From: a virus
IMG/VR virus record: IMGVR_UViG_3300027759_000280
Location: 1 to 32,233 of that record
Length of the DNA stretch: 32,233 nt
Reading direction: 5' to 3' (one strand)
Shown here piece after piece: positions 1-32,233 of this stretch. Numbering within the stretch: the stretch's first letter is position 1; each line of letters starts with the position of its first letter. A program made the translations under genes and the position numbers. The notes below the pieces were generated by a model, which saw only the letters and a list, made by a program, of their open reading frames with translations, had not been told where the DNA came from and made no database searches.

Positions 1-2
1 AT

Positions 3-197
3 CAAGCCAATAAAGATTCTCAACAAGCTCAAAGTGTTCGTGCTACCCGTGGTCAGAAACTAGCAGATTCCGATTGGACACAAGTAGCAGATTCACCTGT
101 TGACAAAGCAGTATGGGCTACATATCGCCAGGCTTTGCGTGATGTGACTGGCCAGTCTGGATTCCCTTGGACTATCACATGGCCAGACGCACCTTGA
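3..197 (+). CDS. Tail-fibre assembly chaperone, C-terminal part (5' end outside window)
   Basis: Open frame entering from the left edge and ending at TGA 195-197. The 64 visible residues carry the pattern of the phage tail assembly chaperone family (Phage_tail_APC-like): R-x-x-K-L-x-x-SDWTQ, then W-x-TYRQALRD, then GFPW-x-I-x-WP. Family members help fold or trimerise tail fibres and normally sit directly downstream of the fibre gene. Here the right end of the window is an unfinished tail-fibre gene, so the two are probably neighbours on a circular map (inference). The start codon is not visible. Confidence 0.8.
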   Translation, partial: QANKDSQQAQSVRATRGQKLADSDWTQVADSPVDKAVWATYRQALRDVTGQSGFPWTITWPDAP

Positions 198-203
198 TAA
201 ACC

Positions 204-401
204 ATGGATGCTGATGTTGACAAAAGGCTTGCCGTGCATGAAGCGATCTGTTTAGAAAGATATAACAACATTGATCGGTCATTGCGCGATGGGGACAAGC
301 GCATGACAAAGATTGAATACTTGCTCTATGCGGTAATCATTGCCGTTTTGTTTGGTCCAGGCGTGGCTGCCGAATTTGTAAAAAAGATATTCGGGCTATG
401 A
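204..401 (+). CDS. Small membrane protein, holin-like candidate
   Basis: 65 residues: a charged, probably helical N-terminal half (residues 1-38) followed by one hydrophobic segment at about 40-62 and a short basic end (VKKIF). This shape resembles XhlA-type phage haemolysin/holin-accessory proteins, but I see no diagnostic motif. The gene opens the lysis cassette, 6 bases after the chaperone stop. Its TGA overlaps the next ATG (ATGA at 398-401), which suggests translational coupling. Assignment to lysis rests on position next to spanin and endolysin genes. Confidence 0.65.
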   Translation: MDADVDKRLAVHEAICLERYNNIDRSLRDGDKRMTKIEYLLYAVIIAVLFGPGVAAEFVKKIFGL

Positions 402-490
402 AAGACTGGGCCGTGGCAATCATTGCTGCGGCCTGCATCACTGTTTTTGTGATTTGGGGCAGTTTTGTCATCATTTTGTTTTGGCCATGA
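398..490 (+). CDS. 30-residue transmembrane peptide
   Basis: A very short gene: M-K-D-W followed by about 24 strongly hydrophobic residues (AVAIIAAACITVFVIWGSF and onward) ending in FWP. It overlaps its neighbours by ATGA on both sides (398-401 and 487-490), the same arrangement as the rest of the cassette, which is the main reason to believe it is translated. It could be a mini-holin or antiholin. No family recognised. Confidence 0.55.
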   Translation: MKDWAVAIIAAACITVFVIWGSFVIILFWP

Positions 491-612
491 TTTATGCTCT
501 GGTCCTATTAGCAGCAGCTGCCGAATATCGATGCACTAGGTGGGCATGGACTGGTGATGTCTACAATCGGAAAGTTGTTTGTCTCAAATGGGAAAAGGTT
601 GAGAAAAAATGA
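487..612 (+). CDS. 41-residue secreted or membrane-anchored small protein
   Basis: Starts at the ATGA shared with the preceding peptide and ends at the ATGA shared with the following gene (609-612). It has a short hydrophobic N-terminus (residues 2-12, rich in Leu and Ala), then a conserved-looking core, R-C-T-R-W-A-W-T-G-D-V-Y-N-R-K-V-V-C-L-K-W, with two cysteines. From memory this tryptophan-rich core recurs in small proteins of aquatic phages, including cyanophages. Function unknown. Confidence 0.6.
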   Translation: MIYALVLLAAAAEYRCTRWAWTGDVYNRKVVCLKWEKVEKK

Positions 613-1103
613 TTGATCCGATGTTAGCCCTAGCAGGGATACAAAACGCCATCAGCATGGTCAAGAAGGCCAGCAAGGTGGCCAGTGACTTAGGATCACT
701 GGCTCCAATGATTGGCAAGCTCTTTGATGCCAAATCTACTGCCACCAAGGCATTGATTGAGGCAAAGAAGGGGAAAGGCTCAAACATGGGCACGGCCCTC
801 CAGATTGAGATGGCACTGGAGCAGGCCAGAGCTTTTGAGGAAGAGCTGAAAATGCTCTTTATGACCACAGGCAAAATCGATGTCTGGAATAAGATCAAAG
901 AACGTCAAGCCCAGATGGACATCGATGACGCAAGAGAACTGAGGTCTTTGCAGAAATCAGAAAAAGCGGCCAAGGCCAAAGAGGCCGAAATGCAAGAGTT
1001 GGCCATCATCATTGGCGGTGTGGCTTTTGTTTTGCTTTTGGTGTTTATTGGCATCAATGAACTGATGGACTTTTGTGCCACCACCAGAAGGTGTGGGAAG
1101 TGA
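609..1103 (+). CDS. Conserved phage protein with C-terminal membrane anchor
   Basis: 164 residues. The N-terminal 50 residues are Ala/Gly/Met-rich and weakly amphipathic. Residues 60-130 are charged and helical with Q/E/K-rich coiled-coil character. A clear membrane segment lies near 131-151 (LAIIIGGVAFVLLLVFIGI), and the protein ends in a short Cys-containing basic tail. The layout (DP-x-x-A-x-A-x-x-Q start, FDAK near residue 40, long charged helix) resembles hypothetical proteins of marine and freshwater phages. Overlaps both neighbours by 4 bases. Role in lysis is inferred from the cassette only. Confidence 0.7.
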   Translation: MIDPMLALAGIQNAISMVKKASKVASDLGSLAPMIGKLFDAKSTATKALIEAKKGKGSNMGTALQIEMALEQARAFEEELKMLFMTTGKIDVWNKIKERQAQMDIDDARELRSLQKSEKAAKAKEAEMQELAIIIGGVAFVLLLVFIGINELMDFCATTRRCGK

Positions 1104-1255
1104 ATGAGTATCAAAAAACTTTTGACCTGGCACTCAAAATATTCGTTTACGGATGTGTGGCTTTGTATTTTCTAGGTTTTCTTAAATTCTTGCCGGATGA
1201 TTTATCTGACAAAATTGTCAATTTATTGCTTGGTAGGATAGGATTGGGCAAATGA
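1100..1255 (+). CDS. Small membrane protein, GTG start
   Basis: I chose GTG at 1100 because it overlaps the previous stop as GTGA, matching the coupling seen throughout this cassette. An upstream ATG at 1073 would add nine residues encoded inside the previous gene. The 51-residue product has one membrane segment at about residues 9-26 and a second hydrophobic stretch near the C-terminus (IVNLLLGRIGLG). Holin-like in size and shape, but no family is recognised. It ends in ATGA, shared with the lipoprotein gene. Confidence 0.55.
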   Translation: MNEYQKTFDLALKIFVYGCVALYFLGFLKFLPDDLSDKIVNLLLGRIGLGK

Positions 1256-1455
1256 AATATCTATTGCTTCTGTTATTGCTGACTGGCTGCGAAGACCGCT
1301 ATCGGTACAAGTGCCAGAATCCTGACCATTTCCATGCAGCAGAATGCCAAAAGCCAAAGTGTCTATTCACTCAGCAGTGTCCAGAATACCTGGTCGCACC
1401 AATCTTGGAGAAACAAGTCAATGCAAACCAGCCAGAAGCCAAATCTAACCCCTGA
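1252..1455 (+). CDS. Small phage lipoprotein
   Basis: 67 residues. M-K-Y is followed by a run of leucines and the lipobox L-L-T-G-C (Cys13), so the mature protein should be lipidated and membrane-bound. After the Cys comes E-D-R-Y-R-Y-K-C-Q-N-P-D-H, a motif I remember from small lipoproteins of aquatic myo- and podoviruses, then four more cysteines that could form disulfides in the periplasm. Its last 35 bases overlap the next gene in another frame. It is not the Rz1 candidate, since a better one lies at 2153-2398. Confidence 0.75.
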   Translation: MKYLLLLLLLTGCEDRYRYKCQNPDHFHAAECQKPKCLFTQQCPEYLVAPILEKQVNANQPEAKSNP

Positions 1456-1945
1456 TGAGATCGAGGTCAGAGTCTGGGGCTTTGTGGTCATTGCCGTGAC
1501 TTGCATTCTTTGCTTCATTGTTGTTGCGCTTTTGTACTCTGTGACCTTTGTCACTCAGCCCATCAAATCCATGGCCCCGATTGACCAGGCTTATACCAAA
1601 ATGCTGAACGACATTGTTTTGCTCATTGTTGGCGGTATTGGTGCGGTGATGGGCAAGAAGGCAGTGGGGACTGCTGCCAAGGCTTTTGGTGGCCAGCAAT
1701 CCATGCAGCCAATGTGCCAACCCATGCAAGGCTATGGCCAGCAATACGGCTACAGCAACAATCACGGGTTTAATGCAAAGACCAATGGCATCCCAAGCCA
1801 ACCTTTTGGGGCAATGCCAACATGGACTAATCCAGAACTTGATGAGAGCTGGACTCCTGGTCCACCACCCACAACGCCACCAGATCATCTTGAGGATGAC
1901 CATGAGCGCGAGCAATTGGCAGCAGCCAGACAGGAGTCAGAATAA
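1421..1945 (+). CDS. Putative holin-like membrane protein with Gln/Pro-rich tail
   Basis: I start at ATG 1421, which has a GGAG Shine-Dalgarno at 1407-1410. The ATG at 1334 would lie deep in the lipoprotein gene. The 174-residue product has two membrane segments, about residues 18-43 and 63-80 (VLLIVGGIGAVMG), followed by a long soluble tail rich in Gln, Pro, Tyr and Asn, then an acidic end. Two membrane spans plus a cytoplasmic tail suit a class II holin, but this is inference from topology and from its place just before Rz/Rz1 and the endolysin. The stop overlaps the next ATG (1945). Confidence 0.65.
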   Translation: MQTSQKPNLTPDEIEVRVWGFVVIAVTCILCFIVVALLYSVTFVTQPIKSMAPIDQAYTKMLNDIVLLIVGGIGAVMGKKAVGTAAKAFGGQQSMQPMCQPMQGYGQQYGYSNNHGFNAKTNGIPSQPFGAMPTWTNPELDESWTPGPPPTTPPDHLEDDHEREQLAAARQESE

Positions 1946-2421
1946 TGTTTGGCATTCCATTACCCTATATTGCCCTGGCAATCTGCATTGCCTTGTTTGG
2001 TTCTTACCGAGGTGGCTATCACTTTGGCTGGGAAGACAGAGACAATGACATGAAGTTGGCCATTGCCAAAAAGAATGATGAAGCCAGAGCCAAAGAGAAA
2101 GAGCTTGGCGACAAATTGCAAGATCAAGAAACGAAACTCAGAAAGGCCCAAGATGATATTGTCAAAAAACAGTCTGCTATGCATGAGCTTGCTCGGACTG
2201 GCCGGCTGCGCCTCCCAACCGCAAGTTGTCCACAAGCCAGTCCAAGTGCCACCATTGCCACTGGAAATACACAACCCAGCCAGCCCGATGAAAGCGAACT
2301 TGAGCGACAGACTATTGCAACTCTTATCGACCTCGCAGCCGAAGGAGACAAAGCCATCACCAAGCTCAACGCCTGCGTCAGCGCCTACAACGAAGTGAGG
2401 AGCATGGTCAATGGTCAATAG
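1945..2421 (+). CDS. Rz: Rz-like i-spanin (inner-membrane spanin subunit)
   Basis: 158 residues with a single N-terminal membrane segment (about residues 5-20), then a long charged helical region (K/E/D/Q-rich, residues 33-75) and a second helical part near the C-terminus. This is the standard i-spanin layout. The assignment is strengthened by the lipoprotein gene nested in the +1 frame inside it (2153-2398), as in lambda Rz/Rz1. With Rz1 it would bridge inner and outer membranes and complete lysis after the endolysin acts. The 3' end overlaps the endolysin gene by 11 bases. Confidence 0.85.
   Translation: MFGIPLPYIALAICIALFGSYRGGYHFGWEDRDNDMKLAIAKKNDEARAKEKELGDKLQDQETKLRKAQDDIVKKQSAMHELARTGRLRLPTASCPQASPSATIATGNTQPSQPDESELERQTIATLIDLAAEGDKAITKLNACVSAYNEVRSMVNGQ
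2153..2398 (+). CDS. Rz1: Rz1-like o-spanin lipoprotein nested inside Rz
   Basis: Lies entirely within the Rz gene in another frame. From ATG 2153, preceded by AAAGG about 7 bases upstream, it encodes M-I-L-S-K then a hydrophobic core and the lipobox L-A-G-C (Cys19). The mature part is Pro-rich right after the Cys (QPQVVHKPVQVPPLPLEI), as in Rz1 proteins that sit in the outer membrane. An alternative ATG at 2183 gives a signal peptide that looks too short. At 81 residues it is within the usual Rz1 range. Nested Rz1 genes are well known from lambda, so the architecture is ordinary but diagnostic. Confidence 0.85.
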   Translation: MILSKNSLLCMSLLGLAGCASQPQVVHKPVQVPPLPLEIHNPASPMKANLSDRLLQLLSTSQPKETKPSPSSTPASAPTTK

Positions 2422-3004
2422 TGAGAAACTGTCCAAGCTCCACATTGGCCCAGAGTGGGTCGATGCGCTTAATGAGACTTTCCAGCGCTTTGACATTTCA
2501 ACGCCACTGCGCCAGGCTGCATTTATTGGCCAGTGTGGCCATGAGTGTGGCCAGTTTAGGATTCTTGAAGAGAACTTGAACTATCGCGCTGAAGCATTGC
2601 AAAAGCTCTGGCCCAAGCGCTTTGACGCGGCCAAAGCCCAGATGTGCGCCAAAAACCCCAAGCTCATTGCTAACACTGTTTATAGCAGCCGCATGGGCAA
2701 CAGGGATGAGGCCAGTGGCGATGGGTATCGGTTCAGAGGCCGAGGATGCATCCAATTGACTGGGTCGGCCAACTATCACCATGCTGGCCAAGCATTGGGT
2801 GTGGACTTGATCATGCAGCCAGAATTGGTGGCCACACCACAGTATGCAGCCCTGACTGCCGGCTGGTTTTGGGATGTCCAAAAGCTCAACCAGTATGCAG
2901 ATAACCAAGACTATCGGACTATGACCAAAAAGATCAATGGCGGGTTTATTGGCCTAGATGATCGGATCAAGCACATAAACCATGCGCTGTCTGTCCTGAC
3001 ATAA
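2411..3004 (+). CDS. Endolysin, glycoside hydrolase family 19 (chitinase-like)
   Basis: 197 residues forming one GH19 catalytic domain. The catalytic Glu lies in G-H-E-C-G-Q-F (Glu45). A second acid is likely Glu100 in M-G-N-R-D-E-A-S-G-D-G, followed by the family signature F-R-G-R-G-C-I-Q-L-T-G (108-118) and N-Y. Phage GH19 enzymes cleave the peptidoglycan glycan backbone. There is no signal peptide, so export would depend on a holin from the upstream cassette. The start overlaps the end of Rz (2411-2421). No separate cell-wall-binding domain is present. Confidence 0.9.
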   Translation: MVNSEKLSKLHIGPEWVDALNETFQRFDISTPLRQAAFIGQCGHECGQFRILEENLNYRAEALQKLWPKRFDAAKAQMCAKNPKLIANTVYSSRMGNRDEASGDGYRFRGRGCIQLTGSANYHHAGQALGVDLIMQPELVATPQYAALTAGWFWDVQKLNQYADNQDYRTMTKKINGGFIGLDDRIKHINHALSVLT

Positions 3005-3011
3005 TTACCCT

Positions 3012-3662
3012 ATGGCCAGCCAAACACAACAACTTGAGAATCCACCACAGCCGACCCTAGGTTATCCAACCGAGGTGTATGAGCGCAGGCATTTCAATGA
3101 GAATAATGGCACGCTGAATATTTACTTTAAAAAGCTCTCAACTGTCTTGGGGTCATTGTTTGGACCAAGAGGTGGGCGCTTTATGAATGCGCCCCATGGG
3201 GCATTTCAAGATTCGACCAACCAAGTGGCTGCCAACACCACCACGGCTTATGCGGTCACATTTAACACCACAGACTTTTCCAATGGCGTGACTATTGCCA
3301 GTGGATCAAGGATTACTGTGGCCGATGCCGGAATCTGGAACTTGCAGTTTTCCATTCAGTTTACAAACACGACAAATGCTTCTCAGGATGTGGATGTCTG
3401 GTTCCGGGTCAATGGCACAAATGTGGCCAACTCAAACAGCCGTTTTGGTTTTGCACCAAGAAAAGGTGCTGGAGACCCGTACCACACCATTGCTGCCATC
3501 AACTACTTTGTGAGCTTAAATGCGACTGACTATGTTGAGATAATGTGGAGGCCAACCGACACGGGTGTGTCCATTGAGCAATACGCTGCTGGAACAAGCC
3601 CGACACGGCCAGCAGTCCCATCAGCCATTGTCACAATGAGCTTTGTGTCTAACATTACCTAA
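3012..3662 (+). CDS. Virion protein with probable jelly-roll domain
   Basis: 216 residues. Residues 1-60 look like an attachment region (N-E-N-N-G-T-L-N-I-Y-F-K-K). Residues 62-215 alternate hydrophobic and Thr/Asn-rich strands: a tolerated start at GAFQDST, W-N-L-Q-F-S-I-Q-F near the middle, V-D-V-W-F-R-V-N-G, and Y-V-E-I-M-W-R-P late. This strand pattern resembles C1q/TNF-like jelly rolls often seen in phage receptor-binding or decoration proteins. That fold is inferred from pattern only. The start has little Shine-Dalgarno complementarity. Sits between the lysis cassette and the hub-like gene. Confidence 0.65.
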   Translation: MASQTQQLENPPQPTLGYPTEVYERRHFNENNGTLNIYFKKLSTVLGSLFGPRGGRFMNAPHGAFQDSTNQVAANTTTAYAVTFNTTDFSNGVTIASGSRITVADAGIWNLQFSIQFTNTTNASQDVDVWFRVNGTNVANSNSRFGFAPRKGAGDPYHTIAAINYFVSLNATDYVEIMWRPTDTGVSIEQYAAGTSPTRPAVPSAIVTMSFVSNIT

Positions 3663-3670
3663 TTGCCATT

Positions 3671-5149
3671 ATGTACATACCTTTAAAGTTACCCCCAGGT
3701 GTTTTCCGAAATGGTACTGAGTACCAGGCAGCAGGCCGATGGTATGACGCAAACCTAGTGCGCTGGTATGAGGGAACACTGCGCCCCATCAATGGATGGC
3801 GCACCAGGTCAAGCTCACAGATGTCAGGCTCATGCCGAGGCATCATCACTTGGCGCGACAATGCAAATGATCGCTGGATTGCTGCTGGTACGCACACCAA
3901 GCTCTATGTGATGAACGCGCTTGGGACACTCAAAGACATCACGCCAACGGGCTTCACCACAGGCTACGCAAGCTCTACAGTGCTGACCGGCTATGGCTAT
4001 AACGCCTATGGCATTTTTGCCTATGGTGTAGCAAGGCCAGACACTGGAACACCCATTGCAGCCACCACTTGGTCACTAGACAATTGGGGTGAATACTTGG
4101 TGGCTTGCTCTTCATGGGATGGTAAGATTTATGAGTGGCAATTGGGCTTTTCAACGCCAACAAAAGCGGCAGCCATCACCAATGCACCAGTGAGCAATAA
4201 GGCGGTTTTAGTCACCCAAGAGCGCATTATCTTTGCCCTTGGTGCTGGTGGTAATTCACGCAAGGTGCAATGGTGCGACCAGGAGAACAATACCCAATGG
4301 ACACCGGCAGGCGACAACCTTGCAGGCGACTATGAATTAGCAACGCCTGGATCACTTATGGCCGGCAAGCGGGTCAAGGGTGTGAATCTATTGTTTACCG
4401 ATGTGGATGTCCACACGGCCCAGTATGTTGGCGCTCCTTTTGTCTATGGCTTTGAAAAGGCTGCAAGTGGCTGCGGTCTGATTTCGGCCCAAGCAGTGGC
4501 GGCTATTGATACGGCAGCCATTTGGATGAGCAAGTCTGGCTTTTGGATTTATGACGGCTATGTCAAGCCACTGCCAAGCGATGTGTCAGATTACATTTTT
4601 GAAAATATCAACTTTGCGCAAGCCTCCAAGATTTATGCGGTCCATGTCAGCAAGTTTGGTGAAATCTGGTGGTTTTACCCAAGTGCATCGAGCAATGAAA
4701 ATGACTCTTATGTCACTTTTAACTACCGCGAAAATCATTGGAACATTGGCACATTGGCCCGTCTTGCTGGGGTTGATGCTGGGGTGTTTACTTATCCCTT
4801 GATGGTGTCTAGCGATGGCTACATCTACGAGCATGAGGTCGGTTTTGCTTATGACAGCGCCAGCCTTTATGCTGAGTCTGGACCAATCCAATTGGGCAAT
4901 GGCGATAATATTATGAGCATTCGCCAAGTCATCCCCGATGAACAAACTTTGGGTGAGGCTGTGGTTTCATTTAAAACCCGCAATTACCCAACCGGCAGTC
5001 AATCTTCATTTGGCCCATATACGGCAGCAAACCCAACTTCAGTGAGGTTTTCTGGCCGACAAGTTAACATGAAGGTGACTGGTAACACTTTGGCCGACTG
5101 GCGCATTGGGGTGATGAGACTTGATGCTGTGCCAGCTGGAAAGCGATGA
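3671..5149 (+). CDS. Tail hub / DNA-stabilisation protein, P22 gp10-like candidate
   Basis: 492 residues, beta-rich throughout, with repeated aromatic-Gly blocks such as W-R-D-N-A-N-D-R-W-I-A-A-G-T and I-W-W-F-Y-P spaced like blades of a beta-propeller. The opening (PLKLPPGVFRNGTEYQAAGRWYD) and a following N-G-W-R-T-R-S resemble the start of P22 gp10-type packaged-DNA stabilisation proteins, which close the portal and join it to the tail. Length is close to that family (about 470). This is a remembered resemblance, not an alignment. Its TGA overlaps the next ATG (5146-5149). Confidence 0.6.
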   Translation: MYIPLKLPPGVFRNGTEYQAAGRWYDANLVRWYEGTLRPINGWRTRSSSQMSGSCRGIITWRDNANDRWIAAGTHTKLYVMNALGTLKDITPTGFTTGYASSTVLTGYGYNAYGIFAYGVARPDTGTPIAATTWSLDNWGEYLVACSSWDGKIYEWQLGFSTPTKAAAITNAPVSNKAVLVTQERIIFALGAGGNSRKVQWCDQENNTQWTPAGDNLAGDYELATPGSLMAGKRVKGVNLLFTDVDVHTAQYVGAPFVYGFEKAASGCGLISAQAVAAIDTAAIWMSKSGFWIYDGYVKPLPSDVSDYIFENINFAQASKIYAVHVSKFGEIWWFYPSASSNENDSYVTFNYRENHWNIGTLARLAGVDAGVFTYPLMVSSDGYIYEHEVGFAYDSASLYAESGPIQLGNGDNIMSIRQVIPDEQTLGEAVVSFKTRNYPTGSQSSFGPYTAANPTSVRFSGRQVNMKVTGNTLADWRIGVMRLDAVPAGKR

Positions 5150-5514
5150 GTGACCAAGAACATTTGGAAAGGTTGCGCCACCATGTGGAGGCTGCCTTAG
5201 AATACTCTGGAGGCACACATAATTTTGATGACATTGCCGAGATGGTCGAAAAGCAGCAATTGCAGCTGTGGCCGGCCAAAGACTCGGTGGTGTTGACAGA
5301 GATCATTGTCTACCCACAACTGAAGAATTTGCATTACTTCTTGGCTGGTGGCGACCTAGATGAACTCTCTCGGATGAGACCATTGATCGAATCCTGGGGC
5401 AAATCACTTGGATGCACCAGGGTGACTTTGGCAGGCCGAAGAGGCTGGCAAAAGTCATTTTTGAAAGACGAAGGGTACAGTCCACAATGGTCTGTATTGG
5501 CAAAGAAACTTTAG
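5146..5514 (+). CDS. GNAT-like phage protein
   Basis: 122 residues. The core runs I-I-V-Y-P-Q-L-K-N-L-H-Y-F-L-A-G-G-D, then L-I-E-S-W-G-K-S-L-G-C-T-R-V-T-L-A-G-R-R-G-W, then a strand near the C-terminus. This order (strand, acidic patch, helix, GRRGW, G-Y) matches a widespread short phage family with an acetyltransferase-like fold that sits among tail genes. Whether it acetylates anything is unknown, because the acetyl-CoA loop is poorly defined. It is coupled to the hub gene by ATGA. Confidence 0.65.
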   Translation: MSDQEHLERLRHHVEAALEYSGGTHNFDDIAEMVEKQQLQLWPAKDSVVLTEIIVYPQLKNLHYFLAGGDLDELSRMRPLIESWGKSLGCTRVTLAGRRGWQKSFLKDEGYSPQWSVLAKKL

Positions 5515-5523
5515 GGGATAAAT

Positions 5524-8361
5524 ATGGCATCAGCTGCACTGACATACGCATTAAATAATGGCATGACTGCCCAGCAATACTATCAAAACATTTTTGATTT
5601 TGTTGCAGCAAATCAAGGAATGAGTGATGCACAGCTCAAGGCTGAAATGGACAAAGTTGGCGTAAGTGCTGAAGATGTTTCAACAGCCACAGGCGTGGAC
5701 CTTGCACCAGTACAGCAGCGTGTTGAGGCTGTGACGCAAGCAGCGCAAGCAGCGCAAGCAGCGCAAGCAGCGCCAGCAGCTGCGGCAGCTCCAGTAGCAT
5801 CCCAAGCTCTTGATTGGGCCTTAAATAATGGCATGAGCCAGCAGCAATTTGATCAACGTATTTTTGATTATGTTGCCCAGAATTTACAAACAAAAACACC
5901 AGCAGAATTGCGCATTGAGATGGACCGATTGGGCATCAGCGCAGGCGATGTGGCCCGTGCAACTGGGGTCAGCGCTGCTGATGTGCAAACGCAATATGTT
6001 GCGGCTGTGCCAAAAACTCAAGCCGAATTGGTGGCCAAGGCTGCTGCCGATGAAGAATTGGCAGCCCGTACAGCTAGAGACACAACAGCGTCACAAGCCA
6101 CAATTACTGCTGCACAAACTGCGGCAACTACATCAAAAGGATTATTGGCCGATGAAGTAGACAAACAAGCAGCAACAAAAGCTGCGACTGATTTGGCTGC
6201 TGCACAAAAAGCTGAAATGGACAAGTTTGCAGCTGACCAAGCTGCTGCTGCTAAAGCAGCGGCTGCTAAAGCTACTGCTGATGCGGCTGCCAAAACTGCT
6301 GCTGATAAACTGGCTGCTGATGCAGCGGCTAAAGCTGCTTCGGCAAAAGTGGCATCTGACAAGGCGGCTGCTGAAGCCGCTGCCATTGAGGCATCTAATG
6401 CAACTGCTGCACAAAAAGCTGCTGCTGCGGCTGCTGCAAAGGTTGCAGAGGAGAAAGCTGCTGCCGACAAGATTGCATCCGATAAACTGGCTGCTGATGC
6501 AGCAGCTGCAAAGGTTGCGTCTGACAAGGCTGCTGCCGATAAAATTGCGGCTGACAAGGCTGCGGCTGCATCAGCTGCGGCCACAGAAGCTGGATTGAAA
6601 GCCAAGGCTGATGCTGCCGCTAAAGCTATTACTGATAAGGCTGCTGCCGATAAACTGGCTGCTGATGCAGCAGCTGCAAAGATTGCGTCTGATAAGGCTG
6701 CTGCCGATAAAATTGCAGCTGATAAGGCTGCTACTGCTAAAGCAGCAGAAGAAGCGGCAATTATTGCAGCAGCTGCAAAGATTGCTTCTGATAAAGCAGC
6801 GTCAACTGCTGCAAATACAACAAACACAGGAACGGCAGCGGCAGCTGCCAAAGCTGCTACTGATGCGGCAACCGCAGCAGCAAATGCGGCTACGGCTGCT
6901 GCGGCTGTCACTGGCACTGGAACTACTGCAATCGGCCAATCTGCTGCACTGACATACGCATTAAATAATGGTATGACTCAGCAGCAGTATTACCAAAACA
7001 TTTTTGACTTTTACAAAAACAACTCAGGACTTTCTGACACTGCATTAAGAGCAGAAATGGATCGTTTTGGAGTGAGTCCAGCTGATGTGTCTGCTGCTAC
7101 TGGCACAGACTTGGCAACAATTACCGCTAGATATAACGGAACTAGAACTGGAACCACTGGAACCACTGGAGTCACTGGAGTCACTGGAGTCACTGGAGTC
7201 ACTGGAGTCACTGGAGTCACTGGAACTGCGACAGCTGCGGCCAAAGCTGCTGCTGACAAGATTGCAGCTGATGCGGCTGCCAAAGCTGCTGCTGATAAGA
7301 TTGCAGCTGATGCGGCTGCCAAAGCTGCTGCTGATAAGATCGCTGCCGAAAGACTTGCTGCAACTACTGGCGCACGTTCAACTGGTCTTGCTTGGGCCTT
7401 GGCCAATGGCATGACGCAAGAGCAGTATTACAAAAACATTTTTGACTTTTACAGCAAAAACTCTGGTCTTTCTGATTCCATGTTGCGGTCTGAAATGGAT
7501 CGACTTGGCATTAGCGCACAGGATGTGGCCGCTGCCACTGGTGTGACTGTGGAAAGTGTATTAACACGCTACAACGCAGCCAAGGCTACAACTCAAGCAG
7601 AACTGGATGTGCAGGCTAAAGCTCAAGCTGATTTGGCAGCGCGTCAAGGTCAATGGAAAGCTCAACAAGACAAAAATGCACTTGATTGGGCTGCCCAGCA
7701 AAAAGCCAATGAAACTGCATGGGCTGCCCAGCAGGCTAAAAATGCTGCCGATTGGGCTGCGCAGCAAAAGCTGACGCAAACTGCACAAAATGCTTATGGT
7801 GCAGCACCAATGACTCTTGGCCAGAAGTTTGGCAGTTATGAGTCCATTCCAATTGGCGCTCAATATAACCCTGCTGTGACTCCTGGTGGAAAATCACCCT
7901 ATAGCATGGTCATGGGCCAGATGACCCCATTTCAAAACCCTTATGCCAACTTTGTGCCTGGCACGGCACTGGGTGGCTATAACCCAAATCTGTACAGCGA
8001 CATTGCTGTCAACAACGCCAATGCAGCAGCGGCCAAATTGGCTGCTGAAAATCAAGCTGCAAATACTGCATTGATGATGTCTGGTGCGGCTGGTGATGGC
8101 GGTACGGCTGGAGATGCGGGTGGAAATACTGGTGGTGGCCCAGGTACTGGTGCAGCCGGTGATGCTGCATTTGCAAGAGGTGGCATGGTCAAAAATCTAC
8201 TTGGACCAAATCCGGCAGGACCAGATGATGGCATGGGATATTTAGATCGTGGCGAGTATGTGATCAAAAAGTCAGCAGTCGATAAATATGGCCGTGGACT
8301 TTTGGACATGATCAATGAAGGCAAGATGCCAGCCAAAAAAATTAGATCATTACTGGATTAA
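5524..8361 (+). CDS. Large Ala-rich repeat virion protein (four domain repeats plus coiled coil)
   Basis: 945 residues with a strong Shine-Dalgarno (AGGGGAT). Four copies of a roughly 65-residue module occur at about residues 1-68, 92-160, 473-539 and 619-684. Each has A-L-x-x-A-L-x-N-G-M, Q-x-Y-x-x-x-I-F-D-F, E-M-D-x-x-G-[IV]-S and D-V-x-x-A-T-G. Modules 2 and 3 are separated by about 300 residues of Ala/Lys/Asp heptad-like sequence (A-A-D-K-I-A-A-D-K), a probable long coiled coil. A (Gly-Val-Thr) stretch with collagen-like periodicity follows module 3. The C-terminus (GGMV near 885, then GPDDGMGYLDRGEYVIKKSA) is a type common at the ends of phage structural proteins. Position next to the ejection-protein candidates suggests a virion component. 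Confidence 0.75.
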   Translation: MASAALTYALNNGMTAQQYYQNIFDFVAANQGMSDAQLKAEMDKVGVSAEDVSTATGVDLAPVQQRVEAVTQAAQAAQAAQAAPAAAAAPVASQALDWALNNGMSQQQFDQRIFDYVAQNLQTKTPAELRIEMDRLGISAGDVARATGVSAADVQTQYVAAVPKTQAELVAKAAADEELAARTARDTTASQATITAAQTAATTSKGLLADEVDKQAATKAATDLAAAQKAEMDKFAADQAAAAKAAAAKATADAAAKTAADKLAADAAAKAASAKVASDKAAAEAAAIEASNATAAQKAAAAAAAKVAEEKAAADKIASDKLAADAAAAKVASDKAAADKIAADKAAAASAAATEAGLKAKADAAAKAITDKAAADKLAADAAAAKIASDKAAADKIAADKAATAKAAEEAAIIAAAAKIASDKAASTAANTTNTGTAAAAAKAATDAATAAANAATAAAAVTGTGTTAIGQSAALTYALNNGMTQQQYYQNIFDFYKNNSGLSDTALRAEMDRFGVSPADVSAATGTDLATITARYNGTRTGTTGTTGVTGVTGVTGVTGVTGVTGTATAAAKAAADKIAADAAAKAAADKIAADAAAKAAADKIAAERLAATTGARSTGLAWALANGMTQEQYYKNIFDFYSKNSGLSDSMLRSEMDRLGISAQDVAAATGVTVESVLTRYNAAKATTQAELDVQAKAQADLAARQGQWKAQQDKNALDWAAQQKANETAWAAQQAKNAADWAAQQKLTQTAQNAYGAAPMTLGQKFGSYESIPIGAQYNPAVTPGGKSPYSMVMGQMTPFQNPYANFVPGTALGGYNPNLYSDIAVNNANAAAAKLAAENQAANTALMMSGAAGDGGTAGDAGGNTGGGPGTGAAGDAAFARGGMVKNLLGPNPAGPDDGMGYLDRGEYVIKKSAVDKYGRGLLDMINEGKMPAKKIRSLLD
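5734..5769 (+). repeat. 9-bp tandem repeat, four units, in-frame
   Basis: GCGCAAGCA occurs three times exactly (5743, 5752, 5761), preceded by ACGCAAGCA at 5734. It encodes repeated A-Q-A and forms the linker between modules 1 and 2 of the repeat protein. Unit changes would be in-frame and alter linker length only. Confidence 0.9.
7150..7221 (+). repeat. 9-bp tandem repeat encoding a Gly-Val-Thr collagen-like stretch
   Basis: Two units of GGAACCACT (7150, 7159) are followed by six exact units of GGAGTCACT (7168 to 7221). Each encodes Gly-X-Thr, giving a short G-x-y triplet run that could form a collagen-like triple helix in a trimeric virion protein. Exact identity at synonymous positions points to recent expansion by slippage. 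Confidence 0.95.
7243..7350 (+). repeat. 39-bp direct repeat, about 2.8 units
   Basis: The unit beginning AAAGCTGCTGCTGA starts at 7243, 7282 and 7321. The first two copies differ by one silent base. Encodes a 13-residue Ala/Lys/Asp coiled-coil unit (K-A-A-A-D-K-I-A-A-D-A-A-A), linking modules 3 and 4. Confidence 0.9.
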
Positions 8362-8372
8362 GGGGAAAGAAT

Positions 8373-9338
8373 ATGTCTAAAGGTGGAAGCACACAAACAA
8401 GCTCAACCTCGATTGATCCACAGATCAAAGAGGCTTTCTTAGCCAATTTCCAGCAGGCCCAAGGTGTTGCCGGTGCATTGCCGATCCAGCAAATCGCTGG
8501 TTTTAATCCAATGTACCAGGCAGGCGAGGAAGCTCTGGTCAATACCGGCCTCGCTGGCCCAGGCATTACTGGCACTGACATTGCAGCGCAAATGGCCGGT
8601 TATGGCGGGTTCTACCAGCCTGCAACAATTACTGCGCAGCAGACCAATCTTGGCCTTGGTCAAGGACCAGGCACGATTGGCTCATACATGAACCCATACA
8701 GCAGCATGGTGCGTGAAAACGCATTGGGTGATTTGGAGTCTGCACGCCAAGCGGCCATCAGGCAGACTGGCCAGCAGGCCATGCAAGCCAAGGCATTTGG
8801 TGGATCACGCCAAGGTGTGGCCGAGGCTTTGACAAATGCAGGGTTTGCCAAACAGGCTGCCACACTTGGAACAACTTTAAACGAGCAGGCATTCAATCAA
8901 GCCATGGCCATGCAGCAGGCTGACATTGGCCGCAGATCAGCAGCCGACATTGCCAACCAGCAAGCTGGCTTGCAGGGTGCACAGTTTAGATTGGGAGCAG
9001 CTAACCAGCTTGGCGGCTTGGCAGCGCAGCAGCAAGCATTGCGTCTTGGTGGCGCTCAAGCAGTCATGGGCGCTGGCGGTGCGCGTCAGGCTCTGGAGCA
9101 GCAACAAATGGATGCAATCCGAAATGTCGGCTTGCAGCGTCTGGGTGTGGTTCAGTCTTCATTGGGTGCGCAGCCTGCAAATCTTGGAATGCAGTCTGTC
9201 ACGCCCCAATATTCAAACCCAGCAGCTGGCGCTTTAGGTGGCGCATTGGCTGGTGCAAAACTTGGCAGCGTTATTCCTGGCATTGGCACTGCGGCAGGCG
9301 CAATTGGTGGCGGTATTCTTGGCCTTTTCGGCGGTTAA
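8373..9338 (+). CDS. Candidate ejection / internal virion protein 1
   Basis: 321 residues, Gln/Ala/Gly-rich and low in charge, with a good Shine-Dalgarno (AAGGGGAAAG). It has a Ser/Thr-rich start, then helical Q-A-blocks, including A-K-A-F-G-G-S-R-Q-G-V-A-E-A near residue 140, a motif I associate with phage DNA-ejection proteins. The C-terminus is a glycine-zipper-like hydrophobic segment (residues about 283-321: G-A-L-G-G-A-L-A-G-A and onward to GLFGG), suited to membrane insertion. It is first of three similar neighbours, as in P22 (gp7, gp20, gp16) and T7 (gp14-16) gene orders. Confidence 0.65.
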   Translation: MSKGGSTQTSSTSIDPQIKEAFLANFQQAQGVAGALPIQQIAGFNPMYQAGEEALVNTGLAGPGITGTDIAAQMAGYGGFYQPATITAQQTNLGLGQGPGTIGSYMNPYSSMVRENALGDLESARQAAIRQTGQQAMQAKAFGGSRQGVAEALTNAGFAKQAATLGTTLNEQAFNQAMAMQQADIGRRSAADIANQQAGLQGAQFRLGAANQLGGLAAQQQALRLGGAQAVMGAGGARQALEQQQMDAIRNVGLQRLGVVQSSLGAQPANLGMQSVTPQYSNPAAGALGGALAGAKLGSVIPGIGTAAGAIGGGILGLFGG

Positions 9339-9348
9339 GGGGTAAAAA

Positions 9349-10770
9349 ATGGCAACTGAATTTGATTTGGCATCGTTTTTCGGTGGCGGTGGTGACAGCG
9401 AAATTGAAAAACTGCTGACACCCAAGCAAAGAGAACAATTGTCTATGCAGGCCACACTGGCTGCTGCTGCCCAATTGCTCCAAGCCGGTGGCCGTGGTCC
9501 ACAACGCATTGGTCTTGGCCAAGCACTTGGATCAGCTTTGCAGGCTGGCCAAGGTGCTTATGAGAAGGGCACTGCTGGTGCGGTTCAAAATTTGCTTTTA
9601 GGTCAGAAATTGCAAGAAGGTGCGCGTCTTAACGAATATCAAAAGGCTTTGCTTGGTACGCCAACAACGGCAGCAGCTGCACCATCAGCGGCTATGCAGG
9701 CCATGGCTGCACCAGTGGATCAAGTAGGCATGGGTCCATCACCACAACGTGCTGAATTGATGACTCAGATTGAAGCAAAAGCACCACAAAGTGCTGATGA
9801 AAAAAGATTTGCAGAATTGATGCGCAAGGCTGATGTGGCCAATGCATACAACCGGCCAGAGGATGCTGACAAATACTTGAATCAGGCTTACAAGATCAAG
9901 CCACCAGAAGAATTCAGCACAACGCCTAATTTTGGAATGAGTGCAACTGGTACGCCAATTTCCTATGTCTTGAGCAAGGCTGGTGGAATGCGTTTGCTCA
10001 ATGTACAGAGAAGTCCTGAGTTTAATTACACCGATACTGGTGCATTTATCAGTGTGCGTGATAAGGCTACAAACAAAGAAATCGAGCAAATTCCAAAGAG
10101 CATGACTCCTGGGGAAAAAGCCAGCAATTGGATTGCCCAGCAAAATCTTGGTATTGCTCAAGGTAATTATGCCCGTGGTGCGACAGAGATCAGAGAAACC
10201 CCAGAAGGCTTTGCATACATACCCAAAATACCTGGTGGTATTGTCATGCCAGTCATGGGCGCTACTGGTCAAGTCAAAGGTGTTTCTGGTGGTCAACCTA
10301 CAGAAGCTCAGTCAAATGCTGCTGGATTTGCCCAGCGCATGGAATTGTCCAATAGCATTATTAACAGTTTGCCTGCTGGCTCACAACCAGGCGCAGGGAC
10401 TCGCACCCTTGAGGCCATTCCGTTTGTGGGTGGTGCAATGGCCCGTAGTGGCCAAAGTGTCGATACCCAGAAATTTGACCAAGCTGCGCAAGATTGGATT
10501 CGTGCCAAGCTGCGCAAAGAGTCTGGTGCTGCTATTGGCAAAGACGAGATGGTCCAAGAGTACAACACCTATTTCCCGCAAGTTGGCGACACCCCAGAAA
10601 AACTGGCTCAAAAGGCAGAAGCAAGGCGTGTGGCTACCATTGGTATGCAAAAATCAGCAGGCAAAGCCTATGAGCCTTATACGCCAGCACCGGCAGCAGC
10701 GGGTGCGCCAACAACTCCAACTGCTGAAAGACGCATGATTTTCCGCAATGGCCGATTTGAATTTGAGTGA
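9349..10770 (+). CDS. Candidate ejection / internal virion protein 2
   Basis: 473 residues. The N-terminus (FDLASFFGGGGDSEIEKLL) leads into a helical Q-rich region. The middle has mixed beta content (residues 190-290). The C-terminal third contains W-I-R-A-K-L-R-K-E-S-G-A-A-I-G-K-D-E, then Y-F-P-Q-V-G-D. That last block (R-K-E-S-G-A-A-I and following Y-P-x-x-G-D) recurs in phage internal or injection proteins, from memory. The stop is followed six bases later by the next gene. Role is inferred from that block and neighbours. Confidence 0.6.
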   Translation: MATEFDLASFFGGGGDSEIEKLLTPKQREQLSMQATLAAAAQLLQAGGRGPQRIGLGQALGSALQAGQGAYEKGTAGAVQNLLLGQKLQEGARLNEYQKALLGTPTTAAAAPSAAMQAMAAPVDQVGMGPSPQRAELMTQIEAKAPQSADEKRFAELMRKADVANAYNRPEDADKYLNQAYKIKPPEEFSTTPNFGMSATGTPISYVLSKAGGMRLLNVQRSPEFNYTDTGAFISVRDKATNKEIEQIPKSMTPGEKASNWIAQQNLGIAQGNYARGATEIRETPEGFAYIPKIPGGIVMPVMGATGQVKGVSGGQPTEAQSNAAGFAQRMELSNSIINSLPAGSQPGAGTRTLEAIPFVGGAMARSGQSVDTQKFDQAAQDWIRAKLRKESGAAIGKDEMVQEYNTYFPQVGDTPEKLAQKAEARRVATIGMQKSAGKAYEPYTPAPAAAGAPTTPTAERRMIFRNGRFEFE

Positions 10771-10776
10771 GGCAGT

Positions 10777-12639
10777 ATGAAAAAAATCAACATCGAAGGC
10801 ATTGGAACTTTAGAGTTTCCAGACACTGCAACTGATCAGCAAATCTCTGCCTTTATCAATTCCACTGCACCAGCAGAATTGATGAAAATTGCGTCAACCC
10901 AAACACCAGACACATTGGGTCGAGAGGCTGGTTTGGCTATTCGCCCCATGGCCCAAACAGTATTGACTGCTGGCGGCCTGCTGCCTATGGTGGTCGATCC
11001 TATGGTCAATTTTTTCAACTTGGCTGCTGGAACAAAGATTCCAACGCAAAGCCAAGCGGTTGAAAAGACATTGACAGGCATTGGTTTTCCAGAGGCTAGA
11101 ACGCCCCAAGAGCGAATCATTCAAGATGTGGCCACTGCCGGTTATGGCACAAGCGGCCTTGCCCGTGCTGCCGGTGAAGTCGCCCCAAAGCTGCCAGGCA
11201 TGGCAAAAGAATTGGCTCAATTCTTTGCGCAAAGCCCCAAGGCCCAAACCGCGGCTGCATTGACAGCATCCACTGCTGGTGGAATGCTGCGCGAAGGTGG
11301 AGCAAGTCCAGCAGCCCAAGTGGGCGGTGCAATGTTGGCCGGCATGGTCGCACCTGGTGGTCCAAAACTGTCACCTACACAAAGAATATTAGAAGCTCCT
11401 GGTGCAATGGTTAAACCATTTACACAAGCAGGCCGTGAAACCATTGTTGGTAATGTTTTAAATCGACTGGCCACAAATCCAGAGCAAGCAGCACTTAATT
11501 TGCAGCAGGCCCAGCCACTTGTTCCAGGTGTGCGTGTTACCACAGCAGCTGGTGCGCGTGATCCTGGTCTGGCTGCGGCTGAGACTGCGATCAGGGCATT
11601 GGACCAGTCTGGTGCATTCCCAAGCGTGCTGTCTGCAAATCAGCAGGCTTTGCTTGAATCATTCAGAAAGCTCGGTGGCCGTGGTGGTGATGTGACCACA
11701 CCAGGCTCTATTCCCTACGCTGAAGCCAAGCGCACCAGTGTAACTGCCCCATTGCGTGAGTCGGCATTTGCCAACAAGCAGCCAGTCAGCATTGAGCCAA
11801 TTTCAAACGCTATCTCTGGCATCATGTCTAACCCTGCAACGCAGCGTAAGACAGTTGATGAGGCGATGTCTTATGTCAGTGGCTTGCTTAATAAACGAGT
11901 CAACCCTGAGACTGGCACGATTGACCCCATGGCTTTGTACAGTGTCAGAAAAGACATCACAGATGCCATGGCTGGAAAGTTGGCCGGAGACCAAGCAAAT
12001 TTGCGTCTAGCCAAAGGCCAAATGGCTGAGTTGTTGCCAGTCATTGACAATGCAATTGAGGCTGGCGCTCCAGGCTTTAAAAATTACATGACTAAATTTG
12101 AAAAGTCATCTAGTGCCATTGACCAAATGCGCTTGATGCAGGGCATTGAGTCCAAGGTTACAACTGGCCAGCCTAATTTGATGACGGGTGAGCCAGTCTT
12201 GGCAGCCAGTGCATTGCGCAGGCAATTGGCCAGTAAGGCTGAAGAGATAGGCACTCAACTATCACCATCAGCGCAACGCAAACTAGACAACATTATTGAT
12301 GAGATCAATCGTGGTCAGGCTGCAACTGCACCAGGCGTGAAAGCACCTGGTTCAAATACATTCCAGAATATGAGCATGGGAAATCTGATTGGCCGTGTGT
12401 TTAGCGAGTCATTGGCTGACAACACCACACTGCGCACTATGACCAGACCACTAGACTTTTTGTATAAATTGCCTGACCAGCAAATTCAGCAGCTGCTGGT
12501 GGAGTCAATGCTTGATCCCAAACTGGCTGCATCCATGATGGGCAAGGCCAACATGATGAAGGTCGAGCCATTGGCTAAGTCACTGCGCAAAAAGGCTGAA
12601 GAGCTTGGATTTGGCGCTGCTATTGGCGCACAAGAATAA
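10777..12639 (+). CDS. Candidate ejection / internal virion protein 3 (large)
   Basis: 620 residues, largely helical. It begins with a short domain, M-K-K-I-N-I-E-G-I-G-T-L-E-F-P-D, of the type found at the N-terminus of many phage virion proteins, with a hydrophobic Gly/Ala-rich segment at residues 45-75. The middle (R-T-S-V-T-A-P-L-R-E-S-A-F-A and Y-S-V-R-K-D-I) resembles the large injection proteins of P22-like phages. No lytic transglycosylase motif is visible. It ends in TAA at 12637-12639, directly abutting the stop of the convergent gene on the other strand. Confidence 0.6.
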   Translation: MKKINIEGIGTLEFPDTATDQQISAFINSTAPAELMKIASTQTPDTLGREAGLAIRPMAQTVLTAGGLLPMVVDPMVNFFNLAAGTKIPTQSQAVEKTLTGIGFPEARTPQERIIQDVATAGYGTSGLARAAGEVAPKLPGMAKELAQFFAQSPKAQTAAALTASTAGGMLREGGASPAAQVGGAMLAGMVAPGGPKLSPTQRILEAPGAMVKPFTQAGRETIVGNVLNRLATNPEQAALNLQQAQPLVPGVRVTTAAGARDPGLAAAETAIRALDQSGAFPSVLSANQQALLESFRKLGGRGGDVTTPGSIPYAEAKRTSVTAPLRESAFANKQPVSIEPISNAISGIMSNPATQRKTVDEAMSYVSGLLNKRVNPETGTIDPMALYSVRKDITDAMAGKLAGDQANLRLAKGQMAELLPVIDNAIEAGAPGFKNYMTKFEKSSSAIDQMRLMQGIESKVTTGQPNLMTGEPVLAASALRRQLASKAEEIGTQLSPSAQRKLDNIIDEINRGQAATAPGVKAPGSNTFQNMSMGNLIGRVFSESLADNTTLRTMTRPLDFLYKLPDQQIQQLLVESMLDPKLAASMMGKANMMKVEPLAKSLRKKAEELGFGAAIGAQE

Positions 12640-13026
12640 CTAAGACCCAAAAAACGCGGCCACAAGTGGGTCGCGTTTCACAACCCGTCTTTTCTGTCTG
12701 CGTCTGGCCAAGCCAAAGTCTTTGTCATCGGCTGACATTTTCTCGCGGTATTTTTTGATTCGCTCTGAGCCTGGCACTGGCCCAGGCGCTTCAGCATCTT
12801 CACCATCACCCCATGACCATAGTGGCCGCCACTGGCCATTGGCGCTCACTCTGGAATACCCAGATATGTGGACCAGTTCATGGCGGTGCAAATCAAACAG
12901 GATTCGGGCTGCACTGCGCCTGGCACAAAAGCACAGCTTGGCCAAGTCAAGGTCTGAAAGATTACTTTTCTTTTGAAGCGCTGCCTCGATGGCAGGCTCT
13001 ACACGGGGCTTTAAGCCTCTGGCCAT
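12640..13026 (-). CDS. Small basic protein with probable winged-helix DNA-binding fold
   Basis: 128 residues. Residues 10-65 fit a winged helix: E-P-A-I-E-A-A-L, then L-S-D-L-D-L-A-K-L (helix), C-A-R-R-S-A-A-R-I-L-F-D-L-H (recognition-like helix) and H-I-S-G-Y (wing). The C-terminus is very basic (R-R-R-Q-K-R-R-V-V-K-R). A transcriptional or packaging accessory role is possible. It is last in the leftward operon, and its start overlaps the end of the 59-residue gene. Its final codons also form the operon's intrinsic terminator. Confidence 0.65.
   Translation of the reverse strand: MARGLKPRVEPAIEAALQKKSNLSDLDLAKLCFCARRSAARILFDLHRHELVHISGYSRVSANGQWRPLWSWGDGEDAEAPGPVPGSERIKKYREKMSADDKDFGLARRRQKRRVVKRDPLVAAFFGS
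12649..12678 (-). terminator. Intrinsic terminator inside the 3' end of a coding sequence
   Basis: Read leftward, AAACGCG (12678-12672) pairs with CGCGTTT (12658-12652), with an inner CAC/GTG pairing. The downstream arm runs into six Ts (12654-12649). It covers codons K-R through F-F of the winged-helix gene and would stop the leftward operon before it runs into the convergent virion genes. Confidence 0.65.
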
Positions 13027-13190
13027 GTGCTGGTCTCCATTCGGGCTTTCAAGCGCTCCAGCATTGTTTTGACAACGAATGCACGGGCTTTAACTTCAGT
13101 GGGAATGGCGTGACCATAAACCTCTGGATGAAGTAGGTCATTGACCAAGTCGAGGCAGGCATCAAGGGCTGGGGGTAGTTCATTGTTCAC
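13011..13190 (-). CDS. 59-residue protein of the leftward operon, GTG start
   Basis: Starts at GTG 13190 with a GGAG Shine-Dalgarno at 13202-13199, 8 bases upstream, and ends at TAA 13013-13011, overlapping the next gene's ATG. The product is acidic and then basic: N-E-L-P-P-A-L-D-A-C-L-D-L-V-N-D-L-L-H-P-E, then K-A-R-A-F-V-V-K-T-M-L-E-R-L-K-A-R. It looks like two helices and no family is recognised. The in-frame methyltransferase stop (TGA 13193-13191) lies immediately before this GTG, and the alternative-frame stop lies 8 bases inside it. Confidence 0.65.
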   Translation of the reverse strand: MNNELPPALDACLDLVNDLLHPEVYGHAIPTEVKARAFVVKTMLERLKARMETSTWPEA

Positions 13191-13707
13191 TCAAGATTCT
13201 CCATGCTGTTGCTGCCACTTCTGGAACTTGGCCGTTCCCGCAGGCCTTAACTCTGTCCACCCTTGAGGCCAGCCCATCATCCATTCCGCAAAGTTTGGAT
13301 GTAAATTCACTCCATTTATCAAGCGATAAAAGTCTGTCAGCTTCGCCCCAAATTCTGTCCCCGTTGTTTGACTGGTCCGGATGATCCTTTTGTTTCGATA
13401 TTCGATCCCTTTTGTGTTCCCGTTGTATTGGTCTGAAGCCGTGGGGGTAGGCAAATATCCAAATTCTTTCTCGTCTATGGGGTGCGCCAACGAAGTCTGC
13501 TCCCATAATTCCCCATTTCGCATCAAACCCCATTTCGGAAAGGTCTCCAAGCACTCTATCGAGTCCTCGATTAACGAGCATTGAGCTGTTTTCCACAAAG
13601 ACGTAACGGGGTCGAACTTCGCCAACCACCCGTGCCATTTCTCGCCACATTCCTGATCTTTCTCCATCAAGGCCTGCCCCCCCCCCGCAACTGAAATGTC
13701 TTGGCAT
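13180..13707 (-). CDS. C5-cytosine methyltransferase, C-terminal part in the -1 frame
   Basis: The coordinates are an open frame from an internal ATG at 13707; the methyltransferase-like part begins at the G10 run. It supplies what the upstream fragment lacks: A-G-L-D-G-E-R-S-G after the run, motif VI V-F-V-E-N-S, motif VIII A-P-H-R-R-E-R-I-W, and near the end S-R-V-D-R-V-K-A-C-G-N-G-Q-V-P (motifs IX-X). A -1 slip, or an eleventh G, joins the halves as S-V-A-G-G-G-A-G-L with no residue gained or lost compared with the usual phage sequence. The joined enzyme would have about 250 residues, with a short target-recognition region between motifs VIII and IX. It could instead be translated separately as a second subunit. 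Confidence 0.75.
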   Translation of the reverse strand: MPRHFSCGGGAGLDGERSGMWREMARVVGEVRPRYVFVENSSMLVNRGLDRVLGDLSEMGFDAKWGIMGADFVGAPHRRERIWIFAYPHGFRPIQREHKRDRISKQKDHPDQSNNGDRIWGEADRLLSLDKWSEFTSKLCGMDDGLASRVDRVKACGNGQVPEVAATAWRILSEQ

Positions 13708-13934
13708 GGAAAGCCGCCAGATACGACATCAACAATGCCTCGCCATGGGTGGCCGTCAAAGGTTTGTACGTCATCCCAAATCGGGAAAGGCGGGAGAAGG
13801 CCGTCATTTTGTCTGGCGCACAATACGCTTGCTGGATAGGCTTCCCATTCGACTGCGCAGACTGTTCGCCATCCAAGGAGCTTGCCTCCAAGTATTCCTC
13901 CACCAGCGCCTGCGAAAAGAGCCAGCTCATTCAT
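13191..13934 (-). CDS. C5-cytosine methyltransferase, N-terminal catalytic part, continuing in zero frame past a G10 run
   Basis: From ATG 13934 (AAGG six bases upstream; ATG 13940 is an alternative). The start M-N-E-L-A-L is followed by motif I F-A-G-A-G-G-G (SAM binding, residues 7-13) and motif IV G-G-F-P-C-Q-D with catalytic Cys77. At the G10 run (13686-13677) the canonical protein continues in the -1 frame (see 13180-13707). The zero frame nevertheless stays open to TGA 13193-13191, giving 247 residues. That tail reads S-L-W-K-T-A-Q-C-S-L, F-P-K-W-G-L-M-R-N-G-E-L, L-P-T-P-T-A-S-D and W-M-M-G-W-P-Q-G-W-T. This pattern resembles, from memory, C-terminal segments of other phage methylases. 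It lacks the ENV and QxRxR motifs, so this frame alone should not be a complete enzyme. Confidence 0.75.
   Translation of the reverse strand: MNELALFAGAGGGILGGKLLGWRTVCAVEWEAYPASVLCARQNDGLLPPFPIWDDVQTFDGHPWRGIVDVVSGGFPCQDISVAGGGQALMEKDQECGEKWHGWLAKFDPVTSLWKTAQCSLIEDSIECLETFPKWGLMRNGELWEQTSLAHPIDEKEFGYLPTPTASDQYNGNTKGIEYRNKRIIRTSQTTGTEFGAKLTDFYRLINGVNLHPNFAEWMMGWPQGWTELRPAGTAKFQKWQQQHGES
13677..13686 (-). repeat. Ten-G homopolymer at the methyltransferase frame junction
   Basis: Ten consecutive C on the plus strand, read as G10 in the gene. It is the longest mononucleotide G/C run I saw in the window (next is C8 at 21334-21341). It lies exactly where the coding frame must change. G11 would restore the canonical frame. 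Confidence 0.95.
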
Positions 13935-14202
13935 CACCATCCTTATATTTAGCCAGCGCAGTCACTTCAATGTGGTCCACCAAGCCTTGCAAAATAATGT
14001 GAGCAATGTCCACATTAGTGTCAAAGATATATGCGTTATTAAGGGTCATTGATTCATCAAGATCAGGCTCATAAGGTGCAAAGTATGAGTCAACTGACCC
14101 CTTTTCGGCTGGGCAGTATTCCAAGAAGCACACCAGATCGACATCTTCAATGGTGCAGACAAACTCAAACAAGTCTTTTGGGCAGCTGGGTGTCGGGTTC
14201 AT
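13927..14202 (-). CDS. 91-residue acidic protein, unknown function
   Basis: Strong Shine-Dalgarno GGAGGGG just upstream of ATG 14202. Acidic product with four cysteines (C7, C16, C25, C29), M-N-P-T-P-S-C-P-K-D-L-F-E-F-V at the start and V-D-I-A-H-I-I-L-Q-G-L-V-D-H-I-E late. The stop overlaps the methyltransferase start (13934), so the two are probably translated together. No family recognised. Being small, acidic and host-interaction-like in position, it could be an inhibitor protein, but nothing shows this directly. Confidence 0.7.
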   Translation of the reverse strand: MNPTPSCPKDLFEFVCTIEDVDLVCFLEYCPAEKGSVDSYFAPYEPDLDESMTLNNAYIFDTNVDIAHIILQGLVDHIEVTALAKYKDGDE

Positions 14203-14205
14203 GAC

Positions 14206-14298
14206 TCAACCCCTCCAAGCCAGCATCACGCCAATGCCACCAAAGATGATGATGGCCAAGGTGCATTCGATCAGGGTTGTGATAATTTTCTGTTTCAT
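14206..14298 (-). CDS. 30-residue transmembrane peptide, first gene of the leftward operon
   Basis: Reads M-K-Q-K-I-I-T-T-L-I-E-C-T-L-A, then I-I-I-F-G-G-I-G-V-M-L-A-W-R-G and stop. It is a single membrane span with a positive N-terminus. It stops 3 bases before the next gene and carries that gene's Shine-Dalgarno in its last codons. Its own ribosome site is weak (GAAAG). Real but uncertain. Confidence 0.5.
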   Translation of the reverse strand: MKQKIITTLIECTLAIIIFGGIGVMLAWRG

Positions 14299-14331
14299 CG
14301 TTTTCTTTCGTTAAAGTGAGTAGGAGTAACG

Positions 14332-14346
14332 AATTCTGACAGAATT
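14332..14346. promoter_or_regulatory. 15-bp perfect palindrome, candidate operator
   Basis: AATTCTG-A-CAGAATT, a perfect 7-bp inverted repeat around a single base, lies between the leftward operon (start 14298) and the rightward HTH gene (start 14413). A second 10-bp palindrome, TGTTGCAACA, follows at 14353-14362. Odd-length dyads of this size are typical operators for small HTH repressors. The binding partner is inferred to be the product of 14413-14613. Confidence 0.55.
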
Positions 14347-14376
14347 TATTTATGTTGCAACAATTATTTTTATGTG

Positions 14377-14406
14377 TTGTTTTTATACATAAAGCGCAAT
14401 TAGAAT
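14377..14406 (+). promoter_or_regulatory. Candidate sigma70-type promoter giving a leaderless HTH mRNA
   Basis: TTGTTT (14377-14382), an 18-base spacer, then TAGAAT (14401-14406, five of six matches to TATAAT). The start codon at 14413 lies only 6 bases after the -10, so transcription would begin at or next to the ATG. There is no Shine-Dalgarno before that ATG. Lambda cI made from pRM is a known leaderless repressor message. Confidence 0.45.
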
Positions 14407-14412
14407 GCGCCC

Positions 14413-14613
14413 ATGGAATCAATACACACAATTAGAGCAAAGGCCAAGGCTCACAAGATCACCATGGCTGCGGTGTGCAATGAGGCTGGCATCCAGCAGT
14501 CCCAAGTCAGCCGATGGCTAAGTGGAACTGTGGAGCCATTGTGGACATCAGTCAATCAATTGCACTTGGCACTTGAGAAACTGATCGACCAATCACCAGT
14601 CACTGTCGATTGA
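14413..14613 (+). CDS. Cro/CI-like helix-turn-helix regulator
   Basis: 66 residues. Residues 5-45 form a compact HTH: I-R-A-K-A-K-A-H-K-I-T-M-A-A-V-C-N-E-A-G (helices 1-2) and I-Q-Q-S-Q-V-S-R-W-L-S-G (recognition helix), followed by S-V-N-Q-L-H-L-A-L-E-K-L (packing helix). This is the size and layout of Cro-type proteins. It is the only plus-strand gene in the control region, and its 3' end overlaps the end of the SSB gene on the other strand by 21 bases. Likely sets the balance between leftward and rightward transcription. No integrase is seen, so lysogeny is not implied. Confidence 0.75.
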   Translation: MESIHTIRAKAKAHKITMAAVCNEAGIQQSQVSRWLSGTVEPLWTSVNQLHLALEKLIDQSPVTVD

Positions 14614-15159
14614 AGGCGCAGCAGCTGGTGCAGATTTGCCAGCAGCAATGCCAAAGTCACTGGCTGCCGATGGCTTTGCACCACCAAGCGAGTCACCCTT
14701 AGACAACAACATGATGTTGTTCAAACCATACGACACGCCTTTATTGCCTGCCTGGTCATAAGCATAGGCATTCAAACTTACGCGGCCATAGTCGCCAGAG
14801 ACAATATCTTGTGATCCAAGAATGTCATGGCCATGGGCATCCACTGCGCCAGGCTTAGTGGTTGACTTGGTGTTAAAAAAGTAATGGCCAGCATACTCTG
14901 GACCAAGTGGGCCGCCATCAGATTTCAACTCAGTGTCGCCATCACGCAATGGATTGCGCACAGTCTTTGGAATTTTGTCCCCAAACTTGGCAGTCAATGC
15001 GGCCTTGGCTGCCGCTTTCAATTGATTCACAGTTTCGGTGTCTGTCTTTGGGACAAGCACCTGAGTTGAGAACTCCTCTTTGCCGTTCATCTCATTCTTG
15101 CGAGCAGTCAATGCTGAGAAATAAGAGAAGCGAACTTTGCCGGTTACGACTCTGGTCAT
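14593..15159 (-). CDS. ssb: Single-stranded DNA-binding protein, Enc34/DUF2815-like
   Basis: 188 residues. The start T-G-K-V-R-F-S-Y, then F-S-T-Q-V-L-V-P-K-T-D and N-P-L-R-D-G-D are characteristic of the DUF2815 (Enc34-type) phage SSB family. After these come G-H-Y-F-F-N-T-K-S, I-V-S-G-D-Y-G-R-V-S-L-N-A-Y-A-Y and G-V-S-Y-G-L-N-N-I-M. The C-terminus is a low-complexity Ala/Ser/Pro linker ending in acidic D-S-D-W, a tip like that used by other SSBs to recruit partners. Good Shine-Dalgarno (AAAAGGA). It is divergent from the helicase gene, with which it shares a 111-base promoter region. Confidence 0.85.
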   Translation of the reverse strand: MTRVVTGKVRFSYFSALTARKNEMNGKEEFSTQVLVPKTDTETVNQLKAAAKAALTAKFGDKIPKTVRNPLRDGDTELKSDGGPLGPEYAGHYFFNTKSTTKPGAVDAHGHDILGSQDIVSGDYGRVSLNAYAYDQAGNKGVSYGLNNIMLLSKGDSLGGAKPSAASDFGIAAGKSAPAAAPSIDSDW

Positions 15160-15202
15160 GGTTTTTTCCTTTTAAATGTTTAAGGGTTTTTACGTTTCTG
15201 CG

Positions 15203-15230
15203 ATTAAACAGAAATTGCACTTTAGCACAA
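15203..15230 (-). promoter_or_regulatory. Candidate promoter for the SSB gene
   Basis: Read leftward: TTGTGC (15230-15225), 16-base spacer, TTTAAT (15208-15203, five of six to TATAAT). It overlaps the rightward promoter candidate, so the two may compete. Based on sequence match only. Confidence 0.4.
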
Positions 15231-15242
15231 ATCAGATATGAT
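15215..15242 (+). promoter_or_regulatory. Candidate promoter for the helicase-nuclease-primase operon
   Basis: TTGCAC (15215-15220), 16-base spacer, TATGAT (15237-15242, five of six to TATAAT), 28 bases before the helicase ATG. A GAGG ribosome site follows at 15259-15262. Confidence 0.45.
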
Positions 15243-15270
15243 GCTGACAAGTTAAAACGAGGAAAACGAA

Positions 15271-16497
15271 ATGCAACTATTCCCCCATCAGCAAGAGGCC
15301 AAACTTTTCTTGCTGTCCAGGCGCAGGGCCATACTGGCCGACCAGCCCCGTGTTGGTAAGACGCTACCCACAGCAGCTGCTGCACTTGAAAACCTACCCG
15401 CACTTATCGTTTGCCCAGCCATTGCCAAGACAGTCTGGGAATCTGCATTTGCCAAACTGGCCCCCAATGTCTCGGTCCATGTGGTCAACGGCAAACGTGG
15501 CGCTTCAGAGGTGAATAGTGCAGACATCACCATCATCAACTACGATGTTTTGCAATATGGTGTAACTAATGTTGACAGATATAACACTCTAGTCTTGGAT
15601 GAGTGCCACAGGATTAAGAATCCAAAAGCGCAAAGAACTAAGGCCGCGATGCTGGCCATGAAGAAGGTGGACCATGTTTATGCATTGTCTGGCACGCCTA
15701 TCCCAAACAGGCCCATTGAACTGTGGCCAATTCTGCACGGCCTTGGCATCTACAGAGGCGGCTGGTACGACTTTGCAGGCCGGTACGCAAAGATGTGGTC
15801 AGCCCCATGGGGCTTGGACACCAGTGGCGCGTCTAACCTGGTCGAACTTAAAGAGCTGATGAAGCCCCATGTCATGCGTAGAAAAAAAGAAGATATTTTC
15901 AAAGACTACAAAGAGCCACAAGTCAGTCTGATCACGTTTGATCTGGCCAATGACAAACGAGAGCAAACCTTTGATGCCGATGCATTGCTGGCCAACCCAA
16001 ACGCGCTCATGGCCTTTGAAGGCTTGGCCGAGATCATGCGGGAAGCCGGTATGCGCAAAGTGCAGGCTGCCAGTGAATTCATCGAGAATTTGCTTGTCGC
16101 CAACGAGCCGGTGGTGGTCTTTGCGCACCATAAGGATGTGGTGGCCGAGTTAGAGAAACTGCTATTTATCCACAAACCAGTGATTGTGGTGGGTGATACG
16201 CCAAGGGCCAAGCGCGACCAAGCGATTGCAGACTTTCAGTCTGGCCAGACCAAATGCATCATTGGCAACATTGCCGCCATGTCTGAAGGTGTGGACCTAT
16301 CGGCTGCCGACACCATTGTCTTTGTCGAATGCACTTGGTCCACATCAGCACTGGAGCAAGCCTCCAGCCGTGTCGAAAACATCACCAAAAACGGCATTGC
16401 ACCCGTCATCTACATTTTGACCATCAAAGCAAGCCTAGACCACAATGTGCTGGCCAAGGTGCTGAAGAAGCTCAATGTCGTCAATCAAATCATTTAA
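15271..16497 (+). CDS. SF2 helicase / ATPase, SNF2-like
   Basis: 408 residues. Motif I A-D-Q-P-R-V-G-K-T (23-31), motif Ia A-L-I-V-C-P-A, motif II D-E-C-H (110-113), motif III S-G-T-P (140-143), motif V G-V-D-L-S-A-A-D (340-347) and motif VI Q-A-S-S-R-V-E-N (363-370). SNF2-type phage helicases act on replication forks or recombination intermediates. Motif VI normally carries two arginines (Q-x-x-x-R-x-x-R); here the second position is Asn. That is unusual and may lower ATPase coupling. It is followed 14 bases later by the nuclease gene, with which it probably works. Confidence 0.9.
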   Translation: MQLFPHQQEAKLFLLSRRRAILADQPRVGKTLPTAAAALENLPALIVCPAIAKTVWESAFAKLAPNVSVHVVNGKRGASEVNSADITIINYDVLQYGVTNVDRYNTLVLDECHRIKNPKAQRTKAAMLAMKKVDHVYALSGTPIPNRPIELWPILHGLGIYRGGWYDFAGRYAKMWSAPWGLDTSGASNLVELKELMKPHVMRRKKEDIFKDYKEPQVSLITFDLANDKREQTFDADALLANPNALMAFEGLAEIMREAGMRKVQAASEFIENLLVANEPVVVFAHHKDVVAELEKLLFIHKPVIVVGDTPRAKRDQAIADFQSGQTKCIIGNIAAMSEGVDLSAADTIVFVECTWSTSALEQASSRVENITKNGIAPVIYILTIKASLDHNVLAKVLKKLNVVNQII

Positions 16498-16511
16498 CCC
16501 TTGGAGAAACC

Positions 16512-17519
16512 ATGCAACATGAAACCCGAAAACACGCCCGACTCTCAGCATCCAGAACAGACCGCTTCATGTCTTGCCCTGGCTCATACCGGCTTGAATC
16601 CCTCATGCCTTATGAGCCGGCAGGCGAGGCGGCTGCCATTGGCACAGCGATCCATGAACTGTCTGAAATCATTCTGCGCAATGGTGAAATTCCAGCCGGA
16701 ACTGATCAGGACCATGTGGCCATGGCCCAAGGCTATGCAGACTTTGTCAATACTCTGGTCGAGAATCCGCGCAAAAAGCTCATCGAAGTAAACCTAGATG
16801 AAGGTCTCAAATCCCTGCACCCAGCGCTTGGTGGAACGGCTGATGCCATTCTGGTCGATGGAAACCATCTTCATGTCATTGATCTGAAGACTGGCCGTGT
16901 GGCCGTTGACGCAAATGACAACAAGCAGCTGCTGACCTATGCACTTGGCGCAATGCGCCAGCTTAAAGCTCCAAACACCATCGAATGCACCATGCACATA
17001 TTCCAGCCCCGTGTTGGCCACAGCAAGTGGACAGTCTCTGGTCAAAACTTGATAGACCATGGTGAGCGATTGAAGTCAGCAGCCGAGCTGGCGCTGACAG
17101 GCGATGCACCCACAAGCCCAAGCCCTGATGCTTGTCGGTACTGCAAGGCCAAGACCATTTGTCCCAGTATGCGCGAGAAGGTCCAAGAGGTCGCCAGAAA
17201 CGACTTCAAGCCTGATACCACTGTCACCCCTGAGATGCTAGACAACGCAGCTCTGGTGGCCGCATGGGCCGATGCCGTGCAGTCTGCTGCCAAGGCTCAG
17301 ATCACTGAAGGCAAAGCAATCCAAGGCTGGACCATGCGCGCTGGCCGTAAGACAAAATTCTGGAAAGACGAGGCGCTGGTCATGGAAGCATTCAAAGACA
17401 ACCTAAAGATGTGGGAGTTGAAGTCGCCCAGTGCTGTCTTGAAACTTGGTGTCGAAGTCAGCGAAGACCTAGTCGGTGAAAAGGTGGCTGCGCCAAGTCT
17501 TGTCAAGGCGAAAGAATAG
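16512..17519 (+). CDS. PD-(D/E)XK exonuclease, Cas4/DUF2800-like with Fe-S cysteines
   Basis: I start at ATG 16512 (GGAG five bases upstream); earlier in-frame ATGs lie inside the helicase gene. 335 residues. Catalytic set: Glu92 (I-E-V-N), Asp111 (G-G-T-A-D), Asp124 and Lys126 (V-I-D-L-K-T-G) and Gln139 (K-Q-L-L-T-Y). Cys22 (S-C-P-G-S) with Cys208, Cys211 and Cys217 forms the Cas4/AddB-type 4Fe-4S pattern. Such enzymes resect DNA ends with a helicase partner, here likely the neighbour at 15271. Part of the DUF2800 phage family. Confidence 0.85.
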   Translation: MQHETRKHARLSASRTDRFMSCPGSYRLESLMPYEPAGEAAAIGTAIHELSEIILRNGEIPAGTDQDHVAMAQGYADFVNTLVENPRKKLIEVNLDEGLKSLHPALGGTADAILVDGNHLHVIDLKTGRVAVDANDNKQLLTYALGAMRQLKAPNTIECTMHIFQPRVGHSKWTVSGQNLIDHGERLKSAAELALTGDAPTSPSPDACRYCKAKTICPSMREKVQEVARNDFKPDTTVTPEMLDNAALVAAWADAVQSAAKAQITEGKAIQGWTMRAGRKTKFWKDEALVMEAFKDNLKMWELKSPSAVLKLGVEVSEDLVGEKVAAPSLVKAKE

Positions 17520-17543
17520 AATCCAATCCCTGCCAAAAGAAAA

Positions 17544-17573
17544 GACCTGACAGCGCGTTAACACTGCCAGGTC
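17544..17573 (+). other. Intergenic hairpin without U-tract
   Basis: GACCTG (17544-17549) pairs with CAGGTC (17568-17573), extended inward by CAG/CTG after one mismatch, with a 10-base loop. No run of Ts follows, so it is not a classic terminator. It may slow transcription, protect the 3' end of the upstream mRNA, or influence initiation of the primase gene. Confidence 0.4.
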
Positions 17574-17624
17574 AAAGTCAATCTCATGGCAACCTCAATG
17601 AAACCCCTAACTAAAGGAATTTCA

Positions 17625-19754
17625 GTGTCAACTATAACTGAAACACCCCTGCCAGATACATTTTCACAGTCGCAATCTGTCGCCTGCAAGATTGGCACAG
17701 TCGCCCCAGATGCAGTCTTCTGCACCTTTGCCCTGCAAGGCTCTAAGAAAATCCCCTACAAGCGATCTGGCCAAGGTGTGGCACGGGATACAGACCCGAC
17801 AGACCTCTACAACGCTGAAGACATTTGGGCCATGGAGTCATGCCCTCATGGCCAATATCTTGGCCTTGTTCAGCAGCGCCCGATCATCTCCGCATCAGGA
17901 AACTATTTGGTTTGCCTCGATGTGGATATGAAGCACGCTAGTGGCCCAACCAATGTGGCCATCCAGCGCATGGCCAAATTTGTCAAGGCCAACAAGATGC
18001 TGACCGAGGTCTCTGTCTCAGGCCGTGGCCGCCATGTGTTCCTTTGGGTCCAACCACCAAAAGAATCTGACCAGGTGCTGCCGAAATACAAGCTCGGTGG
18101 TGGCCAAGAGCTTGAAGTATTTGGCCTGCCAAACAGTGCCGGCAAGTCAGTGCTACTTAGTGGCAATCAATTGGTCGGTGAATTTCAAGAGGCAGTCGAT
18201 TTGCATGAGCTGCTGCAAGACTGGGGCATCATCGAGCAGCACCAACTGCAAGAGCCAAAGCCTGCTACCCCGAGCCAATCATTTGACTTCACCCAATTAG
18301 GCTCAAGGCTTGATGACAGCGATCTTGATCGCGCTATCAAGGCTTTGCACCATATTTCCCCAGACTGCGACTATGACCAGTGGATTGAGCTTGGCCAAGC
18401 GCTGCACACCGAATTCGGAGAAGCGGGTCTTGGCCCATGGATGACATGGTCTATGGCTGGCCAAAAGTTTGCCGGCACAAAAGACATTGAAATCCACTGG
18501 AAGAGCTTTCACCAGGGCAAAGGTGTGGGGCTTGGCACACTCTATAAACACGCCAAAGATTGTGGCTGGGAGCCGCCAACCAAACAGGCCGAGCGCAAAT
18601 CAGCGGTGGAAGACTTTGCAGCAGTCATCAATGCGCCAGTGGCCACAGACACACTAGACCCATCATGGCCAGAGCTTGCCTTAGACCTGACAAAGCTCAA
18701 TCCCATTGATTATCTGATCGAGGGATTCATGGCCCATTCGTTTTTCATCTTGGCCGGTCAGCCTGGTGTGGGTAAGACCACAGCAGTCTTATCCATGTGC
18801 ATGGTCATGGCAGGGTTTTCAGTAGATGGCTGCGAGATTCACGCTAAAAAGAAACGCAAGTCAATAATCGTGACAGAAGACAGTGACCAGATAATCAGAA
18901 CACTATTTGCATATTCAAAGCATTACAAGATAAATAACTTAAACGACTGGTTTGTGGTTATTGATGCCAGAAGGTCAAATGTCAAAGATTTATTAAGGCT
19001 TGCCCATAATATTGAGCGCCACACTGTTAACGGCATTAAACCATTATTGGTTCTGGACACGGCCAATGCGACCATGGATATTGACAACGAGAATGACAAC
19101 TCAGAAGTGGGTAGCTTTATTGCCGCCATCAAGCAGACCATATTCATACAGCAAAAAGCCCCAGTCTGTATCCTGACCCACACAAACAAAACAATTTCCC
19201 GCCAAGACTCCGATGCCATGGCCCGTGGTGCATCAGCATTCACAGGCGATGCAACCCTTACAGGCGTGCTTTTCATGGATGAGGATAACCAGCGCTACCT
19301 AAAGCTGACCAAAACGCGCTATGAGCCTCAATTCAGAGAAATCAAATTCGACTCAATCACATTTCCAGAACTGGTCACCACAGCAGCTGGTGATCTGCAA
19401 GAGATTATTTGTCGGGTGGCCATTCCAGCCATGTCGTCAGAACAAGACCGAATGGCCGCCAAGCAATCAATCCAAGACAGTGCCAAAGAGCAGCGCATCC
19501 AAGACAAGTGCGATGAGGTTTGCATGGTGGTCCAGTCCATCATCAACGATAAAGGCAGCGTCATTATGCGCAGAGGACCAGGCAGGCCAGTTGTGCCAAA
19601 AGAACTCCAAAACGCCTACCAACTGGATTGGACCGAGATATTCAGCAGCGTTAAAGGCAGTGATGCAGGCTATATCCGCAAGCACATTGGCACGGCCATC
19701 TTCACCAGATTCGCACCAAACGAGCCACTGTCAGGCTGGGTTAAGTTGGCATGA
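17625..19754 (+). CDS. Bifunctional primase-helicase (AEP primase, PriCT-2, RecA-like helicase)
   Basis: I prefer GTG 17625, which has AAAGGA six bases upstream. ATG 17586 lacks a ribosome site and would add 13 residues (numbering below is from that ATG). The primase part shows L-D-V-D (Asp112, Asp114), S-G-R-G-R-H (His150) and E-V-F-G, the three AEP motifs. A PriCT-2 domain follows at about 245-328 (A-I-K-A-L-H-H-I-S-P-D, W-x-x-W-S, T-L-Y-K-H-A-K). The helicase part has Walker A G-Q-P-G-V-G-K-T-T (391-399), Walker B L-L-V-L-D-T (487-492) and I-L-T-H-T-N-K. The C-terminal 150 residues could bind the iterons directly downstream, as P4 alpha protein does at its origin (inference). Confidence 0.9.
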   Translation: MSTITETPLPDTFSQSQSVACKIGTVAPDAVFCTFALQGSKKIPYKRSGQGVARDTDPTDLYNAEDIWAMESCPHGQYLGLVQQRPIISASGNYLVCLDVDMKHASGPTNVAIQRMAKFVKANKMLTEVSVSGRGRHVFLWVQPPKESDQVLPKYKLGGGQELEVFGLPNSAGKSVLLSGNQLVGEFQEAVDLHELLQDWGIIEQHQLQEPKPATPSQSFDFTQLGSRLDDSDLDRAIKALHHISPDCDYDQWIELGQALHTEFGEAGLGPWMTWSMAGQKFAGTKDIEIHWKSFHQGKGVGLGTLYKHAKDCGWEPPTKQAERKSAVEDFAAVINAPVATDTLDPSWPELALDLTKLNPIDYLIEGFMAHSFFILAGQPGVGKTTAVLSMCMVMAGFSVDGCEIHAKKKRKSIIVTEDSDQIIRTLFAYSKHYKINNLNDWFVVIDARRSNVKDLLRLAHNIERHTVNGIKPLLVLDTANATMDIDNENDNSEVGSFIAAIKQTIFIQQKAPVCILTHTNKTISRQDSDAMARGASAFTGDATLTGVLFMDEDNQRYLKLTKTRYEPQFREIKFDSITFPELVTTAAGDLQEIICRVAIPAMSSEQDRMAAKQSIQDSAKEQRIQDKCDEVCMVVQSIINDKGSVIMRRGPGRPVVPKELQNAYQLDWTEIFSSVKGSDAGYIRKHIGTAIFTRFAPNEPLSGWVKLA

Positions 19755-19789
19755 CCAGTCTAATGCGGAAAGGCGGAACTAATACGGAA

Positions 19790-19811
19790 CTAATGCGGAA
19801 TTCCGTATTAG
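19790..19811. repeat. 22-bp palindrome formed by two head-to-head iterons
   Basis: CTAATGCGGAA (19790-19800) meets TTCCGTATTAG (19801-19811). It is perfect except for one G-T pair. This is a possible dimer-binding or cruciform site. Confidence 0.85.
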
Positions 19812-19828
19812 ACAATGGCAGGGATTGT

Positions 19829-19861
19829 TGGATAAGTGGGGGTCGTAGACCCACTTATCCA
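19829..19861. repeat. 12-bp perfect inverted repeat with 9-base loop overlapping a DnaA box
   Basis: TGGATAAGTGGG (19829-19840) and CCCACTTATCCA (19850-19861). The right arm runs into a perfect DnaA box (19855-19863). A stable hairpin in single-stranded DNA, possibly a priming or helicase-loading site. Confidence 0.85.
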
Positions 19862-19891
19862 CAGACCAGTCTCGGCTTGGAAGGTACTTCA

Positions 19892-19944
19892 GTTTCTAAT
19901 GCGGAAAGGCGGAAAATTCCTTAAGGGCTTTCCGTATTAGAAAC
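19892..19944. repeat. 17-bp inverted repeat built from iterons
   Basis: Left arm 19892-19908 (GTTTCTAATGCGGAAAG) pairs with right arm 19928-19944 with a single G-T mismatch and a 19-base spacer. Both arms contain an iteron, so the stem and the iterons are the same sequence. Confidence 0.85.
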
Positions 19945-19976
19945 GAGCATTTGATGGTCCAACACAAAGGAAAGTT

Positions 19977-20297
19977 ATGCACAGGTTATCCACAAATTTA
20001 GATTTCATCGAAGATGAGCGCGTTTTCTGCCATCAATGCGCTAATGCGGAAATGGTAGAGCAGCGCCAGTCAATGCCAGCCGAGCAGATGGAAAGACACC
20101 GAAAGGTCAATGCAAAACCACTGCAATGGATGTTTGACCAAGCAAAGATAAAAGGTGGATGGGCAACTGTTACATGGTCCGAACACCAGTGCGCCAAAAC
20201 CGGACTGGCTGCATTCCCGACTGATGTCAAACACCGATGCCATCTATTCCAAGCCAAAGCCTCGGCAGTAGAATCCGAAGCATGGTGGTTGACTTAA
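19977..20297 (+). CDS. 106-residue Cys/His-containing protein, unknown
   Basis: ATG 19977 with GGAAAG just upstream. The product has C-H-Q-C-A-N-A-E near residue 18, M-E-R-H-R-K-V-N-A-K, W-A-T-V-T-W-S-E-H-Q-C and H-R-C-H-L-F. Paired Cys/His residues suggest metal binding. Two DnaA-box sequences (19975-19983, 19986-19994) cover its first codons and a further iteron sits at 20042-20051. Expression may therefore respond to origin occupancy. Overlaps the nuclease gene by 16 bases. Confidence 0.65.
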   Translation: MHRLSTNLDFIEDERVFCHQCANAEMVEQRQSMPAEQMERHRKVNAKPLQWMFDQAKIKGGWATVTWSEHQCAKTGLAAFPTDVKHRCHLFQAKASAVESEAWWLT

Positions 20298-20650
20298 AAC
20301 GCAAACGAAAAAGCATTGAACACATTGACCAGGTCAAAGTGGTGCAACATTTCAGAGCGTTTTATCCTGACATCATCATTGCAGCAATACCCAATGGAGG
20401 CGATAGAACGGCCTCAGAGCGCGTTAAATTGCACAATGAAGGGGTTTTGTCAGGAATGCCAGACCTTTGCGTCTTAGAGCCTAAAAACGGCTTTCATGCG
20501 TTATTTGTGGAAATGAAGACCAAGGCCGGTGTGGTCTCAGCCAAACAAAGTGCAGTAAGTTTGCAGTTAAATGCAAAAGGATATCAAGCAGTGGTCGCCA
20601 GATCAGCTGCCGAAGCAATCAAATCAATCGAGGATTATCTGAATGGCTGA
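20282..20650 (+). CDS. VRR-NUC domain nuclease
   Basis: From ATG 20282 (122 residues); an in-frame ATG at 20237 would add 15 residues that overlap the previous gene. The sequence includes I-I-A-A-I-P-N-G-G, E-G-V-L-S-G-M-P-D-L-C-V-L and F-V-E-M-K-T-K-A-G, then S-A-K-Q-S-A-V-S-L. These form the VRR-NUC active site: Asp in M-P-D, Glu and Lys in E-M-K, and Gln in K-Q. Standalone VRR-NUC proteins in phages act as structure-specific nucleases during replication or packaging. Overlaps the following gene by 8 bases. Confidence 0.85.
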   Translation: MVVDLKRKRKSIEHIDQVKVVQHFRAFYPDIIIAAIPNGGDRTASERVKLHNEGVLSGMPDLCVLEPKNGFHALFVEMKTKAGVVSAKQSAVSLQLNAKGYQAVVARSAAEAIKSIEDYLNG

Positions 20651-21149
20651 ACCAAAACGTAAAGCACAAACACTTGCAGAAGTGGCCGACAACATTGCCG
20701 AAAGGCAAATGGGTCTCAAAGAGCAAGCAGCTCTCGCACGCAAAGAGGCCACAGATGTCAACAAGAAGATTCACGCTGCTGGTGGCGAAATTACCATACT
20801 AGACAGACTCTCCGAAGGTGAGACCATTCTTAGCTTGGCAAGGTCGTTGAAGGTAAGCCACACGGCTTTTTATGATTGGATCGATAGAGGGGGCGAGGCG
20901 CGGGCTTCTGCCCTTGCGCGTGCGCGGGCGCGTGGTGGCCGAAGTTTAGCAGAGGAAACTATCGAAATTGCAGACAGTGCAAGCCCTCAAGAGGCGCAAG
21001 TGGCCAAGCTGAGAGTGGACACAAGGCGCTGGCTGGCCAGTAAGCAAGCGCCAGATGAGTATGGTGATAAGCAGCAGCCACTGGTCAATATCGACCTTGG
21101 CAGCCTGGCACTTGATGCATTACGCAAGCGCAGCGTGACAATCGAGTAA
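20643..21149 (+). CDS. terS: Terminase small subunit-like DNA-binding protein
   Basis: 168 residues. A charged N-terminal coiled-coil-like region (1-50) is followed by an HTH: I-L-D-R-L-S-E-G-E-T-I-L-S-L-A-R-S-L, then K-V-S-H-T-A-F-Y-D-W-I. After that comes E-E-T-I-E-I-A-D-S-A, then K-L-R-V-D-T-R-R-W-L-A-S-K and E-Y-G-D-K, a block typical of phage small terminases of this type. It would recognise the packaging site and pass DNA to the large subunit at 22179. Five small genes and the second origin-like region separate the two. Confidence 0.75.
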   Translation: MAEPKRKAQTLAEVADNIAERQMGLKEQAALARKEATDVNKKIHAAGGEITILDRLSEGETILSLARSLKVSHTAFYDWIDRGGEARASALARARARGGRSLAEETIEIADSASPQEAQVAKLRVDTRRWLASKQAPDEYGDKQQPLVNIDLGSLALDALRKRSVTIE

Positions 21150-21465
21150 ACGAATACCGAAGCATTCAGCTACTTTATACAACGACCATTATGTTAAGTG
21201 GATAACTAGATATCCACAGAATTAAGTGCATAAAAGTATTACAAGCCTACTTATGCACAGGAATCTGTGGATAAGGTTAGCCAAAATCCGTGGATAACCC
21301 AGCTGCTGGCCAGCTGGCGGTCGGTGGCCGCGACCCCCCCCTTGGCCGGCTTTGGCGGGGCGACTGTGGCGGCACTAAACACCTACTAAAAAAATTTTTT
21401 AAAAAAATACCAAATAAGTTAAATTGTGCAAAAATGTCAACTCCATCAACTAACACCTTAAACCT
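21150..21465. other. Candidate origin 2: DnaA-box cluster beside an AT-rich tract
   Basis: A 316-base gap with no convincing gene. Six DnaA-box-like sites lie within 101 bases: perfect TTATGCACA at 21251-21259 and TGTGGATAA (reverse) at 21266-21274; eight of nine at 21197-21205, 21210-21218, 21225-21233 and 21289-21297. Next is a GC-rich stretch (21300-21375, with C8 and a GCTGGCCAGC palindrome). It is followed by a homopolymeric AT tract, A7-T6-A7 at 21388-21407, that could unwind. This is the layout of a DnaA-driven origin or of an IHF/DnaA-regulated packaging region. No strong promoter seen. Confidence 0.6.
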
Positions 21466-21630
21466 ATGCAAACGAAGCAAGCGACAGTCACAATTGATGA
21501 CCAGGAGTGGATTGTCTTAGACACTGATGAGCCTAAAGACAACAAAGTGTTTTGCACTTTGACAAAGCCAGACAGCACGATTATCTGGCACACATGGGTG
21601 AGTATCAACGACATAGTGGGGATTATATGA
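21466..21630 (+). CDS. 54-residue small phage protein
   Basis: ATG 21466 without a clear ribosome site. The product reads M-Q-T-K-Q-A-T-V-T-I-D-D-Q-E-W-I-V-L-D-T and later D-S-T-I-I-W-H-T-W-V-S-I-N-D-I. It looks like a small beta-sheet protein. The stop is in an ATGA shared with the next gene, which supports translation. Unknown function. Confidence 0.55.
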   Translation: MQTKQATVTIDDQEWIVLDTDEPKDNKVFCTLTKPDSTIIWHTWVSINDIVGII

Positions 21631-21788
21631 ACACGATAATGCTTATTAAAGTGCGCCAGTTATTCAATGTTGATTATGTGCCGCGTAGTACGAATAGACA
21701 TAATCAATTGCAATATATTAAAGCGATTAGATTATTAGGTGATAAATGGTTAACGCACCCACATAATAAAATTCAGAGAATACAGTGA
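21627..21788 (+). CDS. 53-residue small conserved phage protein
   Basis: Start chosen at the ATGA overlap (21627). The product reads V-R-Q-L-F-N-V-D-Y-V-P-R-S-T-N-R-H-N, then I-K-A-I-R-L-L-G-D-K-W-L. From memory this 'N-V-x-Y-V-P-R-x-x-N-R-H-N ... L-G-D-K-W-L' pattern recurs in many podoviruses near terminase genes. Basic and helical; function unknown. Base composition is more AT-rich than its neighbours. Confidence 0.65.
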   Translation: MNTIMLIKVRQLFNVDYVPRSTNRHNQLQYIKAIRLLGDKWLTHPHNKIQRIQ

Positions 21789-21982
21789 AGAGTAATTTTG
21801 TAAATAATCAAATCAGGCTGAATGGGAATGTGCATGGTCATAAGTTGAGACTGTGCAATAAGTGCGAAGAGATGAAGCCGCCAGAGGGTGGTGTGCAGAT
21901 GAGTGCAGCGAGGTGGATATGTGCATCGTGCTGGACCGATAGGGAGACGGGCCGGAATTTGAAACAAGCGAGGATGAGATGA
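21785..21982 (+). CDS. Small Cys4 zinc-ribbon-like protein, GTG start
   Basis: GTG 21785 overlaps the previous TGA. 65 residues with C-N-K-C at residues 24-27 and C-A-S-C at 46-49, a two-knuckle zinc-binding pattern, in a basic background. Could bind nucleic acid or contact host polymerase. Overlaps the next ATG by 4 bases (21979-21982). Confidence 0.65.
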   Translation: MKSNFVNNQIRLNGNVHGHKLRLCNKCEEMKPPEGGVQMSAARWICASCWTDRETGRNLKQARMR

Positions 21983-22182
21983 CTGATTTATTGACAGCGC
22001 TGCATTTGTCGGTGGTGATGTTGGACCTAAAGATTCGGATGATGGAGGCTATTGATGAGGGGCGGTTTGACTTGGCGATGACCTACTATTTGCTGATACT
22101 GGTCAGAACTGATGAGTTGGAGGCGCATAAATGGGCGATGAGTCCCAAGGCTTGGGCCATCTATGAGACTATTCATCCATGA
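21979..22182 (+). CDS. 67-residue helical protein upstream of terminase
   Basis: Coupled by ATGA on both sides (21979-21982, 22179-22182). Helical, with M-T-D-L-L-T-A-L-H-L-S-V-V-M-L-D-L-K-I-R-M-M-E-A at the start and D-L-A-M-T-Y-Y-L-L-I-L later. Unrecognised. Coupling to terL suggests a role in packaging or dosage with it. Confidence 0.6.
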   Translation: MTDLLTALHLSVVMLDLKIRMMEAIDEGRFDLAMTYYLLILVRTDELEAHKWAMSPKAWAIYETIHP

Positions 22183-23585
22183 AAGAAAATGTCTTTGCTC
22201 AGTGGGTGGACCGGTATCAGCCTGATCCTGTTTTGTTTGTGCAAGAGGTTTTGGGGGTTGACCCTGACCCATGGCAAGTGAAGTTTCTTGGTGCGATAGC
22301 GAGAGGGGATCGCAAGATATCTGTCAGGTCTGGCCACGGGGTGGGGAAAAGTACAGCAAGCAGCTGGGCCATGCTCTGGTACTTTATGACCAGGAGTCCG
22401 GTCAAGGTGGTGGTGACTGCACCGACAAGCAGCCAGCTTTATGACGCGATGTTTGCAGAGCTAAAGAGGTGGATCAATGCGATGCCACTGCCTTTGCAGG
22501 GGTTGCTGACTGTCAAGCAAGAGAGGATTGAATTTAATGCTGCACCGACTGAGATGTTTATTTCGGCTAGGACCAGCAGGGCAGAGCAGCCGGAGGCTTT
22601 GCAGGGAATTCACAGTGAGAATGTGATGCTGGTGGCCGATGAGGCTTCTGGTGTGCCGGAGCAAGTGTTCGAGGCTGCGGCTGGCTCAATGTCTGGCCAT
22701 AACGCGGTGACGTTGCTTTTGGGTAATCCGGTGAGAAGTAGTGGGTTTTTCTATGACACGCATACACGCCTGGCTGATGAGTGGACCACATTCCAAGTGG
22801 CCTGCACTGACTCGCCACGGGTATCAGATGAGTACGTCAAAGAGATGGCCATGCGGTATGGGGAAGAGAGCAACGTCTACCGGATCAGGGTGATCGGGGA
22901 GTTTCCCAAGGGCGATGATGACACTGTGATTGCCATGGATTTGCTAGAAAGTGCGGTGAATCGGGATGTCGCGCCAAGTGAGTATGCGCCCATGCTATGG
23001 GGCTTGGATGTGGCGCGGTTTGGATCGGATAGGTCAGCACTATGCAAACGCCAAGGAAATGCAGTGACTGAGGCGATCAGGACATGGAAAAATTTGGACT
23101 TGATGCAGCTGACTGGTGCGGTGGTGGCCGAGTATCAGGCGCTGCCACCAAGCCAGCAGCCCAAAGAGATTCTGGTGGATAGCATTGGATTAGGCGCTGG
23201 GGTGGTGGACCGGCTGCGAGAGCTGGGCCTGCCGGCCAGAGGGATCAATGTCAGTGAATCACCGGCCATGGGCGGGACTTACAGGAATCTAAAAGCAGAA
23301 CTTTGGTACAGGGCAAGAGCTTGGCTCGAAGCTCGGGACTGCAAGATGCCGCGGGATGAGGTCTTGATTGCTGAACTGGCCACAGTGCGGTATTCATTCA
23401 CCAGCAACGGCAAGATCGCCATCGAGGGGAAAGATGAGATCAAGAGGAGAGGGCTGCCAAGCCCAGACAAGGCCGATGCCTTTGTCCTGACATTTGCCAG
23501 CGATGCGGTGGCGGGAATGTATGGGTCAGCAGGCTCAAGCAAATGGAGCCAACCCCTGCGCAGAAACTTGTCGCGGGTTGCATAA
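22179..23585 (+). CDS. terL: Terminase large subunit
   Basis: 468 residues. The ATPase domain has Walker A S-G-H-G-V-G-K-S-T (51-59) and Walker B V-M-L-V-A-D-E-A (149-156), with coupling motif L-L-L-G-N-P (179-184). The RNase H-like nuclease has Asp277 (G-L-D-V-A-R-F-G-S-D), Asp334 (I-L-V-D-S-I-G-L-G-A) and Asp430/Asp433 (P-D-K-A-D-A-F). It packages DNA into the procapsid through the portal encoded at 24714. Length and motif order match P22/headful-type large terminases, but the packaging mode cannot be read from this alone. Confidence 0.95.
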   Translation: MKENVFAQWVDRYQPDPVLFVQEVLGVDPDPWQVKFLGAIARGDRKISVRSGHGVGKSTASSWAMLWYFMTRSPVKVVVTAPTSSQLYDAMFAELKRWINAMPLPLQGLLTVKQERIEFNAAPTEMFISARTSRAEQPEALQGIHSENVMLVADEASGVPEQVFEAAAGSMSGHNAVTLLLGNPVRSSGFFYDTHTRLADEWTTFQVACTDSPRVSDEYVKEMAMRYGEESNVYRIRVIGEFPKGDDDTVIAMDLLESAVNRDVAPSEYAPMLWGLDVARFGSDRSALCKRQGNAVTEAIRTWKNLDLMQLTGAVVAEYQALPPSQQPKEILVDSIGLGAGVVDRLRELGLPARGINVSESPAMGGTYRNLKAELWYRARAWLEARDCKMPRDEVLIAELATVRYSFTSNGKIAIEGKDEIKRRGLPSPDKADAFVLTFASDAVAGMYGSAGSSKWSQPLRRNLSRVA

Positions 23586-23616
23586 TTGGGCATTTACAAA
23601 CCAATGGGGGAAACCT

Positions 23617-23805
23617 ATGAAGGCAATGACTAAAGCGCAAAAGAAGGTCGGCAAAGTGATGGGTGAGTTTGGCTCTGGAAAGCTGCACTCTGGCAAGGGT
23701 GGCCCAGTGGTCAAGAATCCCAAGCAGGCCATTGCCATTGCAATGTCTGAGGCAAAGATGCCCATGCGCGGTCAGCGCACGGCAAAGAACAAGGCGAAAA
23801 AATAA
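23617..23805 (+). CDS. 62-residue basic phage protein (DUF6496-like)
   Basis: ATG 23617 with GGGGGA six bases upstream; earlier in-frame ATGs lie within terL. The sequence K-V-G-K-V-M-G-E-F-G-S-G-K-L-H-S-G, then K-N-P-K-Q-A-I-A-I-A-M-S-E-A, is the pattern of the DUF6496 family, very common in phages and bacteria of unknown role. Very basic, probably nucleic-acid binding. The stop shares a base with the next ATG (TAATG). Confidence 0.75.
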   Translation: MKAMTKAQKKVGKVMGEFGSGKLHSGKGGPVVKNPKQAIAIAMSEAKMPMRGQRTAKNKAKK

Positions 23806-24281
23806 TGGCTACCTTAAAACGCACCATGAGCCAGGTCATGGACAACAAATCTGGCATGGCCCAAGAGGGTGATGGCAGCAGCTGCCCCATGCCAACTCAA
23901 GACATTACGCTCAATCTGAAAAACCGCGCCAAGGCAATCACCAGCGCGGCCTATGGTCCTGAGAATCCCAAACTGCCAAACAGCGCGTTTTGGCAAAAGA
24001 AGGCTGGCCAGTGGGATGTCTCAGCCGAGGATGCCAAGAAAAGCCTGTGCGGTAACTGCGCGGCATTCAATGTGTCTGACAAGCTGAAACAGTGCATTGC
24101 CCAGGGCATTGGCATGGAAGCAGACCCATGGGGAACGATCAAGCTGGCCGACCTTGGTTACTGCGAGATTTTTGATTTCAAGTGTGCAGCCAGCCGAACG
24201 TGCGATGCATGGGTGGTCGGTGGTCCGAACACTGGCGAGCAAGATGGTGAGGATGGCGAAGACATGGGAGATGAAGAATGA
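23805..24281 (+). CDS. 158-residue six-cysteine protein, metal-binding candidate
   Basis: Cys82-x2-Cys85, Cys97, Cys120, Cys127 and Cys133 lie in a compact region: L-C-G-N-C-A-A-F, Q-C-I-A-Q-G, L-G-Y-C, F-K-C-A-A-S-R-T-C-D-A-W. The spacing resembles high-potential iron-sulfur-like or zinc-knuckle proteins found as hypotheticals in aquatic phages. The C-terminal 20 residues are strongly acidic (G-E-Q-D-G-E-D-G-E-D). It lies between terminase and portal genes, so a virion or assembly role is possible. Coupled to the next gene by ATGA. Confidence 0.7.
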   Translation: MATLKRTMSQVMDNKSGMAQEGDGSSCPMPTQDITLNLKNRAKAITSAAYGPENPKLPNSAFWQKKAGQWDVSAEDAKKSLCGNCAAFNVSDKLKQCIAQGIGMEADPWGTIKLADLGYCEIFDFKCAASRTCDAWVVGGPNTGEQDGEDGEDMGDEE

Positions 24282-24430
24282 AAGGGCTATATGCAAACAT
24301 TCATGCTAAACGCGAAAGAATTGCTGCTGGAAGCAAAGAGAAGATGCGCAAGCCTGGGGCAAAAGGCGCTCCAAGCGCTTCAGACTTTAAAGCAGCGGCT
24401 AAAACCGCCAAGCCAGTGAAAAAGAAATGA
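24278..24430 (+). CDS. 50-residue basic small phage protein
   Basis: M-K-G-L-Y-A-N-I-H-A-K-R-E-R-I-A-A-G-S followed by K-M-R-K-P-G-A-K-G-A-P and a Lys/Ala tail. The G-L-Y-A-N-I-H-A-K-R start is a signature I remember from many phage genomes next to portal genes. No function known. Joined by ATGA on both sides (24278-24281, 24427-24430). Confidence 0.75.
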   Translation: MKGLYANIHAKRERIAAGSKEKMRKPGAKGAPSASDFKAAAKTAKPVKKK

Positions 24431-24717
24431 AGACCCCAGCTTGGCAGCGTAAAGAAGGCAAAAGCCCGTCTGGCGGCTTAAACGCTAAAGGCCGTGCCAG
24501 TGCAAAGGCTGCCGGCATGGACCTTAAAGCGCCAGTCAAATCAGGCGACAATCCAAGGCGTGCATCATTCTTGGCGCGGATGGGCAATATGCCTGGGCCT
24601 GAGTACAAGAGTGGTGAGCCGACCAGGCTGCTGCTGAGTCTGAAGGCATGGGGCGCAAATAGCAAAGAAGATGCACGCGCCAAAGCCAAAGCGATATCTG
24701 CAAGGAACAAAAAATGA
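24427..24717 (+). CDS. 96-residue basic phage protein (DUF6321-like)
   Basis: T-P-A-W-Q-R-K-E-G-K-S-P-S-G-G-L-N-A-K-G-R, then R-R-A-S-F-L-A-R-M-G-N-M-P-G-P and P-T-R-L-L-L-S-L-K-A-W. This set matches the DUF6321-type family common next to phage portal genes. Strongly basic; role unknown. Overlaps the portal ATG (24714-24717). Confidence 0.75.
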   Translation: MKTPAWQRKEGKSPSGGLNAKGRASAKAAGMDLKAPVKSGDNPRRASFLARMGNMPGPEYKSGEPTRLLLSLKAWGANSKEDARAKAKAISARNKK

Positions 24718-26918
24718 ACGAATTAAACATTAGCACCGACATTGCAGCCCAAGAGCCAATGGATGATGCGGAACTGCAAAGCATCATCACGCAAGACCTT
24801 ACCGATGCCGTGAGCTATGTGGACAGTGATTTGTCCCCCACACGCGCCAAAGGGACTGAATACTATCGCGGTGATTTATTCGGCAATGAGGTCGAAGGCA
24901 ACAGCAAGGTGGTGGCCATGGAGGTGCGGGACACTGTCTCGGCCATGCTGCCAAGCCTGATGCGGGTTTTCTTTAATTCTGAGAATGTGGTCGAGTTTGC
25001 CCCCCGTGGACCAGAAGATGTGAAGATGGCGCAGCAGGCGACAGACTATGCCAACTATGTATTTCAAAACGACAACAACGGGTTTTTGACCAGTTATGCC
25101 ATCTTCAAAGATGCACTGGTCAGAAAATGCGGCATTGCCAAATTCTGGTGGGAAGATGAAGAGAAGGTCCGAATTGAGGAATATACCGGCCTCGATGACC
25201 AGACGCTAGAGATGCTGATGCAAGAGCCTGGTGCTGAAGTCAAGATCATTACGTCTTACCCTGACCCCGAAATTGAAGAATTGCAAATATCGACAGTTGA
25301 CCCCATGACTGGCCAGCCCGTAGCAATGCCTGCGCCAATGGTCCATGATGTGCAAATCAAGCGTATCACAAAGGATGGCCGGATCAGGATCATGGCCGTG
25401 CCACCAGAGGAGCTGCTGCTGGACAGACGCGCCAGATCGTTTGACGATTCGACCATCATTGCCCACCGGCAGATGGCCACTGTGGCCGACCTGATGGCCA
25501 TGGGCTATGACCAAGATGAAATTGAAGAGAATCTGTCAACGACAGACCTAGACAGCAATGATGAGTATTTGGCACGCCAGCCACTAAGCACCACATTTGG
25601 CACGAATGACGCTGCCAACCCGATGATGCGCAGAGTGCTGTACATCGAGGCTTATTCCCGTGTGGACTATGACAATGATGGCATTGCAGAGCTTAGAAAA
25701 GTCTGCTGCATGGGTGGAGGCTACAAGGTGGTGCGAAATCTGCCGGCCAGCTACATTCCATTTGCTGACTTTCCCTGCGACCCAGAGCCACACACAAGTC
25801 CACTTGAGGCGATGTCAATTTTTGACATTACCCGCGACTTGCAAGAGATCAAGTCGGAAATACTCAGGAACACGCTAGACAGTCTGGCGCAATCTATTCA
25901 CCCGCGCACGGCAGTGGTCGAAGGCCAAGTCAACATTGATGACGTTTTGAACAATGAGACGGGTGCAATCATTCGTATGCGTGCGCCTGGCATGGTCCAG
26001 CCTTTGACAACCCCATTTGTGGGTCAGGCCGCATTCCCGATGATGGAATACATGGACCAGATCAAGGAAGATCGCACCGGCATGAGCAAGGCGGCCATGG
26101 GACTGAATGCTGACGCATTGCAGTCAAGCACCAAGGCCGCGGTAAATGCAACGATCAATGCCAGCCAAGGTCGCATTGAGTTGACTGCACGCATTCTGGC
26201 TGAAGGCATGAAAAAGCTATTCAAGGGCATTTTGTTCTTGGCCACAACACACCAGGACAAAGCCCGAATGGTTCGGATGCGCAACAAGTGGGTGCAAATC
26301 GATCCAAGATTCTGGGATGTGTCGATGGATGCAAACATCAATATTGCCCTTGGCAATGGCGACACCAACGAGAAGCTCCAAGCGCTGATGATGATCATGG
26401 CCAAGCAAGAGCAAATCTTGCAGCAGCTTGGCCCAACAAATCCCCTGGTCACGCCCCAGCAGTTCAGTAATACCCTGCGAAAAATCGTAGAGTTATCTGG
26501 ATTCAAAGACTCAACGAGCTTTTTTCAAGATATCCCTGCCGACTATGTGCCGCCCACACCCACACCCAAGCCAACCCCAGAGGAAGTCTTGGCCCAGGTG
26601 CAGGCCGAGTCAATCAAGGCAGATATTCAAAAGAAGGCAGCCGAGTTGGAACTGAGAAGGCAGCAAATGCTTTTGGATGATGATCTGGCCCGTGACAAGA
26701 TGGCTCAGGATATGTATCTCAAAAAGTATGAAATTGAGTTAAAGTACAAATCACAGATCAGTACAGCCGAAATTGATGCGGCCCAGAATATTGATCGTGA
26801 AGCAATGCGTCAGCAGGCATTGTTGGCCCAGCAGCAGGCGGCACAGTTTGTGTCGCAGCCGCAGCCACCAGCGCCTGAGATGATGCCCCCATCAACCTTT
26901 CAAGGAATGGCACAGTAA
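24714..26918 (+). CDS. Portal protein, P22-type
   Basis: 734 residues, matching the P22-type portal size. The N-terminal part has T-E-Y-Y-R-G-D-L-F-G-N-E, S-K-V-V-A-M-E-V-R-D-T-V and S-L-M-R-V-F-F; the central stem region includes R-T-A-V-V-E-G-Q-V-N-I-D. The C-terminal third is a long charged, Gln-rich helix (residues about 620-710) like the P22 barrel, ending in Pro/Gln-rich sequence. It forms the dodecameric channel for DNA at one capsid vertex. The long barrel-like helix supports a short-tailed phage with internal ejection proteins. Confidence 0.9.
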   Translation: MNELNISTDIAAQEPMDDAELQSIITQDLTDAVSYVDSDLSPTRAKGTEYYRGDLFGNEVEGNSKVVAMEVRDTVSAMLPSLMRVFFNSENVVEFAPRGPEDVKMAQQATDYANYVFQNDNNGFLTSYAIFKDALVRKCGIAKFWWEDEEKVRIEEYTGLDDQTLEMLMQEPGAEVKIITSYPDPEIEELQISTVDPMTGQPVAMPAPMVHDVQIKRITKDGRIRIMAVPPEELLLDRRARSFDDSTIIAHRQMATVADLMAMGYDQDEIEENLSTTDLDSNDEYLARQPLSTTFGTNDAANPMMRRVLYIEAYSRVDYDNDGIAELRKVCCMGGGYKVVRNLPASYIPFADFPCDPEPHTSPLEAMSIFDITRDLQEIKSEILRNTLDSLAQSIHPRTAVVEGQVNIDDVLNNETGAIIRMRAPGMVQPLTTPFVGQAAFPMMEYMDQIKEDRTGMSKAAMGLNADALQSSTKAAVNATINASQGRIELTARILAEGMKKLFKGILFLATTHQDKARMVRMRNKWVQIDPRFWDVSMDANINIALGNGDTNEKLQALMMIMAKQEQILQQLGPTNPLVTPQQFSNTLRKIVELSGFKDSTSFFQDIPADYVPPTPTPKPTPEEVLAQVQAESIKADIQKKAAELELRRQQMLLDDDLARDKMAQDMYLKKYEIELKYKSQISTAEIDAAQNIDREAMRQQALLAQQQAAQFVSQPQPPAPEMMPPSTFQGMAQ

Positions 26919-27182
26919 GTGACAAACGAAGACCAGGTAAATAAAGGCCGAAAGGCCAAGCAGCTGCTGGAGGATGAAACCCTCAATGCAGCGATTGCAA
27001 AATTAGAAGGTGACCAACTTTGGATATTTCGATCATCGAAACCCGAAGAGTCTGCGAGGCGGGAGACAGCGTGGTGTATGTTGCAGGCCATTGACGGCCT
27101 GCGGCAAGAGTTGATCAAGATTATGGACAACGGCAAGATTGCCCAAAACGCTATCGTCAAATCACAGAAAAACCTAATTTAA
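26919..27182 (+). CDS. 87-residue helical protein between portal and scaffold
   Basis: GTG at 26919 directly follows the portal stop (TAAGTG). Reads R-K-A-K-Q-L-L-E-D-E-T-L-N-A-A-I, W-I-F-R-S-S-K-P-E-E and R-E-T-A-W-C-M-L-Q-A-I-D-G-L-R. The size, the 'W-x-x-x-x-x-x-x-x-R-E-x-x-W' layout and the position are shared by small proteins in this place in many phages. Role unknown, maybe assembly. Confidence 0.7.
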   Translation: MTNEDQVNKGRKAKQLLEDETLNAAIAKLEGDQLWIFRSSKPEESARRETAWCMLQAIDGLRQELIKIMDNGKIAQNAIVKSQKNLI

Positions 27183-27191
27183 AAAATTACT

Positions 27192-28172
27192 ATGGCAGAA
27201 ACAACAGCAATGAATATGGCCGATGCGGCCAGTGCTATCTCGGCAATGTTAGCCCCCGAACAGGGACAAGCAGAAATTGACGAGACGCAGCCAGTCGAGG
27301 AATCCGAAGAGGAAACCGAGACAGCGGCTTCTGAGGAGGATGAATCTGGTGTGGAAGACGCGCCAGAGGAAGAGACCTCAGAGGAACAGTCCGAAGAAGA
27401 GGAAGAGCCAGAAGAAGAGGAACAGCAGCAGACTTTCACTGTCAAAGTTGACGGCAAGGAAGTTTCTGTCACGCTAGACGAGCTTCAGAAGGGTTACTCC
27501 AGGACTCAGGACTACACCCGTAAAACGCAGCAGATTGCCGAAGTGCGAAAGCAAGTCGAGCAAGAAACGCAGGCAGTACGGGCCGAGCGTGGACAGTACG
27601 CTCAATTGTTGGGAGCATTGCAAGCCCAACTTCAGTCTTTGGAGCCTCAAGTTGATATGGATTATCTGTATCAAGAAGACCCAATCGAATGGGTGAGGCA
27701 AAAGGAAATCATGCGTGAGAGACAAGAAAAACTAGGTGCTATTCAGGCCGAACAGTATCGTCTGTCTCAAGTTTCTCAGTATGAACAGCAGCGTGCAATG
27801 GAGGTGCAACTTGAAAGCCAACAAGAAGCACTTTTGGCAGCTTTGCCAGAATGGAAAGATTCTAAGAAGGCAAAAGTTGAAAAGGCGCTGGTGATTGAAT
27901 CTGCAAAGGCAGCAGGCTTTTCCGATGAAGATTTGAAGAGTGTTTACGATCACCGACTGGTTTTGTTGTTGCGTAAAGCGGCAATGTATGACCAGATGGT
28001 AAGTAAACGCCAAGGCATTAAGCCTGTGGTGAACAATGGCCCACGATCAGCCAAGCCTGGTGCAGCTGGTCGGGTTTCGACAACAAATGAAAGTATGCGC
28101 GCAAAGCAGCGTCTTGCAAAAACTGGCCGTGTCGATGATGCGGCTTCTGCAATTGAACTTTTATTGAAATGA
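27192..28172 (+). CDS. Capsid scaffolding protein
   Basis: 326 residues. Residues 28-80 are almost all Glu/Asp/Ser/Gln, an acidic block common to phage scaffolds. A short folded patch follows (T-F-T-V-K-V-D-G-K-E-V-S-V-T-L-D-E-L-Q-K-G-Y), then a long coiled coil (Q-rich, 110-240) and a basic C-terminus (A-K-Q-R-L-A-K-T-G) suited to binding the capsid shell. It lies between portal and major capsid protein, as expected. Confidence 0.8.
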   Translation: MAETTAMNMADAASAISAMLAPEQGQAEIDETQPVEESEEETETAASEEDESGVEDAPEEETSEEQSEEEEEPEEEEQQQTFTVKVDGKEVSVTLDELQKGYSRTQDYTRKTQQIAEVRKQVEQETQAVRAERGQYAQLLGALQAQLQSLEPQVDMDYLYQEDPIEWVRQKEIMRERQEKLGAIQAEQYRLSQVSQYEQQRAMEVQLESQQEALLAALPEWKDSKKAKVEKALVIESAKAAGFSDEDLKSVYDHRLVLLLRKAAMYDQMVSKRQGIKPVVNNGPRSAKPGAAGRVSTTNESMRAKQRLAKTGRVDDAASAIELLLK

Positions 28173-28179
28173 GGAAATT

Positions 28180-29142
28180 ATGGCTATCGTAAGTAACACA
28201 TTCCTGACTTACTCCGCAAAGGGTATTCGGGAAGATTTGAGCAATGTCATCACAAATATAGCTCCAGAAGAAACTCCATATATGAGCAACATTGGCCGTG
28301 AGAACGTGTCAAATAGCTTGTTTGAGTTCCAAACTGATACATTGGCCGCAGCTGCTGCCAATGCACAACTTGAGGGTGACGATGTTGCATCGTTTGACTC
28401 AGTGACTGCTACTGTGCGTATGCAAAACTATGCACAGATTTCACGCAAGACAATCATCTTGTCAGCTACTGAAGAAGTGGTGAACAAGGCTGGCCGTCGC
28501 AGCGAACTGGCTTACCAGATCGCAAAACGTGGCGCTGAAATTAAGCGCGATCAAGAATTCTCCATGCTCAATGGCGCTATCGCCAATGCTGGTGATTCGA
28601 CAACTGCCCGCACGACTGCCTCTTTGGGCGCGTTTGTGAAAACAAACACCGACAAAGGCACTAGCGGTGTTGATCCATCTTATACAACGCTGCCAAACAG
28701 CGCCCGTACAGATGGCACAGTGCGCACATTTACTGAAACCATTTTGAAAAATGTGATTCAGAAGGTGTGGACATCTGGCGGTACACCTAAGATTTTGATG
28801 TGCGGTCCTGTTAACAAGCAGCGCGTGTCAGGCTTCTCTGGTATCGCTTCTAGCCGTTTCAACATTGATGGTGGTGCAAAGCCTGCCACACTGGTTGGCG
28901 CAGTTGACATTTATGTTTCAGATTTCGGAAACGTACAGGTCATTGCAAATAGATTCCAGCGTGAGCGTGATGCATGGGTGATCGATCCTGACTACGCCAA
29001 GATGACAGTGCTGCGCCCTTATCAGCAAGTCGAATTGGCCAAGACCGGTGACGCTGAAAAGCGTATGCTGATCGTGGAATGGGGTCACAAAGTGTTGGCT
29101 GAAAATGCCCACGGCTTGGCCGCTGACTTGGTTACTTCTTAA
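28180..29142 (+). CDS. Major capsid protein, HK97-fold (DUF5309 / SU10-like)
   Basis: 320 residues with an excellent ribosome site (GAGGAAATT). The sequence N-I-A-P-E-E-T-P-Y-M-S-N-I-G near residue 27, then F-E-F-Q-T-D-T-L, Q-I-S-R-K-T-I-I-L-S-A-T-E and I-K-R-D-Q-E-F, matches the DUF5309/SU10-like capsid family. The C-terminal half has D-I-Y-V-S-D-F-G-N-V-Q-V-I-A-N and a K-R-M-L-I-V-E-W strand. A strong terminator directly after it sets the end of the main capsid transcript. Confidence 0.9.
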   Translation: MAIVSNTFLTYSAKGIREDLSNVITNIAPEETPYMSNIGRENVSNSLFEFQTDTLAAAAANAQLEGDDVASFDSVTATVRMQNYAQISRKTIILSATEEVVNKAGRRSELAYQIAKRGAEIKRDQEFSMLNGAIANAGDSTTARTTASLGAFVKTNTDKGTSGVDPSYTTLPNSARTDGTVRTFTETILKNVIQKVWTSGGTPKILMCGPVNKQRVSGFSGIASSRFNIDGGAKPATLVGAVDIYVSDFGNVQVIANRFQRERDAWVIDPDYAKMTVLRPYQQVELAKTGDAEKRMLIVEWGHKVLAENAHGLAADLVTS

Positions 29143-29156
29143 TAGTAAGCAAACGG

Positions 29157-29186
29157 AAAGAGCCAGAGAAATCTGGCTCTTTTTTT
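29157..29186 (+). terminator. Strong intrinsic terminator after the major capsid gene
   Basis: An 11-bp perfect stem, AAAGAGCCAGA (29157-29167) with TCTGGCTCTTT (29172-29182), closed by a GAAA tetraloop and running into Ts to 29186. It is the clearest intrinsic terminator in the window. Confidence 0.95.
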
Positions 29187-29189
29187 AAT

Positions 29190-29507
29190 ATGATTCATAA
29201 AAGATTACTGAGCGAAAACAAAGAGCAAGGCATCAAGCGCTTCTGGCATGAGAATCCAGAGACTGGCGATGTGACGATCCAGACCCAGCAAGATGTGACT
29301 GCGGTCATTGAGGCCAACAAGGCCATCTACAACGCTGTGGATGAGAAAGCCAGCTGGAATGGTGAGTGGCACTTGGTGGCATCCATCCCCGAATCCCTCT
29401 ATTACAAGATGAAGGCCGAAGGCAAAATCGATGACCAAGAGTACATGAAACGCTGGCTCAACGATTCTGACAATCAATTTTTTAGAACTAGACCTGGGAA
29501 GATATGA
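29190..29507 (+). CDS. 105-residue phage protein after the capsid gene
   Basis: ATG 29190 sits three bases after the terminator T-tract and has no ribosome site. The frame continues from there with I-H-K-R-L-L-S-E-N, then F-W-H-E-N-P-E-T-G-D-V-T-I-Q-T-Q-Q-D-V-T, W-N-G-E-W-H-L-V-A-S-I-P and R-W-L-N-D-S-D-N-Q-F-F-R-T-R-P-G. This last block is a recurring phage motif at this position. Its product is known from many short-tailed phages but has no assigned role. The stop overlaps the next ATG (29504-29507). Confidence 0.7.
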   Translation: MIHKRLLSENKEQGIKRFWHENPETGDVTIQTQQDVTAVIEANKAIYNAVDEKASWNGEWHLVASIPESLYYKMKAEGKIDDQEYMKRWLNDSDNQFFRTRPGKI

Positions 29508-30166
29508 GCAATTACGTTGCAGTTTGCACACCGGCCCGTGATCAGGTCCACACCAACTATTGCTATTGCATGGTCAATATGGTGGCTTATCACACGCTCA
29601 ATACCGAAGACGCAATCAGTCTGAAATTGATGCAAGGCACAATTATCCAAAACCAAAGGGCTGACCTTTGCTTGGATGCCATGGCAGAGGGCTGCACACA
29701 CATTCTCTTCATTGACTCAGACATGACTTTCCCCCAGGACATGGTGGGGAGGCTCTTGGCCCATGACAAAGACATTGTGGCTGCCAACTGTGCCAAGCGT
29801 AGAATGCCAACTGGCCCAACTGCCCAGAATTATGATGAGAACGGTAAGCGCATTCCCGTCTACACCATGCCAGATTCAACTGGATTGGAAGAGGTGGGAA
29901 GCATTGGAACGGGCATAATGTTGATCAAGCGCGAGGTGTTTAAGGGTATGTCTGAGCCATGGTTTGATATGCCTTGGCAGACAACACGGGGCTACATGGG
30001 TGAGGATGTGTTCTTTTGTAAGAAAGCCAAAGAGCTTGGCTTTAAAGTCTACATCGACCATGACGTTTCTCAAGAGATTGGCCACATAGGCACTTTTGAA
30101 TTTGGCCACCCTCACACTTGGATTGTCAAAGAAGAGATGGAAAAAGAGGCGAAAAATGGCACTTAG
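29504..30166 (+). CDS. Glycosyltransferase-like protein (GT-A fold)
   Basis: 220 residues. Y-V-A-V-C-T-P-A-R-D at the start, H-I-L-F-I-D-S-D-M-T-F with the DxD metal/nucleotide-sugar motif (71-73), then I-G-T-G-I-M-L-I-K-R and G-E-D-V-F-F-C (166-172), the GT-A 'ED' motif. These are the hallmarks of GT2/GT-A glycosyltransferases. The acceptor is unknown: capsid, tail or host glycan are possible. It sits among head and head-tail genes and is coupled to the adaptor gene by an 11-base overlap. Confidence 0.8.
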   Translation: MSNYVAVCTPARDQVHTNYCYCMVNMVAYHTLNTEDAISLKLMQGTIIQNQRADLCLDAMAEGCTHILFIDSDMTFPQDMVGRLLAHDKDIVAANCAKRRMPTGPTAQNYDENGKRIPVYTMPDSTGLEEVGSIGTGIMLIKREVFKGMSEPWFDMPWQTTRGYMGEDVFFCKKAKELGFKVYIDHDVSQEIGHIGTFEFGHPHTWIVKEEMEKEAKNGT

Positions 30167-30779
30167 CACCTATGCAGAACTGAAGACATCTATTGGCGAC
30201 TGGCTCAATCGGTCAGATTTAACTGCCACCATTCCTGACTTTATCTCTCTGGCCGAGGCACAAATTGAAAGAACACTGCGCACCAGGCAGATGATCGTCA
30301 GGGCCAATGCGTCTTTTGACGCGCAGTATGGTGCTGTGCCTGCTGACTTCTTGGAGACCAAATCCCTAAAGCTCACAAGCACAAACCCCCAGACACCATT
30401 GCAGTTTTTGAGCATTGATGCCTTGGACAATGAGATGACCAAATACACAGCCAGCGGCAAACCAAAATTTTTTGGAATTGTTGGCGGCCAGTTTCGCATT
30501 GTCCCAACACCAGACGCAAACTACACGACCGAGCTAACCTATTACGCAAAGTTGTCAAAGTTATCAACTGGCAACACGACCAATTGGCTTTTGACATCAA
30601 ACCCAGACATTTATCTTTATGGAGCGCTATTGCAGGCTGCACCATACTTGCAAGATGATGCGAGAATCCAGACATGGGCAACACTGTATGAGCGAGCCTT
30701 GAATGACGCGCAAACTGCCGATGATCGCGGTGCATCTTCTGGCGGTGCATTGCTGACCCGTGCTAAAACTTTTGGATAA
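30156..30779 (+). CDS. Head-tail adaptor-like protein
   Basis: I start at ATG 30156 (AGAGG upstream); an in-frame ATG at 30096 lies within the glycosyltransferase gene. 207 residues: A-L-S-T-Y-A-E-L-K-T-S-I-G-D-W-L-N-R, F-I-S-L-A-E-A-Q-I-E-R-T-L-R-T-R, then beta-rich middle and Y-L-Y-G-A-L-L-Q-A-A-P-Y-L (helix). The order (two N-terminal helices, beta domain, Y-G-A-L-L helix) is that of phage adaptor/connector proteins such as P22 gp4-type. A good but unaligned match. Confidence 0.7.
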   Translation: MALSTYAELKTSIGDWLNRSDLTATIPDFISLAEAQIERTLRTRQMIVRANASFDAQYGAVPADFLETKSLKLTSTNPQTPLQFLSIDALDNEMTKYTASGKPKFFGIVGGQFRIVPTPDANYTTELTYYAKLSKLSTGNTTNWLLTSNPDIYLYGALLQAAPYLQDDARIQTWATLYERALNDAQTADDRGASSGGALLTRAKTFG

Positions 30780-30789
30780 GGAATAAACC

Positions 30790-31185
30790 ATGTCATCTTT
30801 CAGCGATTACACAGAAAACCTAGTTTTAAATTTTTTATTTACAACTAACACGGCCACCCGCCCCACTGCCTGGTATGTTGGCCTATTCACGGCTGCGCCC
30901 AGTGACACGGGTGGCGGCACTGAGGTGTCTGGCAATGCCTATGCACGGGTGGTGACTGGCACGATCTCTGGCTCTGGCACGGCCACGACATTCACCAATG
31001 CCGCGGCCATCGAGTTTGCAGCTGCTTCTGGTGGAAACTGGGGATCAGTAGGCTGGGCAGGCATTTTTGACGCATCTACTGCTGGCAATCTGTTAGCCTG
31101 GGCTCCTTTGACCACAGCTCGAACAATCAATTCTGGCGATGTCTTGCGCATTCCAGCCGCATCTTTGAGCATCACTTTGGCCTGA
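30790..31185 (+). CDS. Virion beta-sandwich protein
   Basis: 131 residues: N-F-L-F-T-T-N-T-A-T-R-P, W-Y-V-G-L-F-T-A-A-P-S-D, G-T-E-V-S-G-N-A-Y-A-R-V, and W-G-S-V-G-W-A-G-I-F-D-A. The W-Y-V-G-L-F-T, E-V-S-G-x-A-Y-A-R and A-I-x-F sequence is a family seen in many phage tail or decoration gene sets. All-beta and Thr/Ser/Gly-rich. Likely a structural protein; exact part of the particle unknown. Confidence 0.7.
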   Translation: MSSFSDYTENLVLNFLFTTNTATRPTAWYVGLFTAAPSDTGGGTEVSGNAYARVVTGTISGSGTATTFTNAAAIEFAAASGGNWGSVGWAGIFDASTAGNLLAWAPLTTARTINSGDVLRIPAASLSITLA

Positions 31186-31186
31186 T

Positions 31187-31888
31187 ATGGCAGCCTATGG
31201 GTCTGGTCCTTATGGAAGTGGCAAATATTCTTATGGCATAAGCCTTGCAAGTGTTTCCATTTCTTCAACCAGCACCATGGACATTGGTGCTGGAGTTATT
31301 TCTAGCGCTCAATTTGAAATTTATGACACCAGCACAATGGTGGTGTCTGCCAATAAATATATTGATGCTGAAGTCTTAATATCCGACACAAGCACAGTAG
31401 CGATTAACGCAAATACTATTGTTTCTGCATCACTGGCCATCAGTGATACAAGCACAATGGCCGTAGAGGCCAATAGACTAGCAAATGCATCAGCTGCCAT
31501 CAGCGATACATCCACCATGGCTGTGGATGGTGTCAGGTATGCGATTGGCGAAGCCACCATCAGTGACACAAGCACCATGGCGGTGGCGGCCACTAGAGTC
31601 GCAATTGGTGCATTTGACATTGTTGATGTATCAACTCTAACAGTGTCCAGCAACATCAGTGGAAACAGTGGCGTAGTCATTGTGGCCACCAGCACCATGG
31701 CGGTGGATGCGCAGCGCAGACAGTCTGCTGAAATTGTGTTCATTGCAGCGTCATCCATGGCGGTCAATGCAAGACTAAAATGGCAAACAGAAAGCGATAA
31801 CGCTGAAACATGGACAGCAATAAGTGATTCAAGTGAGACTTGGACTCCAATTGCTGATAATAGTGAATCTTGGCAAATTGCCGCATGA
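31187..31888 (+). CDS. Protein of nine 20-residue repeats (beta-solenoid candidate)
   Basis: 233 residues. After a Gly/Tyr-rich start (A-A-Y-G-S-G-P-Y-G-S-G-K-Y-S-Y-G) come nine repeats of about 20 residues, each centred on [I]-x-[DS]-T-S-T-M-A-V (residues about 22-202). The C-terminus has three E-T-W / E-S-W repeats (N-A-E-T-W-T, S-S-E-T-W-T, N-S-E-S-W). Strict 20-residue spacing suggests one turn per repeat of a beta-solenoid or stacked-strand fibre. It lies directly before the tail-fibre gene, so a fibre, spike or head-decoration role is likely. Confidence 0.7.
   Translation: MAAYGSGPYGSGKYSYGISLASVSISSTSTMDIGAGVISSAQFEIYDTSTMVVSANKYIDAEVLISDTSTVAINANTIVSASLAISDTSTMAVEANRLANASAAISDTSTMAVDGVRYAIGEATISDTSTMAVAATRVAIGAFDIVDVSTLTVSSNISGNSGVVIVATSTMAVDAQRRQSAEIVFIAASSMAVNARLKWQTESDNAETWTAISDSSETWTPIADNSESWQIAA
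31250..31790 (+). repeat. 60-bp repeats encoding the nine-unit solenoid
   Basis: Units share ACA/AGC ACC ATG GC (S-T-M-A) with drift elsewhere. Middle copies (31440-31600) are the most alike, the outer ones diverged, as expected of expansion from the centre. Confidence 0.8.
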
Positions 31889-31896
31889 GGTGAAAA

Positions 31897-32233
31897 ATGG
31901 CTGATACAACCACCACAAATCTATTGCTGACCAAACCAGAAGTTGGTGCATCTACCGACAGCTGGGGAACAAAGATCAATACAGACCTAGACTCTATTGA
32001 CGCATTGTTTGATGCTGGTCCACTACTAAAAGTTACTAAAGGTGGCACTGGTGTTGGCACTAGCACAGGCTCTGGTAATAACGTCTTATCTACAAGTCCC
32101 ACCCTAGTTACGCCAATTCTTGGTACGCCTACAAGTGGTACGTTAACCAATGCTACGGGTCTTCCTTTAACTACTGGTGTGACGGGAACGCTTCCAATTG
32201 CAAATGGTGGAACAGGTGCTGCTACTCTAGCAG
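31897..32233 (+). CDS. Tail-fibre protein, N-terminal part (runs off right edge)
   Basis: ATG 31897 with a perfect GAGGTG ribosome site. The visible 112 residues begin [17 protein letters not shown] and W-G-T-K-I-N-T-D-L, the phage tail-fibre N-terminal attachment pattern. They continue to [22 protein letters not shown] and L-P-I-A-N-G-G-T-G. The GGTG repeats are standard in fibre shafts and are frequent recombination points. The receptor-binding end lies outside the window. Confidence 0.85.

Follow-up and report, generated by a model that had tools for sequence, protein, structure and literature searches.

A rigidly spaced DnaA-box module beside the small terminase gene of uncultured phages, a possible auxiliary platform for host DnaA

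Why should a phage carry a dense array of DnaA boxes between its two packaging genes? The window analyzed here, that is, the whole 32,233-base record IMGVR_UViG_3300027759_000280 of IMG/VR, comes from an uncultured phage and displays such an array between terS, which encodes an Sf6-like small terminase (20643-21149, plus strand; phrog_1482, PF20901), and terL (22179-23585, plus strand). The original prediction, made from the letters of the window, saw here the layout of a bacterial origin, by which a phage encoding no polymerase might hijack host DnaA. Its individual elements are all present. Six 9-mers with at most one mismatch to TTATNCACA, two of them perfect, lie at 21197-21297, which is exactly 101 bases. 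As would be expected of an oriC, this density is above chance, since no 101-base stretch contained more than four in any of 300 simulations of the whole 32-kb window under a second-order Markov model. The boxes are followed by a GC-rich block (77% GC at 21298-21376) and by an A7-T6-A7 tract (21388-21407, no strand), and an earlier candidate origin with three perfect boxes (19855-19994) does lie 1.2 kb upstream. In 18 genomes, perfect TTATNCACA boxes are confined almost wholly to these two clusters. A search for RNA families and tRNAs found none, and the phage and plasmid records searched for similar DNA gave no meaningful match.

To see what is maintained in this stretch, we fetched 80 TerS relatives, nearly all of which keep the box positions, and measured the geometry on 71 loci. 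What emerges is a rigid module, CCATTATGTTAAGT-N10-box-N32-box-N6-inverted box, with identical spacing in 71/71 relatives. It starts with the conserved 14-mer CCATTATGTTAAGT (21186-21199, plus strand; CATAAT on its minus strand), found as CCATTATGT[TA]AAGT exactly N10 from box B in all 71 matched relatives. Box B itself (ATATCCACA, 21210-21218, plus strand) reads TTATCCACA in 49 of the 71. Box C (TTATGCACA, 21251-21259, plus strand) follows at 41 bp from box B, and the inverted box D (TTATCCACA, 21266-21274, minus strand) at 56 bp, a constant 15 bp from C; neither distance varies in any of the 71 loci. In 90 of the 94 distinct copies of the module, D is followed after 23 or 24 bp by a weaker fourth box, E (TTATCCACG, 21289-21297, minus strand). 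The two remaining 9-mers are less constant: box A (TTATCCACT, 21197-21205, minus strand) is kept by just part of the family, and the box-like TTATGCACT (21225-21233, minus strand) is missing from most relatives. The 32-nt spacers of the module fall into three unrelated types, with identity down to 28% across the 71 loci, and the preserved phasing over such diverged spacers indicates an ordered protein complex. From the sequence of the boxes, we infer that the bound protein is host DnaA.

How widely is the module distributed? A TerL tree places the phages of the window's own family that carry the module in a single group (94/99), beside the group of L034, which has no module. The boxes are thus rigidly kept in the clade of the window and missing from a sister clade whose TerL is 92% identical, which divides the answer to whether close relatives have lost them. 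Elsewhere, L406 keeps the 14-mer core with a decayed array, and L354 and L395-L397 have no boxes at either place. Since the module is absent in L034 and a few phages have boxes at neither place, DnaA is not universally needed. By searching for the inverted box pair, we came upon a second phage group (L475 and L482) with the module in full. Its TerL is only 30-31% identical and its primase of another type, Toprim/AAA_25; there, too, the module comes after terS and is followed by a GC block and then an AT-rich tract. L530, whose terminase differs, provides a third context: here the module is immediately 5' of terS, flipped in orientation relative to it, and the array has neither GC block nor AT tract behind it. 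The 14-mer, too, occurs in these two unrelated groups. That the module is found in two orientations relative to terS argues against a direction-bound role in packaging or transcription. A near-palindromic TTATCCACAG-N4-CTGTGGATAA pair, lacking the 14-mer, is present in other viral contigs, L476, L477, L485, L490, L491, L492, L493, L495, and L499; several of the viral contigs with this pair are near-identical copies.

Does the stretch form a single oriC-like unit? Judged by its conservation, it is a composite, in which DnaA module, C/G block, and AT tract are conserved separately. Neither L034 nor the complete genome MW202879 has the array, yet GC block, AT tract, and promoter-like sequence are all present in both. 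Boxes, GC-rich DNA, and AT-rich DNA do occur in the same order as in the basal unwinding system of oriC, but in the published search for that system DnaA box and trios are separated by at most about 16 bp (PMC8287927). In the window, ~90 bp separate the last box from the AT tract, far past this maximum; moreover, the distance between array and AT tract ranges from 173 to 218 bp in the 71 loci. The bacterial origin layout is therefore not borne out as a unit, and the local GC-skew minimum lies instead near 19.7 kb. As for the AT tract, a promoter-flanking role fits better than a phased unwinding element, because its distance to the array varies and promoter-like sequence follows it in most relatives: a σ70-like promoter matching at least 9/12 positions is found downstream in 47 of 78 loci, compared with 14% of shuffles. 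In the window itself this rightward promoter is weak (8/12). A mechanical scan also picked out a possible leftward σ70-like promoter, TGGATA-17-CATAAT (21188-21216, minus strand), built from box B and the 14-mer. TGGATA is found at the same spacing in 76 of 77 relatives; the hexamers match 9/12, and the scan gave three such sites vs. 1.1 in shuffles.

The GC block tells a different part of the story. It carries a C-run/G-run block, GACCCCCCCC-N-GGCGGGGCGACTGTGGCGGCACTAAACACCTAC (21332-21386, plus strand), which we propose as a terminase recognition or cut site. Its motif, C6-9-N13-17-GGGG followed by CGRC, persists down to TerL identities of ~50% and is kept in many phages without DnaA boxes. 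Each family genome has a single copy of the C6+N13-17GGGG form, invariably located in the terS-terL interval; in C72C1, too, the motif occurs solely there. Sinorhizobium phage phiM5, whose TerL is 53% identical, likewise has a C-run, 13-17 nt, and a G-run upstream of terL, and there the motif occurs solely in the two copies of the 357-bp terminal repeat annotated in GenBank, just before their right ends. Going by this annotation, a relative thus has the motif where its genome physically ends. In contrast to the window, phiM5 has no DnaA-box array at this place. In the simplest reading, the C/G block probably acts as a signal for terminase cutting or packaging, and the earlier suggestion of a packaging start between terS and terL gains support for the GC block, although not for the boxes. 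The termini of LUZ24 do not share the motif; for phiEco32, the comparison covered the first 3.5 kb only. The ends of family contigs cluster inside terS, in a 0.3-kb zone (20.8-21.1 kb) with no fixed base, and are thus no proof of a terminus; we read them as a break zone rather than as physical genome ends. Contigs break preferentially in terS (20780-21210) from both directions, for which a GC-rich stretch, strain variation, and genome ends are candidate causes. In the module-less L034 (2284 onward) and L255 (966-1634, minus strand), the terS-terL interval also holds a serine recombinase gene, located after GC block and AT tract.

If the second cluster is not an obvious origin, where might replication start? 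The first candidate is more likely to be the main origin. Directly after a 722-aa gene (17586-19754, plus strand) lie seven CTAATRCGGAA iterons together with the three perfect DnaA boxes (19760-20051, no strand). The product of this gene, a probable initiator, combines a primase-polymerase-like N terminus having invariant DxD, SxxxxH, and E residues with PriCT-2 and AAA_25 helicase domains. The best fold match of its structural model, which is of low confidence (pLDDT 64), is the primase-polymerase of phage NrS-1 (E 4.7e-9), from which it differs in also carrying PriCT-2 and the AAA_25 helicase. The gene thus probably encodes a polymerase-like primase, which makes it doubtful that the window lacks a polymerase, as had been stated; a family-A polymerase was found in none of the family records searched. 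Iterons and primase type change together in at least six lineages, with different iterons accompanying primases of ~74%, 48%, and 44% identity as well as unrelated ones. The repeats therefore lie beside the initiator gene and appear specific to it, as in an iteron-type origin, and we infer that the primase binds them. Side by side, the PrimPol-like/AAA_25, Prim-Pol/VapE, and Toprim/AAA_25 types give the appearance of a modular swap of origin specificity. In relatives, the iterons are at 5104-5409 (L012), 5140-5333 (L047), 5097-5284 (L075), 5094-5352 (L036), and 5085-5351 (L025), and in reverse complement at about 4650-5000 in L475.

It is this exchange together with the adjacent primase-polymerase, and the local GC-skew minimum at the iterons rather than at the second cluster, that point to the iterons as the main origin. 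Measured from the 14-mer, the minimum is 1459-1681 bp upstream in most genomes, the differences in skew being modest; it falls at the iterons also in genomes without cluster-1 boxes (G011 and G014) and without the module (G770 and MW202879, positions anchored on the C block). Some genomes have their minimum near -3.1 kb, and group 2 has no such local minimum. Plasmid origins of the iteron type that also have accessory DnaA boxes, such as oriR of plasmid P1, likewise place initiator-specific repeats and a few strong boxes beside the initiator gene. Unlike these, the phages have a second array 1.3 kb off, with a rigid geometry of its own, which does not change when iterons and primase are swapped.

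How do the two clusters relate to each other and to the host? Perfect boxes in clusters 1 and 2 number 3/3 in 35 of 67 family loci, 3/1 in 12, 0/3 in nine, 3/2 in eight, 2/3 in two, and 3/0 in one, and 0/0 never occurs. All nine loci without cluster 1 have the full module, and where their primase can be compared it is divergent or unrelated. Strict complementarity of the clusters, which holds in these 67 loci, fails in outgroups and was dropped. Searches of the window, of 18 relatives, and of the other module-bearing groups turned up no DnaA C-terminal domain, and we accordingly rejected a phage-encoded DnaA. Together with the strong conservation of the module, this leaves the hijacking of host DnaA plausible as a predicted interaction. 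L542 (MW202483.1, 31477-31671), a relative of group 2 with no module at terS-terL, codes for a protein with a DnaA C-terminal domain as well as for a family-A polymerase. Among 369 Gammaproteobacteria and 398 Pseudomonadota genomes, both sparse samples, we found no matching module, which led us to set aside a copied host oriC; a search for the host via prophages found TerL on just two distant MAG contigs.

What, then, might the module do? The reading that we favor, tentatively and at somewhat less than even probability, is that it serves as an auxiliary platform for host DnaA near an iteron origin, the iterons being the primary origin and the C/G block a terminase signal. Distribution, neighborhood, and orientation independence are what favor such a platform. 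Host DnaA would bind the module as an ordered complex, perhaps joined by another host factor at the 14-mer; the phage primase-polymerase/helicase would open the iteron region; and DnaA on the module would draw host helicase and polymerase III near the iteron origin, 1.3 kb upstream, partly duplicating the DnaA boxes within that origin as an auxiliary initiation platform. The terminase would read the C/G block as a genome-end or packaging signal. The 1.3-kb separation, long for a single origin, counts against this reading, as do the module-less sister clade and the phages with boxes at neither place, the modest and not uniform skew signal, and the lack of a similar module in the bacterial genomes sampled. 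A stand-alone oriC-like origin, in which DnaA on the boxes melts the AT tract, would agree with the box density, with the order of array, GC block, and AT-rich tract in the unrelated group 2, and with the full array in phages lacking cluster-1 boxes. We nevertheless consider it improbable in view of the variable and excessive distance to the AT tract described above, of GC block and AT tract outlasting the boxes while L530 has an array without either, and of the skew minimum at the iterons.

DnaA-timed transcription, with box B covering the -35 of the leftward promoter or the array tuning the rightward one after the AT tract, is unlikely, if less so than the other rivals. The leftward elements are invariant parts of the module, the promoter-like sequence after the AT tract is enriched over shuffles, and DnaA regulates genes in E. 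coli too (PMC11317965). Yet leftward transcription would, in groups 1 and 2, run antisense to terS, the leftward hexamers match just 9/12, with three such sites in the scan vs. 1.1 in shuffles, the rightward promoter of the window is weak, and L406 retains the 14-mer core with the -35 region gone. Improbable, in our judgment, is a DnaA control element, be it a sink that titrates host DnaA or, as with datA or DARS, a site that resets the nucleotide state of DnaA, restraining or feeding host initiation while infection proceeds. The DnaA boxes of datA surround an IHF site at set distances. Rigid geometry is a feature of datA and DARS (PMC4585315, PMC5742627), and perfect boxes are concentrated in two clusters per genome. 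The intergenic, head-to-head C/D pair resembles the high-affinity boxes I and II of the DARS1/DARS2 core in E. coli, where the third box is on the strand of the second. However, our reading of the E. coli K-12 genome gives start-to-start spacings of 14 and 12 bp in DARS1 and DARS2, with box I inverted, whereas the module has 15 bp for the pair and 23/24 bp (10 in some) to the next same-strand box. On spacing, the module is thus no DARS core, even if it could work similarly, and simple titration would call for no fixed distances between boxes. Least of all do we expect the array to be part of the packaging signal, with DnaA or the array shaping DNA for terminase beside the cut site. It adjoins terS in all three phage groups, box B and the C run are mostly 119-130 bp apart, and the phiM5 terminal repeats stop just past the same C/G motif, but the C/G block is conserved in many box-less phages, the orientation relative to terS is reversed in L530, and contigs end in terS (20.8-21.1 kb) at no single base.

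Lytic-type phages are mostly thought to carry their own initiators. A rigid DnaA module that stays constant in unrelated phages despite the exchange of primase and iterons would offer a defined 110-bp handle on phage use of the host initiator, and the once-per-genome C/G motif a direct prediction of where packaging cuts these uncultured genomes. A bolder proposal, which we regard as a long shot, is that the 14-mer and its four phased boxes make up a phage cassette for host-DnaA control that is transferable and represents a new type of DnaA-ordering element, distinct from oriC, datA, and DARS. Both DnaA and a second host factor would read it, and unrelated phages would have placed it beside terS to link the initiation cycle of the host with replication, late expression, or packaging. 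Elsewhere in the window, a cytosine methyltransferase-like gene (13191-13940, minus strand) contains a C10 run (13677-13686), possibly a phase-variable tract.
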